Shown here: in pieces, positions 1 to 64,000 of the stretch | Layout: each line of letters opens with the position of its first letter | How positions within the stretch are numbered: position 1 is the first letter of the stretch | DNA from: Aquisphaera giovannonii | GTDB lineage: Bacteria > Planctomycetota > Planctomycetia > Isosphaerales > Isosphaeraceae | Direction: 5' to 3' | Assembly (NCBI RefSeq): GCF_008087625.1 | Contig: NZ_CP042997.1 | Coordinates: 4,526,001 to 4,590,000 of the forward strand | Length of the DNA stretch: 64,000 bases | Translations under genes and position numbers: made by a program | The notes under the pieces: generated by a model | Database searches by the model: none | Seen by the model: only the letters and a program-made list of their open reading frames with translations | What the model was told of the DNA's origin: nothing

Positions 1-145
1 CCTGCCCGCGTCCGGCTGCGGCGACGGGACGGTCAACGGTGCCGGCTCCATCGACGTGCCGAAGCCGGCCCCCTTCGAGGCGCCCACCCGCTCGTCCAAG
101 GGGGGCAAGGCCGCCGGCACCGCGAAGCCGCAGCCCTCCCGCTGA
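1..145 (+). CDS. C-terminal end of a small lipoprotein (cut by window edge)
   Basis: The reading frame is open from base 2 to the TGA at 143-145 and encodes the last 47 residues. It begins [11 protein letters not shown], and the L-x-x-S-G-C stretch looks like the lipobox of a signal peptidase II site. The cysteine would then be residue 1 of a very short mature lipoprotein ending in a Ser/Lys/Pro-rich tail. Small lipoproteins of this kind often precede DUF1559 genes in Isosphaeraceae, and here one lies 67 bp upstream of such a gene on the same strand. No function can be assigned. The start lies outside the window. Confidence 0.6.
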
Positions 146-212
146 AGACCACCCCTCTCCCACCTTTCCCGACTCGCCATTCTTCCCATCCCGTCCCACT
201 GAGGATCGTCCT

Positions 213-1271
213 ATGTCCACGCCTTGCCCTCGCACCGCCGGCCGACGACGCCCGGGCTTCACGCTGATCGAGCTGCTGGTGGTGATCGCGATCATCGCGG
301 TCCTCATCGCGCTGCTGCTGCCCGCCGTGCAGTCGGCCCGCGAGGCCGCCCGCCGCGCCCAGTGCACGAACAACCTCAAGCAGATCGGCCTGGCCGCCGC
401 CAACTACGAGGCGGCGACCAGTTCGTATCCCCCGGCCATGCTCTTCACGTTCCCGAGCATCGGGTTCCAGTCGATGGTCCACCTCTGCCCGTACCTGGAG
501 CAGGGGGCGATCTACAACGCGACGAACTTCTCGCTCGCCTACTTCTTCCCCGCCAATTACACGATCGCCGGCACCGGCTTCTCGACGCTCTTCTGCCCGA
601 GCGACCCCTCGGCCTTCGCGACCAACCCCCTCCAGTACGGGCCGCCGACCTACATGCAGTTCCACAGCCACTACTCGGGCGTCGTGGGGCCGTGGAACGC
701 CTGGGGCGCGGTGGCCGGCCCGACGGGCCTGCCGATCACGGATCCGGCCCTGCCCACCTACGCCAAGGGCACGATCATCGCCGGCGGCAACATCCGGGTC
801 TCCTCCGTGACCGACGGGACGAGCAACACGATGATGTACACCGAGAACGGCCACGGCGTCTTCACCCAATCCTCGCAGGGCTACCTGCACCAGTGGAACG
901 TCGGCCAGCCGACCGACTGGTGCCTGGAGACGCGGTTCCCGCCCAACTGGGGCCGGCACTACTCCGACCCCGCGAACGACCCGAGCAACACGGCGCTGGC
1001 CCAGTGGGCCGCGTACGACGCGATGAGCTTCCACCCCGGCGGCGTGAACGCAGCCTTCTGCGACGGCTCGGTCCGCTTCCTCAAGGACACCATCGACTCC
1101 TGGACGATCCCCGCGCCCCAGATCAACGGGCTGCCGACCGGCACCTCCAGGGCCTCGGCCCCGGGCGGCGAGGACTACGGCCTGACCGTCGCGACCGGGG
1201 CCAAGGTCGGTGTCTACCAGGCCCTCTCGACCCGCGCCGGCGGCGAGGTCCTGAGCGCGGATCAGTATTGA
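213..1271 (+). CDS. DUF1559 domain protein, prepilin-like N-terminus
   Basis: This 352-residue protein belongs to the DUF1559 (SBP_bac_10) family, greatly expanded in planctomycetes. Residues 14-40 form a type IV pilin-like methylation segment: [20 protein letters not shown] follows a basic leader, so cleavage by a prepilin peptidase after the glycine is expected. [27 protein letters not shown] follows, the family hallmark. The C-terminal part carries the usual [20 protein letters not shown] block. The ATG at 213 places the pilin segment correctly; the longer open frame upstream codes for no leader. The protein is probably a pseudopilin-like or surface-exposed protein. Family function is not established. 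Confidence 0.93.
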
Positions 1272-1358
1272 ATGCTCACACGGCGGGTTCATGAAGCGGA
1301 TGCAAGCCGTGAGGCGTAGGTTCCGGCGACTTCCGTGACACGGCCGCCCCTCCCCATC

Positions 1359-1530
1359 TCTCCCTCTCCCGCTCGGCGGGAGAGGGCTGGGGTGAGGGTC
1401 TTCGGCCACCTCGAACACCGCAAACCTGCCTGGACCTCCGTCTCGCCGCGACCGCGTTGGCTCGGGGCCCGCGAGCGAAGCTCCGAGCCGCCCTCACCCC
1501 GCCCCTCTCCCGCCGAGCGGGAGAGGGAGA
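1359..1530. repeat. Inverted pair of 40-bp GC-rich repeats in intergenic DNA
   Basis: Bases 1359-1398 and 1491-1530 are reverse complements of each other with about 38 of 40 matches. Each copy also contains its own short palindrome (CTCTCCCGCtcGGCGGGAGAG type). They sit in the 404-bp gap between the DUF1559 gene and the thioredoxin-like gene. The two arms could form a long stem around a 92-nt loop. This is a typical dispersed extragenic repeat; the rest of the gap shows nothing recognisable. The same sequence generates spurious proline/arginine-rich open frames, which were not called as genes. Confidence 0.7.
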
Positions 1531-1675
1531 GTGTCATCCTGGCCGGCTCCGTCCCGCGCGACGCCTCGACCATCGAGGTCGTTCACTGGCCCCCCGAAGA
1601 ATCCGCCGCTTCCATCAGTGCTCCGCAGGTAGCGCCTCGCCCCGCACCCTCCTTGAAGACGAACGAGCCAATCCC

Positions 1676-2830
1676 ATGCACCACGCCCTGATCACCCTGG
1701 CCCTGGCCGCCCTCCTCCCGGCCGACGCGCCCGACCAGGCCAAGGCCCCGGCCCCGCCCTCGGCCGGGTTCGCCGCGCTCGAGAAGGAATACCAGGCCGC
1801 CGAGGCCGCCTTCCTCAAGGTCAGCCGCGAGCGGTATGCGAAGGCGACCGCGGAGAAGAAGCGGTTCTACATCCCGTTCTCGGAGACCCCGCCCGCCCGC
1901 CTCGCCGCGCGGTACCTGGAGTTCGCCGAGAAGAACCCCGCCGACCCGTCCGCCTTCGACGCCCTCGCGCGGGCGATCTCCGGCTCGTACGAGAACCACG
2001 ACGTCCGCCACCGGACGCTGGAGCGGCTCCGGGCCTCCTACCTCGCCGACCCCAGGATGAAGCGCCTGGTCGGGCCGCTGGTGATCTCGCAGGACGACGA
2101 GACCGAGCGATTCGTCTACGAGCTGATCGCCCGCTGCCCCGACCGCGACGTCCGCGTCCTCGCCTACAAGGTCCTGATCAAGAAGGCCGAGAACGCGATC
2201 GAGATCGCCGCCCGGCTCCGCGCCGATTCGGCGGCGCGGGCCGACGTCGAGGCCAACGAGGGCAAGGCCTACCTCGAGGCCGCGCTCGCGCGGGGCGACC
2301 GCTCGAAGGCCGACCTCGAGAACTTCCGCAAGATCGCCCGCGAGGAGTACGGCGACCGCATCCCCGACCTGTCCGTCGGCAAGCCCGCGCCGGACCTCAT
2401 CGGCCGGACGCTGGACGGCCGCGACGCCAAGATCTCCGACTACCGCGGCAAGGTCGTCGTCCTCGACATCTGGGCCACCTGGTGCGGCCCCTGCCGCCAG
2501 ATGATCCCCCACGAGCGGGAGATGGTCGCCCGGCTGAAGGACAGGCCGTTCGCCCTGATCAGCATCAGCGTGGACGAGGAGAAGGAGACGCTCACCGAGT
2601 TCCTCACGCGCGAGCCGATGCCCTGGACCCACTGGTGGAACGGCTCCGAGGGGAAGATCATCGACGCCCTGGACATCGATCATTATCCGACGATCTTCGT
2701 CCTGGACGGCAACGGCATCATCCGCGCGAAGGAGATCCGCGGGGAGGAGCTGGAGGCCAAGGTCAACGGGCTGCTGGGCGAGAGCACCACGGACGCGGGC
2801 CAGGCGGAGCGTCCCGCGAAGGGCGACTGA
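1676..2830 (+). CDS. TlpA-family thioredoxin-like protein
   Basis: This 384-residue protein starts with a short hydrophobic segment (MHHALITLALAALLPADA) that probably acts as a signal peptide, so the protein should work outside the cytoplasmic membrane. Residues about 30-235 are a helical, charged region with no recognised fold. The C-terminal 150 residues are a TlpA/ResA/AhpC-TSA-like thioredoxin domain: VGKPAPDLIGRTLDG, then VVVLDIWATWCGPC with the redox pair C270-x-x-C273, and a cis-proline loop at HYPTIFVLD. It is a likely thiol-disulfide oxidoreductase. The ATG at 1676 was chosen because it begins the hydrophobic leader; the frame is open further upstream through the repeat region. Substrates are unknown. 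Confidence 0.9.
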   Translation: MHHALITLALAALLPADAPDQAKAPAPPSAGFAALEKEYQAAEAAFLKVSRERYAKATAEKKRFYIPFSETPPARLAARYLEFAEKNPADPSAFDALARAISGSYENHDVRHRTLERLRASYLADPRMKRLVGPLVISQDDETERFVYELIARCPDRDVRVLAYKVLIKKAENAIEIAARLRADSAARADVEANEGKAYLEAALARGDRSKADLENFRKIAREEYGDRIPDLSVGKPAPDLIGRTLDGRDAKISDYRGKVVVLDIWATWCGPCRQMIPHEREMVARLKDRPFALISISVDEEKETLTEFLTREPMPWTHWWNGSEGKIIDALDIDHYPTIFVLDGNGIIRAKEIRGEELEAKVNGLLGESTTDAGQAERPAKGD

Positions 2831-2885
2831 TCTCCCGGCCACGGCCCGGCACCGCGGGACGACGAAGTCCCGCGCCATGCCGCGC

Positions 2886-3300
2886 CTACGCTCGTGCCCC
2901 GTGCCTCGATCCCGAGCCGCCGACGGGTCTCGTACGATATCCGAGGAGGCGAAGGGCGTTCGCCAGTACGACGAGCGTGCTCCCTTCGTGGACCAGCACC
3001 GCCGGCCCGATCCCCATGAGTCCCGTCGCCGTCGCCAGGCAGAGCGGCGCGATCACCCCCAGGGAGAGGGTGAGATTCTGGAGGATCACGCCCCTGGCTG
3101 CCCGACTCAGTCCCACGGCTGGGTCGGCGCCTTCCGGGTCTGGGCCTCCGAGACCAGCCGGACAACCCGGTCGAGCGTGCGGTCACCCTCGGCCCGCGTG
3201 GTCTCGATCTCCGGGGCTCCCTGGCCGTCGATCGTCCCGGGGAAGACCTCGATCGATCGGTCGATGGAATCCGTCGGCAGGGAGTCCGAGCTGCGTTGCG
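2886..3300 (-). pseudogene. Remnant of a heavy-metal P1B-type ATPase
   Basis: Two pieces of a metal-transporting P-type ATPase lie head to tail on the minus strand in different frames. The upstream piece (about 3300 to a TGA at 3107-3109) reads IEVFPGTIDGQGAPEIE then LVSEAQTRKAPTQ, which is the actuator domain end that precedes the catalytic core. The downstream piece (3116-2886) reads AARGVILQNLTLSLG then HEGSTLVVLANALRLL, the last two transmembrane helices of the ZntA/CadA type. Everything between (phosphorylation motif DKTG, nucleotide-binding and P domains) is missing. It sits just downstream of the TolC/RND/adaptor operon on the same strand, so it was probably once part of that metal-resistance island. 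Confidence 0.75.
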
Positions 3301-3353
3301 AGGAGGCGGCCGGGCGATGAGCGGCCGCGACCGCCGCGTGAGTGTGCCCTCCA

Positions 3354-4982
3354 TCAGGGGAGGATCCGGGTCCCCACGGCCGTATTCAGGGCGAGCATGC
3401 TGCGGCGGTGGCGGATGAGCACGTCCCGGTACGCCCGGATCGACTCGTTGTAGTCGCGCTGGGCGTTGAGATAGGTGACCAGCCCCTCCTCGCCGGAGGC
3501 GTAGAGCCGGTGCTTGTCATCCCTGACTCGCCTCGCCCGCGTCAGGATGGCACGCTCGAAGCGATCGACGGCGGCCCGCGACGAGGCGTATTCCAGGGCG
3601 GCCCCCTCGACCTCCGCGACGACCTGACTCTCCAGGCCCGAGACCTCGAGCTGCGTCTGGTGGACGTTGCGCTCGGCCCGGCGGATGTTGCCCTGGTTGC
3701 GATTGAAGAGGGGGACGGTGGCGAAGACGCCCGCGCCCCACGACGTCGCGCCGCTCGCCCCCGGCGTGTCGTTGTTCGCGTTGTATCCGTAGGGCGTGTA
3801 GAGCGCGAAGACGTCCGGGAACCTCTCGCGGCGCTGCACGTCGACGTTCGCCAGGGCCGACCTCACCCCGAGTCGGTTGGCGACGAGGTCCGGCCGCTGG
3901 CAGAGCGCGATCCGGACCAGTTCCTCGGCGGGGGGAGGGGGCGGGGCGAGGTCCCGGACCGCACCCCTCAGCTCGATGGCATCGGCCCGGGCGGGGGGGA
4001 TATTGAGGAGGACGGCGAGCCTCTTCTTGGCCTGGCGATAGCGCGTGACCGCCTCCTCGTGGGCGACCGCCGCCGTCTCCTGCTGGATCTCGGCCGTGTC
4101 GAGGTCCGACGCCGGGACGATCTGCCTCGTCACCTGCTCCCGGATGCTCGCCAGCAGGGCCGCGTAGCCGTTGAGGCTGGTGCCCAGGTACTGCATCGTC
4201 GTCCGGGCGCTCAGGGCGTCGAGCCAGGCGACGTGCAGCCTCTCCAGCTCCAGCCGCACGGCGTCCTGGTATTGCGCCTGGAGCACGTTCCTGGCCGTCT
4301 GGGCGAGGTGGATCCGGGCCCGGATCTTGCCGTTGACGTCGAACGGCTGCACGAAGGTCACGCCGTAGCTGTTCGACCCAGGCCGTCGCGGGGAATACTG
4401 TCCATAAGGCACGCTGTCGGCGCTCGCGAAGACGAGCGGATTCCCCCAGAGCCCGGCGGTGAGGACATCGGCCTCGGCCTTGGGCAGCTCCTGGAATTTG
4501 ACCATCAGCTGGGGGTTGGAGCGGATGACGGAGGCCATGGCCTGGTCCAGGGTCAGGCCGCCCTCCGGGCCCTCGTCCTCGACGGCGGGGAGCTCGAGCG
4601 GCCCGTACAGCGGGATCGCGCCGGCCGACCGGCCCGGCAGGGCCGGGGGCAGGATCCCGGGGCGACGGTCGGTGACGGTCCCCGCCCGGTCGGGCCTCGA
4701 CGCCGCGGAGAGCACGTCAACCGTCCCCGGGAGGGAGACCCGGCCGCCGAGGCGCGGCTCATCGGCCCCGGCGACCCGGGCGAACGGCCTCTCGACGGCG
4801 CCGTGCACCGGGCCGAGCGACGTGCTGTCTCGGGCGCGTTGCTTGGCCCGTTCGCCCGCCGAGATCGCGATGATGTCGTCCGCGAGCGTCGCGGCGCCCT
4901 GCCCGCGAGCCGGCCGGCCGCAGAGGCCGGACGCCGCCGCGAGCACGAGCCCGCACAGGCCGAGTCGAGAGTGCAGCGTCAT
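3354..4982 (-). CDS. TolC-family outer-membrane efflux protein
   Basis: This is an outer-membrane channel of the CusC/CzcC/TolC family, the exit duct of the tripartite metal pump encoded just upstream. From the ATG at 4982 (542 residues) it has a signal peptide (MTLHSRLGLCGLVLAAASGLCG), a variable region of about 130 residues, then two OEP repeats beginning at GGLTLDQAMASVIRSNPQL. A second repeat region contains LYTPYGYNANNDTP and PLFNRNQGNIRRAE, typical of CzcC. An AGGAGGG ribosome site lies 5 nt before 4982; in-frame ATGs at 5006 and 5024 are possible but leave the signal sequence internal. The longer form starts 3 bp after the pump gene, so the two are co-transcribed. Confidence 0.93.
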   Translation of the reverse strand: MTLHSRLGLCGLVLAAASGLCGRPARGQGAATLADDIIAISAGERAKQRARDSTSLGPVHGAVERPFARVAGADEPRLGGRVSLPGTVDVLSAASRPDRAGTVTDRRPGILPPALPGRSAGAIPLYGPLELPAVEDEGPEGGLTLDQAMASVIRSNPQLMVKFQELPKAEADVLTAGLWGNPLVFASADSVPYGQYSPRRPGSNSYGVTFVQPFDVNGKIRARIHLAQTARNVLQAQYQDAVRLELERLHVAWLDALSARTTMQYLGTSLNGYAALLASIREQVTRQIVPASDLDTAEIQQETAAVAHEEAVTRYRQAKKRLAVLLNIPPARADAIELRGAVRDLAPPPPPAEELVRIALCQRPDLVANRLGVRSALANVDVQRRERFPDVFALYTPYGYNANNDTPGASGATSWGAGVFATVPLFNRNQGNIRRAERNVHQTQLEVSGLESQVVAEVEGAALEYASSRAAVDRFERAILTRARRVRDDKHRLYASGEEGLVTYLNAQRDYNESIRAYRDVLIRHRRSMLALNTAVGTRILP

Positions 4983-5027
4983 GGGAACCCTCCTGGTAAG
5001 GGGCATCGTCCTGCCCTCCGTCATGGT

Positions 5028-8000
5028 TCAGCTCCCGACCGGTTCGAGGTCGGTGGCCGCACCGGCCGCGAGTTGCCGACCCGTTCCATCCGGGCCCGGT
5101 CCGCGGCCTCGCCGCGGCCCCGGCTCGCGGCGATCGTCGTCCCGGGGCCCCGCCTCGACCTGCGGCCCCTTGCCGAAGAGGAGGTACAGGACCGGCAGCG
5201 CCAGCATGGTCAGGAACGTGTCGCACACCATGCCGAAGAACACGACGGTCGCCAGCGGCCGCTGGACCTCGGCCCCGACACCATGGGAGAGCATCATCGG
5301 GACGAAGCCGAGCGCGGCGACCGTGCCCGTCATCAGCACGGGCCGGAGACGGGCCAGCCGCGCCGCCTCGATCGCCTCCAGCTTGGGCATCCCGTGGGCC
5401 ATCCTGTCCCGGATGTAGCTGACGAGCACGAGGCCCTCCAGCATCGACGCGCCCGCGAGCGCCACGAAGCCGACGCCGGCCGAGATCGTGAACGGCAGGC
5501 CGCGCAACCACAGCCCCAGCACGCCCCCGACCCGCGCGAACAGCACGCCGCTGAAGATCATCAGGGCGTCGCGCATCGAGTGGAACGTCAGGTAGAGCAG
5601 GCTCAGGATCAACGCCAGGGCCAGCGGGACGACGATCAGCAGCCGCCGCTCGGCGCGGATCATGTTCTCGAACTGGCCGCCCCACTCGATCCGGCAGTCG
5701 CCGTCCAGCTTCACGCCGTCCGCGATCTTCACCTGCGCCTCCTCGACGAACGAGCCGATGTCCCGGCCGCCCCGGACGTTCGCCTGGACGACGATCCGCC
5801 GCTCGCCCCACTCGCGCTGGATCGTGGACGGGCCGGTCACCTCCTCCAGCTTCGCCAGCCGCGTGAGCGGCAGCCGCTGCCCCGTCGCCGTCGTGAACAG
5901 GATCTTCTCCAGGGCACGCGGGTCGTCCCGATACGCGTCGGGGAGCCGGATCGCCAGCGGGAAGCGACGGTCCGGCTCGATGACCTCGCCGACCCTCATC
6001 CCGCCCGCCTCGGAGACCGCGTCGAGCACCTGGCGGGCCGACACGCCGTAGCGCGACAGGGCCTGGCGGTCGACGACCACGCGCACCACCGGGAGCCCCG
6101 TGACCTGCTCGGCCGAGACGTCGGCGGCGCCCGGGATCTCCTCGACGATCCGCTCCACCTCGGCGGCCTTCTCCTTCAGCACCTCCAGGTCGGGCCCGAA
6201 GATCTTGATGCCCAGGTCGGCCCGGATTCCGGCGACCATCTCGTTGATCCGCAGCTCGATCGGCTGGCTGTAGACCGCCCGCATGCCGGGCAGCGTCCTG
6301 GTCACCTCGGCCATCTCCTCGACCAGCTCATCCTGGGACTTCGCCCTCGTCCAGCCGCCGACCGGCTCCTGCGTCAGGTAGCGCCACCACGAGGCGGGCG
6401 GGCTCAGCAGCCGCGGCCGCCCGATCGGATAGGTCCCCTCGCGGGGCCTGAGCATGACGTAGACGTCGCTGACCTCGAAGCCCATCGGGTCGGTGGCCAC
6501 CTCGGCCGTGCCCGTCCGGCTCCAGATCGACTCGATCTCATCGGGGAAGGCGTCCTTGAGGATGGCCTCGATCCGCGAGCCGTATTCGAGCGATTCCTCC
6601 AGGGAGACGCTGGCGAGCCGGACCGTGTTGATGACGATCGAGCCCTCGCTCAATCGCGGGACGAACTCCGAGCCGAGCCCGAGCCCCAATATCGTCGCGC
6701 CGACCGTGATGGCGCCGACGAGGATGAGCGTCGCCCACGGGTACATGAGGCCCCGGTGCAGGATCGGCTGGAACAGCCGATGGGCGATCCGATCGACGAT
6801 CGTCTCCCTGTCCCTCACCCGCCGCGACAGGCCGAGCGAGGCGAGCACGGGCATCAACGTCAGCGACATGACCATCGAGCCCAGCAGCGCGAAGACGACC
6901 GTCAAGGCCATGGGGCGGAACAGCTTGCCCTCGATGCCCTGGAGGGTGAGGATCGGCAGGTAGACGATCATGATGATCAGCTCGCCGAACATCGTCGGCT
7001 TGCGGACCTCGACGGCCGCGTCGCGGATGACGTCGAGCTTCGGCCTGTCGCTCCGGTCGTGCGCCAGGTGCCGCACGCAGTTCTCCACCATGACGACCGA
7101 GCTGTCGACCACGAGGCCGAAGTCGATGGCGCCGAGGCTCATCAGGCTCCCGGCGATGCCGACCCTCTCCATCATCGTGACGGCGAACAGCATCGACAGC
7201 GGGATGACGCTCGCGACGATCAGGCCGGCCCGGAGGTTGCCCAGGAACGCGAAGAGGACCGCGATGACGAGGAGCGCCCCCTCGAGGAGATTCCGCTCGA
7301 CCGTGTGGAGCACGTGGCCGACGAGGTCCGTCCGCTTGTAGACGACATCGATGGCCACCCCCGGCGGCAGGGCCCGCTTGACGTCGTCCATCGCCCGGTC
7401 GAGCGCCCTCGTGACGTCGCGCGAGTTCTCGCCCATCCGCATGAACGCGAGGCCCAGCACCGCCTCGCCCTTGCCGTCGGCGGTGACGCCCCCGCGCCGG
7501 ATGACGTGGCCGACGGCCACCTCGCCGAGGTCCTTGACCCGGATGGGGACGCCGTCGACCGCCTTGACGACCACGGCGGCGATCTCGTCGAGGGTCGTGG
7601 TCCGTCCGACCCCCTGCACGAGGCTCGACTCGCCCGCCCGCACGAGGTAGCCGCCGCCCACGTTCTTGTTGTTCTCCCGCAGCGCCATCGCCAGCTCGTC
7701 GAGCGTCAGCCCGTACTTGGCGAGCCGGACCGGGTCGGCCCGCACCTCGAACTGCTTGGCGAGCCCGCCCCAGGGGTTGATCTCGGCGACGCCCGCGACC
7801 TTGCGGAGGCGGGGGCGGATGACCCAGTCCTGGAGGGTCCGCAGCTCGGTGAGGCCGTACTCGGGGTTCTCGCTGGTGAGGAGATAGTGGTAGACCTCGC
7901 CCAGGCCCGTGGCGACCGGGCCCATCGTCGGGCGGGCGATCCCGGCGGGCAGCTCGACCTCGCCCAGTCGCTCGCTGATCTGCTGGCGGGCGAAATAGAT

Positions 8001-8306
8001 GTCGGTGTCGTCCGAGAAGATCAGGACGACCTGCGACAGCCCGAACTTCGAGACCGAGCGCACCTCCTCCAGCCCCTTGAGGCCGCCCATGGCGTACTCG
8101 ACCGGGAAGGAGATCAGCCGCTCGGCCTCCTCGGGCGACAGCTCGGGCGCGTTCGTGTTGACCTGGACCTGCACCGGCGTGGTGTCCGGGAAGGCGTCGA
8201 GCGGCAACCGCCGCGCCGCACGCACGCCGAGCGCGACGAGGATCCCCGCCAGCAGCAGGACCACGAACCGATTCTTGAGGCTGGAATCGATCAGGGCGTT
8301 GAGCAC
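5028..8306 (-). CDS. Heavy-metal efflux RND permease, CzcA/CusA family
   Basis: The 1092-residue protein is the inner-membrane proton/metal antiporter of the HME-RND family. It has the duplicated RND architecture of 12 transmembrane helices with two large periplasmic loops, starting MLNALIDSSLKNRFVVLLLAG and followed by PLDAFPDTTPVQVQVNT. The TM4 motif reads DFGLVVDSSVVMVEN, with D395, D401 and E408 at the spacing of the proton-relay residues of CzcA (D-x5-D-x6-E). This spacing is the divalent-cation (Co/Zn/Cd) type rather than a proven copper/silver signature. It lies between the adaptor gene (24-bp gap) and the TolC gene, forming a standard CBA efflux operon. Confidence 0.95.
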   Translation of the reverse strand: MLNALIDSSLKNRFVVLLLAGILVALGVRAARRLPLDAFPDTTPVQVQVNTNAPELSPEEAERLISFPVEYAMGGLKGLEEVRSVSKFGLSQVVLIFSDDTDIYFARQQISERLGEVELPAGIARPTMGPVATGLGEVYHYLLTSENPEYGLTELRTLQDWVIRPRLRKVAGVAEINPWGGLAKQFEVRADPVRLAKYGLTLDELAMALRENNKNVGGGYLVRAGESSLVQGVGRTTTLDEIAAVVVKAVDGVPIRVKDLGEVAVGHVIRRGGVTADGKGEAVLGLAFMRMGENSRDVTRALDRAMDDVKRALPPGVAIDVVYKRTDLVGHVLHTVERNLLEGALLVIAVLFAFLGNLRAGLIVASVIPLSMLFAVTMMERVGIAGSLMSLGAIDFGLVVDSSVVMVENCVRHLAHDRSDRPKLDVIRDAAVEVRKPTMFGELIIMIVYLPILTLQGIEGKLFRPMALTVVFALLGSMVMSLTLMPVLASLGLSRRVRDRETIVDRIAHRLFQPILHRGLMYPWATLILVGAITVGATILGLGLGSEFVPRLSEGSIVINTVRLASVSLEESLEYGSRIEAILKDAFPDEIESIWSRTGTAEVATDPMGFEVSDVYVMLRPREGTYPIGRPRLLSPPASWWRYLTQEPVGGWTRAKSQDELVEEMAEVTRTLPGMRAVYSQPIELRINEMVAGIRADLGIKIFGPDLEVLKEKAAEVERIVEEIPGAADVSAEQVTGLPVVRVVVDRQALSRYGVSARQVLDAVSEAGGMRVGEVIEPDRRFPLAIRLPDAYRDDPRALEKILFTTATGQRLPLTRLAKLEEVTGPSTIQREWGERRIVVQANVRGGRDIGSFVEEAQVKIADGVKLDGDCRIEWGGQFENMIRAERRLLIVVPLALALILSLLYLTFHSMRDALMIFSGVLFARVGGVLGLWLRGLPFTISAGVGFVALAGASMLEGLVLVSYIRDRMAHGMPKLEAIEAARLARLRPVLMTGTVAALGFVPMMLSHGVGAEVQRPLATVVFFGMVCDTFLTMLALPVLYLLFGKGPQVEAGPRDDDRREPGPRRGRGPGPDGTGRQLAAGAATDLEPVGS

Positions 8307-8330
8307 GAATGGCCTCCCCCGGCGTCGTGG

Positions 8331-9908
8331 TTACTCGCAACACCCGGCGCCGATGGCGCCCTTCATGATCTCGGTCTTGAGCAGGAACGCCCCCTTGGTG
8401 ACGATCTTCTGCCCGGGCCTGAGCCCCCAGGCGACCTCCAGGACGTCGCCCCGGTCGGTGGGCTTGGTCACGACCCGCTGCGGGCGGTAGACGTCCCCTT
8501 CCGGCTCGGGGAGGAACACGACGTCGACGTCGTCCTTGCGCTGGACGGCGGCCTTGGGCACGACGACGGCCTTGTGCTCCTCGCCGACCCGGATCTCGGC
8601 CTGGCCGAACTGGTTGGCGCGGAGCCTCCCCTCCGGGTTGGCCAGCTCCGCGCGAATGCGCGTCGTCCGCGTCTGCGGGTTCACCTCCGTGCCGATCCAG
8701 TTGACCGTGCCTCGGAACGAGGTCTCGTCGTTCCCGGAGACCACGAACGACACCTGCTGCCCGACCTTCACGGCCGCGATGTCGGACTCGTACACGTCGA
8801 CCCAGAGCCACATGACGCTCGTGTCGGTCACCGAGAAGACCTGGGCGGTCGCCTGCACCGGCTCGCCCCGGACCGCGTGCCGCACGACGACCGTGCCGTC
8901 GAGCGGGGAGATGACGTCAAGGAACGAAGACGTGTCGTTGTCCTTGAGGATCCGTCCCAGCCGGCGGTCGTCGAACCCGAAATTCTTCAGGCGCTGGGAG
9001 GCGTCGAGCAGGGACGCCTTCGCCTGATTCAGGGCCGTCAGGGTCTCGATCTCCCCCTTGCGGGCGAGCACGCCTTCCCTCGCCAGGGGCCTCGTCCGAT
9101 CGTAGGTGGCCCGGGCGAGCTCCTCGGCGGCCCTGGCCGTGATGTACTGCGCCTTGGCGGTGCTCACCTCGGCGGAATCGACGACCGCGAGGACCTCCCC
9201 CTGCTCGACGACCTTGCCGAGGTCGGCCCGGACCTCGCGCAGGAAGCCGCCGACCCGGGGCGTGATGTCCGCGTAGCGGTTGGCGTCGTAGGCCGCCTCG
9301 GCGTTCGCCGTCAGCTTGTGGGCGTGGCTCTCCTCGGTCGCCCGGGCGACCTGGATGCCGATCTGACCCGCCAACTTCGCGGAGGCGAGCCGCACGAGAG
9401 GCAGGGGCTTTCGGCAGGCCTTCGACTCGTCGGCCGGGCCGTGGGCCGTCGGGTCCACCTTGCACGCGACGCAGAGGTCCTCGGGCTTCTTGTGAGCGAC
9501 GCACCAGCCGTCGTCGGGCGGATCGAGCGAGGCCGACGGCGCCTTGCCGCATCGGGAGCAGTAGGACTCGGGGAGCCCGTGCTCCTTGCAGACCCGCAGG
9601 CGGTACTTGTCCTTGACCTCCGGATGGCAGAGCGTGCAGATGTCCTCGGGCAGACCTCCGTGCTCCCGGCAGGCCTGGAGCTTCTCCTTCAGCTCCTCGT
9701 GGCAGAGCGTGCAAAACTTCTCCGGCACGCCGTGCTCCTGGCAGAACAGCCCGGCGTCCTCCCCGGCGGACTCGGCGGGGGCCGGGCCCGGCGCGAGCCC
9801 GGTCCGAATGCGAGCCGGCAGCCAATCCGGCCGGGCGATGGCCACGGCCGCGCCGATGATCAACGCCGCGGCGACGACGGCCGCGCCGATGGCGAGGAAT
9901 CGCTTCAT
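8331..9908 (-). CDS. Efflux RND periplasmic adaptor with four N-terminal Cys/His modules
   Basis: This 525-residue membrane-fusion protein (CusB/CzcB/HlyD family) links the RND pump to the TolC channel. After a signal anchor (residues 4-25) it carries four repeats of C-x2-H...PE-x2-C-x2-C: C56/H59/C66/C69, C80/H83/C91/C94, C107/H110/C117/C120 and C136/H139/C146/C149. These look like small metal-binding modules. The adaptor core follows (beta-barrel, lipoyl and hairpin segments; ITPRVGGFLREVRADLGKVV, SPLDGTVVVRHAVRGEPV). It ends GAGCCE, another possible thiolate site. The repeats are an unusual accessory domain that may collect or sense the exported metal in the periplasm. It is the second gene of the operon. 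Confidence 0.92.
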   Translation of the reverse strand: MKRFLAIGAAVVAAALIIGAAVAIARPDWLPARIRTGLAPGPAPAESAGEDAGLFCQEHGVPEKFCTLCHEELKEKLQACREHGGLPEDICTLCHPEVKDKYRLRVCKEHGLPESYCSRCGKAPSASLDPPDDGWCVAHKKPEDLCVACKVDPTAHGPADESKACRKPLPLVRLASAKLAGQIGIQVARATEESHAHKLTANAEAAYDANRYADITPRVGGFLREVRADLGKVVEQGEVLAVVDSAEVSTAKAQYITARAAEELARATYDRTRPLAREGVLARKGEIETLTALNQAKASLLDASQRLKNFGFDDRRLGRILKDNDTSSFLDVISPLDGTVVVRHAVRGEPVQATAQVFSVTDTSVMWLWVDVYESDIAAVKVGQQVSFVVSGNDETSFRGTVNWIGTEVNPQTRTTRIRAELANPEGRLRANQFGQAEIRVGEEHKAVVVPKAAVQRKDDVDVVFLPEPEGDVYRPQRVVTKPTDRGDVLEVAWGLRPGQKIVTKGAFLLKTEIMKGAIGAGCCE

Positions 9909-10080
9909 GGGAGAGCCCCCATCGATCGAGACACGTGCGCACAGGGCCGCACCGGGGGCGGGCCCCCCTTGCGGCGACGACTTGGAGTTGACGTGACCCG
10001 GCCCGGGGTCGTTCGGGCCGAGGGGCAGGCGAGGCGCGCACAGTCGCCCCGGATGCCCGAGGGGAGGTATCCGCTTAGAA

Positions 10081-10449
10081 TTAGAAGCGGAAGTTCTGGA
10101 GATAGGCGCGTATGGTCAGCGACTCTCCCAGACTCGCGAGCCCGGTGGTCGAGCCCTCGGGGGTGAGGTGATGGGCGGGGGGGGCGAGCCAGGGCTGTGA
10201 GGCCGGGACGAAGAGTGGCCTGGCGTCGGCCGAATCGAGGAGGGCGTTCGTTCGGGCCGCGTTCGCCTCGACGGCACCGCGGCAGATGCAGTTGTCGTCG
10301 CCGTCCGGACACTGGCAGGGAGCATGCTTACCGCCCGCGTCTCCCGGCGCGGATTCATGCTGCGCGCCATGGCCGATCTCATCGCCACCGCAGAGCAGCG
10401 GGCAGGCGAGGAGGAGGCCGGTCAGGAGCGTGGTGACGAGACGACGCAC
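10081..10449 (-). CDS. Small exported Cys/His-rich protein at the head of the efflux operon
   Basis: The protein (122 residues from a GTG at 10449) starts VRRLVTTLLTGLLLACPLLCGGDEIGHG, a signal or lipoprotein-type leader. A compact motif APCQCPDGDDNCICRGAV follows, preceded by several histidines. The remainder is Ala/Leu/Pro-rich and ends LQNFRF. No family is recognised. It lies 172 bp upstream of the adaptor gene on the same strand and about 40 bp downstream of a strong promoter, so it is probably the first gene of the efflux operon. Given its position and the clustered cysteines, a periplasmic metal-binding or sensing role is plausible but is inference. No ATG fits the signal peptide; GTG is the best start. 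Confidence 0.6.
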   Translation of the reverse strand: MRRLVTTLLTGLLLACPLLCGGDEIGHGAQHESAPGDAGGKHAPCQCPDGDDNCICRGAVEANAARTNALLDSADARPLFVPASQPWLAPPAHHLTPEGSTTGLASLGESLTIRAYLQNFRF

Positions 10450-10489
10450 GTGGTATGGCCCACTGGATAGGATGGGAGCCCATCTCGAA

Positions 10490-10517
10490 AGTATAGGTCC
10501 AGGCCCGGTCGGGTCAA
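10490..10517 (-). promoter_or_regulatory. Sigma70-like promoter of the metal efflux operon
   Basis: On the minus strand a -35 box TTGACC (10517-10512) and a -10 box TATACT (10495-10490) are separated by 16 bp. The -10 box ends 41 bp before the GTG of the Cys-rich exported protein, so transcription would run through that gene, the adaptor, the RND pump and the TolC channel. The matches to consensus are unusually good for this GC-rich DNA. A 16-bp spacer is slightly short. No regulator gene of the MerR, CsoR or ArsR type lies nearby. The rest of the gap 10450-10755 holds nothing else recognisable. Confidence 0.55.
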
Positions 10518-10755
10518 GCCGGCATGGCCATAGACGGCTTACCCCGGACCGCACCGGGGCGCATTCCATTCATCGGCCCCGCGGCGCCGGTCCTCCAATC
10601 GGAGTGCCAGGGCCTCGTCGAATATCCTTGCAGCTTCGATCCCCATTTCCATCCACGAAACATCGAATGACGACACGGCGTGCGACAAGGACTCGCCATC
10701 GTATTCCCGGGATCGATCGGGAGGTTCCGGGCTCGCCGGTATGCGGGGATACCGG

Positions 10756-12315
10756 TCAGGACCCGGCCGGTGCCTTCACCTGGCGCCGGATGCTCACCCG
10801 GCGATCGTTCGGCCGGACCGGTCCCGGGGTGCTGCGGCCGTCGCCCACGTATTTCTGGAGCAGGGCCGTCAGGCGGGCGACGATCTCGGGATGTTCGGCC
10901 TGCCGGTTCCTCGCCTCGGCCGGGTCGTCCGCCAGGTTGAAGAGCTGGACGGCGGGGAGGTCGCGGGCGTCCTTGCGATCGGGGCGGGGATCGCTCCAGC
11001 CGCCGGAGTCCGGGCAGAGGGCGAGCTTCCACGGCCCCTGGCGGATCGCGAACGAGCCGTTGATCGAGTGGTGGACGGTCGCCTCCCGGACCGGCCCTCT
11101 CGCCTCGCCGCGGAGGATCGGCAGCAAGCTCACGCTGTCCTCACCGGCGTCCCTCGGCACCGGCCGGCCGATGATATCGGCGACGGTCGCGAGGAGGTCG
11201 GTGAGGCAGACGGTCTGATCGCTCGACGTCCCGGGCGACACCACGCCCGGCCAGCGGACGACGAACGGGATGCGGTGTCCCCCCTCGTAGATGTCGGCCT
11301 TGTAGCCGCGGTAGGGCCCGCTCGGCCGGTGGCCCCGGCGCACCAGGTCGTCGAATCCGGCGGCCGGGGAGCACCCGTTGTCGCTCGTGAAGACGACGAG
11401 CGTCTCGCCGTCGATCCGGGCGCGGGCCAGGGCGTCGAGGACCCTGCCGACGACGTCGTCCGTCTGCATGACGAAGTCGCCGTACGGGGTCAGGCCGCTC
11501 CGGCCCTTCCAGGCGGCGGCCGGCACGATCGGCGTGTGCGGCGACGTCAGCGCCAAATAGAGGAAAAATGGCCGGCCGGCCCTCGCGGCGGCGGCCCGCT
11601 CCCCGATGATCTTCACGGCGCGGTCGGCCAGCGCGGGCAGGACGTCGATGGCCTCGAAGTCCGCCGCCGCCGGCCCCTTCCGGATCCATTCCTTCTCGAC
11701 CGTCGGCGCGGCGGCGGCCCGATCGCCCTCCAGGAAGACGTACGGCGGCATGTCCAGCGAAGCGACGACTCCGAAGTACGCGTCGAAGCCGCGGCTCGTC
11801 GGCCCCGACGCGAATGGCCGCGCGTAATCGATCTCCCAGCCCGCCCGGGCCGGTCCCTCCGCGCCATCCTTGCCGGCCCAGTCGAGCCCCAGGTGCCACT
11901 TGCCGACCGCCGCCGTGTGGTAGCCCGCCTGCCGGAGCAGGCCGGGGACCGTCAGCCTCCCGGGGGCGATCAGCGGGGGCGAATACCCATCAAGGACCCC
12001 GGACGCCAGCCTCGTCCGCCAGGCGTAGCGGCCCGTCAGGACGCCGTAGCGGGTCGGCGTGCAGACGGACGAGCCGGAATGGGCGTCGGTGAAACGCATC
12101 CCCTCGCCGGCCAGCCGGTCCACATTCGGCGTGGCGATCCTGTTGCCCGGCTCGCAGCAGCGAACGTCTCCGTAGCCGAGGTCGTCCGCCAGGATGTAGA
12201 CGATGTTCGGCCTCTTCGACGCGACGGGCTCGGACGCGCCAATCGCCCCGCCACCGCCGGCGAAGGATGCCATCGGCGGCAGGAGAAACCCGATCATGAC
12301 GAGCAGGTCCCGCAC
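10756..12315 (-). CDS. Exported arylsulfatase (type I, formylglycine-dependent)
   Basis: This sulfatase of about 519 residues has an N-terminal signal segment (LLVMIGFLLPPMASFAGGGG) followed by the metal-binding start RPNIVYILADDLGYGDV. The formylglycine motif C-T-P-T-R is at residues 85-89, and C85 would be the modified catalytic residue. GKWHLG, SPHTPIVP and FTSDNG are further active-site blocks of the family. It should hydrolyse sulfate esters of polysaccharides in the periplasm or at the surface. The start is uncertain: GTG at 12315 completes the signal peptide, while an ATG at 12297 is also possible. The frame stays open far upstream only as the shadow of the neighbouring channel gene. 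Substrate is unknown. Confidence 0.9.
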   Translation of the reverse strand: MRDLLVMIGFLLPPMASFAGGGGAIGASEPVASKRPNIVYILADDLGYGDVRCCEPGNRIATPNVDRLAGEGMRFTDAHSGSSVCTPTRYGVLTGRYAWRTRLASGVLDGYSPPLIAPGRLTVPGLLRQAGYHTAAVGKWHLGLDWAGKDGAEGPARAGWEIDYARPFASGPTSRGFDAYFGVVASLDMPPYVFLEGDRAAAAPTVEKEWIRKGPAAADFEAIDVLPALADRAVKIIGERAAAARAGRPFFLYLALTSPHTPIVPAAAWKGRSGLTPYGDFVMQTDDVVGRVLDALARARIDGETLVVFTSDNGCSPAAGFDDLVRRGHRPSGPYRGYKADIYEGGHRIPFVVRWPGVVSPGTSSDQTVCLTDLLATVADIIGRPVPRDAGEDSVSLLPILRGEARGPVREATVHHSINGSFAIRQGPWKLALCPDSGGWSDPRPDRKDARDLPAVQLFNLADDPAEARNRQAEHPEIVARLTALLQKYVGDGRSTPGPVRPNDRRVSIRRQVKAPAGS

Positions 12316-12500
12316 GCAATTTGCCCCACGGAGGGTCGAAGCACAACGACGCTCTGATGCCCGTCTCAAGCGTAGTGGGGGCCCGCACCGCCGGCAAGGC
12401 GATGGATGGGCCGGCCTGTCGGCCCGGGCCCGCGCGACGGGCGAGCGGCGGCGGCTCCCGCGAGGCACCCGCCGTCGGCGCCTCCTCCCGGGGCCTCGGC

Positions 12501-15500
12501 TCAGGGATCGAACCGCCTCCGCGCCCCCTCCGCGGCGGCCTCCGGATCCGACACCCGGCGGGTCAGCCCGCCCATCGGGGCCGGGATGGCGGCGGGGGAT
12601 GCGGGCTCGTGCGCGACGAGGGCGGTCCGGCGTTCGGGGGCGAGCCGGATGTCCAGCCGCCTCGCCTGGTCGAGGACCTCCCGGTTGAAGGCGTCGCGGG
12701 CCTCCACCTCCTCCGCGTGAGACCGGACGGCGAAGTAGACGTTCACCAGGAGCTCGACCGCCGTGCCGCCCAGGGCGTGGACGTAGATGTCCACGCGGTC
12801 CTTGAGGATGCTCGGCTGCGCCGCCGCGTAGGCGCGCAGGGCCTCGCGGAGGGCGTTGAGCCGATGGGCTGGCGTGTCGTAGTCCACCCCGATGACGGCC
12901 TTGTACCGCCGCGTCGTCCGCGCCCCGCGGTTGTCGATCGAGGCGTTGGCGATGATCGAGTTGGGGATGGTGATGAGCGAGTCGTCCGGCGTCCGGATCC
13001 AGGTCGAGCGGAAGCCGACGCTCTCCACCGTGCCCTCCATGCCGCCGACCACGATCGAGTCGCCGATCTTGAAGGGGTGCTCGCCGATCAGGAGCAGGGT
13101 GCCGAAGAAGTTCTTGAGCGTGTCCTGCGCGGCCAGGGACGCGGCCAGGCCGACGAGCCCGAGGCCCGCGAGCAGCCGCGTGACCCACTCTCCATTGCCG
13201 ACCAGGTAGACCTCGCACGAGGCCGCCACGACGAGCACGGCCAGCTTGAGGAATCGCGCCCCGGTGGGGACGACCATGTCGCTGAGGTTGCGGCGGTGCT
13301 GGAGCTGGTCGCTGTTGGCGTAGAGGGCCATCCCCAGGTCCACAAGGCGGATCGCCGTCCAGGCCATGAGCCCGATCCAGGCGAACTTGAGCACGGGGAG
13401 CGCCCGGCCCCAGGCCGCGACCGGCAGGTCGAGCGGCTCGAGCAGCACCGCGGCGAGGAAGAGGCCGAGCTGCCAGCCCAGCGGCCGGAGCTTGGCCCGC
13501 AGGAACTCGTCGCCGAGGCGGAAGCCCGAGCGCCGGATCGCCCCGCGGAGGCACGCCTCGAAGGCCCGCAGCGCCAGCCAGCCGGCGGCCCCCGCCGCCG
13601 GCACGACCAGCGCGAGGCCGATCCACTGGTAGAGCCCCAGGCCGAGGACGGGGGCCTGGAGCCAGCCCGGCACGGCGCCGCGGGCGAGGATGCCGAGGCT
13701 CGCGCGGGTGACCGGGTCCCGCGCGGGGGCCGCCTTCCTGGAGATCGCCGCCAGGAACATCGGCTCGACCTGCGAGACGGTCTCCGCGGTGAACAGCCAG
13801 TCCCCCTTGCGGGCCTCGCCGGCCGCCTCCAGGCTGATCTGACCGAGCGGGCCGCGATAGTAGACGTACCGCGGCCCCTCCGCCTCGTTGGGGGATTCCT
13901 GGACGTGCAGCGGCCCGGTGCGGTCGAGCACGAACTTGAGCTTGCGGGCCAGCACCGGCCCGATCGCCGACCGGGCCCGGACGGGCACGGCCCCCAGGTC
14001 CAGCGCCGCCGCGGCCGTCTCGTCGTCGCCGCGGGCGACGGCCCGGAGGAAGGTCCTCAGCGTCTGCCGGGCCGACCCGAAGCGGGACTCGCGGTCCTTG
14101 CGCCGCTTCTCCTGGGGGCTCAGCCGGTCGAACAGCTCCGGGACCCGCGCGATCGTGTCCGGCTCGAACTGCCAGCGCCCGTCGGCCTGCCGTGAGATCA
14201 CGACCTGGAAGTCGGACCCCTTGCCGAAGGCCTGCGGCTCCGCGTCCCACGAGTCGCTCACGGACAGCAGGTCGGGGTTCAGGTGCTGCACCACGGCGTC
14301 CAGCTTGCCCGCGACCCGCAGGCCGACGGAGGCGCGGTCCGCCTCCGGGACCTCGCCGAGCGCCATGCACGAGAGGATCCGGCCGGTCCTCGCGTCGTCG
14401 AAGTCGAGCTCGTCCATCCCCTCCAGGAAGGTCCGCAGCGCGGCCCGCGGCGAGGCCAGGTGCGCCGGCACGCCGCCCGGGGCCGGGACCGCGTCGCGCT
14501 CGCCGGCCTTCAGCGAGGCGGCGTCGACCACGACGCCGAGGAACGCGTAGCGCGGATCCGGCGGGGCGTCCCGGAAGCCCTCCACCAGGGCGTCCAGGTT
14601 GTGCAGCGTCCCGCGGTTGAAGAGCCAGGCGTCCCTGCCGTCGGGCTGTCGGATCCGGTCGAGCATGATCCGGCCGCGGTGGTTCGAATGCCAGATGTAC
14701 CGCCAGCCGTCCGGGTCGCTGACGACCTCCTGCGGGAAGAAGAACCCGCATCGCTGGATCACGAAGGCGAGCTTGCGGGCCATCTCCGGCCCGCGCGTGG
14801 CCCGCAGCTTGATCGGCACGTCGCGGAGGTCCAGGCAGCGGGCGGCCTCCGAGAAGTCGCGGAGCGTCACCTCGACGAGGAACTTCCGCATGGTCGCCTC
14901 GGGGTCGGTCCTCCCGTCGGCCATCTTCATCCGCGCCGCCTGCACCTCCCGCTGCTGCCGGGCGACCTCCGAGCGCATCGACGGGATCCTGAGCACGGTC
15001 TCGCGGTCGAACCGCCAGCGGCCGTCGGCCTGCCTCCCCAGGGCGAGGTGATAGCCCGGCTTCTCGACGAGGGTCCATGTCGCGATCGACGATTCCCGGG
15101 TGTCCGGCACGCCGTACAACGCCACGTCCTGACGCGAGACGATGCTGCTGAGCTCGTGCGCCATGAGCGCCGCGTCCGCCTCGCCGACATCCTGGCCGAG
15201 CCCCTTCAGGTCCAGGCAATCGATCGCGTTGACGATCAGCTCCGGCGCCAGGTCGTAGCAGTAGATCGCGAAGAAGAAGGTCTCCAGCATCTTCCGCGGC
15301 GTCGAGCGGTCATTCCACCGGGCAATCTCCCCCGGCGATCGCCCCGGCCGGGCAGCTTTCGACGCGGCGACCGAGCCCTCCCCTCCCGGCGTCACCGTCG
15401 CCCCGGTGGCCGCGACTGCGTGCCTCGGCTCTTGCCCCGTCGTCGGGGCCGAGCCGGCCAGGAGCCAGGCCCCCAGCAGGGCCGGGAGCATCCTTGCCCG

Positions 15501-15536
15501 GGCCCCGCGATCACCGTGCGGCTTCACGTGGTGCAT
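12501..15536 (-). CDS. Mechanosensitive channel (MscS family) with four repeated exported domains
   Basis: The protein is about 1011 residues from the ATG at 15536, which has an AAGGA site 8 nt upstream and is followed by a signal peptide (MLPALLGAWLLAGSAP). The N-terminal 620 residues contain about four related units, each opening like 'MRKFL...DF..A..CLDL..VP', with GPEMARKL or GPVLARKL and a closing W-x-F-x-x-x-T. Several transmembrane helices follow. The C-terminal part is a classic MscS domain: DTLKNFFGTLLLIGEHPFKIGD, GMEGTVESVGFRSTWIRTPD and the pore-lining glycine/alanine helix LLAGLGLVGLAASLAAQ. It is much longer than small MscS. It probably acts as a tension-gated osmotic safety valve. 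Ligands of the repeats are unknown. Confidence 0.88.
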   Translation of the reverse strand: MHHVKPHGDRGARARMLPALLGAWLLAGSAPTTGQEPRHAVAATGATVTPGGEGSVAASKAARPGRSPGEIARWNDRSTPRKMLETFFFAIYCYDLAPELIVNAIDCLDLKGLGQDVGEADAALMAHELSSIVSRQDVALYGVPDTRESSIATWTLVEKPGYHLALGRQADGRWRFDRETVLRIPSMRSEVARQQREVQAARMKMADGRTDPEATMRKFLVEVTLRDFSEAARCLDLRDVPIKLRATRGPEMARKLAFVIQRCGFFFPQEVVSDPDGWRYIWHSNHRGRIMLDRIRQPDGRDAWLFNRGTLHNLDALVEGFRDAPPDPRYAFLGVVVDAASLKAGERDAVPAPGGVPAHLASPRAALRTFLEGMDELDFDDARTGRILSCMALGEVPEADRASVGLRVAGKLDAVVQHLNPDLLSVSDSWDAEPQAFGKGSDFQVVISRQADGRWQFEPDTIARVPELFDRLSPQEKRRKDRESRFGSARQTLRTFLRAVARGDDETAAAALDLGAVPVRARSAIGPVLARKLKFVLDRTGPLHVQESPNEAEGPRYVYYRGPLGQISLEAAGEARKGDWLFTAETVSQVEPMFLAAISRKAAPARDPVTRASLGILARGAVPGWLQAPVLGLGLYQWIGLALVVPAAGAAGWLALRAFEACLRGAIRRSGFRLGDEFLRAKLRPLGWQLGLFLAAVLLEPLDLPVAAWGRALPVLKFAWIGLMAWTAIRLVDLGMALYANSDQLQHRRNLSDMVVPTGARFLKLAVLVVAASCEVYLVGNGEWVTRLLAGLGLVGLAASLAAQDTLKNFFGTLLLIGEHPFKIGDSIVVGGMEGTVESVGFRSTWIRTPDDSLITIPNSIIANASIDNRGARTTRRYKAVIGVDYDTPAHRLNALREALRAYAAAQPSILKDRVDIYVHALGGTAVELLVNVYFAVRSHAEEVEARDAFNREVLDQARRLDIRLAPERRTALVAHEPASPAAIPAPMGGLTRRVSDPEAAAEGARRRFDP

Positions 15537-15867
15537 CGGCCATCCTTGCCCCATCCCATCCCGACCCGGGACGGTGACCATCCCATCTTCGGAGTGCCCA
15601 TCCATGCCGTCGAATCTAGTCGATTCCAGGAATTCGGCAATCCGGATCGGCACGGATCGGGACGTCCCGGCCCCGCCTCGTGCCCCGAACCCCCTCCTCG
15701 CGGCGTCGCTGCCGTCGAGGACGCCGCCTCGTTCCTTCCGCCGCGACGCGACGTCTGGTATCACCAGGGAAGAGCTCCGGCCGTCCCCGGCCCCCATCCG
15801 AAGGGAGGATGGCGGCCCTTCACTCACCCGAATGCAGAATCCGCGGGATCGCCCCCGAGGTCGGACC
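15537..15867. other. Divergent intergenic region without recognised features
   Basis: This 331-bp stretch separates the minus-strand channel gene from the plus-strand GH43-like gene, so it must hold two promoters facing apart. A slightly AT-richer patch lies around 15610-15650, but no pair of -35 and -10 boxes is convincing in either direction. Open frames here are short or shadows of the flanking genes. Confidence 0.4.
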
Positions 15868-16827
15868 ATGAACAGTCGCTGCGGCATCCTGGCACTCGTC
15901 CTCGTCGCGGCCGCGGGCATCCCGGCCGCCGCCCGCGACCCTCTCCCCGCGGACGGCCCGCAAGGCGAGCCCGAGGACGGCCTGCTCTTCACCTACTTCG
16001 TGGGCAACGGCGAGGACGGCCTGCACCTGGCGACGAGCGAGGACGGTTATACGTGGAGGCCGCTGGGCGGCGGCAGGAGCTACCTGAAGCCGCAGGTGGG
16101 CAAATCGAAGCTGATGCGCGACCCGTGCCTGCTGCGAGGGCCCGACGGCACGTTCCAGATGGTCTGGACGGATAGCTGGGACAGCCGGACCATCGGCCAC
16201 GCCTCGTCGAAGGACCTGGTCCACTGGTCCGAGCAGCAGGCCATCGGAGTCATGGAGCACGAGCCGCAGGCCCTCAACTGCTGGGCCCCCGAGGTAACCT
16301 TCGATGAGAGGGCGCAGCGCTACCTCATCTTCTGGTCCACCACGATACCCGGTCGTTTCACGGAGACCGAGCGGACCGGCGACGAGTCGTACAACCATCG
16401 CATCTACGGCACGACGACCCGGGACTTCAGGGCGTTCTCCCCCACGCGCCTCCTCTTCGACGGGGGCTTCAACGTCATCGACGCTACCCTGCTGCGGGCC
16501 GAGGGGAAGTTCTACCTGATCGTCAAGGACGAGACCCTCAAGCCGGTGAAGAAGCACCTGCGCCTGGCCGTAGCCGACACGCCCGACGGCCCCTATACCG
16601 ACGTCTCCGCCCCCTTCACCCCGTCCTGGGTCGAAGGCCCCTCCGCCATCCGGGTCGGCGAGGACTACCTCGTCTACTTCGACCGCTACCGCGACCACCG
16701 CTACGGCGCCGTCCGCTCGCGCGACCTCAAGCACTGGGAGGACATCACCCCCCGCGTGAGCTTCCCGGAGGGGACCAAGCACGGCACCGTGCTCCGCGTC
16801 CCGCGGCGGATCCTCGAGGGGCTCTGA
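15868..16827 (+). CDS. Exported GH43-like glycoside hydrolase (five-bladed propeller)
   Basis: This 319-residue protein has a clear signal peptide (MNSRCGILALVLVAAAGIPAAA). The mature part shows the beta-propeller blocks of family 43-type hydrolases: DGLHLATSEDGYTW, MRDPCLLRGPDGTFQMVW (catalytic-type Asp in D-P), HASSKDLVHWSE, NCWAPEVTFD, NVIDATLLRAEGKFYLIVKDE and WVEGPSAIRVGEDYLVYFD with a candidate acid Glu. It probably trims arabinose- or xylose-containing glycans outside the cytoplasm; the exact sugar cannot be told. The ATG at 15868 follows a GAGGT-like site. It reads toward the minus-strand gene at 16896, with only 68 bp between the two stops. Confidence 0.75.
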   Translation: MNSRCGILALVLVAAAGIPAAARDPLPADGPQGEPEDGLLFTYFVGNGEDGLHLATSEDGYTWRPLGGGRSYLKPQVGKSKLMRDPCLLRGPDGTFQMVWTDSWDSRTIGHASSKDLVHWSEQQAIGVMEHEPQALNCWAPEVTFDERAQRYLIFWSTTIPGRFTETERTGDESYNHRIYGTTTRDFRAFSPTRLLFDGGFNVIDATLLRAEGKFYLIVKDETLKPVKKHLRLAVADTPDGPYTDVSAPFTPSWVEGPSAIRVGEDYLVYFDRYRDHRYGAVRSRDLKHWEDITPRVSFPEGTKHGTVLRVPRRILEGL

Positions 16828-16895
16828 CGTGCGAGGGGTGCGTCAGGTCATGACGGCGTTGCCGACTGCGAGCGGAACGATCGGGGAGAACCCCG

Positions 16896-18101
16896 TCACG
16901 TCCCCGTCGCCCGGTAGTTGCCCCAGACGATGCCCGGGGCGCGCGTGTTGGCCACGAGGTACTGCGGAGCGCGGCCGGGGTAGAGGCTGGGGCTGGCCTC
17001 GCGGCGGTAGATGCCCTGGAAGATGGGCGCCACGCGGCCGATGTAGACCAACGTGCCGGCCGGCAGGGTCACGTCCTCGACGAAGGAGGCCTGGTTCGTG
17101 CCGTACCAGCTCTGGTCGAGGGACAGCTTGCGGATCGCCTGGGCGGGCGAGCTGAAGACGGCCGTGGTCATGAACCGGCCGAAGCGGGTGGCCGCGGACG
17201 AGAAGTTCCGGGACAGGACCAGGGTCGACGTCGTCACGACCTGACGATATTGCAGGTTTGCGAACGTGGCGGCGTCCGCGATCGATAACGGCGTGGGCAC
17301 CGCGGGCGGTTGCTGGATGTGACGGCCCAGCGATCCTCCCGGCCCGAAGGCACCGCCGGCGTTCACCAGGGCGTTCGCGAAGCCGGCCGTCGCCGTCGCG
17401 ATCCTCGAGGCGAAGTCCGGCTGGCCGATCGCCGCGTCGACCTGGGCGATGAAGGTCGTCGTCGCCTGGATCACGGGGGCCGCGACCCTCGGCTGCTGAG
17501 TCGCGCCCAGCAGCGCCTCGCCCTGGAACGCCAGCACCTCCGACTTCATCACGGCCGCCGCCTGGGCATCCGTGATGGTGCTCGTCGTCTGCACGAGCGC
17601 CGAGACCGCCGTCAGGTCGTTCGAAGTCTCCGTCGCCATGACCAGGAACGTCTGCAAGGGGGTCCCGGCCGGCCAGACCTGGCGGCTCAGCGTCAACTGC
17701 TGGATTTCCTGGTAGGCGTCCGAGTTGAACGTGGCCAGGTTCACCAGCTTGAGGTCGTACTGCATCTTCAGCGAGTCGATGCCCAGCCGCAGAGCCTCGC
17801 CCTGCTGGACCAGCAGGTTCGCCGTCCTCGGGGCGCCACCGAACGACCCCGTCGAGGCCGTCTCGTACTGTCCGACGACCTCGTCCACGACCTGCGTGAG
17901 CGTGGCCGGCGCGGTATCCTTCGGTGCCTGGAACTCGATCTGGGCCTGAAGCGACCCCACGAGCCGATTGAACGTCGCCGCCAGGTTGTGGCCTCCCGCG
18001 AGCCCCTGAACCGTCGGCATCTGGAAGGTCGCCATCAGCGCGCGGACCTCGAGAAACTCCACGGCCCATGCGCAACGGCGCGCTCGCCCGTCGTACCTCA
18101 T
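16896..18101 (-). CDS. Exported protein of unknown function with planctomycete LExRxLMA motif
   Basis: The 401-residue protein starts MRYDGRARRCAWAVEFLEVRALMATFQ. The 'basic head, then LE-x-R-x-LMA' pattern is the N-terminal motif common on planctomycete surface and exported proteins, thought to act in export. The remainder is rich in Ala, Thr, Gln and Ser, with long helical stretches (ITDAQAAAVMKSEVLAFQGEALLG) and a C-terminal region ending TRAPGIVWGNYRATGT. No cysteines and no known domain were recognised. The ATG at 18101 follows a GAGGGA site. A weak promoter-like pair (TTGGTA, 17 bp, TATTTC; 18235-18207) lies about 105 bp upstream. Confidence 0.7.
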   Translation of the reverse strand: MRYDGRARRCAWAVEFLEVRALMATFQMPTVQGLAGGHNLAATFNRLVGSLQAQIEFQAPKDTAPATLTQVVDEVVGQYETASTGSFGGAPRTANLLVQQGEALRLGIDSLKMQYDLKLVNLATFNSDAYQEIQQLTLSRQVWPAGTPLQTFLVMATETSNDLTAVSALVQTTSTITDAQAAAVMKSEVLAFQGEALLGATQQPRVAAPVIQATTTFIAQVDAAIGQPDFASRIATATAGFANALVNAGGAFGPGGSLGRHIQQPPAVPTPLSIADAATFANLQYRQVVTTSTLVLSRNFSSAATRFGRFMTTAVFSSPAQAIRKLSLDQSWYGTNQASFVEDVTLPAGTLVYIGRVAPIFQGIYRREASPSLYPGRAPQYLVANTRAPGIVWGNYRATGT

Positions 18102-18593
18102 GACGAATTCCCTCTTGGTTGAGACGATCCCGGAACTACGCCCACGCGGCATTGCGCGACGTTCAGACCTCGAGCACCCGAGAGCCCGCATGGCCCCCAG
18201 ACCTCCGAAATACCCCGGCTCAAAAAAGCTACCAAGCCTCCCAATTGAAAGCAAGCACATGCGGTCCGAGTGTCTCCGATGGCAATCACACGCGAGGATG
18301 ACCGGAGCTGGTTCGCGATGATCAGGAATCGCGGCGACGAAGCCACGCATTCAACCCGCCACAATGCATGACTTGAAAACAGCTTCCAGCAACCCTCCAG
18401 AGAGACAAACAGGCCGAACGCGAACACCGGGCGAGGGCCCCTCCAACGCAGCGGCAACCCGTCGGCGCCATCTCCGAGACCGGCTTGGCCCCTGTCCCGG
18501 GCCGCGGTGGGGATATAGAATGCGGCAGGTCGGTGGCCGCCCGTCGGGGCGGTCGCCCAGGTGACTGGGCCCGTTCTCACGAGAGTTCGCCTC
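18102..18593. other. Divergent intergenic region, AT-richer than surroundings
   Basis: This 492-bp gap separates the minus-strand LExR protein from hypF. Its middle (about 18195-18400) is visibly poorer in GC than the genes, as expected of a divergent promoter region. On the minus strand TTGGTA (18235-18230) and TATTTC (18212-18207) are spaced 17 bp. On the plus strand only a weak TTGAAA is seen near 18373. No coding potential was recognised; the open frames lack family resemblance. Confidence 0.4.
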
Positions 18594-20915
18594 ATGGAAC
18601 GACGGGCGATCGAGGTCCGTGGGACGGTGCAGGGGGTGGGCTTCCGCCCGTTCGTGCACGGGCTGGCGACCCGGCACGGGCTCTCGGGCTCGGTCCGGAA
18701 CGCACCCGGGGTCGTGCTCATCGAGGTCGAGGGCGAGGCGGCCGAGCTGGACCGCTTCCTCGACGCCATCCGCGACGAGCCGCCCCCATTGGCGAAGGTT
18801 GATGGCGTCTCCTGGGAGGGCCGCCCGCTGCGGCATGAAGCCGGGTTCCGCATCGAGGAGAGCCAGATCGGGCGAGATCCCGAGGGCGGGAATGGGTCCG
18901 GCGGGCCTCCCATCCTCGTCGCCCCCGATGCGGCCACCTGCCCGGACTGCCTGGCCGAACTCTTCGACCCGGCCGACCGCCGCGCGGGGTATCCGTTCCT
19001 GAACTGCACGAACTGCGGGCCGCGGCTGACCATCGTCACGGGTGCCCCCTACGACCGCGCCCGCACGACGATGGCGAGCTTCCCGATGTGCCCGGCCTGT
19101 CGGGCCGAGTACGAAGACCCGGCCGACCGCCGGTTCCACGCCCAGCCGACCGCCTGCCCCGAATGCGGGCCGCGGCTATCTCTGCTCGACGCCGTGGGTG
19201 GGCCGATCACCGGCGATGACCCGCTCGGCCATTTCGCCGCGGCGATCCTCGAAGGCCGGATTGGCGCGCTCAAGGGCCTGGGGGGCTATCACCTCGCGTG
19301 CGACGCGCGGAACGATGCGGCGGTCGCCGAGCTGCGGAGGCGGAAGCATCGCGACGAGAAGCCCTTCGCTGTCATGGCAAATGACATCGAGGCCGCGGCC
19401 GAGCTCGCGGAGGTCAGCCCGGCGGAGGAGGAGCTCCTCGCATCCCCCGCACGCCCCATCGTACTGCTCCGCAGGCGGCAGGGCGGGGCCGACACCGGGG
19501 CGATCGCCGAGGCCGTCGCGCCGGGCAACCCCTCGCTGGGCGTGATGCTGCCGTACACGCCGCTCCATCACCTGCTGATGCGGGCAGTCGGCGGCATCCC
19601 CCTCGTCATGACGAGCGGCAATCGCTCCGACGAGCCGATCGCCTATGAGAACGACGCCCCCGAGCAGCTCCGCGGGATCGCCGACCTGTTCCTGGCGCAC
19701 GACCGGGGCATCCATGTCCGCTGCGACGACTCGGTCGCCCGCGTCGTGGACGGCGCCGCGGTCCCGCTCCGGCGGTCCCGGGGCTATGCCCCCCGCCCGA
19801 TCGTGCTGCCGATGGACTGCCCTGTTCCTGTCCTCGCGGTGGGCGGACAGCTCAAAGCCACGTTCGCACTCGGGCGGGGCAACCAGGCTTTCCTGAGCCA
19901 CCACCTGGGCGACCTCGACCATTTCGAGGCCTACAAGGCGTTCGAACGCGACGTACTCTTGTATGAAAACCTCTTCGAGGTCACGCCCGAATGCCTGGTC
20001 CATGACCTTCATCCGGACTATGCGACGACGCGATACGCCGAGGATCGTGCCCGTCGGGCCGGAATCGGGCGGCTCGCCGTTCAGCATCATCATGCGCACA
20101 TGGCCAGCGCGATGGCCGAGCACGGGCTGGCGGGGTCGGTCATCGGCGTGACCTTCGACGGGACCGGCTACGGGACGGACGGGGCCGTCTGGGGGGGCGA
20201 GTTCCTCGTCGGCGGTTACGAGTCGTTCCGCCGCGCCGCGCACCTGCGGTACGTGCCCATGCCCGGGGCGGACCGGGCCATCCGCGAGCCCTGGCGGATG
20301 GCGGCGAGCCACCTGATCGACGCGGGGGTCGGGACCGGCGTCCTGGAGGCTCGCGTCCCCGCGGCGTCCCTCCGCCTCGTCGCGACGATGCTCGGGCGTC
20401 GGTTCCAGTCCCCGCCCACGTCCAGCGCGGGGAGGCTCTTCGACGCGGTCGCCTCCTCGTGCGGCATCCGCGACGTCGTGACCTACGAGGGCCAGGCGGC
20501 CGTCGAGCTGGAATGGCTGGCGAGCCGGGCCGACGCGGACGGCGCGTACCCGTTCGCCCTGGACCGGCCGGCCGATTCGACGGGCCCGCTCGTCGCGGAC
20601 ACGCGCCCCCTGATCCGGGCGGTCGCGGAGGACGTGCGGCGGGGCGTCCCTCCGGAGAAGGTCTCCCGGCGATTCCACACCGCGATGGTCGAGATGATCG
20701 CCGACGTCTGCGGGCGGCTCCGCGCCCTGCATGGGCCGGAGACCGTGGTCCTCAGCGGCGGCGTCTTCCTGAACGCCCTGCTGGCGAGCGAGGCGGCGGC
20801 CACGCTGCGGCATCGAGGCTTCCGCGTCCATGCGCATCGCCTCGTCCCGCCCGGCGACGGCGGGCTGAGCCTCGGCCAGTTGGCCGTCGCCGCCGCCCGC
20901 CTCCGGGCTTCGTGA
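18594..20915 (+). CDS. hypF: Carbamoyltransferase HypF, [NiFe]-hydrogenase maturation
   Basis: The 773-residue protein has the full HypF architecture. It starts with an acylphosphatase domain (residues 1-90, VRGTVQGVGFRPFVHGLA), then two zinc-finger pairs (C116-P-D-C119 with CTNC, then CPAC with CPEC). A YrdC/Sua5-like domain follows (KGLGGYHLACDARN, KHRDEKPFAVM, MLPYTPLHHLLM, MTSGNRSDEPIAYEN). The C-terminal Kae1-like carbamoyl-transfer domain has VQHHHAHMASAMAEHG and LSGGVFLNALL. HypF makes the thiocarbamoyl group that becomes the CN ligands of the Ni-Fe site, handing it to HypE, whose gene follows 126 bp downstream. The ATG at 18594 gives the normal family N-terminus. hypA, hypB, hypC, hypD and hydrogenase genes are absent from the window. 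Confidence 0.97.
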   Translation: MERRAIEVRGTVQGVGFRPFVHGLATRHGLSGSVRNAPGVVLIEVEGEAAELDRFLDAIRDEPPPLAKVDGVSWEGRPLRHEAGFRIEESQIGRDPEGGNGSGGPPILVAPDAATCPDCLAELFDPADRRAGYPFLNCTNCGPRLTIVTGAPYDRARTTMASFPMCPACRAEYEDPADRRFHAQPTACPECGPRLSLLDAVGGPITGDDPLGHFAAAILEGRIGALKGLGGYHLACDARNDAAVAELRRRKHRDEKPFAVMANDIEAAAELAEVSPAEEELLASPARPIVLLRRRQGGADTGAIAEAVAPGNPSLGVMLPYTPLHHLLMRAVGGIPLVMTSGNRSDEPIAYENDAPEQLRGIADLFLAHDRGIHVRCDDSVARVVDGAAVPLRRSRGYAPRPIVLPMDCPVPVLAVGGQLKATFALGRGNQAFLSHHLGDLDHFEAYKAFERDVLLYENLFEVTPECLVHDLHPDYATTRYAEDRARRAGIGRLAVQHHHAHMASAMAEHGLAGSVIGVTFDGTGYGTDGAVWGGEFLVGGYESFRRAAHLRYVPMPGADRAIREPWRMAASHLIDAGVGTGVLEARVPAASLRLVATMLGRRFQSPPTSSAGRLFDAVASSCGIRDVVTYEGQAAVELEWLASRADADGAYPFALDRPADSTGPLVADTRPLIRAVAEDVRRGVPPEKVSRRFHTAMVEMIADVCGRLRALHGPETVVLSGGVFLNALLASEAAATLRHRGFRVHAHRLVPPGDGGLSLGQLAVAAARLRAS

Positions 20916-21041
20916 GGGGAGGCGCCGACGTCCCGCACGTCGCTCCGGCCGGCCGGAGGGCTCGTCCGCGCGAGCGGCGGCCGCGTATCATGCGCATCGC
21001 GACGCGAGCCGAACGCCCATCCCGGAGGTGATCGAGGTCCG

Positions 21042-22166
21042 ATGAGCACACCGAACGAGGAGTCGAAGGACGACGGGCCGGGGATCGACGCGATGGGCTC
21101 CTGCCCCGTGCCGCAGTCGCGATACGACCGCGTGGTGCTCGGCCACGGCAGCGGCGGCCAGCTCACGAACGAGCTGATCCGGCTTCTCTTCCTGCCGGCC
21201 CTGGACGGCAGCGGCGTGCTGTCGAGGCTCGAGGACCAGGCCACGCTCCCCTTCGGCGACGCCGACGGGGCCCTCGGCGGCGAGGGCCGGGTCGGCGCCC
21301 GGCTCGCCTTCACGACCGACGCGTTCGTCGTCCAGCCGCTCTTCTTCCCGGGCGGCGACATCGGCCGCCTCGCGGTGCACGGGACCGTCAACGACCTGGC
21401 CGTCGGCGGGGCGCGGCCGCTCTATCTCTCGGCCGCGTTCATCCTCGAGGCGGAGCTGCCGATGGGCGACCTGGAGCGGGTCGTCGCCTCGATGCGGTCG
21501 GCGTGCGACGAGGCCGGCGTGGCGCTCGTCACCGGGGACACCAAGGTCGTCGGCCGGGGCAGGGGGGACGGCATCTACATCGCGACCTCGGGCGTCGGGC
21601 TCGTGCCGGCGGGGAGGTCGCTGTCGATCGGCGCGGCGAGGGCGGGCGACGCGATCCTCGTCTCCGGGACCCTCGGCGACCACGGGATCGCGGTCATGGC
21701 CGTCCGCGAGGGCCTCGAATTCGAGACGGACCTCCGGAGCGACTCCGCCGCGCTCAACGGGCTGACCGAGCGCCTGCTCGAGGCCTGCCCGGGCACCCGC
21801 TGCATGCGCGACCCGACCCGCGGCGGCCTGTCCGGCTCGCTCAACGAGCTGGCGGAGGCCTCGGGGGTGGGCGTGGCGCTGGAGGAATCCGCGATCCCGA
21901 TCCGCGACGAGGTCCGCGCGGCATGCGAGATGCTCGGGCTGGATCCGCTCTACGTCGCCAACGAGGGGAAGTTGATGGCGGTCGTCCCCGCCGAGGATGC
22001 CGACCGCGCGCTCGAGGCGATGCGGTCGCACCCGCTGGGCCGGGATGCGGCCATCGTCGGCCGGGTGACCGATGAGGATCCCGGCCTCGTGATCCTGCGA
22101 TCGCGGATCGGCGGCCGCCGCGTCGTCCCCCTGCTGGCCGGCGAGCAGTTGCCGAGGATCTGCTGA
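21042..22166 (+). CDS. hypE: Carbamoyl dehydratase HypE, [NiFe]-hydrogenase maturation
   Basis: This 374-residue PurM-like ATPase dehydrates the HypF-delivered carbamoyl group on its C-terminal cysteine to thiocyanate for the Fe(CN)2CO centre. It shows LGHGSGGQLTNELI, the ATP-binding TTDAFVVQPLFFPGGDIG, GTVNDLAVGGARPLYLS, VTGDTKVVGRG, MRDPTRGGLSGSLNELAEASG and YVANEGKLMAVV. It ends in the conserved PRIC tail whose last Cys is the acceptor. An N-terminal extension of about 28 residues precedes the usual start. GGAGGTGATC before the ATG at 21042 supports it. It is probably co-transcribed with hypF and with the YceI-like gene 41 bp downstream. Confidence 0.97.
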   Translation: MSTPNEESKDDGPGIDAMGSCPVPQSRYDRVVLGHGSGGQLTNELIRLLFLPALDGSGVLSRLEDQATLPFGDADGALGGEGRVGARLAFTTDAFVVQPLFFPGGDIGRLAVHGTVNDLAVGGARPLYLSAAFILEAELPMGDLERVVASMRSACDEAGVALVTGDTKVVGRGRGDGIYIATSGVGLVPAGRSLSIGAARAGDAILVSGTLGDHGIAVMAVREGLEFETDLRSDSAALNGLTERLLEACPGTRCMRDPTRGGLSGSLNELAEASGVGVALEESAIPIRDEVRAACEMLGLDPLYVANEGKLMAVVPAEDADRALEAMRSHPLGRDAAIVGRVTDEDPGLVILRSRIGGRRVVPLLAGEQLPRIC

Positions 22167-22207
22167 GGCCGCTTCCTCTTGCCCCCGACCGAAGGACTGA
22201 GGTTGAG

Positions 22208-22762
22208 ATGGCCCTCTACGGGTTGGACGCCGGGCAGAGCCTCTTCACGGTGCAGGCGTTCGCGGCCGGCGTCCTCTCGTTCGCCGCGCACAGCCCGAGA
22301 TTCGCGGCAAGGGACGTCCTCGGCCGCATCGACTTCGATCCGCACCGGCTCGACGACGTGGAAATGGAGCTCGCCGTCCCGGCCGGCCGGTTCGAGCTGA
22401 TCGACCGGGTGGCGCCCTGGCAGCGCGCGGAGATCGAGGGGCGGATGCGCGGCGAGGTCCTCCATGTGGAGCGATTCCCGGAGATCGCGTATCGGTCCCG
22501 GTCCGCCCGGGGGACGGACATCGCCCCGGGCCGGTACGCGATCGAGATCGACGGCGAGCTGTCGTTCCACGGCGTGACCCGGCCGCAACCGATCCGGGCG
22601 GAGATCCAGACCCTGGAGACGGCGGCCCGGCTCGTGGGCCGCTTCCACGTCCGCCCCTCCGACCACGGGATCACGCCCGTGACGGCACTTGCCGGGGCGA
22701 TCCGCCTCAAGGACGAGCTGACCGTGTCCTTCGACCTCATCTCCCTCCAGGAGACGCCCTGA
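22208..22762 (+). CDS. YceI-family lipocalin-like protein
   Basis: This 184-residue protein fits the YceI family, beta-barrels that bind polyprenyl or other isoprenoid-like lipids. Visible family features are the N-terminal YGLDAGQSLFTVQAF, FAAHSPRFAARDVLGRIDFDP, YRSRSARGTDIAPGRY and the GELSFHGVTRP block, ending LKDELTVSFDL. Unlike the E. coli protein it has no signal peptide from this start, so a cytoplasmic location is likely. It lies 41 bp after hypE on the same strand. A tie to hydrogenase maturation is suggested only by position. Confidence 0.85.
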   Translation: MALYGLDAGQSLFTVQAFAAGVLSFAAHSPRFAARDVLGRIDFDPHRLDDVEMELAVPAGRFELIDRVAPWQRAEIEGRMRGEVLHVERFPEIAYRSRSARGTDIAPGRYAIEIDGELSFHGVTRPQPIRAEIQTLETAARLVGRFHVRPSDHGITPVTALAGAIRLKDELTVSFDLISLQETP

Positions 22763-22786
22763 GCCCGGCACCGCAATTCCTCGCGA

Positions 22787-22814
22787 TTGACAGCCAGGCC
22801 GCGACACATAGCAT
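22787..22814 (+). promoter_or_regulatory. Sigma70-like promoter before the coiled-coil protein gene
   Basis: A perfect -35 TTGACA (22787-22792) and a -10 TAGCAT (22809-22814) are separated by 16 bp. The start of the downstream exported protein lies 132 bp further on. The site falls just after the YceI-like stop, so the coiled-coil gene probably has its own transcript. Confidence 0.5.
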
Positions 22815-22946
22815 GGCAGGGAGGGGTTAATATGAAGGGGCCCGCTCGCCTGCGAACGCCGGGCGCCATGCCGTGCGGCTCCCATGGAGGGCCGGGCCAC
22901 CGTCCGCGGCCCGGCCCGGAGGAGGGGCTCGCCCCGGGAGGTCACG

Positions 22947-23780
22947 ATGCTGCGTCGATTCGTCGGCTCGTCGAGGTCCCTGGGTCTCATCATCGCCGCC
23001 TCCTGGGCCTGCCTGGCGGGCGCCGCCGGCTCCTCGCCCGCGTCCGCCCGCGACGGGGACGATGCCCCACCGGCGGCGAAGGTCGACGTCCTGGAGGGCA
23101 AGGGGCTGAGGCTCGTCGGCACGACCTACGTCCTGGACGACGAGGAGGCGGTGAAGAAGAAGGCCGCCGACCTCCGCCGGCTCAACCGCGAGCTGACCGC
23201 GCTGCGGTACAAGCAGGCCGCGACCGAGACCCCGGAGGCCCACCAGGCCTACCTCCAGAACCTCAACGATCAGCTCGGCCAGTTGAAGGGCGAGGTCCAG
23301 ATGGCCCGCCATCAGGCCAACCAGATCCCCCGCTTTCGAGGTCGAGCCTACGGCTACTACAGCCAGGCCCAGCACGCGGAGATCAATGCCTACATCAACC
23401 AGCTGAATCAGGAGATCAACGGGACGACCCAGGCCCTCAACCAGGCGAAATCGCACCCGCCGGATCCGAAGCTGAAGAAGAAGGTCGACTCCGACCTCCT
23501 GGCCTCCCAGACGGAGCACGACCAGGCCCTCGAGGAGCTCTCCCGGCTCGTCCACGCGACGAAGGACCGGTACGCCGAGCTTGCCAAGGACAAGGCGGTG
23601 ACGAAGGCCATCAAGGCCGCCGAGGCCAAGGTCAAGCCGAGCCCCCGCCTGGGCCCGTCCCACGAGTTTCAGGAAATCGCCAAGCAGCTCGACAAGCTGG
23701 AGAAGGACCACGCCAGGGGTGCCGCGAGGGGACGATCCCGGGGCCGGCCCTCTCGCGGCTCGGGCCTCGACTTGCAGTGA
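22947..23780 (+). CDS. Exported coiled-coil protein, function unknown
   Basis: The 277-residue protein begins MLRRFVGSSRSLGLIIAASWACLAGAAGSSPASA, a good signal peptide. The mature part is almost wholly helical and charged with heptad-like spacing: KKKAADLRRLNRELTALRYK, then a Gln/Asn-rich segment around YYSQAQHAEINAYINQLNQE, then long Lys/Glu/Ala helices, and a basic Arg/Gly/Ser tail. It probably forms an extended periplasmic coiled coil. No enzyme motif is present. GGGAGGTCACG precedes the ATG at 22947. Confidence 0.75.
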   Translation: MLRRFVGSSRSLGLIIAASWACLAGAAGSSPASARDGDDAPPAAKVDVLEGKGLRLVGTTYVLDDEEAVKKKAADLRRLNRELTALRYKQAATETPEAHQAYLQNLNDQLGQLKGEVQMARHQANQIPRFRGRAYGYYSQAQHAEINAYINQLNQEINGTTQALNQAKSHPPDPKLKKKVDSDLLASQTEHDQALEELSRLVHATKDRYAELAKDKAVTKAIKAAEAKVKPSPRLGPSHEFQEIAKQLDKLEKDHARGAARGRSRGRPSRGSGLDLQ

Positions 23781-23949
23781 TCGACAGACTCCACGGGCTG
23801 AGCAAATCCTGCCCCCTCCCGCCACCGTGGGGGAGGGTCGGGGAGAGGGGGCGACCGCCTCGTCGAGAGACGGGGCTCAAGTGACAGGGACGCAGCACCA
23901 GGAGGACGAAGGCGATGACGACGCCCCCCGACTCGACGACGAGGACCGC

Positions 23950-25365
23950 ATGACCCCCGAGGAATTCCGCGCGGTCGGCCACCGGCTGATCGACTGGATC
24001 GCCGACTACCGCGAGGGCCTGGCCGACCGCCCCGTGATGGCCCGCACCGAGCCCGGCGAGATCAAGGCCATGCTCCCGGCCTCGCCCCCGGAGCAGCCCG
24101 AGGGCTTCGACGCGATCCTCGCCGACGTCGATCGCATCCTGGTGCCGGGCCTGACGCTCTGGCAGCATCCCAGCTTCTTCGGCTACTTCCCCTCCAACGT
24201 GTCGCTGCCGAGCGTGCTGGGGGACTTCCTGAGCACCGGCCTGGGCGTGCTCGGGCTCTCCTGGCAATCCAGCCCCGCGCTCACGGAGCTGGAGGAGGTC
24301 GCCACGGACTGGATGCGGCAACTCCTGGGCCTCTCGGAGGCCTGGAGCGGAGTCATCCAGGACACGGCCTCGACGAGCACGCTCGTGTCCCTGCTCTGCG
24401 CCCGGGAGAAGGCCGCCGGCTTCGCCATGACCCGCGGCGGCCTCCAGGGCGAGCCCACGCCGCTGGTCGTGTACGCGTCGAGCCACGCGCACAGCTCGGT
24501 GGCGAAGGCGGCCCTTCTCGCCGGCTTCGGCCGGGACAACGTCCGCGCCGTCCCGCACGACGAGGCCTTCGCGATGCGGCCCGACGCGCTCGACGCCGCG
24601 ATCCGCCGCGACCTGGCCGAGGGCAGGCGCCCCTGCGCGATCGTCGCCGGCGTGGGGACGACCGCGACGACCGCCTTCGACCCGATCGCCCCGATCGCGG
24701 AGCTGGCGAGGGAGCACGGGCTCTGGCTGCACGCCGACGCGGCGATGGCCGGTTCGGCGATGATCCTGCCCGAGTGCCGCCACCTGTGGGAGGGCATCGA
24801 GGGGGCCGACACGATCGTCCTCAACCCGCACAAGTGGCTGGGCGTGGCCTTCGACTGCTCGCTGTACTACGTCCGCGATCCGGAGCACCTGGTCCGGGTG
24901 ATGTCCACCAATCCGAGTTACCTCCAGTCCTCGGCCGACGGCCGCGTGAAGAATTACCGCGACTGGGGCATCCCCCTGGGCCGGCGGTTCCGGGCCCTGA
25001 AGCTCTGGTTCCTGCTCCGCGCCGAGGGGGCCGAGGCCCTCCGCGCCCGCCTCCGCCGCGACCTCGCCAACGCCGCCTGGCTCGCCGACCAGGTCCTCGC
25101 CACGCCCCATTGGCGAGTCCTGGCCCCGGTCCCCTTGCAGACCCTCTGCATCCGCCACGAGCCCCCCGGCCTCGACGGCGAGGCCCTCGACCGCCACACC
25201 CTGGAATGGGTCGAGGCGATCAATCGCTCGGGCTCCGCGTACCTCACCCCCGCGGTCCTCGACGGCCGCTGGATGGTGCGGGTCTCCATCGGCGCGGAGC
25301 TGACCGAGAGGTCCCACGTGGAAATCCTCTGGAGCAAGATCCGCCGGGCGGCGGGGGCCGCCTAG
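23950..25365 (+). CDS. Group II pyridoxal-dependent decarboxylase (aromatic amino acid type)
   Basis: The 471-residue protein is a PLP-dependent decarboxylase of the AADC/TyrDC/GAD superfamily. The N-terminal FRAVGHRLIDWIADY and LTLWQHPSFFGYFPSN are typical of aromatic-L-amino-acid decarboxylases. QDTASTSTLVSLLCAREK contacts the cofactor phosphate, HADAAMAGSAMILPECR holds the PLP-nitrogen Asp, and K295 in NPHKWLGVAFDCS is the Schiff-base lysine. It should turn an aromatic amino acid (Phe, Tyr, Trp or DOPA) into its amine; the substrate cannot be told. The ATG at 23950 gives the normal family length. A GTG at 23881 would add 23 acidic residues. A nitronate monooxygenase-like gene follows 47 bp downstream. 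Confidence 0.93.
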   Translation: MTPEEFRAVGHRLIDWIADYREGLADRPVMARTEPGEIKAMLPASPPEQPEGFDAILADVDRILVPGLTLWQHPSFFGYFPSNVSLPSVLGDFLSTGLGVLGLSWQSSPALTELEEVATDWMRQLLGLSEAWSGVIQDTASTSTLVSLLCAREKAAGFAMTRGGLQGEPTPLVVYASSHAHSSVAKAALLAGFGRDNVRAVPHDEAFAMRPDALDAAIRRDLAEGRRPCAIVAGVGTTATTAFDPIAPIAELAREHGLWLHADAAMAGSAMILPECRHLWEGIEGADTIVLNPHKWLGVAFDCSLYYVRDPEHLVRVMSTNPSYLQSSADGRVKNYRDWGIPLGRRFRALKLWFLLRAEGAEALRARLRRDLANAAWLADQVLATPHWRVLAPVPLQTLCIRHEPPGLDGEALDRHTLEWVEAINRSGSAYLTPAVLDGRWMVRVSIGAELTERSHVEILWSKIRRAAGAA

Positions 25366-25412
25366 GCCCGCGGCTCCCCTCGCGCCCCCTGCTTTCGATC
25401 GGAGGTCAACGG

Positions 25413-26450
25413 ATGAGCCTCGCGTCGCTCCTCGGGATCGAACGGCCGATCATCCAGGCCCCGATGGCGGGCGTGCAGGGCAGCGGGCTGGCGATCGCCG
25501 TCTCGGAGGCGGGCGGCCTCGGCTCGCTCCCGTGCGCCATGCTCGGCCCCGACGCGATCCGCCGGGAGATCGAGGCCATCCGTTCGAGCACGAAGAGGCC
25601 GTACAACGTCAACTTCTTCTGCCACACCCCGCCGACGCCCGACGACGCGCGTGAGGCCGCATGGCGGGAGGCGCTCGCCCCGTATTTCGAGGAGCTCGGG
25701 CTGGACCGGGCGACCATCGCCCCCGGCGCGGGTCGTGCCCCGTTCAGCCATGAGGCGGCCGACGCGATCGAGCCGTTCCGCCCGCCGGTCGTGAGCTTCC
25801 ACTTCGGGCTGCCGGCGCCGGATCTGCTGGCCCGGGTGAAGGGGTGGGGCTCGAAGGTGCTCTCCTCGGCGACGACGGTGGAGGAGGCGCGGTGGCTCGA
25901 GGCCAGGGGCGTCGATGCGATCATCGCGCAGGGGGCCGAGGCGGGCGGGCACCGCGGCATGTTCCTGACGGGCGATGTGGCCACCCAGGTCGGGACTCTC
26001 GCGCTGGTGCCGCAGGTCGTCGCCGCGGTCGAGGTGCCGGTCGTCGCCGCGGGCGGGGTCGCGGACGCCCGGGGCGTGCGGGCCGCGATGGCCCTCGGCG
26101 CCGCGGGGGTCCAGGTCGGGACCGCGTACCTGCTCTGCCCGGAGGCCACGACGAGCGCCATGCACCGCGCCGCACTCCGGAGCGAGGCGGCCCGCGCGAC
26201 GGCGATCACGAACGTCTTCACCGGCAGGCCGGCACGCGGGATCGTGAACCGCCTGATGAGGGACCTCCGCTTCATGAGCGAGCTGGCACCCGAGTTCCCC
26301 CTCGCCGCGACGGCCGTCGCCCCGTTGCGGGCGGCGGCCGAGGGCCGGGGCAGCGGCGACTTCAGCCCGCTCTGGGCCGGTCAGAATGCGAGCGGCTGCC
26401 GCGAAGTGCCCGCCGCGGAGATCACGCGGGAGCTGGCCGCCGGCCTCTGA
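25413..26450 (+). CDS. Nitronate monooxygenase-like FMN protein
   Basis: This 345-residue TIM barrel matches the nitronate monooxygenase (2-nitropropane dioxygenase) family: GIERPIIQAPMAGVQGSGLAIAVSEAGGLGSLPCA at the N-terminus, VNFFCH, VVSFHFGLP, IAQGAEAGGHRG with the catalytic-type His, PVVAAGGVADARGVRAAMALGA for FMN phosphate binding and GVQVGTAYLLCPEA. It would oxidise toxic alkyl nitronates, although many family members have other roles. GGAGGTCAAC precedes the ATG. It follows the decarboxylase gene closely on the same strand, so an operon is likely. Confidence 0.92.
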   Translation: MSLASLLGIERPIIQAPMAGVQGSGLAIAVSEAGGLGSLPCAMLGPDAIRREIEAIRSSTKRPYNVNFFCHTPPTPDDAREAAWREALAPYFEELGLDRATIAPGAGRAPFSHEAADAIEPFRPPVVSFHFGLPAPDLLARVKGWGSKVLSSATTVEEARWLEARGVDAIIAQGAEAGGHRGMFLTGDVATQVGTLALVPQVVAAVEVPVVAAGGVADARGVRAAMALGAAGVQVGTAYLLCPEATTSAMHRAALRSEAARATAITNVFTGRPARGIVNRLMRDLRFMSELAPEFPLAATAVAPLRAAAEGRGSGDFSPLWAGQNASGCREVPAAEITRELAAGL

Positions 26451-26522
26451 GGCCCCGGCCGCCGCGGCGCCAGGGGGATCGGGCCGTGGCGGGATCCCGG
26501 CGGGCCTGCCATCAACCGAGGA

Positions 26523-27821
26523 TCATCGCCCCTCGCCCCGGGCGATCTCCCCGATGCCGGCGATGGTGCGATCCACCTCCTCCTCGGTCGTGTAGCAGGC
26601 GCATCCGAGCCGGAGGAGGCCGTTCCTCGACTGGCCCAGCCGCTCGACGACGGTCTGGGCGTAGAAGTTGCCGTGGGACGCGAACACGCCCCGGCGGGCG
26701 AGGCGCGCCGCGACCTCACCCGAGGGCACGCCGGCGACGACCAGCGAGACGGTGGGCGTCCTGCAAGCCGAGGGGGGCGGGCCGTACAGGCGGACCGCCG
26801 GGATCGCCTCCAGGCCGTCCCATAGCCGCCTCACGAGGTCGCCGCCTCGTTCGTGCAGGGCCCCGAAGACGGCCGCCAGCCGTCGCCTCATGGCGGCGTG
26901 CTCGGAGGCCTCCCCATGGTCCCCCGCGCCGTCCTTGCAGAGCCCCGCGAGGAACTCCACGGCCGCCGCGGCGCCGACGATCCCCTCGTGATTCTGGGTG
27001 CCGGACTCGGCCCTCTCGGGGATCGAATCCGGGGCCGGCTCCAGCCGGCTGAACGCGAGCGACCGCAGCCGCTCCCGCTTGCCGTAGAGGACGCCCACGT
27101 GGGGGCCGTGGAACTTGTAGGCCGAGCAGGCCAGGAAGTCGCAGTCGCAGTCGCGGACGTCGGTGAGGAGGTGGGGCGCGTAGTGGACGGCGTCCACGAA
27201 CGCGAGCGCGCCGGCCTCGTGCGCCATGGCGACGGCCCGGGCGACGTCGTTGACGGTCCCCAGCGCGTTCGAGGCCGCCCCGATCGCCAGGAGCTTCGTC
27301 CGGTGCTGGCTGAGGGCGCGGTCCAGGTCGTCCCAGTCGAGCTGGCCCGTCTCGGGGACCATCTTCGCCCTGCGGATGACGACGCCGCGGTCCCGCTCCA
27401 GGATCCGCCACGGGTCCACGTTGGCATGGTGGTCCAGCTCCGTGACCACGATGGCGTCGCCGGGGCTGAGCTGACGCCCGAGGGCGCGGCTCACGCGCAG
27501 GGTCAGCGAGGTCATGTTGGGCCCGAAGACGATCTCGTCGGGATCGGCGTTCAGGAAGGCCGCGAACGTCCGGCGCGACGCGGCGAGCAGGGCGTCGGTC
27601 TCCTCGCTCGCCGGGAACGCCCAGTGCGTGTTCGCGTTGTGGTGATACAGGTACTCCGCCATGCGATCGACGACCAGGCGCGGGACCTGCGTCCCCCCCG
27701 GGCCGTCGAAGTACGCGACCGGGAAGCCCTCGTGCCGCCGCCCGAGCGCCGGGAACTCGGCCCGGATCTCGTCCGTGGAGGCGACGCATGCGGCGGGGGA
27801 TCGTTCGGTCGGTGGATGCAT
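26523..27821 (-). CDS. Cysteine desulfurase-like class V aminotransferase
   Basis: The 432-residue protein is a fold-type I PLP enzyme of the NifS/SufS-like 'VC1184' subfamily. Visible parts are VAYFDGPGGTQVPRLVVDRMAEYL, the cofactor-contacting VTELDHHANVDPW, FVDAVHYAPH with the PLP-nitrogen Asp, and K236 in CSAYKFHGPHVGVLYGK as the Schiff-base lysine. It lacks an obvious SufS/IscS catalytic Cys loop; GCACYTTEEE near the C-terminus is the only late Cys pair. Members may act as desulfurases or on other amino acids, so the name is by family. The ATG at 27821 gives normal length. It is convergent with the gene ending at 26450 and divergent from the gene at 28023. Confidence 0.88.
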   Translation of the reverse strand: MHPPTERSPAACVASTDEIRAEFPALGRRHEGFPVAYFDGPGGTQVPRLVVDRMAEYLYHHNANTHWAFPASEETDALLAASRRTFAAFLNADPDEIVFGPNMTSLTLRVSRALGRQLSPGDAIVVTELDHHANVDPWRILERDRGVVIRRAKMVPETGQLDWDDLDRALSQHRTKLLAIGAASNALGTVNDVARAVAMAHEAGALAFVDAVHYAPHLLTDVRDCDCDFLACSAYKFHGPHVGVLYGKRERLRSLAFSRLEPAPDSIPERAESGTQNHEGIVGAAAAVEFLAGLCKDGAGDHGEASEHAAMRRRLAAVFGALHERGGDLVRRLWDGLEAIPAVRLYGPPPSACRTPTVSLVVAGVPSGEVAARLARRGVFASHGNFYAQTVVERLGQSRNGLLRLGCACYTTEEEVDRTIAGIGEIARGEGR

Positions 27822-28022
27822 CTCGAGGCTCTCGATGAAGACGACGGCCCCGCGGGGCCGTCGGGCGGTGCGGTCGGTCGTCCCTCGATCGATCCCGGGC
27901 CCGAGGTCGTGCCTGGATTCCGGCTTCCTCGCCGCAAGGTTATCCTGGCAATTCTCGGCCCACGCGACAAGCCGAGTCGGGGGACTCGCGACGGGCCCCA
28001 CGCCTCACGGGGAAATCGACCG

Positions 28023-29825
28023 ATGACCATGACACGCAGCACGTTCCTCCGGGCCGCGGCGCTGGCCGTGGGCCTCGCCTGGACCAACTCGCCCGTGGCC
28101 GCCGCGGCGGGCGACGACGACCCGGCGGAGGCCGGCCGGCGATTCCGCGAGGTCGCCGCGGGCTACTGGACGGAGCTGCTGCGGACGCACCCCATCGAGG
28201 CCACCATCTTCGTCGGCGACCAGCGGTTTCGCGACCGCCTCGACGACCCCTCCCCGGAGGCCTTCCAGGCGTGGCTCGATCGCCTGGACGCCGCGAGGGA
28301 GACGCTGGCGGAGATCGACCCGGAGGGTCTCTCCGCCGCCGAGCGGATCGACCGCGAGGTCCTCCTGGAGGTGATCGAGCACCGCCTCCAGGCCGCGAGG
28401 TTCGGGGACCACCTCGTGCCGTTCGCGCCCATCGTCCGCTACGCCTCCGACCTGCACTTCGCCGACCTGCACATGCTGTTCGCCCAGCTCGGCGAGTTCC
28501 AGCCCGCCTCCACGGGGGGCGACATCAAGGACTTCCTCGACCGCCTCGAGGACTTCCCCACCCTGGCCGACCGCCTGATCGCCACGCTCCGCCAGGGGAT
28601 GGCAGAGGGCCGCATGGCACCCCGCGTCGTGATGCCGAAGGTCGTCGCGCAGCTCCGGTCGCTGGCCGGCCCGAAGGCGGAGGAAAGCCCGCTCTGGGCG
28701 ATCGTCGGCCGGCTCCCCGCCGACTGGGACAACGCCGACCGCCAGGGGGCTGCGGCGCTCATCAAGGCCGCGATCGAGAAGAGCGTGATCCCGGGCTACG
28801 CGAAGCTCGCCGACTTCGTCGAGGAGACGTACCTCCCCGCGTGCCCCGACCGCTCCGGCCTCAAGGCCACGCCCGACGGCGCGGCCCATTACGCGTTCCT
28901 CGTCCGCGATTACACCACGACCGACCTGACCCCGGACGAGATCCACGCCATCGGGCTGGCCGAGATGGCGAAGGCCCGCGCCGGGATGGAGGAGGTCCGC
29001 AAGCAGGTGGGCTTCGCCGGCGACCTGCCGGCCTTCCTCGCCAGCGTCCGGACCGACCCCAGGCTCAAGAACGCCTCCGAGGCGACGATCCTGGACGGCC
29101 ACCGCGCCATCGTGGCGACGATGGAGAAGAACCTCCCGCGTCTCTTCGGCCGGCTGCCCTCCATCCCGCTGGAGGTGCGCGCGTTCGACCCGGTCCGCGC
29201 GAAGTCGGCCCCGACCGGCGAATACTACCCGGCCGCGGCCGACGGCTCGCGCCCGGGCGTCTTCTTCGTGAACACGTCCGACCCGACGAGCCGGCCCACG
29301 TACACGATGCAGACCCTCGCCTACCACGAGGCGGTCCCCGGCCACCACCTCCAGGGCGCGATCGCCATGGAGGCGACCGGCCGCGCCGCCTTCCGCCGCT
29401 ACTTCTACTTCCCCGCGTTCGACGAGGGCTGGGCCCTGTACTGCGAGTCGCTCCCCGCCGAGATCGGCCTGTACACCGACCCCTACGCCGTCTTCGGCCG
29501 GCTCAACTACGACGCCCTCCGCTGCGCCCGGCTCGTCGTGGACACCGGCCTGCACCACCTCGGCTGGCCCCGCGACCGGGCGATCGCGTACATGGAGCAG
29601 AACACCTCGCTCCCCCGCGGCGAGATCGAGAACGAGGTGGACCGCTACATCGCCTGGCCGGGCCAGGCCCTCGCCTACAAGGTCGGCGAGCTGAAGATCC
29701 GCGAGATCCGCCTCCGTGCCCAGCAGAAGGCCGGCGCCTCCTTCGACCTCCGCGCCTTCCACGACAAGCTCCTCTCTTTCGGCTCGGTCCCGCTCCGGAA
29801 GCTGGAGCAGTTGATGGCGGAATGA
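28023..29825 (+). CDS. DUF885 metallopeptidase-like exported protein
   Basis: The 600-residue protein starts MTMTRSTFLRAAALAVGLAWTNSPVAAAAG, a signal peptide. The body is a DUF885 protein, a family with a thermolysin-like zinc site. The motif YHEAVPGHHLQ around residues 433-443 supplies the His and Glu ligands, followed by FDEGWALYCESLPAEIG with the downstream Glu. The early block YWTELLRTHPIEATIFVGD and the late WPGQALAYKVGELKI are also family features. Most members are uncharacterised peptidases. The start overlaps no other gene; the cysteine desulfurase-like gene diverges from it 201 bp away. Confidence 0.9.
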   Translation: MTMTRSTFLRAAALAVGLAWTNSPVAAAAGDDDPAEAGRRFREVAAGYWTELLRTHPIEATIFVGDQRFRDRLDDPSPEAFQAWLDRLDAARETLAEIDPEGLSAAERIDREVLLEVIEHRLQAARFGDHLVPFAPIVRYASDLHFADLHMLFAQLGEFQPASTGGDIKDFLDRLEDFPTLADRLIATLRQGMAEGRMAPRVVMPKVVAQLRSLAGPKAEESPLWAIVGRLPADWDNADRQGAAALIKAAIEKSVIPGYAKLADFVEETYLPACPDRSGLKATPDGAAHYAFLVRDYTTTDLTPDEIHAIGLAEMAKARAGMEEVRKQVGFAGDLPAFLASVRTDPRLKNASEATILDGHRAIVATMEKNLPRLFGRLPSIPLEVRAFDPVRAKSAPTGEYYPAAADGSRPGVFFVNTSDPTSRPTYTMQTLAYHEAVPGHHLQGAIAMEATGRAAFRRYFYFPAFDEGWALYCESLPAEIGLYTDPYAVFGRLNYDALRCARLVVDTGLHHLGWPRDRAIAYMEQNTSLPRGEIENEVDRYIAWPGQALAYKVGELKIREIRLRAQQKAGASFDLRAFHDKLLSFGSVPLRKLEQLMAE

Positions 29826-29848
29826 ACCTGGATATGATCCCCTTTTGT

Positions 29849-30004
29849 AGGGTGCGTCAAGCGGAGCGCGGACGCACCGGATCGGCTCGTCATGAGCAAT
29901 GGCCCCGTCTTTGCTCGCATGCGAGGGTCACGCACCTCCTCGCACCCGCTCGCCCCCCATGCCGCGGCGGTCCGGTGCGTCCGCGCTGGCGCTTGACGCA
30001 CCCT
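29849..30004. repeat. 156-bp element with 33/34-bp terminal inverted repeats (family B, copy 1)
   Basis: Bases 29849-29881 (AGGGTGCGTCAAGCG...GACGCACCGGA) are the near-perfect reverse complement of 29971-30004, differing by one indel and a base. The interior has no coding potential. It fills the gap between the DUF885 gene and the endonuclease III-like gene. A second element at 50177-50328 shares the terminal core AGGGTGCGTC, the GACGCACCGGATCGGCT junction and the CGCGGCGGTCCGGTGCGT junction. Together they look like a MITE family. No flanking target duplication was clear. Confidence 0.65.
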
Positions 30005-30028
30005 GCAAGTGCCTGAATCGAGGCAGTC

Positions 30029-30742
30029 ATGCCGAAACGCCGCAAGGATGACGCCGGTCCCGCCGCCGAGGCCTCGCCCGGCAAGGAGGCGTTCGACATC
30101 GACGAGGCGTTCCGCCGCCTCCGCGCGGCGGTCCGCGACCGGGCGAAGGCGGCGATGTTCGACCTCCGCGACCGCGGGTTCGGCTCGCCCTTCGAGCAGC
30201 TCGTCGGCAGCCTGATCTCGGCGCGGACGCGTGACGAGACCACGCTGGAGGTCTGCCTGCGGCTGTTCGCCGAGGCGAGCACGCCGGCCGCGATGATCGC
30301 CCTGGGCGAGTCCCGCCTCGCGGAGCTGCTGCACCCGGCCTCGTTCCCCGAGCCCAAGGCACGCGACATCATCGAATTCTCGCGGCGGATCGTCGACGAG
30401 CACGGCGGGGTCGTGCCGGACACGATGGAGGGCCTGACCGCCTTCCGCGGCGTCGGCCCGAAGATCGCCGCGCTCACGCTGGCGGTCGGCTTCGGCAAGC
30501 CGTTCATCGCCGTGGATGTCCACGTCCACCGGGTCGCCAACCGCTGGGGCTACGTCGAGACCTCCACCCCCGAGCAGACGATGCTCGCCCTCGAGGCCAA
30601 GCTGCCGAAGGAATACTGGATCGAGATCAACGAGCGCCTCGTCCCCTTCGGCAAGTGGGTCTGCACCGCCGCCTCGCCGAAGTGCTCGACCTGCCCGCTG
30701 CTCTCCATGTGCCGGCAGGTCGGCGTCACGAGGACGCGGTGA
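30029..30742 (+). CDS. Endonuclease III-family DNA glycosylase with 4Fe-4S cluster
   Basis: This 237-residue HhH-GPD DNA glycosylase resembles endonuclease III. The helix-hairpin-helix is AFRGVGPKIAALTLAVGFG with the catalytic lysine K145, and the catalytic aspartate D163 lies in AVDVHVHRVANRWG. The iron-sulfur loop is complete: C212-x6-C219-x2-C222-x5-C228. The usual LSAQTTD block is altered to LISARTRDETT, so substrate preference may differ from Nth of E. coli. It should excise oxidised pyrimidines and nick the abasic site in base-excision repair. The N-terminal 20 residues are an extra charged extension. It stands alone between two repeat elements. Confidence 0.9.
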   Translation: MPKRRKDDAGPAAEASPGKEAFDIDEAFRRLRAAVRDRAKAAMFDLRDRGFGSPFEQLVGSLISARTRDETTLEVCLRLFAEASTPAAMIALGESRLAELLHPASFPEPKARDIIEFSRRIVDEHGGVVPDTMEGLTAFRGVGPKIAALTLAVGFGKPFIAVDVHVHRVANRWGYVETSTPEQTMLALEAKLPKEYWIEINERLVPFGKWVCTAASPKCSTCPLLSMCRQVGVTRTR

Positions 30743-30778
30743 TGATGGACCATCCCCTTCGTCGCGTCGTCCTCACAC

Positions 30779-30965
30779 GGTGACCACCCGCGTGCGCGGG
30801 TGGCTCGGACGGGCGAAGCCTCCAGCCTCCGGCGTCAGCCGGACAGGTATGCGGCGCCGCCGGCACGCCAGCCCAGTACGCCAGGCCGCCCGGCTCCGGA
30901 TCGCACTGACGTGCGAGGCTGGTGGCTCCGCCCGTCCGAACCACGATCTGACGATCGTGGTCACC
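30779..30965. repeat. 187-bp palindromic element, REP/BIME-like (family A, copy 1)
   Basis: The ends form two different perfect hairpins with 8-bp stems and 4-nt loops: CCACCCGC-gtgc-GCGGGTGG (30784-30803) and CCACGATC-tgac-GATCGTGG (30941-30960). Inside each hairpin lies the same sequence in opposite orientation (CGGACGGGCGAAGCCTCCAGCCTC type). A second copy, inverted, lies at 59987-60164 with both hairpins kept and a somewhat different centre. The layout resembles paired REP sequences (BIMEs) mobilised in trans. Frames through it read like GRAKPPASGV and are artefacts. Confidence 0.7.
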
Positions 30966-31015
30966 TGGGAGGGCCACACCGCTATTCAGGGTGAAGCCCA
31001 CTGCGACGCATCCCT

Positions 31016-32479
31016 TCACGCCAGGATATCCCGGACGATCTCCCCGCTCACGTCCGTGAGGCGGAAGTCCCGGCCGGCGTAGCGGTAGGTCAGCCTCGTG
31101 TGGTCGAAGCCCAGGAGGTGGAGCATCGTCGCGTGGAGGTCGTGGACGTGGACCGGGCTCTCCACGGCCTTGTAGCCGAACTCGTCCGTCGCGCCGTGGA
31201 CGTGGCCGCCCTTCACGCCGGCGCCGGCGAGCCAGACGGAGAAGCCCCAGTGGTTGTGGTCGCGCCCCATGCCCGGCTTGCCGTTGACGAGCTCGACGGA
31301 CGGCGTGCGGCCGAACTCGCCGCCGCAGAGCACGAGGGTCTCCTCGAACAGCCCTCGCTGCTTCAGGTCCGTCAGCAGGGCCGCGATCGCCCGGTCGCAC
31401 TCGAGGCCGAGCTGGCGGTGGGCCCCGGCGATGTTGTCGTGGCTGTCCCACGGCTGGACGTCGCCGTGGAAGAGCTGGACGAACCGCACCCCGCGCTCGA
31501 CGAGCCGGCGGGCGATCAGGAGCTGGCGGGCCTGCACGCCCGGGCCGTACATCTCGCGGATGGATTCAGGTTCCTGGCCGACGTCGAAGGCGTCCGTGGC
31601 CGACATCTGCATCCGGTAGGCCAGCTCGAAGCTGGCGATCCTCGCCTCCAGGTTGTCGTCCTCGGCCCGGCGCTCCTGGTGGCGGCGGTTCAGCGTCGCC
31701 AGCAGGTCGAGCTGCCGGCGCTGGTCGGCCTTCGAGACGGCCGGGTTGCGGATGTTCTCGATCAGCTCGTCGGTCTTGTCCTTGCGGGTGTCGATGTACG
31801 TCCCCTGGTAGACGCCCGGCAGGAACGCCGACCGCCAGTTGGAGACGTCGGCCACGGGCAGGCCGGGGCACATGGCGATGAACCCCGGCAGGTTCGCGTT
31901 GTCCGTCCCCATCCCGTAGGTCAGCCAGGCGCCCATGCTCGGCCGCGACAGCCGCTCGTCGCCGCAGTTCATCAGCCGCATCGACTGCTCGTGATTCGGC
32001 GTGTTCGCGTGCATCGACCGGATGACGCACAGGTCGTCCGCGTGCGCCGCGGTCCTCGCGAAGATCTCGCTGACCTCCAGCCCGCTCTGGCCGTACTTCC
32101 GGAACCGGAACGGCGAGGGCAACGCGGTGCCCGTCTTCCGCTCGGTCGAGAGGTTCCCCTGCGGGAGCATCCTGCCCTCGTATCGCCTCAGCAGGGGCTT
32201 GGGGTCGAAGGTGTCCACCTGCGACGGCCCGCCGTTGAGGTAGATGTGGATGACGTGCTTCGCCCTCGCGGGGAAGTGCGTGGCGTGCGCCGCCAGTGCG
32301 TCCTTCGCCGCGAGTGCCGGCGACGCGCCCGCCGCGTCGGGCCCGGCGGCCATCGCGGCCGGTGCGCCGAGGAGCCCCGAATCGCCCAGCACGCCGACGA
32401 GCCCGAGCAGCCCGAGACCCGTACCGGCCTGGCGGAGGGCCTGTCGCCGCGTCATTCCCGGATGGGCAGGATGGTCCAT
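31016..32479 (-). CDS. DUF1501 protein with Tat-like signal
   Basis: This 487-residue DUF1501 protein, from a sulfatase/alkaline phosphatase-like superfamily, starts MDHPAHPGMTRRQALRQAGTGLGLLGLVGVLG, a twin-arginine-type export signal (R11-R12). Family blocks present are VIHIYLNGGPSQVDTFDPK, SMHANTPNHEQSMRLMNCG, RPSMGAWLTYGMGT, FVQLFHGDVQPWDSHDNI, GGEFGRTP and GMGRDHNHWGFSVWLAGAGVKGGHVHGATDE. The downstream partner in transcription order is the DUF1549/DUF1553 gene ending at 32529, 49 bp upstream of this one. The two families nearly always occur together in planctomycetes. They are thought to handle polysaccharides or other large substrates at the cell envelope; biochemical function is not proven. 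Confidence 0.93.
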   Translation of the reverse strand: MDHPAHPGMTRRQALRQAGTGLGLLGLVGVLGDSGLLGAPAAMAAGPDAAGASPALAAKDALAAHATHFPARAKHVIHIYLNGGPSQVDTFDPKPLLRRYEGRMLPQGNLSTERKTGTALPSPFRFRKYGQSGLEVSEIFARTAAHADDLCVIRSMHANTPNHEQSMRLMNCGDERLSRPSMGAWLTYGMGTDNANLPGFIAMCPGLPVADVSNWRSAFLPGVYQGTYIDTRKDKTDELIENIRNPAVSKADQRRQLDLLATLNRRHQERRAEDDNLEARIASFELAYRMQMSATDAFDVGQEPESIREMYGPGVQARQLLIARRLVERGVRFVQLFHGDVQPWDSHDNIAGAHRQLGLECDRAIAALLTDLKQRGLFEETLVLCGGEFGRTPSVELVNGKPGMGRDHNHWGFSVWLAGAGVKGGHVHGATDEFGYKAVESPVHVHDLHATMLHLLGFDHTRLTYRYAGRDFRLTDVSGEIVRDILA

Positions 32480-32528
32480 GGCGATCCTCCGGACTCGGGC
32501 AGGGGAGGGCAGGGCAGGGGGCGATCGG

Positions 32529-35411
32529 TCAATCGACGAAGATCAGCTCGTTGGTCATCAGCAGGACCTGGGCGAGCTGCTCCACGGGATCGAGTTGCGA
32601 CCTTGCGGCGGTGCCGGCCTCGGCCAGGAACCGCGTGGCGGCCTCGCGCTCGCCCGGGTCCGGCTTGCGGGCGAGGACGCGACGGTAGAGCGCCTCGACC
32701 TTCCCCTCGGCCGACCTCGCGGCGGCGACCTCCGGCCTCGCGGCCAGGGCCCTGGCCTGCTCGATCACGAGCGGCGCGTTCATGCTGAAGAGGGCCTGCT
32801 GCGGGACGGTGGTCCGCGGCCGGCGCTCGGCGGAGGAGTCGGGGCTGGCGAAGTCGAACGCCCGGAAGACCGCCGGCACGCTCTGGCGATCGACGAGGCC
32901 GTAGACGGTCCGCCGCGTGGACTTCGGGTCGTCCACGACGTCCACCGGCGCCCCCTGCATCGTCACGTCCAGCCGGCCGGAGAGGGCCAGCAGCGTGTCC
33001 CGCATCGCTTCCAGGTCGAGCCTCCGACGGTTGGCCCGCCAGAGGAGCCGGTTCTCGGGGTCGACCTTGCGGGCCTCCGGCCGGTCCACGCTCGACTGCC
33101 GGTAAGCGGCGGAGAGGACGATCGTGCGGTGGAGCGCCTTGAGCGACCAGCCGCCCTGCATGAACCGCGCGGCGAGGTCGTCGAGCAGCTCGGGGTGGGT
33201 CGGCGGGCTGCTCCGCGTGCCGAAGTCGCTGGGCGTGGAGACGAGCGGCTCGCCGAAGTGGTGCATCCAGACGCGGTTGACGAGGACCCGCGCGGTGAGC
33301 GGGTTGGACGGATCGACGATGGCATTGGCCAGGTCGAGCCTGCCGCTGCCGTGCCCGAACGGCCTGGGATCGTCGCCGGCGATCACCCGCAGGAAACGCC
33401 TCGGCACGGGCTCGCCGGGCGACGAGGCATTCCCCCGGACGAACACGCGCGGGTCGCACAGGGCTTCCGCATCGTTCAGCACCATCGCCCGGGGCGCGGC
33501 TTTGTCCCGGGCCTTCACGACCATCCGGTCCAGCTCCACGAGCTTGCCGCCGAAGGCGTCCTTCTCCCCGCGCGACATCTGCTGGTACGTCTGGCTCCGC
33601 GCGAAGTACGCCGGGCTCTCCCGCGAGGTCACGACCTCCACGACCTGGCGGAACGCCCTCGAGGCGTCATCATCCCCGGACCACGACTCCGGCGGCCGGG
33701 CCTTCGACGCCTCGTAGGCGGTCCGGATCAGGTCGCCGTACACCTTCGGCACGTCGGCCCTCGCCCGGATCGAGGACTGCCGCAGCGCCCCGGCGACCAG
33801 GGGGTTGATCTGCTTCGGCCCCGTGCCGAGGGGCCTGACCAGCCACTTCGCGATGACGGCTCCCGCCCCGGCGGCGAACTCCGCGTCGGACAGCTTCAGC
33901 AGGTCGCCCCACGGGCCGAAGACGGGATCGTCGGGGATCCCTCGTTGCTTCAGGTAGCGCCTCCAGCGGCCGACCATCGCCGGCCGGAGCTCGTCCGGCG
34001 CCAGCGAGAAGAAGAAGATCGCCGTCTCCAGCGGGTCCGGCTCGGTCAGGGCGCAGCGGGCCAGGTAATCGCCCACGCGTTTCCTCGCCGTCTCGGAGAG
34101 CAGCGCATACTGCTCGTCCAGGAATTTGTTGATCTCCGCCCGCTTCGCCGCGGCCTGCTTCTCGAACTCGGCACAGCCCGGCAGGCCCTCCAGCGGCGCG
34201 GTGAGCGGCAATTCCATCGGCGCCTCGCTGCTGGCGAAGACGCCGTAGAGCGAGTAATAGTCGGCCGTCGGGATCGCGTCGTACTTGTGGTCGTGGCAGC
34301 GGGCGCACGAGACCGTCAGCCCGAGCAGCCCACGGCTCACGGTATCGATCTTGTCGTCGATCTGGTCGTGGACGTTGTTGTCGAACATCCGGCCCAGAGT
34401 CAGGAACCCCATCGCGGCACGCCGCCAGGGCTGGTCCGCCGGCGCCACGACGTCGCCCGCGATCTGCTCGCGGACGAATTGGTCGAAGGGCGTATCCTCG
34501 TTGAGGGCCCGGATCACGTAATCGCGATACGTGTAGGCATACGGCCGCACCCGGTCGTCGCCGAACATGAGCACGCCGTCCTTCGTGTCGGCGTAGCGGG
34601 CGACGTCCATCCAGTGCCGCCCCCACCGCTCGCCGTACCGGGGCGAGGCGAGCAGCCGATCGACGACCTTCGCGTAGGCGTCCTCCGCGCGGTCCGCCTC
34701 GAACGCCTCGAGCTCCGCCTCCGTCGGCGGCAGGCCGATCAGGTCGTACGTGACCCGCCTCAGCAGGGTGCGGCGATCCGCCTCGGGCGAGGGCGACAGG
34801 CCCGCGGCCTCGAGCCTCGCCAGGACGAACGCATCGATCGGCGATCGGCACCAGGACGCGTCCTTCACCGCCGGGGGCGCCTGGCGGCGGATCGGCCGAT
34901 ACGCCCACTGCGTGCGGGCCTTCGCGAAATCGTAGCGGGATTTCGGCGATGCACCCGCGGCCGCCGCCTTCACGGCCCCGGCCTCGCCCCCGCCGGCCGG
35001 CGCGGGCATCGCGGCCCCGGAGGCGACCCATCGCTCGATGGCCTCGATCGCCGGCGCGGGCAGCTTGCCCCTCGGGGGCATCTTCGTCGCCTCGTCGTCG
35101 TAGCGGACCGCCTGGACGATCGGGCTCTCCTCCGGCTTCCCGGCCACGACCGCCGGCCCCGCCGAGCCCCCCTTCCGCACCCCCTCCGCCGAGTCCAGCC
35201 TCAGCCCGCCCTTGACCGCCTTCGCCCGCGACGAGTGGCAGCCGTAGCAGTGCTCCACCAGGACCGGCCTGACCTTCGCCTCGAAGTAGTCCGTCCCGTC
35301 GTCGGCCACGGCCATGCCAACGCCGCCGAGCGCCATCACCGCCGCAAGGGCCCAGAAGCCGGACGCGGCATGAACCGGGGAGGGGCCGGAGCTCAGCCTT
35401 CTCGTGCGCAT
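32529..35411 (-). CDS. PSCyt1-DUF1549-DUF1553 (PSD1) exported c-type cytochrome protein
   Basis: This 960-residue protein has a signal segment (FWALAAVMALGGVGMAVA). A planctomycete cytochrome C domain follows, with the haem motif CYGCH at residues 55-59 in VRPVLVEHCYGCHSSRAK and a likely Met ligand in ATKMPPRGKL. A DUF1549 domain comes next (IDAFVLARLEAAGLSPSP, TYDLIGLPPTEAEL, RYGERWGRHWMDVARYADT, and a second CxxCH in SCARCHDHKYD). The C-terminal DUF1553 domain contains NRVWMHHFGEPLVSTPSDFG and LHRTIVLSAAYRQSS. It forms a two-gene unit with the DUF1501 gene and is probably periplasmic and redox-active. Confidence 0.93.
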   Translation of the reverse strand: MRTRRLSSGPSPVHAASGFWALAAVMALGGVGMAVADDGTDYFEAKVRPVLVEHCYGCHSSRAKAVKGGLRLDSAEGVRKGGSAGPAVVAGKPEESPIVQAVRYDDEATKMPPRGKLPAPAIEAIERWVASGAAMPAPAGGGEAGAVKAAAAGASPKSRYDFAKARTQWAYRPIRRQAPPAVKDASWCRSPIDAFVLARLEAAGLSPSPEADRRTLLRRVTYDLIGLPPTEAELEAFEADRAEDAYAKVVDRLLASPRYGERWGRHWMDVARYADTKDGVLMFGDDRVRPYAYTYRDYVIRALNEDTPFDQFVREQIAGDVVAPADQPWRRAAMGFLTLGRMFDNNVHDQIDDKIDTVSRGLLGLTVSCARCHDHKYDAIPTADYYSLYGVFASSEAPMELPLTAPLEGLPGCAEFEKQAAAKRAEINKFLDEQYALLSETARKRVGDYLARCALTEPDPLETAIFFFSLAPDELRPAMVGRWRRYLKQRGIPDDPVFGPWGDLLKLSDAEFAAGAGAVIAKWLVRPLGTGPKQINPLVAGALRQSSIRARADVPKVYGDLIRTAYEASKARPPESWSGDDDASRAFRQVVEVVTSRESPAYFARSQTYQQMSRGEKDAFGGKLVELDRMVVKARDKAAPRAMVLNDAEALCDPRVFVRGNASSPGEPVPRRFLRVIAGDDPRPFGHGSGRLDLANAIVDPSNPLTARVLVNRVWMHHFGEPLVSTPSDFGTRSSPPTHPELLDDLAARFMQGGWSLKALHRTIVLSAAYRQSSVDRPEARKVDPENRLLWRANRRRLDLEAMRDTLLALSGRLDVTMQGAPVDVVDDPKSTRRTVYGLVDRQSVPAVFRAFDFASPDSSAERRPRTTVPQQALFSMNAPLVIEQARALAARPEVAAARSAEGKVEALYRRVLARKPDPGEREAATRFLAEAGTAARSQLDPVEQLAQVLLMTNELIFVD

Positions 35412-35550
35412 GGTCGTGCCCGCCGTGGACCGATGTCAAACATTCCTCCAATATTCGGGCCATGCGGCGGGGTGGTTGTCAAGATATCGGAGTAGGCGAG
35501 CGGATCGAGTCGAGGCACGGATCGCCGGCGCCCGGCGATCGGACGACCTT

Positions 35551-35580
35551 TTGACGCTTTTGCATAAAGGCTGGTATCGT
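35551..35580 (+). promoter_or_regulatory. Promoter of the toxin-antitoxin pair
   Basis: TTGACG (35551-35556) and TATCGT (35575-35580) are spaced 18 bp, and an extended -10-like TGCATAAAG lies between them. The antitoxin start is 25 bp downstream, behind an AGGAGGGC ribosome site. The stretch is AT-rich compared with its surroundings. Autoregulation by the antitoxin would be usual, but no clear operator palindrome is seen. Confidence 0.4.
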
Positions 35581-35605
35581 CATGAGGATCATCAGGAGGG
35601 CAAGC

Positions 35606-35860
35606 ATGGCCACCGATCGTGCGAACGACCTGCACGCGTTCCGCGAGTTCATCGACGAGCAGCTCACCGGCGACACGGTCCCGACCGTGGACGAGCTCCT
35701 CGCTCGTTGGGAATACGAGAACCAGGACGAGGCAGCGAGGGAGGAGACCCTGGAGGCGATCCGAGACGGCCTGGCCGACATCCAGGCCGGCAGGGTGAAG
35801 CCGGCCCGCGAGGCGATCGCCGAGCTGCGCCGCAAGCACGGCCTTCCGGGTCTCCCATGA
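35606..35860 (+). CDS. Antitoxin of a RelE/ParE-type module
   Basis: The protein is 84 residues from the ATG at 35606, chosen because AGGAGGGC lies 5 nt upstream (an earlier in-frame ATG at 35582 has none). It is acidic and helical: HAFREFIDEQLTGDTVPTVDELLARWEYENQDEAAREETLEAIRD, then a basic tail ARKAIAELRRKHGLPGLP-like. This small acidic protein overlaps the toxin gene by 4 bp (ATGA), the usual translational coupling. It should bind and neutralise the downstream toxin. No DNA-binding motif is obvious. Confidence 0.75.
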   Translation: MATDRANDLHAFREFIDEQLTGDTVPTVDELLARWEYENQDEAAREETLEAIRDGLADIQAGRVKPAREAIAELRRKHGLPGLP

Positions 35861-36186
35861 GCAACCGGGTCGAGTTGACCGCCCGGGCGCTCGCCGACCT
35901 CGATCGGCTGATGACTCGGCTCGAGGAGAGATCGTCCAAGGCCTTCGCCGACCGCCTCTCCGCCCGATTTCATGAAGCGCTGGAACGCCTCGAGTCTCGG
36001 CCGCTGACCTGTGGCATCGCCTTCGAGGACCGGTTCTTCGCGGTCGAAATACGCCATCTGCTGTTCGAGGTCTGGAAGCGTAAGCCGCATCGGGCCCTCT
36101 TCGTCATCGAGGAAGATGTGGTGCGTGTCCTCTGCATTCGCGCCCCGGGCGAGAAGCCGGTGAAGCCGCGTGACCTCGAGTCGTAG
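35857..36186 (+). CDS. RelE/ParE-superfamily toxin
   Basis: This 109-residue protein begins MSNRVELTARALADLDRLMTRLEERSS and continues with the fold's typical strands ADRLSARFHEALERLESRPLTC and FAVEIRHLLFEVWKRKPHRALFVIEEDVVRVLCIRAPGEK. The pattern (helix-helix, then a sheet carrying basic residues, ending in a V-R-V-L-x-I-R-H-like strand) is that of RelE/ParE toxins. It could be a ribosome-dependent mRNA nuclease or a gyrase poison; the sequence does not decide between them. It starts inside the antitoxin stop, so the two are one transcript. Confidence 0.8.
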   Translation: MSNRVELTARALADLDRLMTRLEERSSKAFADRLSARFHEALERLESRPLTCGIAFEDRFFAVEIRHLLFEVWKRKPHRALFVIEEDVVRVLCIRAPGEKPVKPRDLES

Positions 36187-36433
36187 AGAGCCGATCGAGG
36201 CCATTTCGCCTCATCCATGGCCCGGGATCCGCCGGCTTTCCACATCCCCCGGGATAGACCCCAGGCCGATGGCACAGCCACGAGGATGTTCCTCGGTCAT
36301 CGAGTCGACGGACGGGGCGTCGGCCGTCGAACCTGGTCATCGCCGACCCATCCACGCAGAGACGTCGATCGCGGCGGGCACGCGATGGGTGACAATGGAG
36401 GCCGGCGGCTCCCTCGCTCGAACGGGACCGGAC

Positions 36434-37780
36434 ATGAATCACGATTCCTCACCCGCCGGTCCCTCCGCCCGCCGCATCGTCCTGATGGCGGTCGGCTCGT
36501 ATGGGGACGTCCACCCCTACATCGCGATCGCGCTGGGGCTGAAGGCCCGGGGGCACAACGCCGTCGTCGCCACGTGCGCATGCTACCGGAAGAAGGTGGA
36601 GTCGCTCGGGCTCGGCTACCGGACGGTCCGGCCGGACTGCGACCGCGTGGACGACCCGTCGTTCATGACCCGTTACATGGACCCGAGGCGGGGCACCTTC
36701 CGGGTGCTCCGCGAGCTCTTCCTGCCGGCGCTCCGCGACTCCTACGAGGACGCGATGGCGGCCGCGGAGGGGGCGGACCTCCTCGTCTCGCACACGATCT
36801 TCTACGCGACGCGGCTCGTGGCCGCGACGACGGGCATCCCGTGGGTGTCCACGGCGATCACGCCCAGCGCGCTGTACTCGGCTTACGACCCGCCGCTGTT
36901 CCCGGGCAGGCCGGCGATCTCCCGGCTGCTGCGGCCGCTCGGCCCCCGGTTCTGGAAGGGGGCGTGGTCGCTGGCGGGCCGCGCGACGCGGCACTGGGCC
37001 GAGCCCATCCGCCGGCTCGAGGCGGAGCTCGGAGTAACCCCCGTGAAGCACCACCCGCTCGTGGACGCCCATTCGCCGGGCCTGGTGCTGGCCCTCTTCT
37101 CGGGAGTGCTCGCGGCGAAGCAGCCCGACTGGCCGCCCCAGGTCGCGGTCACCGGGTTCCCGTTCTACGACCGGAGGGACGGCGAGGATCCCGGGCTGCC
37201 GGCGGAGCTGGCCCGCTTCCTGGACGACGGCCCGCCGCCGATCGTGTTCACGCTGGGCATGTCGTCGGCGAACGTCGCCGGGCGGTTCTTCGAGGACAGC
37301 CTGGCCGCCGCGGGGTCGATCGGGATGCGAGCCGTGCTGCTCGGCAAGCGGCACGGGCACGTCGAGCCGGCCGATCCCGCGAAGGCCATCTGGTGCGAAT
37401 ACGCGCCGTTCTCGCTGCTCTTCCCGAGGGCCGCGATGGTCGTCCACGGCGGGGGCATCGGGACGACCGGGCTCTCGATGCGGGCGGGCCGGCCGATGCT
37501 CGTCGTCCCCTTCTCCCACGACCAGCCGGACAACGCCGATCGCCTGCGGCGGCTGGGCGTGGCCCGCGTCCTGCCCGGCCCCCGCTACGACGCCCGCCGC
37601 GCCGCGGCCGCCCTCCGGATGCTCCGGGACGATCCGTCCTACGCCCGCCGCGCCGCGGAGGTCGGCGAGAGGGTCGGGCGCGAGGACGGAGTGGCCGCGG
37701 CGTGCGACGCGATCGAGGGCCTGCTCCGGCCGGGGCGGGACGGGAACGGCGCTGGCCCTCCCCGGCGAGGCTGTCCTTGA
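36434..37780 (+). CDS. UDP-glycosyltransferase-like (MGT/GT1 family) enzyme
   Basis: This 448-residue GT-B glycosyltransferase of family GT1 starts RRIVLMAVGSYGDVHPYIAIALGLKARGHNAVVAT, the N-terminal acceptor domain. The C-terminal donor-binding signature is clear: IWCEYAPFSLLFPRAAMVVHGGGIGTTGLSMRAGRPMLVVPFSHDQPDNADRLRRLGVARVL. The catalytic-type His is near GDVHPY. Such enzymes add sugars to sterols, hopanoids, polyketides or peptides; the acceptor is unknown. The ATG at 36434 gives a normal N-terminus; an ATG at 36395 would add 13 residues. Immediate neighbours do not suggest a pathway, though the RiPP-like operon lies 3.2 kb downstream. Confidence 0.88.
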   Translation: MNHDSSPAGPSARRIVLMAVGSYGDVHPYIAIALGLKARGHNAVVATCACYRKKVESLGLGYRTVRPDCDRVDDPSFMTRYMDPRRGTFRVLRELFLPALRDSYEDAMAAAEGADLLVSHTIFYATRLVAATTGIPWVSTAITPSALYSAYDPPLFPGRPAISRLLRPLGPRFWKGAWSLAGRATRHWAEPIRRLEAELGVTPVKHHPLVDAHSPGLVLALFSGVLAAKQPDWPPQVAVTGFPFYDRRDGEDPGLPAELARFLDDGPPPIVFTLGMSSANVAGRFFEDSLAAAGSIGMRAVLLGKRHGHVEPADPAKAIWCEYAPFSLLFPRAAMVVHGGGIGTTGLSMRAGRPMLVVPFSHDQPDNADRLRRLGVARVLPGPRYDARRAAAALRMLRDDPSYARRAAEVGERVGREDGVAAACDAIEGLLRPGRDGNGAGPPRRGCP

Positions 37781-38122
37781 CGGGCCGCCGGGCGGGGGCA
37801 ACGCGTCCCGCCACCGCTCATCACGGAATTGTCACCACGATCCTGGGTTTGATAGGATCATCCGATGATCGCTCCGGGCCAGGGTGACACGAAGGCCGGC
37901 CACCGCATCGGCCGGCGTGATCGACGTGACGGTCCCGCCCCGCGACGGGGTAGGGTCCGGCGAGGGCCGATCTCGTCCCGCTACCCCGGCCCGTCACGAG
38001 GCCCGAGGCGGATGCGGAAGGACACTTCGAGGAGTTCGATGCAGGGCGTCGGTTGAACGACCCGACCCGCGGCGGCGCGGACCGGCACGGGATCGGCCGC
38101 CGGGGTATGGGAGGGGGCCCGC
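37781..38122. other. Intergenic region with a possible promoter for the kinase gene
   Basis: The 342-bp gap between the glycosyltransferase and kinase genes contains TTGTCA (37829-37834) and TAGGAT (37853-37858) spaced 18 bp on the plus strand. This would leave a 5' leader of about 265 nt. The rest is GC-rich with no family-like coding sequence. Confidence 0.35.
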
Positions 38123-40900
38123 ATGAGCATGAGCAGCGACGAGGTGCCGGCGGGCGATCCCCTGCCACCCACCGAGATCGGGCCGCTCATCGACCTGCGC
38201 GACCTCGTACGCCGGCCGTGGGGCGAGGGCGAGCCGCTACGGAAGGAGGGCCCCGCCGCCGGGCCGCCCGGCGATCGCGCGGGGGGCTCGCCTCCGCCGG
38301 GCGGCGCGCACGCGCGGGCCCCGGCCCAGGGTCTCGAGGGCCGCGAGGCGGTGCCGCCCGACCCCCTCGACGAGCCCACCGACCCCGGCCCCGACCCCGG
38401 CCCGTGGCCGGCGCGCGAGGCCCTGGGGTCCACGGTCCCGGCCCCGGAACTCGGCGACGACGAGACGGAATGGATGGGCGGGCTCGGGCCCGGCGGGGCC
38501 GGCGCGGGGGGCGGGGCGGGGCCGGCGGGGCGGCGATACAGCCTCATCCGCCAGCACGCCGTCGGCGGATTCGGCGAGATCTGGCTGGCCCGCGACCACG
38601 CGCTGGCCCGCTTCGTCGCCCTCAAGAGGCTGCAGCCGGCGAGGTCGGAGAATCACGCCGTCCGGGCCCGGTTCCTCCGCGAGGCTTGGATCACCGGCCA
38701 GCTCCAGCACCCGGGGATCGTGCCGGTCTTCGAGCTCGCGGTCGACCCGGCCGACGGGCGGGCCTACTACACGATGCGGTTCATCGGCGGCCGCACCCTG
38801 ACCGACGCGGCCCACGAGTACCACAGGCGGCGGGAGCAGAAGCAGGCGAGCCGCATCGAGCTGCGGGAATTGCTGGGGGCCTTCGTCGCCGTCTGCCAGG
38901 TCATGGCCTACGCGCACAGCCGCGGCGTCATCCATCGGGACCTGAAGGGCCGGAACGTCGTGCTCGGCGACTTCGGCGAGGTCATGGTCCTGGACTGGGG
39001 GACGGCCAAGGTTCTCCGCGGCCGCGGCGCGGCGGACGGGGGCAGGCCCGGGGCGGAGGCCCGCGAGTCCCCGGGCGAGGCCGCGGCGGCCGACCCGCCG
39101 GTGGAGGACATCCCGGGCGACGCCACGGGCGACGGCTCGGTGATCGGCACGCCCAGCTACATGTCGCCGGAGCAGGCGAGGGGCCGCATCGACCTCGTGG
39201 ACGAGCGGAGCGACGTCTACGGCCTGGGGGCGATCCTCCACGAGGTCCTCACCGGCGAGCCGCCCTTCCGGGGCCCCGCGGTGGAGGTCCTCCGGCGCGT
39301 GGCGGACGAGACGCCGGCGCCCCCCCGCCAGCGCTGCGGCGACGTGCCGCAGGCCCTGGACGCCGTCTGCGTCAAGTGCCTCGCCCGCGACCCGGCGGAC
39401 CGCTACGCCTCCGCCGCCGAGGTCGCGGCCGAGATCCGGCGGTACCTCTCCGACGAGCCGGTCGAGGCGTACCCCGAGCCGTGGACCGCCCGGTCGCGGC
39501 GATGGGTGGGCCGCCATCGCACGCTCGCCTCCGTCGCGCTGGCGACGCTCCTGGTGGCGACCGCCTGCCTGTCGGTCGCCACGGCGATGCTGAAGGTCGC
39601 CGGGGACCGCGCCGAGGCGAACCTCGGCCTGGCGCTCCACGCCGTGAACCGGTTCTTCAGCAAGGTCGGCGACGCGCCGCAGCTCAAGGCCCGCGGCCTG
39701 GAGAGGTACCGGCAGGAGCTCCTGGCCGAGGCGAGGAGCTTCTACGAGCAGCTCCCGCCGGAGGACGGGGCGGGCCCGGCCGTGCTGGCCGAGCGCGGCT
39801 GGAGCGACCTCCGCCTGGCGAAGCTCACCGACGAGCTCGGCGACTATCCCGGGGCCATCCGCCTGGCGACCCGCGCCCGGTCCACCTTCGAACGCCTGGC
39901 CCGGCTCGACGCGGGCGACGCGCGCCACCGCGTGGGGATCGCCCGGGCGCTGGACTCGCTCGGCGGCCACCTGCACAACGACCAGCGGCCGGGCGAGGCG
40001 AGGGCGGTCCTCGAGGAGGCGGTCGCGCGCTGGGGGGCGCTGGTCCGCGAGCAGCCCCGCTCCCTCGAGCTCCGCCGGGGCCACGTCGCCTGCATGAACA
40101 AGCTGGGCCGCCTGCTCTGCCTGGCGGTGCACGACCCGCCCGCCGAGCGTGCCGTCCTGGACGCCTGCCTGGACGCCTGCGCGTCGCTCGTCCACGACGC
40201 GGGCGCGGCCGTCGAGGACCTGGACCAGCAGGCGGAGGCAGACCTCCTGCTTGGCTACTCGTGGGCGGCGACCGACCTCGCCCGCGCCGAGGCGCACTTC
40301 GCCGCGACCCTGGCCATCCGCGAGCGGCTCGCCGAGGAGCACGCCGACCGCCTCGAGCTCCTCTCGAACCTCGTGGACAGCTGCGTCCTGATCGCCACGA
40401 CGTACTCCAACGCCAGGGCCGCCGGGCTGGTCGTCCCCGAGCTCTACGGGCGGGTGCGGCGGATCGGGGCGAGGCTCGCGGCCGAGCATCCGGACGTGCC
40501 CCTCTTCGCGGAGAACCTCTGCCTCATCGAGATCATCGAGTCGCACCGCCTGGCCCGCGCCGGCGAGGCCGAGGGGGCCGCCGCGGCCGCCGAGGCGGCG
40601 CTCGCCCGGGCCCCCCGGTCGGCCCTGGCGTCGCTCTACGCCGCCTGCTGCCTCTCCGTCGCCTCCGAGGCCGTCCGCCGCTCCCCGGGCAAGTCGGCAG
40701 AGGAGCGGGATCGGGCGGCCGAGCGGTATCAGGCCCGGGCCGTCGCGCTGCTCCGGTCGGCGAGCGAGGCGGGGTTGTTCCTCCAGCCCCACAAGCGCGC
40801 CGGCCTCAAGTCCGACGACCCCGACCTCGCCCCGCTCCGGGGGAGGGACGACTTCAAGCGGCTGGTCGCCGAGGTCGAGGCCGCCGCCCCCCCCGGCTGA
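38123..40900 (+). CDS. Ser/Thr protein kinase with DWG motif, one TM segment and TPR-like sensor part
   Basis: The 925-residue protein has a disordered Pro/Gly-rich N-terminus (to about residue 138), then a Hanks-type kinase domain. Its glycine loop is HAVGGFGEIWLARD, the ATP lysine lies in FVALKRLQPA, the catalytic loop is HRDLKGRNVV (D273) and the metal loop is LDWG (D291-W-G) in place of DFG. GTPSYMSPEQARGR and DVYGLGAILHEVLTGEPPF complete it. A transmembrane helix (TLASVALATLLVATACLSVATAML) leads to about 400 residues of helical TPR-like repeats (GDYPGAIRLATRARSTFERLA, RPGEARAVLEEAVARWGALV). DWG is common in planctomycete kinases. GGGAGG precedes the ATG. A hairpin follows its stop, separating it from the next operon. 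Confidence 0.92.
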   Translation: MSMSSDEVPAGDPLPPTEIGPLIDLRDLVRRPWGEGEPLRKEGPAAGPPGDRAGGSPPPGGAHARAPAQGLEGREAVPPDPLDEPTDPGPDPGPWPAREALGSTVPAPELGDDETEWMGGLGPGGAGAGGGAGPAGRRYSLIRQHAVGGFGEIWLARDHALARFVALKRLQPARSENHAVRARFLREAWITGQLQHPGIVPVFELAVDPADGRAYYTMRFIGGRTLTDAAHEYHRRREQKQASRIELRELLGAFVAVCQVMAYAHSRGVIHRDLKGRNVVLGDFGEVMVLDWGTAKVLRGRGAADGGRPGAEARESPGEAAAADPPVEDIPGDATGDGSVIGTPSYMSPEQARGRIDLVDERSDVYGLGAILHEVLTGEPPFRGPAVEVLRRVADETPAPPRQRCGDVPQALDAVCVKCLARDPADRYASAAEVAAEIRRYLSDEPVEAYPEPWTARSRRWVGRHRTLASVALATLLVATACLSVATAMLKVAGDRAEANLGLALHAVNRFFSKVGDAPQLKARGLERYRQELLAEARSFYEQLPPEDGAGPAVLAERGWSDLRLAKLTDELGDYPGAIRLATRARSTFERLARLDAGDARHRVGIARALDSLGGHLHNDQRPGEARAVLEEAVARWGALVREQPRSLELRRGHVACMNKLGRLLCLAVHDPPAERAVLDACLDACASLVHDAGAAVEDLDQQAEADLLLGYSWAATDLARAEAHFAATLAIRERLAEEHADRLELLSNLVDSCVLIATTYSNARAAGLVVPELYGRVRRIGARLAAEHPDVPLFAENLCLIEIIESHRLARAGEAEGAAAAAEAALARAPRSALASLYAACCLSVASEAVRRSPGKSAEERDRAAERYQARAVALLRSASEAGLFLQPHKRAGLKSDDPDLAPLRGRDDFKRLVAEVEAAAPPG

Positions 40901-40907
40901 TGCGACG

Positions 40908-40930
40908 GGGCCCTCGGCGTGCGAGGGCCC
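40908..40930 (+). terminator. Hairpin after the kinase gene
   Basis: A perfect 9-bp stem with a 5-nt loop (GGGCCCTCG-gcgtg-CGAGGGCCC) starts 7 bp after the kinase stop. No U-tract follows, so termination is uncertain, but the position between the kinase and the RiPP-like operon fits a transcript boundary. Confidence 0.4.
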
Positions 40931-41018
40931 GACGGCGGAGGACCCGGCAGGCCATCCCATCCCTCGAGGAACGACGCCCCGGACGCCACGAACCGTCCCC
41001 CGAACCGAGGAGACGCGA

Positions 41019-41558
41019 ATGAGCTCGAAGATCCTGAACTTCCTGGCCTCCCTGGCCACCGACCCGGACCTGATGTCCGAGTATCTCGAGGATCCCCGGC
41101 GGGCGATGACCCGCGGCGGGCTCGACGCGAAGGAGATCGAGCTCATGCAGGGCGGGGACGCCCGGGCGATCGCGGCCGCCGCGTGCGCCCCCGGGGACGA
41201 TCCCCCCCGGGCCGCCGCGGCCGCCCCCGCGGCGGAGGCCGTCGCCCCGGCCGAGATGCCCGCCGGGGCCCCGGCGCCCGCGACCATGATCGTCTACGGT
41301 CCGGTCTATTACTTCTCGTACCCGGCCGCCGCCCAGGCCCCCTCGGCCGGCATCCAGCCCGGCGCCTCCCGCGCCGCCTCGCTCATCACGCCGCCGATGA
41401 AGACCTTCACCCACCACCCGGTGCTGGAGCCCTTCACACCCTGGGTCCCGGTCTTCCTGCCGATCACCCCGTTCACGCCCGTCGAGCGCGGGGGGGAGGC
41501 GGCACCGGCGAGGCCCCCCCGGCCCCCCGAGCCGCGCACCGAGGGGCCGACGCGCTGA
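41019..41558 (+). CDS. Borosin-like RiPP precursor: binding domain plus hydrophobic core region
   Basis: This 179-residue protein has two unlike parts. Residues 1-55 (MSSKILNFLASLATDPDLM, then SEYLEDPRRAMTRGGLDAKEIELMQGGD) are a small LigA-like helical domain. It closely follows the pattern of the borosin-binding domain of precursors such as Shewanella SonA (hydrophobic start, D-x-x-LM-x-x-Y, DP-x-x-x-M, GL, IxxxMxGD). An Ala/Pro linker (56-88) follows, then the hydrophobic, aromatic stretch MIVYGPVYYFSYP (90-102) and a Pro-rich stretch containing PFTPWVPVFLPITPFTPV (138-155). These are candidate substrates for backbone N-methylation. The methyltransferase gene begins 89 bp downstream. ACCGAGGAGACGCGA gives a good ribosome site. 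The C-terminus is far longer than SonA's, so core boundaries are unknown. Confidence 0.72.
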   Translation: MSSKILNFLASLATDPDLMSEYLEDPRRAMTRGGLDAKEIELMQGGDARAIAAAACAPGDDPPRAAAAAPAAEAVAPAEMPAGAPAPATMIVYGPVYYFSYPAAAQAPSAGIQPGASRAASLITPPMKTFTHHPVLEPFTPWVPVFLPITPFTPVERGGEAAPARPPRPPEPRTEGPTR

Positions 41559-41647
41559 GCGGAGGCGCGATCGGCCGCAGCGAGAATCGGCGGGGGCGAG
41601 GCATCATCGGCCGGGCCGCGAGGCCCGGCCAGGCGAGAGGCGGCATC

Positions 41648-42553
41648 ATGACGCTCAGCGCAGGCCGGGGCGGCGGGGCCCTCGTGGCGGTCGGCACCGG
41701 GATCCGGATCGTCGGGCAGTTGACGACCGAGGCCATCGCCTGGATGCGACGCGCCGACCGGCTGCTCTACGTGGTCAACGACGCCGTGGCGGAGGCGACG
41801 ATCCGCGGCCTGAATCCCGCCGCGGAATCGCTCTTCGGCCTGTACGCCGAGGGGTCGCCGCGGCACCGGACCTACCTCGCCATGGTGGGGCGGATCCTCG
41901 ACTCCGTCCGGGCCGGGGGCGTGACCTGTGCGGTCACCTACGGCCATCCCGGCGTCTTCGCCTGGCCGATCCACGAGGCGATCCGCCTCGCCCGCGCCGA
42001 GGGCTATCCGGCCACGATGCTGCCGGCGGTATCCGCCGAGGACTGCCTGTTCGCCGACCTCGGGGTCGACCCGGCGCGGCACGGCTGCCAGTCGTACGAG
42101 GCCACCGACTTCCTGCTCCACCGGCGGTCCGTCGACGTCGCGTCCGACGTGATCCTTTGGCAGGTCGGGGCCGTGGGCGACCCGAACTACCACGCCGGCG
42201 ACTACGACCTGTCGCTCCTGCCTCTGCTGTCCGAGCGGCTCGCTCGGATCTATCCCGAGGGCCACCTCGGCTACGTCTACGAGGCGGCGGTCCACCCGGG
42301 CGCCGATCCCTACATCAGCCCGGTCCCCCTCGGCCTGCTGCATCAGGCCCGGCTGTCGTCGTCCTCCACGCTGTACATCCCGGCCGCCCGCGCGCCGGAG
42401 GTCGACGCGGTCGTCCGCGATCGGCTCGAGGCCCTGGCCTCAGGGCCCTTCCGCGAGCCGCCACCGGCGGCTGGGCCCCGCGAACCGAGTGACGACGCCC
42501 CGTCCGCGACGCCCGGGGGACGGGCCCCCGATCGGTCTTCCCGCCAATTGTGA
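41648..42553 (+). CDS. Borosin-type peptide backbone alpha-N-methyltransferase (TP-methylase fold)
   Basis: This 301-residue SAM-dependent methyltransferase has the tetrapyrrole-methylase fold but resembles the borosin enzymes SonM/OphMA rather than cobalamin or sirohaem enzymes. Seen: ALVAVGTGIRIVGQLT (SAM loop), Y66/R72/Y76 in LYAEGSPRHRTYLAM (the Tyr/Arg set implicated in amide N-methylation in OphMA, by recalled alignment), VTYGHPGVFAWPIHEAI, PAVSAEDCLFADLGVDP, QSYEATDFLL and ILWQVGAVGD. Unlike fungal OphMA the substrate is not fused; it would be the protein encoded just upstream. It should methylate main-chain amides of that precursor. GAGAGG lies upstream of the ATG. Its stop is followed within 18 bp by the next start. 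A generic TP-methylase role is the alternative. Confidence 0.78.
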   Translation: MTLSAGRGGGALVAVGTGIRIVGQLTTEAIAWMRRADRLLYVVNDAVAEATIRGLNPAAESLFGLYAEGSPRHRTYLAMVGRILDSVRAGGVTCAVTYGHPGVFAWPIHEAIRLARAEGYPATMLPAVSAEDCLFADLGVDPARHGCQSYEATDFLLHRRSVDVASDVILWQVGAVGDPNYHAGDYDLSLLPLLSERLARIYPEGHLGYVYEAAVHPGADPYISPVPLGLLHQARLSSSSTLYIPAARAPEVDAVVRDRLEALASGPFREPPPAAGPREPSDDAPSATPGGRAPDRSSRQL

Positions 42554-42570
42554 ATCCGGAGGCCTTCCCG

Positions 42571-44466
42571 ATGAGCGTGCTCGGCTATCCGCGCATCCAC
42601 TTCCGAGGTCGATGCTCGGTCAACGCGGCGACCGGCGACAACGACGACGTCCGGATCGGCATCAATCCGGACGCCGTCGCGCTCGAGCCGGCGCTCGCCG
42701 CCATGAGCGACCGGGCCGCCATGTCCTGGATGATGGAAGGCGTACGGGCCATCCAGCCGGAATGCAACGAGGTCCGCTGGTACCTCAAGGGGGGCTGGAA
42801 CTACTTCGGGGACCTCACGTTCAAGCTCCTCGACGCGCGGGTCAACGCGGCGGTCGGGCCGGACGGCGTGGCCTCGTCGGCCGACCCGATCGTCGGCGAG
42901 GACGTCGCGATCCTCGGCTCGCCCTCGGAGGACGGGCACATCGGCCCCACGGCGAAGGTCTGCGACGCGGACCCCACGGGCTCCTGGCTGACGCAGCTCT
43001 TCCTGGGCCATCTGTCCGTGGGGGGGGAGCACCTGGGGATCTCCGCGACCCACGACGCCCGGGCCTTCGCGCGCTGGGTCGGCTGGAGGAACGCGGTCCG
43101 GTACAAGGGCGAGCAGAATTTCACCGGCGGCGGCGCGACCTGGCAGTTCGCCCTCCCCCGCGAGTGCCTCCGATTCCGGGGCACGGACCGGTCCCCGGCG
43201 TTGGAGGCCCTGCGCGACGCGGCGGAAGGCGCGCGGGGGATCGTCGTCCAGTTCTCCCTCCTGCTGCCGCAGCCCGAGATCACCGACCTGGAGCTGATCG
43301 CCCTGTTCCAGGCGGGCGATTACGTCCCCAACCCGGTCCTCAGCCTGCTGGTCGGGACGATCGGCGTCTGGCAGGACGGCGAGCTCGCCACGGCCCCGGA
43401 CGGGCGGCTCCTCCTGCCGCCGATCAAGTACACCGGGCCGGCGACCGCGCGCGTCCAGCCGTACCGGCCGGTCGTCTCGCTCAACCTCGCCTGCACGTTC
43501 TTCGAGGACGGCTACGACCTGCCGCCGAAGAAGGCGGATTACGGGCCCGTGTGGCTCGGCTACGTCCCGGAAGGCGGGGGCGACCCGGTGCGGATCAGCG
43601 AGCCGATCGCGTACGACTACCCGACGTACGAGGCGACCGGCGGCATCCTCGACGTCCCCTACGACCCCCGGGTCGTCTCGCGCGACCAGCTCGACCGCGG
43701 CTCGCTCGTGCTCCTCTCGATGCTGGGCGCGCAGGGCGATCGCCCCGTCCCGCTGCTGGCCGAGGTGCCCGACGGCCTGGTCGTGGACACCGACGACCGC
43801 GGGCTCTACCTCGACGTGGACGGCCGCGGCCACATCCACGTCCTGGTCCGCGAGCGGGGCCTCCCGCCCCGGTCGGACGTGCCGGTCTGGATCTGGGAAT
43901 ACCAGAACTACCTGGTCCCGGCGGGCCCGCTGGAGCGTGCCGGCGGCGTCCCGAAGCTCGTCGACCAGGGCTCGGGCCTCGAGCCCCGCGTCCGCTTCCC
44001 GTCCGTCGTCCTCTTCCCGCGGGGCCGCGCCGAGCCCCTCCCCGTCCCCGTGGAGGCGATCCGCCCCGGCTCCGTCGCGATGGCCCTGACGCTCGACGGC
44101 CGCCCGCTCCCGGCCGGCTATCCCTGGGACACCGCCGCCTACGCCGGCGCGCGGGTGCTCCCCGAGGACGACTTCAGCAAATACCCCCTTCGCAGGCGGA
44201 CGAGCTGGAAGTTCATGTACAAGCACGTCTGGCGCTACTACCGCCTCATCTTCCCCGCGATGTCCCGGATCATCCCCATGGACTCGAAGGAGGACATGGA
44301 GGCGGCCGCGCGCCATATCCTCGCGCGGACAGACCCCGCGATCTGGCATTCGACCCTCTACATGCCCCCGTCGCGCGACCTCTCGCGCGGCAAGCGGGAC
44401 CTGATCGTGGAGTGGGTTGAGGAGGTCGAGCGACGACGTCGCGGGGAGCAGGCGGGGGACGACTGA
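42571..44466 (+). CDS. Stand-alone VioB N-terminal-half-like protein
   Basis: This 631-residue cytoplasmic protein opens MSVLGYPRIHFRGRCSVNAATGDNDD, strikingly like the N-terminus of VioB (FPRIHFRGWARVNAPTAN). Further matching blocks include GIVVQFSLLLPQPE, GVWQDGELATAPDGRLLLP, VSLNLACTF and, near the end, FMYKHVWRYYRLIFPAMS followed by STLYMPPSRDLSRGKRDLI (VioB: YYMPSTREL). VioB continues with a ferritin-like iminophenylpyruvate dimer synthase half, which is absent here, so the catalytic role may differ or be scaffolding. GGAGG lies 9 nt before the ATG at 42571; a GTG at 42550 overlapping the methyltransferase stop is possible. The spacing implies co-transcription with the borosin-like pair. 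Comparison is from memory. Confidence 0.65.
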   Translation: MSVLGYPRIHFRGRCSVNAATGDNDDVRIGINPDAVALEPALAAMSDRAAMSWMMEGVRAIQPECNEVRWYLKGGWNYFGDLTFKLLDARVNAAVGPDGVASSADPIVGEDVAILGSPSEDGHIGPTAKVCDADPTGSWLTQLFLGHLSVGGEHLGISATHDARAFARWVGWRNAVRYKGEQNFTGGGATWQFALPRECLRFRGTDRSPALEALRDAAEGARGIVVQFSLLLPQPEITDLELIALFQAGDYVPNPVLSLLVGTIGVWQDGELATAPDGRLLLPPIKYTGPATARVQPYRPVVSLNLACTFFEDGYDLPPKKADYGPVWLGYVPEGGGDPVRISEPIAYDYPTYEATGGILDVPYDPRVVSRDQLDRGSLVLLSMLGAQGDRPVPLLAEVPDGLVVDTDDRGLYLDVDGRGHIHVLVRERGLPPRSDVPVWIWEYQNYLVPAGPLERAGGVPKLVDQGSGLEPRVRFPSVVLFPRGRAEPLPVPVEAIRPGSVAMALTLDGRPLPAGYPWDTAAYAGARVLPEDDFSKYPLRRRTSWKFMYKHVWRYYRLIFPAMSRIIPMDSKEDMEAAARHILARTDPAIWHSTLYMPPSRDLSRGKRDLIVEWVEEVERRRRGEQAGDD

Positions 44467-44505
44467 CGGCCGCGAGGCCGGGGCCCGTCCGCCCTCGGCG
44501 TCGCT

Positions 44506-47500
44506 TCACCCGGCCGGCCCGGCCCCGGCCCGCGCGCCCGGCATGGCCGCCGGCATGGCCGGCGCGGGCCGGCTCGCGCGCAACGGGTCGGGGTAGGGGC
44601 CGATCTCCTCGACCGGGATCGGGCGGAAGCCGACGGACCGGGTGAGCGCCTGGGACGGACTCAGGCGAAAATCCCCCCGGGCCGCGTCCGCGAAGCTGGG
44701 GTCGGACGCCCCGAGCTCGAGGTCCTCCAGGCGGTCCAGGTGCTCGAGGTCCTCCGCCGCCAGGGGGCCGCAGCGATACGCGACGTTCCGCCACGCGTGG
44801 TTGATGCCCGGCGGCTTCAGCATCGCGGCCATCTCCGGGTAGCGCCCGAGGTAGAGCGGCGTGAGGAAGAAGCCGTCCGGGCGATGCCCCTCCTCGAGCG
44901 ACTTCCAGACGCCGTTGCTGCCGTACCAGCCGCCGCTGATCCCCAGCTTGCAATCCACGAACAGGTTGTTGTCGATCACGTTATCCCGGCCGCCGTTCAT
45001 CTGGACGCCGCCGAAGTGGCCGCTGGCGCTGCGGACGAAGACGTTGCCGTAGATCAGGACGCCGCTGATCGCGTCGTCCAGCCGGATGGCGGCCTGCCCG
45101 TGGACGATCGCGCCCGGGGCCGCCTTCCCGCAGTCGACGAAGCGGTTGTGCCGGAAGACGACGCCCCGGTAGGTCGGGTTGCCGTAGAGCTCCATCGCCC
45201 CCTGGTCGTCCGACTCCCGCACCGCGGCGTACACGTCGTTGTACTCGATGACGTGGTCGTTCCCCTCGATCCGCATGACGCTGCTGGGCGCGTCGTACAT
45301 CCGGTTGTGCGCGACGCGGTTGCCCACGCCCTCGAGCTGGATGGCCGGGGTGTAGGTGCGGTCGATCCGGCCGAAGTCGTGGATGTCGCAGTTCTCCACG
45401 AGGTGCCGGCCCGGCGTCAGCGTCGCCCGGTCGCCGCCGATCACCTCGGTGGCGCGGCGGCCGATGGTGGCGACCTCGCAGCCGAACAGGACGTCGGCCT
45501 CGCCGCCGTTCACGACGACCCCGTTGCCCGCCATCCGGCGGACGGTGCAGCCCGCCAGGACGCAGCGGCGGCACGACTCCAGCCGCAGGCCGTCCGACCG
45601 GGAGAGGTCGAACGCCAGGCCCTCGAGCCTCACGTCGCAGACGCGGTCCATGGCCACCATCGGCGTCGAGGCCACGCCGATCTCCGCCGTCGCCTTCGCG
45701 ATGTCGCCCCCGGGCGGATAGAGGTAGAGCACGCCGGCCTTGCGGTCGAGGTACCACTCGCCCGGGGCGTCGAGCTCCTCCAGGAGGTTGAACGCATAGT
45801 ACTGGATGCCCTGCTCGGTGCTCATGCCGCCGCCGTACTCGTACGCCTCGTCGCAGGCGATCGTGCGGGCGGCGGGGTCGATGCGGGAGACCCGGATGGT
45901 GGCGTCGGCCCAGAGGTAGTGGAAGTAGCCGAAGAGCCAGGGCTCCTCGGCGCGGGCCCATCGCGCGGGGCGGTCGCCGAGGTACTCGAAGACCGACGGC
46001 TTGCCCTCCCTGCGCGAGCCCGGCTGGACGAGCTTCCCGATGCCGACGAAGCCGGCATTGGGCCAGCGGGCGGGCGTCATCGGCCGGCCGCCCACGAAGA
46101 CCTCGAGCGTCGGCGGCGACGGCGGCTGGCCGAAGCCGCGGACGGCGAGCCTGCCGAGGTCACGGATCCCGAGCGCCTTCAGGTCGCACCGGACGACCTT
46201 CCCGCGGGCTTCCTCGGGCAGCCGCGAGAGGGCATCGGCGTCGGCCACCGGCGCCCATCCGGCGAGCCTCCGGCCGCCGTAGAAGACGGCCTTGCCGGGC
46301 TCCTCGGCGCGGTAGACGACCGGGCCGTCGGGCGTGCCGGAGTCCTCCGCGGAGAGGCTGAAGGTCCCGGCGACGGGATACTCGCCCGGCAGGACGCGGA
46401 CGGCGATCGCGCCCCGGGTGCCCCTCGCCCGGAGGCCGCGGACGAGGTCGCGGGCGCGGGCCAGGCTCGCCGCGGGCGACGACCGCGAACCCTCGGCCGC
46501 GTCGTCGCCCGCCGGCGAGACGAACACCTCGGCCGCGAAGCGGTCGATGCGGGGCGGCGGGGTCCGGGTCGCGGCCGGGTCGCGGGGCGGGAGCCCCTCC
46601 GCGACGCGTCCGAGCTCGCGGACTCGCTCGCGGGCCTCCATCCGGTGGACCTCGGGATACGCGGCCGTCGCCGCGATCGCGACATACTCCCGCGCCGCCT
46701 CCGCGGGCTTGCGCTCGGCGGCCCAGCTCTGGGCGACGCGGAGGTGGGCGTAGCTGCGGATCGACGGCGGCAGGTCGCTCGCCGCGGCCAGCGCCGAGCA
46801 GGCCTTCCGCACGGCCCCGAGGTCCCCCTTCGCCCACGACGCCCTCGCGGCGGCCAGCGCGTCGAGGGCGGCCTCCCGGTGCTCGGCGGCGAGCTCGGCC
46901 GGCGACCGGACGACGCCGAAGGTCCGCTCCAGCTCCCGGAATTCGGCCCGGACCTCCGCCCGCGAGAGGGCGCGGCGGTGGACGCGGACCTCGTCCATCA
47001 GGCCCCAGTAGTTGTGCCAGCCGCTCCCGAGCGTCAGCTCGCCGCCCTTCGCAAAATCGCCATCGAAGTTGGAGGGGAGCGGGGCCTCGGACACGGCGCC
47101 GCCGTTGACGTACAACGCAACCCGGCGGGCGCGGCGATCGCAGACGACGGCGACGTGGGCCCAGCGGCCGACCGCCAGCATGCCCGGACCCGTCCCGCCG
47201 CCCGCGGCGACGATCCGGCCGTGCTCGTCGCGGTAGCAGGTGTAGGTGTCGAGCTTGCCGTCCGCCATGACGTCGATGCCGACGTAGGCGTCGGGATACG
47301 TGCCGGACGAGAAGATCCGCCGCTGGTTCTGCCTGTCCTCGATCGACAAGCTCGTCGGCTTCAGCCAGGCGCTGAAGGTCCACGACCCCTTGCCAAATCG
47401 CAGGGCCGGCGGGACCTCGACGCGGGCGAAGGTGCCCGGCTGGCCGTCGAACGAGAGGGCCTTGCCCGACGGCGACGCGGACCAGCCGCCGCCGACCGCC

Positions 47501-47649
47501 GCGTCCAGACGATGCCCCGAGCGATCGGCCGCGATCCTCCCCTCGCCCTCGTTGCACGCGTAATGCAGCAGGAGGCCGTCGTCGGCCGCGGCCGACGTCG
47601 CCGGCAGCCAGGAGGCGAGCAGGGCCAGTGTGAATCGCGAGGGGAACAT
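44506..47649 (-). CDS. Exported LamG plus right-handed parallel beta-helix protein
   Basis: The 1047-residue protein has a signal peptide (MFPSRFTLALLASWLPATSAAA). It is followed by a concanavalin/LamG-type domain (residues about 25-230: LLLHYACNEGEGRIAADRSGH, WTFSAWLKPTSLS, WAHVAVVCDRRARRVALYVNGG, GLMDEVRVHRRALS). A helical linker leads to a long pectate-lyase-like beta-helix region (AEVFVSPAGDDAAEGSRSSP, LPGEYPVAGTF, then repeats such as VLAGCTVRRMAGNGVVVNGG, HNRMYDAPSSVMRIEG and DNVIDNNLFVDC). It probably binds and degrades polysaccharide outside the cell. GGAGG lies 9 nt before the ATG at 47649; another ATG two codons earlier is less well spaced. It is convergent with the RiPP-like operon, with 39 bp between stops. 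Confidence 0.88.
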   Translation of the reverse strand: MFPSRFTLALLASWLPATSAAADDGLLLHYACNEGEGRIAADRSGHRLDAAVGGGWSASPSGKALSFDGQPGTFARVEVPPALRFGKGSWTFSAWLKPTSLSIEDRQNQRRIFSSGTYPDAYVGIDVMADGKLDTYTCYRDEHGRIVAAGGGTGPGMLAVGRWAHVAVVCDRRARRVALYVNGGAVSEAPLPSNFDGDFAKGGELTLGSGWHNYWGLMDEVRVHRRALSRAEVRAEFRELERTFGVVRSPAELAAEHREAALDALAAARASWAKGDLGAVRKACSALAAASDLPPSIRSYAHLRVAQSWAAERKPAEAAREYVAIAATAAYPEVHRMEARERVRELGRVAEGLPPRDPAATRTPPPRIDRFAAEVFVSPAGDDAAEGSRSSPAASLARARDLVRGLRARGTRGAIAVRVLPGEYPVAGTFSLSAEDSGTPDGPVVYRAEEPGKAVFYGGRRLAGWAPVADADALSRLPEEARGKVVRCDLKALGIRDLGRLAVRGFGQPPSPPTLEVFVGGRPMTPARWPNAGFVGIGKLVQPGSRREGKPSVFEYLGDRPARWARAEEPWLFGYFHYLWADATIRVSRIDPAARTIACDEAYEYGGGMSTEQGIQYYAFNLLEELDAPGEWYLDRKAGVLYLYPPGGDIAKATAEIGVASTPMVAMDRVCDVRLEGLAFDLSRSDGLRLESCRRCVLAGCTVRRMAGNGVVVNGGEADVLFGCEVATIGRRATEVIGGDRATLTPGRHLVENCDIHDFGRIDRTYTPAIQLEGVGNRVAHNRMYDAPSSVMRIEGNDHVIEYNDVYAAVRESDDQGAMELYGNPTYRGVVFRHNRFVDCGKAAPGAIVHGQAAIRLDDAISGVLIYGNVFVRSASGHFGGVQMNGGRDNVIDNNLFVDCKLGISGGWYGSNGVWKSLEEGHRPDGFFLTPLYLGRYPEMAAMLKPPGINHAWRNVAYRCGPLAAEDLEHLDRLEDLELGASDPSFADAARGDFRLSPSQALTRSVGFRPIPVEEIGPYPDPLRASRPAPAMPAAMPGARAGAGPAG

Positions 47650-47942
47650 CGTCATGACCTCCGGGAGGGCCGGTGAGGGCGGGCGGGGCGGGGGGAGGGG
47701 TCGCCGAGCGGGCGCGTCGCGCATGCGGGCGGCCATCCGCCGGGATGGGAGCCCACGTCGATCCTACGACGCCCCACGCCCCGGGTGGAGAGGATACCGG
47801 GGAGGGATGTCGCGGGCGCGATCGGGCCTGCCGGCTTACGCGGAGCCGCGACTTCGAGGTCGTGGCGGGGTCCTCGATACTCGGAGTGGATCCGGACACG
47901 CCGGCCTCCCGGCACATCACGGAGCCGGCCCCCTCGGGAATC

Positions 47943-48572
47943 TCATCCCCCCGACGGCACCACCAGGTCCGCCCGGCTGGCGCAGTCGTCGGCCAGGACG
48001 ACGCCGGCGTTGCGGCGGTCGTTGGTGTCGGCGCGGCGGTAGGCGGCCTCGGGCGTGTCCTCCAGGCCGACGGCGAGGTGCCGCGCGGCGACGCGATCCA
48101 CGGCGGTCTCCAGGTCGCAATCCAGGACGACCGTGAAGTCGAAGAGGTCGGCCATCCGCCAGGAGCGGAGGAGCAGGTACAGGCCCTCGACGATCACCAG
48201 CGGCGAGGAGGCGGGCACGACGATCGCGTCCGGCTCCGGGTCCTTGACGGCGTGGTCGAAGGCCGGGAAGAGGCCGTCGCCGTGCGCCTTCAGGCGCGCC
48301 AGGTCGGCCCGCAGGGCGTCCGGGTCGAACGTATCCGGCGCGCCGCGGCGGGCCAGGCCGTCGGCCGTCAGCGCGGAGCGGGGGAGGTGGTAGCCGTCCA
48401 TCGGGACGACCACGGCGCCGGGGACCATGGCCGCGAGGGCACCGGCGACCGTGCTCTTGCCGGAGCCCGGGATGCCCACGATCGCGACGAGGCGGGGCGC
48501 GGGCTCGCGACGTTCCAACGATCCGAGGATCGTCGAGGCGGCCGCCTCCACGCCATCGGCACTCCTGCTCAT
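47943..48572 (-). CDS. P-loop nucleoside/sugar kinase-like protein (uridine kinase/PRK superfamily)
   Basis: The 209-residue protein carries a Walker A loop GIPGSGKSTVAGALAAM near residues 33-48 and the DGYHLPRSAL block that follows in this kinase group. It also has RRGAPDTFDPDALRADLARL, FDHAVKDPEPDAI, PLVIVEGLYLLL and VDRVAARHLAVGLEDTPEAAYRRADTND, typical of the 'nucleoside/nucleotide kinase family' that includes fructose-transport-associated kinases. It lies 13 bp after the sugar porter gene in transcription order, so phosphorylation of the imported sugar or a nucleoside is a reasonable inference. Confidence 0.87.
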   Translation of the reverse strand: MSRSADGVEAAASTILGSLERREPAPRLVAIVGIPGSGKSTVAGALAAMVPGAVVVPMDGYHLPRSALTADGLARRGAPDTFDPDALRADLARLKAHGDGLFPAFDHAVKDPEPDAIVVPASSPLVIVEGLYLLLRSWRMADLFDFTVVLDCDLETAVDRVAARHLAVGLEDTPEAAYRRADTNDRRNAGVVLADDCASRADLVVPSGG

Positions 48573-48585
48573 CCCTCCGCTCCCC

Positions 48586-49956
48586 TCACGCCAGCCGGGC
48601 CTCGATGTCTTCCAGGGTGCCGCCCTTGGTCTCGGGCATGAGCGTCAGCGCGAAGACGAGCTGGAGGCCCATCATCGCGGCGAAGAACCCGAAGGCGCCC
48701 GCCCCGGACCACCGGGCGATCGCCGGGAAGGTCCAGCTCACGAGCGCCGCCATGAACCAGTGGGTGAAGCTCCCGAGCGCCTGCCCCTTCGCGCGGACGG
48801 CGTTCGGGAAGATCTCCGCGATGAAGACCCAGATCACCGCCCCCTGGCTGAAGGCGTGCGACGCCTGGAAGGCGAGCAGGCCGGCCAGCACGATCAGGCC
48901 GCCGGTGCGGTCGAAATTGCCGCCGTAGTGATGGAAGGCCCAGGCGACCGCCCCGAGGCTCGCCATGTAGCCGACCGAGCCCCAGATGATGAGCTTGCGG
49001 CGGCCGACGAAGTCGATGAGCGCCATGCCCACCAGCGTGAAGACCAGGTTCGTCCCGCCGACGGCGATGCTCTGCATGAGCGCGGAGCTCTCCCCCGCGC
49101 CGGCCATCTCGAAGATCCTCGGGGCGTAATACATGAGCGCGTTGATGCCGGAGAGCTGGTTGAACATCGCGATCGCCCAGGCCAGGAAGATCGGCCAGGC
49201 GTAGCGGCGCTGGAAGAGCGCGTCCTGCTCGACCGTCCCGGAGAGCGACGCCTCGATCGCCGCGAGCTCGCCCGGGACGTCCGCGTGGCCGAGCCTCGCC
49301 AGCACGGCGCGGGCCTCCTCCGCGCGTCCCGCCTTCACGAGCCACCGCGGGCTCTCCACGATCCCGAAGAGCAGCGCGAAGAATGCGGCCGAGGGGATCG
49401 CCACCACGCCGAGCATCCACCGCCAGGCCTCGTCCGGCGGCCAGGCCAGGCTGATCAGATAGTTCGAGACGAACGACAGCAGGATGCCGACGACGATGTT
49501 GAGCTGGTTGATCGCCACCAGCCGGCCCCGGAGCCGCGACGGGGAGATCTCCGCGATGTACATCGGGGCCACCACCGACGCCCCGCCGATCGCCAGCCCG
49601 CCGACGAACCGCATGACCACGAAGGTCCACCACGAGCCGGCCAGCGCACTGCCCAGCGACGAGACGAAATACAGGACCGCCAGCAGGAACAGCGTCTTCC
49701 GCCGCCCCATCCGGTCCGCCGGCCGCTCGATGGCCACCGAGCCGACGATCGTCCCGATGAGCGCCGTGGCCACCGTGAAGCCCAGCCAGAACGAGTCGAG
49801 CTCGAACAGCCGCTGGAGGGACTTCTCCGCCCCGGAGATGACCGCCGTGTCGAAGCCGAACAGCAGCCCCCCGAGCGCCGCGACCGCCGCCGAGCGGATG
49901 CCGACGGCCGACAGCTTGCTGTCCTGAACATGCTCTCCGGCGGGTGCGACGTTCAT
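48586..49956 (-). CDS. MFS sugar porter
   Basis: This 456-residue member of the sugar-porter branch of the major facilitator superfamily has 12 predicted transmembrane helices. Signatures: GGLLFGFDTAVISGA in TM1, the loop 2-3 motif ADRMGRRKTL, RFVGGLAIGGASVVAPMYIAEISPSRLRGRLVAINQL, the mid-loop PESPRWL equivalent VESPRWLVKAGR, QLSGINALMYYAPRIF in TM7, DFVGRRKL and the C-terminal MPETKGGTLEDIE (PETKG). It is a proton-coupled or facilitative hexose/pentose importer. The ATG at 49956 is chosen by family length. It is the first gene of a two-gene unit with the kinase. Confidence 0.95.
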   Translation of the reverse strand: MNVAPAGEHVQDSKLSAVGIRSAAVAALGGLLFGFDTAVISGAEKSLQRLFELDSFWLGFTVATALIGTIVGSVAIERPADRMGRRKTLFLLAVLYFVSSLGSALAGSWWTFVVMRFVGGLAIGGASVVAPMYIAEISPSRLRGRLVAINQLNIVVGILLSFVSNYLISLAWPPDEAWRWMLGVVAIPSAAFFALLFGIVESPRWLVKAGRAEEARAVLARLGHADVPGELAAIEASLSGTVEQDALFQRRYAWPIFLAWAIAMFNQLSGINALMYYAPRIFEMAGAGESSALMQSIAVGGTNLVFTLVGMALIDFVGRRKLIIWGSVGYMASLGAVAWAFHHYGGNFDRTGGLIVLAGLLAFQASHAFSQGAVIWVFIAEIFPNAVRAKGQALGSFTHWFMAALVSWTFPAIARWSGAGAFGFFAAMMGLQLVFALTLMPETKGGTLEDIEARLA

Positions 49957-50176
49957 CGCGACGGGGCCTCTCGGGGAGGAGGTCGCGGGCGGGAATTCCG
50001 CCCGCGGAGGCCCGATCTTACGACGCCAGTGGAGCGATCGCCAGCGGGCTGGAACGACGCGGCGATCTGCAAGCAATCCTGTCAAACCTTCGGGAGGTCA
50101 CTACAGGGGCGGGGCCGGGCCGGGGGAGATCGCCCCCATGGAAATCGCCGGTGGTCGGCGTTCGAAGGCGGGTCGC

Positions 50177-50328
50177 CGACTCTCGTAGGGTTCGTCTTGA
50201 CGTTCCGGATCGGCTGGGCACGAGGAGGCGCCCGGGCCATCTCGCACGCCCGGGCACGCCCCCTCTATCGCTGCATCGTCTCCATGACGCGGCGGTCCGG
50301 TGCGTCAAGACGCACCCTGCGAGAGTCG
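50177..50328. repeat. 152-bp element with 33-bp terminal inverted repeats (family B, copy 2)
   Basis: Bases 50177-50209 (CGACTCTCGTAGGGTTCGTC...CCGGA) pair with 50296-50328 as reverse complements with about 4 mismatches in 33. The termini and their inner junctions match the element at 29849-30004. It lies in the 400-bp gap between the sugar porter and an orphan antitoxin gene, 28 bp beyond the antitoxin stop. No coding potential is seen inside, and the rest of the gap (49957-50176) shows nothing recognisable. Confidence 0.6.
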
Positions 50329-50356
50329 ACCGGACCATCGCGGCTTGACCCGATGC

Positions 50357-50560
50357 CTATGGTCGGCGATCTGCGGAGGCCCGCCGGAGGAACACGGGCG
50401 TATCCGGAAGGGGCCTGGGTTGCCGGGGACGGGTCGGCAGCGGGCGGAGTTCGGCGACGGGTCGACACTCGAGAGGGACAACGGTCGGTCCGCCGGCCTC
50501 GACGCGGGCGAGCAGGGCGGCGGCGTCCCTCCGCAGATCCTGGAGAGTGACGATGTTCAT
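50357..50560 (-). CDS. Orphan Phd/YefM-type antitoxin
   Basis: The 67-residue protein reads MNIVTLQDLRRDAAALLARVEAGGPTVVPLECRPVAELRPLP, the N-terminal DNA-binding domain of the Phd/YefM antitoxins (short strand, helix, VEAGG, then GRPVAEL-like). The C-terminal toxin-binding tail is short and basic. No PIN, Doc or YoeB toxin gene follows; instead a MITE-like element starts 28 bp after the stop. It may be a solitary regulator or the remainder of a disrupted module. A perfect 16-bp palindrome touches the start codon. Confidence 0.65.
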   Translation of the reverse strand: MNIVTLQDLRRDAAALLARVEAGGPTVVPLECRPVAELRPLPTRPRQPRPLPDTPVFLRRASADRRP

Positions 50561-50576
50561 GGATGGAATTCCATCC
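50561..50576. promoter_or_regulatory. Perfect 16-bp palindrome at the antitoxin start, candidate operator
   Basis: GGATGGAATTCCATCC is identical to its reverse complement and ends exactly at the ATG of the Phd-like gene. Phd/YefM proteins bind palindromes at their own promoters, so this is a natural autoregulatory operator. It also occupies the place of a ribosome site, so binding could block translation or initiation. Confidence 0.5.
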
Positions 50577-50664
50577 GGCCTTCGATCCCTACGGGCCGTC
50601 GCGGGGCGAAGACCCGACGCCAGGCGAGGGGCCGGATCGCCCGGCCCTTCGCGGCCGGGCCGCA

Positions 50665-50928
50665 TCACATGACCTTGTCGTGGCGGTGCCGCTCCAGGGT
50701 GTAGAGGACGGCCATCTCGCAGAGGGCGTCGATGGCGACCTTCCGCGCGGCGGGATCGGCGATCGCCTCGACGTCCTTCAGGCGCGCGATCACGCGACCG
50801 GCCTGCTCGGCGACCTCCTCCTCGCTCACGTGGCCGTCCTCCATGACCTTGCGGTAGGACGGACGCTTCGCCACGTAGGCGTCGAGGTGCAGGTATCCGC
50901 TCTCGGGGTCGTACCAGGGCTCGGGCAT
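50665..50928 (-). CDS. Small protein of unknown function
   Basis: The 87-residue protein starts MPEPWYDPESGYLHLDAYVAKRPSYRKVMEDGHVSEEEVAEQAGRV and continues as a charged helical protein (VAIDALCEMAVLYTLERHRHDKVM). GGAGGATCCCGC before the ATG at 50928 is a strong ribosome site. There is no signal peptide or membrane segment, so it is cytoplasmic. I do not recognise the family. It lies just upstream of the orphan antitoxin gene on the same strand (104 bp), but no toxin fold is evident. Confidence 0.6.
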   Translation of the reverse strand: MPEPWYDPESGYLHLDAYVAKRPSYRKVMEDGHVSEEEVAEQAGRVIARLKDVEAIADPAARKVAIDALCEMAVLYTLERHRHDKVM

Positions 50929-51276
50929 GCGGGATCCTCCGTGGCCTCGATCCGGGCGGGAGCCGGCGCGGGCTCGATGTCGATGGGGCCCGGCCGGCGT
51001 GCGCAGGCCGGATCCTTGTCGTCGCGACGGCCCGCCATCGGCGGCCGAGGGGTGCGACAATCCCCGGGACGCGTGCACCGCAACGCCCGGGTCGGCACCG
51101 GGCGTCGGAGACGGGGGCGGGCCTCCGCCCCGGTCCCCGGGCGTCGACTCGCGTGAGGATGAGCTTGCGGGGCATTCTTGTCAAGAGATTGCGACGAGCC
51201 GGGCGGGAATGATCCCGGTCCGCCGGGGCCGCCGGGCCGGGGGGCCGGGCGGCCGCGGGGCGTGGTCGGGCGGGCG
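50929..51276. other. Intergenic region without recognised features
   Basis: The 348-bp stretch lies between two minus-strand genes and is uniformly GC-rich. Short dyads occur (for example GGGGCCGCCGGGCCGGGGGGCC near 51227), but nothing stands out as a promoter, terminator or gene. Confidence 0.35.
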
Positions 51277-51981
51277 TCAGCGGACGCGGATGCTGCCCTC
51301 GGCGACGGCGGCCTGGACGTAGTCCTTGAGGTCCGCCTTGAGCTGCCGGACCATGGCGACGCCGGAGCCGGGGGTGCCCGGGTCATAGAGCGTCTCGGTG
51401 TCCTGCCAGGTGGGGAAGAGCTGGTCGTGGCCGTAGGGCACCTTGCGGCTGATGCCCGACAGCGCCGCGTCGAAGGCCGCGGCGTTGTGCGTCTTGGCGA
51501 ACGTGCCCGCGGCGCGGTCGATCTGCTTGAGCGTGGCGACGTAGGTCTTGCTCGTCAGGATCGGGGCGAAGCCCGACGTCGTGGACGCCGCCGAGGCGAC
51601 GTTCGAGATGCCGGCCCAGGCGCCCTTCATCCGGATCGAGCCGTCCGCGACCGCCGACTGGACGTAGTCCTTGAGGTCGGCCTTGAGCTGCCGGACCATG
51701 GCGAGGCCGGAGCCGGGGGTGCCCGGGTCGTAGAGCGCCTCGGTGTCCTGCCAGGTGGGGAAGAGTTGGTCGTGGCCGTAGGGCACCTTGCGGCTGATGC
51801 TCGACAGCGCCGCGTCGAAGATCGCGGGGTTGTGGGTCTTCGCGAAGGTGCCCGCGGCCCGGTCGATCTGCTTGAGCACGGAGTTGAGCGTGGACGGCGT
51901 GACGGCCGGGACGGCCGACAGCAGGGCCTTGCCCTCGAGGGACTCGAGGCCCGCCTGGAACCTGCGACGAGGCTTGATCAT
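51277..51981 (-). CDS. Exported protein made of two nearly identical tandem repeats
   Basis: The 234-residue protein starts MIKPRRRFQAGLESLEGKALLSAVPAV, the planctomycete 'LE..x.LLSA' export-type motif. Two units of period 115 residues follow, both containing LKQIDRAAGTFAKTHN, ISRKVPYGHDQLFPTWQDTE and LYDPGTPGSG with MVRQLKADLKDYVQ. DNA identity between the units is very high over at least 160 bp (for example 51315-51477 against 51660-51822), so the duplication is recent or maintained by gene conversion. No known family is recognised. It faces away from the sigma factor gene. Confidence 0.75.
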   Translation of the reverse strand: MIKPRRRFQAGLESLEGKALLSAVPAVTPSTLNSVLKQIDRAAGTFAKTHNPAIFDAALSSISRKVPYGHDQLFPTWQDTEALYDPGTPGSGLAMVRQLKADLKDYVQSAVADGSIRMKGAWAGISNVASAASTTSGFAPILTSKTYVATLKQIDRAAGTFAKTHNAAAFDAALSGISRKVPYGHDQLFPTWQDTETLYDPGTPGSGVAMVRQLKADLKDYVQAAVAEGSIRVR

Positions 51982-52261
51982 GGTTGTGTCCTTGCGGAAG
52001 CCTGGGGCGAGAACGAGGGCCCACGGGGCCTCGGCGACGCGACGGGCACGCGCCCGCCACAGCGACGGCTCGAGGACCGATCGGATTGGCCGCCCGCGCG
52101 GGCGGGGCCGAGACGTGGACCGCGGGACGAAGATGCCGAAACCGGCCCGCCGTGCGAGATTCCGCGTGCGAAATCGCGTCACTCCGGGTACTCTTGGCCG
52201 GGTCGGCTTGGATTCGTCCGCACCCATCCAGATGCGGTCGCTTGCGAAACCGGAAACGCAA

Positions 52262-52879
52262 ATGGACGAGACGCCGAGGACGCGACGAGACGGCGACGGC
52301 GACATCGAGGCGGCCCCGGCCGCGCCCGCGACTGCGACGGCGGAGCGGCTCGCGAGGCATGAAGCGTCCCTGAGGGCCCGGGCGGTCCGGGAGCTGGGGC
52401 GGTCGAGGATCGACGGCGCGGGAGCCTCGGATTACGTCCACGAGGCCTTCGTGGCGGTGCTGGAGGCGGAGGCCCGGGGCAAGGGGCCGGCCCCCTCGCC
52501 GGCGGCGGAGGCGAAGTACCTCCTGACGACCCTGCTCAACGGGATCCGCCAGGCGATCCGCAGGTCGCAGGCGACGAAGCACGGCGGCGGCGCGGCGTTC
52601 ACGCCGGTCGAGGGCGACGAGATCGCCGGGCCGGGCACGTCCCCCAGCGCCAGGGTCCGCCGGGCGACCCGCGAGGAGTGCCTGGAGGCGGCGTTCGGCT
52701 CCCTCTCGCCGCGCGACCGGGACGTGCTGAGGCTGGAGTTGATCGAGGAGAAGCCGCGCTCGGAGATCGCGGCCGTGCTGGGCGTCTCCGAGCGCCACGT
52801 CGGCAACCTCTATCGCGACGCCCTGTCCCGCCTCCGCGAGGCCTACCTCGCCCACGGCGGACCGTGGGATCTCACCTGA
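52262..52879 (+). CDS. ECF-like RNA polymerase sigma factor
   Basis: The 205-residue protein has a region 2-like part (RAVRELGRSRIDGAGASDYVHEAFVAVLEAEARG, AEAKYLLTTLLNGIRQAIRRSQATK). After a short linker comes a clear region 4 helix-turn-helix (AAFGSLSPRDRDVLRLELIEEKPRSEIAAVLGVSERHVGNLYRDALSRLREAY). This is a sigma-70 family member of the extracytoplasmic-function size. The kinase-FGE fusion gene starts 174 bp downstream on the same strand; ECF sigma/kinase pairs are frequent in planctomycetes and suggest phosphorylation-controlled transcription. The start at 52262 is preceded by a weak CGGAAAC; an ATG at 52232 is possible. Confidence 0.88.
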   Translation: MDETPRTRRDGDGDIEAAPAAPATATAERLARHEASLRARAVRELGRSRIDGAGASDYVHEAFVAVLEAEARGKGPAPSPAAEAKYLLTTLLNGIRQAIRRSQATKHGGGAAFTPVEGDEIAGPGTSPSARVRRATREECLEAAFGSLSPRDRDVLRLELIEEKPRSEIAAVLGVSERHVGNLYRDALSRLREAYLAHGGPWDLT

Positions 52880-53053
52880 CCTGACCGCCGCCGCGGGCCG
52901 GGGATCGGGGCGTCTCCCGGCGTGGGGACGGCCACGCCCGGTGCGGGCCCCGGCCGGCCGTGATGGCGAAAAATGCCGCCGCCCATTTCCGGTTCGGGGA
53001 CGAAACGCATCCAGGCGAATGGTCAGCAGCCCTCGCTCCGCGGAGCCCCTGGG

Positions 53054-55657
53054 ATGAGCGTGCCGGAGGAACCCTCGGGGTCGGAGTCTCGGCCGACCTG
53101 GCGTCAGCCCAGGACGGTCGCCGGCTCGCTGGACGCCTTCGGCGAGTTCGTCCGGGAGGCGATGCGGGCCGGGCGCGGCGAGCCGGGGGCGGAAGCTCCC
53201 GACCGGATCGACAAGTTCCGGGTGCTGGACAAGCTCGGCGAGGGGACCTACGGCCGGGTCTACCGGGTCCACGACCCCGACCTGGATTGCGACCGTGCCG
53301 CGAAGCTCCCCACCGAGATGGTGCTCGCCAGCCCCGCGTTGCGGGGGGAGTTCCTGCGGGAGGCCCGGAACCTCCAGAAGATCGACGACCATCCCAACGT
53401 CGTCCGCGTCGTGCAGGCGGGGGAGGACGACGGGCGCGGGCGGCCCTACTTCGTGATGGAGTACTGCCCGGACCATTCGCTGGCCTCCTGGCTCCGCGGC
53501 CGGGCGCGCGGCTGGCGCGGGGACGAACGATGGGCGGCGCGGCTGGTGGCGCAGGTCGCCGACGGCGTGCATCGGATCCACCAGCAGCGGCTCTGCCATC
53601 GGGACCTGAAGCCGGGGAACATCCTGCTGGTCCGGATCGGGGCGGGGCAGGGGGGCGACCCGGACCGGCCGGACTTCCGGCCCAAGGTCGCGGACCTGGG
53701 GCTGGCGTCGTTCCTGGACGACCCCGCGGCGACGGCCTCGCTGTCGCGCGGGCCGGTCGGCACGATGGCCTACATGGCCCCGGAGCAGGCGCGCGGGCGC
53801 CGCCGGGAGATCGGCCCGGCCACCGACGTGTACGGCCTGGGGGCGATCCTCTTCGAGGTCGTCGCGGGGCGACGCGCGTACGCGTCCGCCTCGTGCGGGG
53901 AGATCTTCGAGTCGCTCCAGAGCGACGTCCCGTCGCCGCCCCTGAAGGGGGCCTGCCCGAAGGCCTCCCGGGCCATGTGCACCGTCGTCGGCACGGCGAT
54001 GAGGAAGGACGCGCGGTATCGCTACGCGACGGCCGCCGAGATGGCCGACGACCTGAAGCGGCTGGCCGACGGGCGGCCCGTCCGCGGGGCGACCTGGCCG
54101 CGGAAGGCGTTCTACTTCCTGAGCAAGCGCCGCGCGGGGGCGGCCGGCGTCGTGGCCGCGGCGGCGGTGGCCGCCGGGGGGGCCGAGATGTGGAGGCTCG
54201 AGCGGGCGGCCGCCGCCTCCGCGTGGCTCGGCCGGATGGAGACCGCCACGCCCTCCGAGCTGGCGGACCTCGTCCGCGAGCGGGACGGGGGCGACCCGTC
54301 GGTCTCGCCCCGACTGGCCGCCATGTTCGGCTCCGAGGAGCCGACCCGCAAGCTGAGCGCCGCCCTGGCGCTCGCGTCGCGTCGCCCCGAGTGCGCCCGG
54401 TACGTCGTGGACCGCCTGCTCGGGCTGCCGCCGCGGGACATGGGGCCGATCGCCCGGGCGGCCGCGAGGGCCGTCCCCGACCTCCCCGACCGGCTCGAGG
54501 CCGAGCTCGCGAACCACGGCGGCGACGGCCGGGCCCCCGGCGAGCCGAGCCGCCGCCGCGCCGGCGCGGCCCTCTCGCTGGCCCTCCTCGGGCGGCCCTG
54601 GCGGTCCCTGGAGCCGCTGGGCGACCTGGCGGACCCGGACGCGAGGGCCCTGTTCGTGCACGGCGTCGGCCCGGCCAGCGTCCCGCCCTCCGCGCTCCTG
54701 GAGCTCGCCTCCAGCCCGCTCACCCCGACGGCCGCGCGACGGCAGCTGCTCCTGGCGATGGGCGAGATCCCCGCCGCGGGCTGGCGGGCGGACGACCGCG
54801 CGCGGGCCGTCGAGCTCGCCGCGCAGCTCTACGCGAACGACCGCGACGCCGGGGTCCACGGGGCGTCGCGCTGGCTGCTCCGGTCGTGGGGCGAGGCGGC
54901 CCGGGTCGTCCAGCTCGACGCCGGCCTCGTCAGCCCCGACTACCGGCCCGGATTCGGGTGGCGGCGCGACCCGTCGGGCCTGACGTTCGTGCTCGTCGCC
55001 GGCTCGCCGGACGGACACCGGTTCGAAATCTCCGACACCGAGGTCCCCTGCCGGCTCTACCAGGAGCACGCTCCCGAGTTCGACCGCCGGGTCTACGACC
55101 ACGTCCTCGCCGACGACGAGCCGGCGCTCAACGTCACGTTCCTGGACGGCGCGCGGTTCGCCAACTGGATGAGCGAGCGGTCGGGCCTGCCGCCGGCCTT
55201 CCCCCCGGCGGTCGGCGTCGAGAACGTCCCCCCGGCCGCCGAGGTCCTCGCGTCCCGGGGCTACCGCCTGCCGACGACCGGCGAGTTCGCCCTGGCCGCG
55301 ATGGCGGGCACGGCGACGCCCCGGTACTTCGGCGAGCTCCGCGACCTCATCCCCCGCTACGCCTTCACGGCCGACTCCCTGGGCCGGCCGAGCGTCCAGG
55401 CCGTGGGGCTGCTCAAGCCCAACGACCTGGGGTTGTTCGACGTGCTGGGCAACGCCCTTGAACTGTGTCACTTCGACGGCGAACTCACGCGAGGGCGGAG
55501 GAACCAGGTCTCCTCCTGCGGCGGGTCGGGCATCCAGTCCTCGGCGAACCTCGCCGCCGCGCCTCGCGGCGAGCCCGCGCCGGCGACGACGCCGTTCATC
55601 CCGTCCGGCTTCCGCCTGGCGAGGACCCTGAGCACCGCCGTCGGGCCGCCTCGCTGA
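53054..55657 (+). CDS. Ser/Thr protein kinase fused to an FGE/SUMF1-like C-terminal domain
   Basis: The 867-residue protein has a Hanks-type kinase domain at about 50-340: LGEGTYGRVYRVHD, HRDLKPGNILL (D184) and VADLGLAS with DLG at 214-216 instead of DFG. GTMAYMAPEQARGR and DVYGLGAILFEVVAG complete it. A hydrophobic Ala-rich helix (AAGVVAAAAVAAGGA) follows, then about 230 residues of helical HEAT-like sequence. The last 200 residues resemble a formylglycine-generating-enzyme fold: DTEVPCRLYQEH, NVTFLDGARFANWMSERSGL, GYRLPTTGEFALAAMAG, DVLGNALELC and PSGFRLART. The FGE active-site cysteines are not evident, so it is probably a binding module. It is paired with the sigma factor upstream. Confidence 0.88.
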   Translation: MSVPEEPSGSESRPTWRQPRTVAGSLDAFGEFVREAMRAGRGEPGAEAPDRIDKFRVLDKLGEGTYGRVYRVHDPDLDCDRAAKLPTEMVLASPALRGEFLREARNLQKIDDHPNVVRVVQAGEDDGRGRPYFVMEYCPDHSLASWLRGRARGWRGDERWAARLVAQVADGVHRIHQQRLCHRDLKPGNILLVRIGAGQGGDPDRPDFRPKVADLGLASFLDDPAATASLSRGPVGTMAYMAPEQARGRRREIGPATDVYGLGAILFEVVAGRRAYASASCGEIFESLQSDVPSPPLKGACPKASRAMCTVVGTAMRKDARYRYATAAEMADDLKRLADGRPVRGATWPRKAFYFLSKRRAGAAGVVAAAAVAAGGAEMWRLERAAAASAWLGRMETATPSELADLVRERDGGDPSVSPRLAAMFGSEEPTRKLSAALALASRRPECARYVVDRLLGLPPRDMGPIARAAARAVPDLPDRLEAELANHGGDGRAPGEPSRRRAGAALSLALLGRPWRSLEPLGDLADPDARALFVHGVGPASVPPSALLELASSPLTPTAARRQLLLAMGEIPAAGWRADDRARAVELAAQLYANDRDAGVHGASRWLLRSWGEAARVVQLDAGLVSPDYRPGFGWRRDPSGLTFVLVAGSPDGHRFEISDTEVPCRLYQEHAPEFDRRVYDHVLADDEPALNVTFLDGARFANWMSERSGLPPAFPPAVGVENVPPAAEVLASRGYRLPTTGEFALAAMAGTATPRYFGELRDLIPRYAFTADSLGRPSVQAVGLLKPNDLGLFDVLGNALELCHFDGELTRGRRNQVSSCGGSGIQSSANLAAAPRGEPAPATTPFIPSGFRLARTLSTAVGPPR

Positions 55658-55713
55658 GCCCCTTTTGCGTCCGTCCCGCGTCCCTATTCGCTCCAGCCCA
55701 AGAGGAAGCAACC

Positions 55714-56037
55714 ATGGCCGTCGCCAAGATACCCGCCACCGGGACCTGCACCTGGACCTTCCACGCGGAGCCGGCCCCCGGCACCGGCTACTGGACCGTC
55801 GTGGACCACTGCACCGCGGGCCACACTTGCTCGGGAAGCGCCTCGGCGGGCATGGTCAGCAAGACCGTGGGCGGCAAGACCGAGCAGGTCGCACCACATC
55901 CGGCATTCAAGAAAGCGACCGAGGACAAGTTCGATGCGGTGGCGAAGACGAGGGCCCTCACCCCCGCGGAGAACACGCAGCTTGCCAAGCTCGCGGCCCC
56001 CAAGAATGGGGATACCTTCGTGATGGATTGCGTCTGA
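55714..56037 (+). CDS. Small Cys-containing protein of unknown function
   Basis: The 107-residue protein starts MAVAKIPATGTCTWTFHAEPAPGTGYWTVVDHCTAGHTCSGSAS and ends NGDTFVMDCV, with cysteines at 12, 33, 39 and 106. There is no signal peptide. The middle is a lysine/alanine helix (HPAFKKATEDKFDAVAKTRALTPAENTQLAKLAA). AGAGGAAGCAACC before the ATG is a good ribosome site. It lies 56 bp after the kinase-FGE gene on the same strand and may share its transcript. I do not recognise a family; a kinase substrate or secreted small protein is a guess. Confidence 0.6.
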   Translation: MAVAKIPATGTCTWTFHAEPAPGTGYWTVVDHCTAGHTCSGSASAGMVSKTVGGKTEQVAPHPAFKKATEDKFDAVAKTRALTPAENTQLAKLAAPKNGDTFVMDCV

Positions 56038-56195
56038 ACGGCACCGCCCCGCCGGGCGGACATCCCGGGGGCCGGGCCGCCGATTGGGAGAAGGGGAGAA
56101 TAGGGGCCGCGTGGCCGGGGTCGTGAGTCACGACGAGCTCACGGACGGGGAGTGCGAGGGGGTGCATGGGGCATGCCCCGGCCGAGGAGGTTACC

Positions 56196-56606
56196 ATGGG
56201 GACCTGGGACGCGGGCAACTTCGACGGCGACGACCCTCGCGAATTCCTGGCCGACATGGTCGCCCGGTGGGAGCGGATCGTCGATCGGACGCTCGCGGGC
56301 GAGCCGGTCGACGAGGTCGCGGGCTTCCGCTTCCAGCCGGGATTCGAGGCGCTCGACGGGGCCGTCATGCCGACGGTGGAGATCCTCATCGCCGTGGCCG
56401 AGAAGCTGCCCTGCGACCACCTTCCGGATCCCGACAAGGTCGCCGCCTGGCGATCCGGGGCGATGCGGATCTACGACGCGGAGATCGATCTCTTCGAGCC
56501 CGACGAGGAGTACAAGGTGGGGCGACGCGCCGTCATCGAGGCGACCTTCGCCAGGCTCGCGGAGCTGGCGGGACGCCCGGGGCGCGAGACGAGCGAGTCG
56601 GAATGA
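56196..56606 (+). CDS. DUF4259-family protein
   Basis: The 136-residue protein begins MGTWDAGNFDGDDPREFLADMVARWERIV, the characteristic opening of DUF4259 proteins (MGTWGxGxFxxDxAxDFL). It continues VMPTVEILIAVAEKLPCDHLPDPDKVAAW and ends in an acidic helix. Members are small cytoplasmic proteins of unknown role, sometimes seen near immunity or toxin loci. GAGGAGG 6 nt before the ATG at 56196 fixes the start against an upstream in-frame ATG at 56166. Confidence 0.8.
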   Translation: MGTWDAGNFDGDDPREFLADMVARWERIVDRTLAGEPVDEVAGFRFQPGFEALDGAVMPTVEILIAVAEKLPCDHLPDPDKVAAWRSGAMRIYDAEIDLFEPDEEYKVGRRAVIEATFARLAELAGRPGRETSESE

Positions 56607-56651
56607 CCGCGGCCGGGCGGCGTGCGCGACCTTCGCGAGCCGACGCGGGCC

Positions 56652-57566
56652 TCATCGTCCCCCTTCCAGCTCACTCGGGTCGAGGGGCGGGTTCGGCGGG
56701 ATGGGGAGCCAGGGCCGACGGGCGGCCGGCTCGTAGACCTTCCGCTCGAACTCGGCACGCTCCAGCTCGCGGAGGTCGTCCTCGGCCGATCGGACGAGGC
56801 TCTCCCTGTACGACGCGAAACGTTCGGGTTCCTCGGCGAAATCCTCGGAATGGCGGTCGAGCTCGCGGATCCTCGCGAGGGTCTCGGCGCGCTGCTTCGG
56901 ATACCGGATGATCCTGTAAGCGGCCCCGTCGGCCGTCCTGCGGTAGATGACCCAGCGGCCGCGGACCTTGGCCCCCCAGACTCCCGCGAGGAGGAGGAGC
57001 CCGGCGACCGCCGCGATTGCCGCCGCACGCCGGGCCGGGATCGCCCGGCGGAGGCCGCCGGGGGCGGGGACGCGGACCACCGTCAGGCCCAGGCGTGCCA
57101 TGCACCAGGCGCCGAGCAGGGCTGCCAGGAGCGGCGGACCCGTGACGACCAGGACGCGGATCACGGCGCGGAGCGACTCCGTGTGCCTGTAGGTGAATTC
57201 CCCGGTCCACATGATCCACTCACGCCAGACCATCTCCAGCGCGTCCGTCGCCCATTCATTGAAGTCGTTCATCGGGTCGCTGAATCCCAGCTTCGCGACG
57301 AGCAACGCTGCGAACGACAGCCAGCCTGTCGCCTGGAAGCCGACCAGGAACGGGCCGGCCACGCCCCGGGTCGCGAGCCGGCGGGCGAGCAGGTAGAGGC
57401 CGATCGCCAGCGCATTGAGGAGCGGCAGGGCGCCGAGCAGGACCTGGAATTCCCAGGAGTATCTCAGCGACATCTCCCGGCTCATCACCTCGACGGACGC
57501 CATGTCGATCGCGAGGAGCGCGATCCCGAACAGGAGGCCGGCGACGCCCATCCTGGGAATCTTCAT
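56652..57566 (-). CDS. Multi-pass membrane protein of unknown function
   Basis: The 304-residue protein has about five hydrophobic segments: VAGLLFGIALLAIDMASV, FQVLLGALPLLNALAIGLYLL, FLVGFQATGWLSFAALLVAKLG, VIRVLVVTGPPLLAALLGAWCMA and AAAIAAVAGLLLLAGVWGA. A charged cytoplasmic or periplasmic tail of about 90 residues (AETLARIRELDRHSEDFAEEPERF, then a Pro-rich end) follows. I recognise no transporter or enzyme motif. The start ATG at 57566 is behind GCGGAGGTCAATCC. It precedes no obvious partner; the next minus-strand gene upstream starts 107 bp away. Confidence 0.75.
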   Translation of the reverse strand: MKIPRMGVAGLLFGIALLAIDMASVEVMSREMSLRYSWEFQVLLGALPLLNALAIGLYLLARRLATRGVAGPFLVGFQATGWLSFAALLVAKLGFSDPMNDFNEWATDALEMVWREWIMWTGEFTYRHTESLRAVIRVLVVTGPPLLAALLGAWCMARLGLTVVRVPAPGGLRRAIPARRAAAIAAVAGLLLLAGVWGAKVRGRWVIYRRTADGAAYRIIRYPKQRAETLARIRELDRHSEDFAEEPERFASYRESLVRSAEDDLRELERAEFERKVYEPAARRPWLPIPPNPPLDPSELEGGR

Positions 57567-57672
57567 GGATTGACCTCCGCATCATGCCGTCCGGGCCGCT
57601 CCTCAGGGGCGGCCGTCGCCCGTACCAACCCTGGCCGGCCTCATCGGCGAAGGTGTGCGGCCATCTCGGCCT

Positions 57673-58116
57673 CTATGAAACCTGCTCCAGCTCCGATAGC
57701 ACCCCCTGGCCTCCGTGGAGCCGCCTGAACCGGGCGCCGCAGTGGGAACAGGCATAGTCCAGATAGGCGGGCGGCTCCCCATACTTCCAGCTCCCGCTCC
57801 GCCATTCCAGTTCCCTCCGGCGGCAATTCGGACACGGCGTGCCGACCATCTCATCCAGGAAGCTCAGCACGTGGCAGAACAGGACGAGCATCGCGAGGGC
57901 CAGGGCGATGCCGATGACGACGAAGAGGCCCTGGACGACGAGCAGCCAGCCCTCATCGCCGCCCGCCAGGCGGAGGAGCTGCGAGAGGGCCAGGGCGATC
58001 ACCGCCGTGAGCGAGCACACGGCGAGCAACGACAGGAACAGGATGCAGAGGATCACCACCCCGTCCGGCAGGCGGGCCGCCAGCCTTCGTATCCGGCGTC
58101 TTGCTGTGTCTCGCAT
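57673..58116 (-). CDS. Two-TM membrane protein with C-terminal zinc ribbon
   Basis: The 147-residue protein starts MRDTARRRIRRLAARLPDG, a basic head, then two hydrophobic segments (VVILCILFLSLLAVCSLTAVIALALSQLL and LLVVQGLFVVIGIALALAMLVLFCHVL). The cytosolic C-terminus holds a zinc ribbon: C-P-N-C and, 27 residues later, C-S-H-C, with aromatic spacing (GTPCPNCRRRELEW, LDYACSHCGARFRRLHG). The function is unknown. The IS element inserted 134 bp upstream of its start, so its promoter region may have been altered. Confidence 0.7.
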   Translation of the reverse strand: MRDTARRRIRRLAARLPDGVVILCILFLSLLAVCSLTAVIALALSQLLRLAGGDEGWLLVVQGLFVVIGIALALAMLVLFCHVLSFLDEMVGTPCPNCRRRELEWRSGSWKYGEPPAYLDYACSHCGARFRRLHGGQGVLSELEQVS

Positions 58117-58340
58117 CGGGTGATCCAGGGTCGTCGCATCAGGGGCAATGTGGCATCTCGCCCGCCAGGCCGAACATTTCATCGGCGACGAAATGGGAGA
58201 AATCCGCCGGCCGGGAAGCGTAAACGGTGAAACATGGCGCCAGTCTCTTAGAGGCTCTGACAAAACCTTCGAACCACCGTACAATCACCCGCGTTTTGCA
58301 GTGCTCCAAACCTGACTGCGTCATCGGGCGGAGGTCAAGG

Positions 58341-58766
58341 GTGATTCTGTTCGACATCCGTACCGATGATAGCCACGCCGGTTTCATCGCGGCCGTGAAT
58401 CGCGGCCTGGACAGCGTGCCACGCAACCCTTATCTGGCCCGATTCGGTCATGTATGCAGCCCGCGATGGTGGGCATGCTTCGACCGGGGCGAGCTTCCCG
58501 TCAAAGTGCTCACGGGCATCGTGTCGCACGTCGGGCCTCGTCGGGACTTCGCTGGAGAATTGGAAGACGTAGTCCAGTTCGATCGCGATGGGCGAGCGAC
58601 CGCTTATGATCGCCTCGATCACTGGGCCGCTTACCCAATCCGCGTGGGTGACCGCATCAGCATCACTCGCACCGAGGCCGAGGTGCACACCCCCACGGGG
58701 CCGATCCGGTCCCTGATCGACCTGCGGGCCGAGTGGCTTCCTACCACCGGCGATTCACCCACATGA
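58341..58766 (+). CDS. Passenger protein of the IS element, unknown function
   Basis: The protein is 141 residues from a GTG at 58341, which has GGAGGTCAAG just upstream. It reads ILFDIRTDDSHAGFIAAVNR, then YLARFGHVCSPRWWACFDRGE, a central VLTGIVSHVGPRRDFAGELEDVVQFD and AYPIRVGDRISITRTEAEVHT with a C-terminal IRSLIDLRAEWLP. It appears as a soluble alpha/beta protein with no membrane or DNA-binding motif that I recognise. It lies wholly inside the terminal repeats, converging with the transposase gene (50 bp between stops). An accessory transposition function or a cargo role is possible; neither is shown by the sequence. The upstream in-frame ATG at 58227 lies outside the element and is unlikely. 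Confidence 0.6.
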   Translation: MILFDIRTDDSHAGFIAAVNRGLDSVPRNPYLARFGHVCSPRWWACFDRGELPVKVLTGIVSHVGPRRDFAGELEDVVQFDRDGRATAYDRLDHWAAYPIRVGDRISITRTEAEVHTPTGPIRSLIDLRAEWLPTTGDSPT

Positions 58767-58816
58767 TATCGCGGGGAGGGAGGCTGCCCCTCCCGGCCCT
58801 CGCAGAGCCGATACGG

Positions 58817-59638
58817 CTATACGGCATCCTCGTGAAGGATGCGGAAGCAGATCACGCTGGCCGCCAGCGTCGCCCAGGCGTCCATGATCACACCGAGCCG
58901 GTCGTAACGCACTCGCATCCGACGCAGTCCCTTAAGCCAGCCGATCGTCCGCTCGACCACCCACCGGACCTTGCCCAGGCCGCTACCGTGCTCCGTCCGA
59001 CGCTTGGCGATGTGCGGCTCGATCCCCAGCCAGCGGAGCAATGTCCTCAAGAGCCCGCTGTCGTAGCCCCGGTCGGCATAGGCTTCGTCGGGCAGTTCCT
59101 TGGGCCGGCCCGGCGTCCCGCCGACCTTGGGGAAGTCCAGGAGCACCGGGAGGAATTGGGTCTGGTCGCTGGCGTTGGCCCCAGCGGTATGGATCACCAG
59201 CGGGACACCCGCCTTGTTGACCATCAAGGTGTGCTTGGTGCCGGGCCGGCCGCGGTCCACCGGGCTCGGCCCGGTCGCCTCGCCGCCTCCGAAGGCACGG
59301 ACGGTAACGCCATCAATGATCACCGTGTCGAGGTCGAGCTTGCCGGCCCGCTTGAGCAGGCCGAGCAGGTCCGCCTTGAGACGGTCCCAGATCCCGGCCT
59401 CCTCCCAGGCCCGGAGCCGGCGATGGGCCGTTCGGCCGGAGCAGCCCAACTCCGCCGGGACATCCTCCCATCGGGTGCCGGCGGTCAGCACGAACCAGAT
59501 CACCCGGAGGGCGGTACGGTGGCCGACCCGGGGCCGCCCCCCCTTGGGCCCGACGGGCTGCTCCGGCGGCAGGTGATGGGCAACGGCGTCGAAGAATTCG
59601 TCCGGCATATGGGCGGTGGCCATGATGATAGTCTTCAC
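58817..59638 (-). CDS. IS5-family DDE transposase
   Basis: This transposase (273 residues from a GTG at 59638, or 268 from the ATG at 59623) has an N-terminal DUF4096-like helix-turn-helix part (RTALRVIWFVLTAGTRWEDVPAELGCSGRTAHRRLRAW). The DDE catalytic domain follows: D109 in VIIDGVTVRAF, D189 in YADRGYDSGLL and E229 in RWVVERTIGWL (numbering from GTG). The full frame is uninterrupted, unlike many IS427 members that need frameshifting. It cuts and joins the ends of the surrounding 1448-bp element. Confidence 0.93.
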   Translation of the reverse strand: MKTIIMATAHMPDEFFDAVAHHLPPEQPVGPKGGRPRVGHRTALRVIWFVLTAGTRWEDVPAELGCSGRTAHRRLRAWEEAGIWDRLKADLLGLLKRAGKLDLDTVIIDGVTVRAFGGGEATGPSPVDRGRPGTKHTLMVNKAGVPLVIHTAGANASDQTQFLPVLLDFPKVGGTPGRPKELPDEAYADRGYDSGLLRTLLRWLGIEPHIAKRRTEHGSGLGKVRWVVERTIGWLKGLRRMRVRYDRLGVIMDAWATLAASVICFRILHEDAV

Positions 59639-59701
59639 GATGTAGGGCTATCGACTCATCGCGCAAAACCGATGCCAAGCAGGTTTTGTCAGAGCTTCTT
59701 A

Positions 59702-60428
59702 TAGAGGGGTCGCCCTGCGTCGCGGGGCAACAGGGCGGTCGCTCGATTTTGGTGGGCTCGTCGAAACTGACCACGGCCTGATGCGGATCATAGGCTGATG
59801 CGTCTCGTATGGGCCGCGGGACGTCCTTGGCATCTCGGGAGTCGGTCGACAGGGCCATGCCGGCCCGCGTGAGAGCGCGGTCCGGCGAGATTCGGGTGCG
59901 TACACGGGGTGGCGAAGCGGCATCATCCCAAATGACCGGGGAGCCATCACGGGGAGGTTGACAGTTGGCACCGCCCGGCATGCACGGGTGACCACGATCG
60001 TCAGATCGTGGTTCGGACGGGGGAAGCCTCCAGCCTCGCACGTCAGTGCGATCCGAGGCCGGGCGGCGTCTCCCGGCTCGCCGGCGTCGCCGCATGCCTG
60101 TCCGGCTCACGCCGGAGGCTGGGGGCTTCGCCCGTCCGAACCACCCGCTCACGCGGGTGGTCACGTGTTCATGGATTCCCCGGCGAGGTGTCAAGGTGGG
60201 ACTTCAGCATTTGGGACGATCCCGGCAAAGCCGATTTTTTCTGAAGGCAACGCATTACACTGTAAATACTTATGGAAAACCAGCAGAAACAGCCGGGTCG
60301 ACGAGCAGACCCATCGCACCGGCTTTCCGGCCGCGCGCCCGAAGCGGGGCCGGGGGCTTGCTCATGTCGGGAGGGCCGGCCATGATGGCCGTCGTTTCGA
60401 TGACATCAAGGAATGCCGGAGGCCGGTG
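59702..60428. other. Intergenic region with repeat element and an AT-rich island
   Basis: The 727-bp gap between the IS element and the Dabb gene holds the family A repeat (59987-60164). A clearly AT-rich island lies at about 60231-60290 (GATTTTTTCTGAAGG... then TACACTGTAAATACTTATGG), the likeliest promoter site for the downstream gene. The 285 bp next to the IS may contain a decayed transposase piece (minus strand, VVSFDEPTKIERPP, reminiscent of IS630 'DEK' blocks), but the match is weak. Confidence 0.4.
59987..60164. repeat. 178-bp palindromic element, REP/BIME-like (family A, copy 2)
   Basis: This is the inverted counterpart of 30779-30965. It keeps both end hairpins, CCACGATC-gtca-GATCGTGG (59992-60011) and CCACCCGC-tcac-GCGGGTGG (60141-60160), and the inner conserved arms. 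The loops and centre have diverged by a few changes and a deletion of about 9 bp. Stem pairs are kept while loops vary, which suggests selection or function acting on the folded form. Confidence 0.7.
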
Positions 60429-60833
60429 ATGAAGAACCTGGTGATCGCGGGGCTGGTGGTGGCGCTCGGGTCGGTGCTGGCGGTCGGGGCCTCGGCGCCG
60501 GGCCGCGCGGCGGCGGGGCCGAAGGTGGCGCACATGGTCTTCTTCAAGCTCAAGGACGGGTCGAAGGAGTCCCGGGACAAGCTCGTGGCCGCCTGCGAGA
60601 AGTACCTCAAGGGCCAGGAGGGGTGCGTCTACTTCTCGGTCGGCACCCGGGCGGCGGACGTGGACGAGCCGGTCAGCGTCAAGGACTTCGACGTCGCCCT
60701 GCACGTCGTCTTCGAGAGCAAGGAGGGGAAGCTGAAGTACCTCAAGAGCGAGGGGCACGACAAGTTCCTGGAGGCGGTGAAGGCCGACCTCGAAGGCGCC
60801 CGGGTGTTCGACTCCTACCTGGCCGGCGACTGA
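60429..60833 (+). CDS. Dabb-domain (stress-responsive alpha/beta barrel) exported protein
   Basis: The 134-residue protein has a signal peptide (MKNLVIAGLVVALGSVLAVGASAPGRAAA) and one Dabb ferredoxin-like domain: VAHMVFFKLKDGSKESRDKLVAACEKYLKGQEGCVYFSVG, then FDVALHVVFESKEGKLKYLKSEGHDKFLEAV. The opening HMVFFKLKD and the H-x-x-F/L...Y-x-x-x-x-x-H-x-x-F pattern are family hallmarks. Related soluble proteins act as small dimeric barrels in catabolism; exported ones in planctomycetes are of unknown role. GGAGG is 6 nt before the ATG. Confidence 0.88.
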   Translation: MKNLVIAGLVVALGSVLAVGASAPGRAAAGPKVAHMVFFKLKDGSKESRDKLVAACEKYLKGQEGCVYFSVGTRAADVDEPVSVKDFDVALHVVFESKEGKLKYLKSEGHDKFLEAVKADLEGARVFDSYLAGD

Positions 60834-60973
60834 ATGCGGCGCGGGCCCGCCCGGAGGCCGGCGGGAGCCGCCTCCCGCCGGGTGGGCGCGCCACTTGCTT
60901 ATCCCGGGGTTGGCCGGCGGGAGTCCCCCGCGGGATCTGGCTACTCGACAGAGTTCGACCCGGGAGATGCGCC

Positions 60974-61636
60974 ATGGGCTCGGTTCGCGGTGTCCTGCTG
61001 GACATGGACGGTACGCTCGTGGACAGCAACGACGCCCACGCGCGATCCTGGGAGAAGGCGTTCTCCGAGTTCGGCGTGGACGCCTCCTACGAGGAGATCC
61101 GAGCCCGGATCGGCAAGGGGGGCGACAAGATGGTCGGCGAGATCGCCGGCTGGAGCTACGAGTCGCCCGAGGGCAAGAGGCTCAGCGAGCGTCGCCAGGA
61201 GATCTTCCTCAAGGAGTACCTGCCGACCATCCAGGCCTTCCCCAAGGCCCAGGAGCTCCTGGCCCGCATGCACGAGGCCGGGCTGAAGCTGGTCATCGCC
61301 ACCTCGGGGAAGGACGTGGAGCTGAAGCCGCTCATGTTCCGCTGCGGGGCCGATCGGTACATCGAGGAGAAGACGACCTCGGACGACGCGAAGGAGTCGA
61401 AGCCCGATCCCGACATCGTCCACGCCGCGCTCGAGCGGATCGGCCTCCCCGCCGACCAGGTGGTGCTCCTGGGTGACACGCCGTTCGACATCCAGGCCGC
61501 CGGGGATGCCGGGGTCCGCACCATCGCCCTCAAGTCCGGCGGATGGGGTCCCGACGGCCTGGTGGGGGCGATCGCGATCTACGAGGACGCCGCGGACCTG
61601 CTGGCCCACTTCGACGAATCGCCGCTGGCGGGGTGA
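60974..61636 (+). CDS. HAD-superfamily hydrolase (beta-phosphoglucomutase/phosphatase type)
   Basis: The 220-residue protein has all four HAD motifs: I, LLDMDGTLVDS (nucleophile D10, D12); II, VIATSGKD; III, the lysine in ESKPDPDIVHAALERIG; IV, VVLLGDTPFDIQAAGDAG. A helical cap of subclass I (AHARSWEKAFSEFGVDASYEEIRARIGKGG) lies between motifs I and II. The sequence fits a phosphoglycolate phosphatase or sugar-phosphate phosphatase, but the substrate is not determinable. GGGAG precedes the ATG at 60974. Confidence 0.9.
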   Translation: MGSVRGVLLDMDGTLVDSNDAHARSWEKAFSEFGVDASYEEIRARIGKGGDKMVGEIAGWSYESPEGKRLSERRQEIFLKEYLPTIQAFPKAQELLARMHEAGLKLVIATSGKDVELKPLMFRCGADRYIEEKTTSDDAKESKPDPDIVHAALERIGLPADQVVLLGDTPFDIQAAGDAGVRTIALKSGGWGPDGLVGAIAIYEDAADLLAHFDESPLAG

Positions 61637-61649
61637 CGGGGCGGGGGCA

Positions 61650-62402
61650 TCAATCCCGCGCGAGACGGTCCCAACGGGCGACCCGGCCCACGATGTCGCG
61701 GACCTTCTCCGGATCGATGCCCGGCCGCCGGGGGTCGAGGCCGTGCTCGGGCCGGGGGCGCATGGCGGATTCGACGGTGCGGGCCACGGCCGAGCCGAGG
61801 TGGGCCTCGCGGACGCCGGTGCCCTCGAGGATCGTCTCGAGCTGCGTCGCGGCGATCCGGCCCCCGGCCAGGATGGCGATCCGCCCGCGGGCGGCCTCCA
61901 CGAGGCGGCGGAGCATGCCGGCGCCCTCCAGGGCGGACGGACGGCCGCCGGAGGTGAGCACGCGATCGACGCCCAGCGCGATCAGGGTCTCGAGGGCCTC
62001 CAGGTGATCCGGGACCTCGTCGAAGGCCTTGTGGAAGGTGACGCTCAGCGGGCGGGCGAGGTCGACGAGCCGGGCGGTCCGCTCCCGGTCGATCGTGCCG
62101 TCGGGGAGGAGGATCCCCAGCACCACGCCGGAGGCCCCCAGGGCGGCGGAGGCGGCGACGTCGTGTCGCATCGCCTGGAACTCGGCCTCGGAGGGGAGGA
62201 AGTCGCCGGCCCGGGGGCGGACCAGCACGTGCACCGGGACATCGAGCGTCCCGCAGGCCACGGCGATGTCCCCCGCGGATGGCGTGACGCCGCCGACGGC
62301 GAGGTCCTGGCAGAGCTCGACCCGGTCGGCGCCGCCCCGGCCGGCGTCGAGCGCGGCCTCCAGGCTCCCGGCACAGATCTCCACGAGGGTTCGCCGACTC
62401 AT
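61650..62402 (-). CDS. cutC: CutC-family TIM-barrel protein
   Basis: The 250-residue protein matches CutC: LVEICAGSLEAALDAGRGGADRVELCQDLAVGGVTPSAG at the N-terminus, VPVHVLVRPRAGDFLPSEAEF, GVVLGILLPDGTID, LSVTFHKAFDEVPDHLEALETLIALGVDRVLTSGG and IAILAGGRI. E. coli CutC was linked to copper tolerance, but its role is disputed. The gene converges on the HAD gene, with 13 bp between stops, and diverges from the oxidoreductase gene 149 bp away. Confidence 0.93.
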   Translation of the reverse strand: MSRRTLVEICAGSLEAALDAGRGGADRVELCQDLAVGGVTPSAGDIAVACGTLDVPVHVLVRPRAGDFLPSEAEFQAMRHDVAASAALGASGVVLGILLPDGTIDRERTARLVDLARPLSVTFHKAFDEVPDHLEALETLIALGVDRVLTSGGRPSALEGAGMLRRLVEAARGRIAILAGGRIAATQLETILEGTGVREAHLGSAVARTVESAMRPRPEHGLDPRRPGIDPEKVRDIVGRVARWDRLARD

Positions 62403-62551
62403 GAGGGGATGCTCCTTCCGGGCCGTCGCCGCCCCGCTCGCCGGCTGGCGTCGGGATGTTTAACAAGTTAGGATGGCGCGTCATCCGCGGGGCCGGGGAC
62501 GCCCGGGCGCCGCGAGTCCCGAGTGCCCTTGCCATCCCCGGAGAGACCGCC

Positions 62552-63907
62552 GTGACCGAGCGACCCGCACCGCCATCGTCCGAGGCCCGCATCGACCGCC
62601 CCGCCGGACCGTCCAGCTCGAGGCGCGGCTTCCTCAAAGGGACGGCCGGGGCCGGTGCGATCGCCGCGGCGGGCCCGATGATCGCCCCGATGGTCCACGC
62701 CGCCGGCAGCGACGTCATCAAGGTGGGCCTCGTCGGCTGCGGCGGCCGGGGCAGCGGCGCGGCGGAGCAGGCCCTCACCGCGGACAGCGGGACGCGGCTG
62801 GTCGCGATGGCCGACGTCTTCTCCGACCGGCTGACCGACGCCCTCTCGGCGCTGAAGTCCTCGGCCGTGGGCGCCAAGGTGGACGTCCCGAAGGACCGCC
62901 AGTTCGACGGCTTCGAGGGCTTCAAGCACGTCATCGACCAGGTCGACCTCGTGCTCCTGACCACGCCGCCGCACTTCCGGCCGATGCAGCTGGCCTACGC
63001 CGTCTCCAAGGGGGTCAACACCTTCGTGGAGAAGCCGATGGCCGTGGACGGCCCGGGCCTGCGGATGTTCATCGAGGCCTGCAAGGCCGCCAAGGCCAAG
63101 AACCTCTCGCTGGTCAACGGCTTCTGCTGGCGGTACGACGGGCCGCGGCGGGAGACCATGAAGCGGGTCTTCGACGGCCAGATCGGCAAGGTCACGGCCA
63201 TCGAGACGACGTACAACTCGCAGGGCGTGTGGGACCCGCGCAAGACCCGCGAGCAGTGCGGCTCCGACATGGAGTACCAGCTCCGCAACTGGTACTACTA
63301 CAGCTGGCTCTCGGGCGACCACATCGTCGAGCAGGCGGTGCACGGCATCGACACCATGAACTGGGTCATGAAGGACCAGCTCCCGGTGCGCTGCTGGGGC
63401 GTCGGCGGCCGCCAGGTGCGGACGGATCCCAAGTACGGCAACATCTGGGACCACTTCTCGGTCGTCTACGAGTACCCCGAGGGCGTGCGCGGCTACCACC
63501 ACTGCCGCCACTGGGTGAACACGCCGAACCAGGTGAAGGACTACATCCTGGGGAGCAAGGGCACCGCCGACGTCTTCGGCAACGCGATCACCGGCGAGAA
63601 CAAGTGGCGGTATCGCGCCGGCCGGGAGCGGGCCAGCGGCAACGGCGGGGCGCACAGCGACATGTACCAGGTGGAGCACGACGAGATGTTCGCCGCGATC
63701 CGCGCCGGCAAGCCGGTCAACAACGGCGAGCAGGCCGCGACGAGCACCCTCCTGGCGATCATGGGCCGCGACGCCGCCTACACCGGCCAGGTCCTGACGC
63801 CCGACCAGGTCCTCAACTCCAAGACCGACCTGAGCCCCGCCCGCTACGAGTTCGGCCCCAACCCCGTCCCGCCGGTGCCCGTGCCGGGAGTGACGAAGTT
63901 CGCGTGA
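62552..63907 (+). CDS. Gfo/Idh/MocA-family oxidoreductase with Tat signal
   Basis: The protein (451 residues from the GTG at 62552) carries a twin-arginine signal (SSRRGFLKGTAGAGAIAAAGPMIAPMVHAA). An N-terminal Rossmann fold follows (IKVGLVGCGGRGSGAAEQAL), then VNTFVEKPMAVDGPGLRMF with the catalytic-type EKP, and a C-terminal alpha/beta domain with GDHIVEQAVHGIDTMNWVM. Planctomycetes have many exported members of this family, likely acting on sugars or sugar derivatives with a tightly bound NAD(P). GGAGAGACCGCC precedes the GTG; an ATG at 62456 in frame would add 32 residues without a clear ribosome site. Substrate unknown. Confidence 0.92.
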   Translation: MTERPAPPSSEARIDRPAGPSSSRRGFLKGTAGAGAIAAAGPMIAPMVHAAGSDVIKVGLVGCGGRGSGAAEQALTADSGTRLVAMADVFSDRLTDALSALKSSAVGAKVDVPKDRQFDGFEGFKHVIDQVDLVLLTTPPHFRPMQLAYAVSKGVNTFVEKPMAVDGPGLRMFIEACKAAKAKNLSLVNGFCWRYDGPRRETMKRVFDGQIGKVTAIETTYNSQGVWDPRKTREQCGSDMEYQLRNWYYYSWLSGDHIVEQAVHGIDTMNWVMKDQLPVRCWGVGGRQVRTDPKYGNIWDHFSVVYEYPEGVRGYHHCRHWVNTPNQVKDYILGSKGTADVFGNAITGENKWRYRAGRERASGNGGAHSDMYQVEHDEMFAAIRAGKPVNNGEQAATSTLLAIMGRDAAYTGQVLTPDQVLNSKTDLSPARYEFGPNPVPPVPVPGVTKFA

Positions 63908-64000
63908 TCTACATCCACACGGCAGCAGGTTAGCATGGTTTAGTGAACACCGGCCGCTCGCGCCCCGCGACGGCCGGGGGGTCCTCAGGGCCCCGGCGCG

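Follow-up and report, generated by a model that had tools for sequence, protein, structure and literature searches.

The window analysed here is a stretch of 64,000 nucleotides from the genome of Aquisphaera giovannonii (10.5 Mb, 3 contigs). It contains a pair of adjacent genes that raises the question of whether a planctomycete makes a peptide methylated on its backbone and, if so, which neighbouring genes take part in this. N-methylation of the backbone gives peptides stability and membrane permeability, and borosin enzymes are in demand as tools for obtaining such peptides; to our knowledge, the natural roles of bacterial borosins are mostly unknown. A sequence-only reading of this DNA had proposed a split borosin layout, in which enzyme and substrate are separate proteins. 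This layout was supported by sequence comparison and by the predicted fold, and the locus is very likely a split borosin pathway, with the enzyme–substrate pair in the middle of a conserved cassette that also includes a kinase gene and a VioB-like gene. Genes of the planctomycete-type families PSCyt1, PSD1 and DUF1501 flank the locus.

The second gene of the pair (41648–42553, plus strand) encodes a protein of 301 aa that was classified as a borosin peptide alpha-N-methyltransferase with the TP-methylase fold. As had been claimed, it is a separate gene located on the same strand as the precursor gene and exactly 89 bp downstream of it, and its product contains the motifs YGHPGVF, SAEDCLFADLGVDP and QSYEATDF together with residues Y66, R72 and Y76. 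A Pfam search attributed the protein to TP_methylase (E = 2.7e-14). The comparison with the PDB gave 25 distinct sequences at E ≤ 0.01, every one of them a borosin enzyme, the best match per enzyme being dbOphM (1.9e-56), OphMA (8e-52), SonM (3.3e-48) and MroMA (3.5e-40). Residues Y58, R67, Y71 and Y93 of SonM correspond to Y66, R72, Y76 and Y98 of the window enzyme, and the first three of these were invariant among six aligned planctomycete enzymes. Eight of the ten SonM positions examined are kept (Y58, R67, Y71, Y93, F99, E146, W166 and Q167), and R68 and E173 are replaced by H and D. According to the available part of the SonM study (PMC8429565), Y58, Y71 and R67 stabilise the deprotonated amide, Y93 and F99 participate in cofactor binding, and W166, Q167 and E146 form the clamp lock.

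Tetrapyrrole methylases belong to the same Pfam superfamily, TP_methylase, and weak NCBIfam matches of the enzyme to YabN (3.2e-6) and CobI/CbiL (0.22) were obtained, both far under the cut-off; on these grounds, the protein could be a cobalamin or sirohaem methylase with no relation to the adjacent small ORF. However, the PDB matches at E ≤ 0.01 were exclusively borosin enzymes, a borosin-binding domain is encoded next door, and a uroporphyrin-type methylase (identity read from its sequence) is encoded at another place in the same genome. This methylase formed a very long outgroup branch in a quick tree that comprised 82 rows and was constructed without the fragments L030, L048 and L078. The window enzyme, two enzymes of A. 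insulae (genome G001) and one of G028, a genome of another genus, formed a single group among the borosin rows (SH-aLRT 98). SonM and dbOphM were located in a neighbouring group, and the copy from genome G021 (row L025) was outside the four. The enzyme was placed among the borosins and apart from the uroporphyrin-type methylase of the genome; grouping with cobalamin or sirohaem methylases would have spoken against the sequence-only reading. The tetrapyrrole methylase identity was rejected on the NCBIfam, PDB and tree results, and its probability is negligible.

The closest relative at the locus is that of A. insulae JC669, with an enzyme identity of 74%. Among 45 genomes of the family, the enzyme was found in four genomes at five places. 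It was detected in 3 of 392 genomes of an even phylum draw (at most six first-look candidates scored per genome) and in 6 of 397 genomes of the class (at most five per genome), the latter set overlapping the phylum draw.

The first gene of the pair (41019–41558, plus strand) encodes the putative borosin precursor of 179 aa, and a Shine–Dalgarno-like sequence GAGGAG (41007–41012, plus strand) lies six bases 5' of its ATG. No Pfam family was found in the protein at E ≤ 1. The top NCBIfam match was the unrelated IniB N-terminal domain (IniB_NTERM; E = 1.8e-4, 21 bits against a cut-off of 40). The borosin-binding domain (BBD) was revealed by profiles. Alignment A5 was composed of the window precursor and sequences from 25 of 43 BBD-positive related loci; near-duplicates, the masked L030 and sequences with weaker or doubtful starts were dropped, and L025 and L078 were represented by the BBD part alone. 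A leave-out profile, for which the two Aquisphaera precursors were removed from the 26 rows of A5 and the other 24 kept, retrieved the window precursor as its sole match among 807 window ORFs at E ≤ 10 (E = 7.1e-18). The precursor is 53% identical over the alignment to the orthologue adjoining the A. insulae enzyme.

The sequence-only reading had described a small helical N-terminal domain, and modeling with AlphaFold2 predicted five helices there (residues 3–14, 16–24, 26–32, 37–45 and 48–56; block pLDDT 85–98), so that the BBD occupies residues 3–56 (41025–41186, plus strand). Beyond residue 56, the model had low confidence and contained neither helix nor strand. With this predicted fold as the query, Foldseek ranks 1–20 were all SonA chains from SonM complexes; the predicted BBD superposed on SonA with an rmsd of 1.0–1.3 Å in 18 of these 20 top matches and of 3.3–3.4 Å in the other two. 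The best Foldseek E-value was 0.036 and none reached 0.001, which we attribute to the small size of the domain. In the PDB, the A5 profile, which does not include SonA, found both SonA (E = 4.5e-12) and the clasp of OphMA-type enzymes (E = 1e-5). The precursor as a single query matched SonA weakly (E = 0.12), and all seven matches at E ≤ 1 were SonA chains. Some of these chains carry the label LigA-domain protein, and a Pfam LigA match was found in 10 of the 26 members of A5, the window precursor not being among them. The likeness of the pair to SonM and SonA, which had been suggested from the letters of the sequence, was found for both proteins. Judging by the model, the BBD should be a leader that docks on the methyltransferase.

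The surroundings of related enzymes in several phyla were searched for a BBD with a profile from five family members (E ≤ 0.1). Of 78 loci, which represent the best 80 of at least 546 confirmed relatives, 43 contained a BBD ORF close to the enzyme; no match at this threshold was found in the remaining 35, some of which are short contigs. The BBD was located upstream of the enzyme in 23 loci, downstream in 16 and in the same ORF in four. A methyltransferase with the BBD fused at its N-terminal end, as in "class 2" borosins, was observed in L012:12373-13377 (= L025), L078:9770-10477 and L054:6064-7338; the L012/L025 and L078 fusions have no obvious core, and L078 is cut by the contig end. Identical methyltransferase and precursor sequences were found in L023 and L024 under Chloroflexota and Acidobacteriota MAGs, which is probably a binning error. 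In the planctomycete genome G116 (L013:10687-12121), a very divergent borosin-like methyltransferase (30% identical) lies beside a protein with a weak BBD match (E = 1e-4), possibly an outlying branch.

The part of the precursor that would be methylated was sought C-terminal to the BBD, where the hydrophobic and aromatic region noticed in the sequence-only reading is indeed present. Identity to the A. insulae orthologue was 70% in the BBD (residues 1–54), 33% in the linker, 71% in residues 88–101, 50% in the spacer (102–123), 55% in residues 124–158 and 45% in the tail. The hydrophobic segment at residues 88–101, ATMIVYGPVYYFSY (41280–41321, plus strand), includes the stretch TMIVYGPVY, all nine residues of which are identical in the orthologue, next to the linker at 33%. 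For this segment, dN was 0.17 and dS was 1.05, values calculated over only 14 codons. These data make residues 88–101 the likeliest core, with limits that are approximate. Another segment rich in proline and aromatic residues (124–158; 41388–41492, plus strand) may tentatively be regarded as a second core or a follower, its identity to the orthologue being little above that of the spacer.

Tandem repeats were found in the core region of the sister precursors, namely 87 bp × 3.7 at the second A. insulae locus and 60 bp × 2.7 in G028; the window precursor contains only short low-complexity repeats. Another multi-copy core design was observed in the split-borosin precursors of Microvirga (L026:5608-6252 and L027:9223-9957), which have many repeats of the "QQMPAGAVAPQVxPW" type.

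The repeats bear on the fate of the methylated product. The full-length N-methylated precursor could be the functional form, with no trimming to a small natural product. The tail is long, flexible and rich in proline and alanine, no cleavage motif was recognised in the precursor, and a Pfam scan revealed no peptidase among 14 neighbouring proteins (22.9 to 57.6 kb) and no protease was found in the cassette. On the other hand, the tandem repeats of the sister precursors resemble multi-copy cores, and the cleavage could be done by a protease whose gene lies in another part of the genome. An untrimmed product appears unlikely. Similarly, no exporter could be assigned among the same 14 proteins or in the cassette; the sole transporter among the scanned neighbours is a sugar/MFS gene on the other strand (48.6–50.1 kb). 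The search for promoters and terminators at 40880–44620 gave none and is uninformative at the local G+C content.

The gene pair would very probably yield a backbone-methylated peptide, a borosin, given the homology and the models described above. In the proposed mechanism, the precursor would bind through its N-terminal five-helix BBD to the separately encoded TP-methylase-fold enzyme in dimeric form. With S-adenosylmethionine as the methyl donor, the enzyme would then methylate backbone amide nitrogens in the C-terminal part of the precursor, which is hydrophobic and flexible; the 88–101 segment is the most likely site.

Two further genes adjoin the pair, and neither the kinase gene as a conserved neighbour nor the downstream VioB-like gene had been mentioned in the sequence-only reading. 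The gene at 38123–40900 (plus strand), which ends 118 bp 5' of the precursor, encodes a Ser/Thr protein kinase of 925 aa (Pfam Pkinase 1.5e-28; HRDLK at residue 271, DWG at 291). A single membrane helix was predicted at residues 468–486, followed by the protein's own C-terminal region of 446 aa (480–925), and hydropathy analysis gave one hydrophobic helix between the kinase domain and the C-terminal region in all four copies from the cassettes. This predicted topology is that of a receptor-like kinase and suggests a role in sensing or regulation.

The gene downstream of the enzyme (42571–44466, plus strand) starts 17 bp past the enzyme end, with a Shine–Dalgarno-like GGAGG at 42558–42562 (plus strand), and encodes a protein of 631 aa similar to the N-terminal part of VioB. 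Its residues 1–310 were aligned with positions 1–315 of the 1003 of the NCBIfam VioB model TIGR04492 (6.5e-29; 100 bits, far under the 1250-bit cut-off). The homologues adjoining the pair in the three other cassettes are 49–81% identical. AlphaFold2 modeling from a 3-row alignment gave a pLDDT of 36. VioB is the iminophenyl-pyruvate dimer synthase of violacein synthesis and has this N-terminal region in common with the window protein. Its ferritin-like half, which we take to be part of VioB in keeping with the split VioB-like pairs of genomes G016 and G018, is missing from the window protein, so violacein-type chemistry is unlikely. No match to the ferritin-like domain (PF12902) was found by Pfam in this protein or in the genomes of the window (G000) and G028, and on this basis a VioB-type dimer chemistry with a ferritin-like partner acting in trans was rejected for the window genome; G001 contains one match, on another contig. 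Among eight loci of other planctomycetes with distant VioB-like homologues, a ferritin-like gene adjoins in three (G016, G018 and G619). A VioB-like protein split into N-terminal and ferritin-like genes was observed in three other planctomycete genomes (L100:4758-8274, L101:203-3665 and L117:66-3384). The relationship to VioB weakly suggests modification of the tyrosine-rich core.

The kinase, precursor, enzyme and VioB-like genes were found together at four loci in three genomes, namely in the window, twice in A. insulae and in G028. The A. insulae cassettes (L009:4141-12840 and L009:15634 to L010:2242) form a near-tandem pair with a spacing of about 9 kb, and therefore the number of independent cases is lower than four; the window genome has one cassette. 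The VioB-like gene adjoins the enzyme at four of its five places in the family. At the fifth, in G021, BBD and enzyme form one fused protein, and the contig ends just downstream. In two of the four cassettes, a Kelch-like gene of secreted type (read from the sequence; no Pfam match was found in it) is located between the enzyme and the VioB-like gene (L009:9548-10984 and L011:9692-11062). It is not at the window locus and has distant relatives in nine other genomes of the family, including that of the window (38% identity). In view of its presence in only half of the cassettes and of these relatives elsewhere, it was left out of the core cassette.

The common occurrence of the four genes could also be due to chance and to a short time of divergence, the borosin pair being real and the other two genes being only neighbours. 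Kinases are frequent in the window genome (7 in the 400 kb sampled), the synteny between the window and A. insulae runs beyond the cassette to a beta-helix gene, and three planctomycete borosin genomes or loci (G021, G483 and G550) gave no VioB-like match. Against this, G028, which belongs to another genus, retains all four genes with the kinase gene inverted and located downstream, so the link has survived rearrangement. In addition, a search of 45 family genomes (with only 38 of the first-look candidates scored in 14 of them) gave four matches to the C-terminal region of the kinase (residues 480–925), itself included, at E ≤ 1e-20, all beside borosin loci. In these 45 genomes and in the 397-genome class draw (at most three candidates scored per genome), every close relative of the VioB-like protein (E of 1.9e-180 or better) that was found lay at a borosin locus. 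Chance neighbourhood is thus considered improbable, and the kinase and the VioB-like protein are probably dedicated partners of the borosin pair, the former in regulation or sensing and the latter in a further modification or binding step. A link with kinases beyond the four cassettes is not claimed. In G550, the gene that immediately follows the enzyme encodes a WD40 kinase, and in G483 a TPR kinase is encoded about 3 kb away; both were set aside because kinases are frequent and the C-terminal regions of these two do not match that of the window kinase.

A bolder view is that the cassette is a self-contained signalling unit, in which a protease-resistant N-methylated peptide would be sensed by its own receptor kinase through the C-terminal region across the membrane helix, and the VioB-like protein would be a new type of borosin tailoring enzyme. 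We regard this as a speculative idea with a slim chance of being correct, slimmer than that of either chance neighbourhood or an untrimmed product.

Another gene combination was observed in the planctomycete G483 (L110:4499-8412 = L036, WGMU01000058.1). A short BBD precursor (4499–4708; profile E = 5.9e-8) is followed there by overlapping genes for YcaO, TfuA and a borosin methyltransferase, and the locus is possibly a hybrid of thioamidation and N-methylation. In the 78 related loci (the best 80 of at least 546 relatives), the TfuA had no other match at E ≤ 1e-4 and the YcaO had one weak match, in L057.

Surveys of bacterial borosins have reportedly been made by Imani, Cho and Lee; they lie beyond the literature searched and may therefore already list predicted members from planctomycetes. 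In agreement with the sequence-only reading, which knew of no characterised planctomycete member, no planctomycete borosin or backbone N-methylation system was found in the literature searched, where the parts of PMC9259500 and PMC12566907 available to us describe none. This literature likewise yielded no report of borosins with VioB, TfuA or a serine/threonine kinase. The cassette is therefore new as far as the search extends. Split borosins themselves are already known and, according to the accessible parts of PMC11285071 and PMC11395268, widespread in bacteria. The planctomycete pair adds a type of substrate, namely long precursors that are multi-copy in the sister loci, and a conserved kinase with a VioB-related partner would link bacterial borosins to a receptor and to a possible new tailoring reaction.

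A comparison with known systems indicated that the layout of the gene pair, in which one protein carries the BBD and the putative core and a second one is the methyltransferase, is exactly that of class 3 borosins as defined in the available text of PMC11395268. The fungal OphMA and dbOphMA differ in that enzyme and core form one protein and not two, although dbOphM was the best PDB match of the window enzyme and the BBD profile finds the OphMA clasp. Another close system is SonM/SonA of Shewanella oneidensis (type IV), in which, as far as the consulted part of PMC8429565 describes it, the enzyme and the precursor are also separate, the leader is a five-helix BBD, the catalytic Tyr/Arg/Tyr set is the same and a hydrophobic segment follows the BBD. 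The window enzyme and SonM are identical at 99 of 251 aligned residues. The precursor of the window is longer (179 aa against about 70 aa for SonA), and the window system differs from SonM/SonA in its long Ala/Pro linker, its two candidate core segments and its kinase and VioB-like partners.
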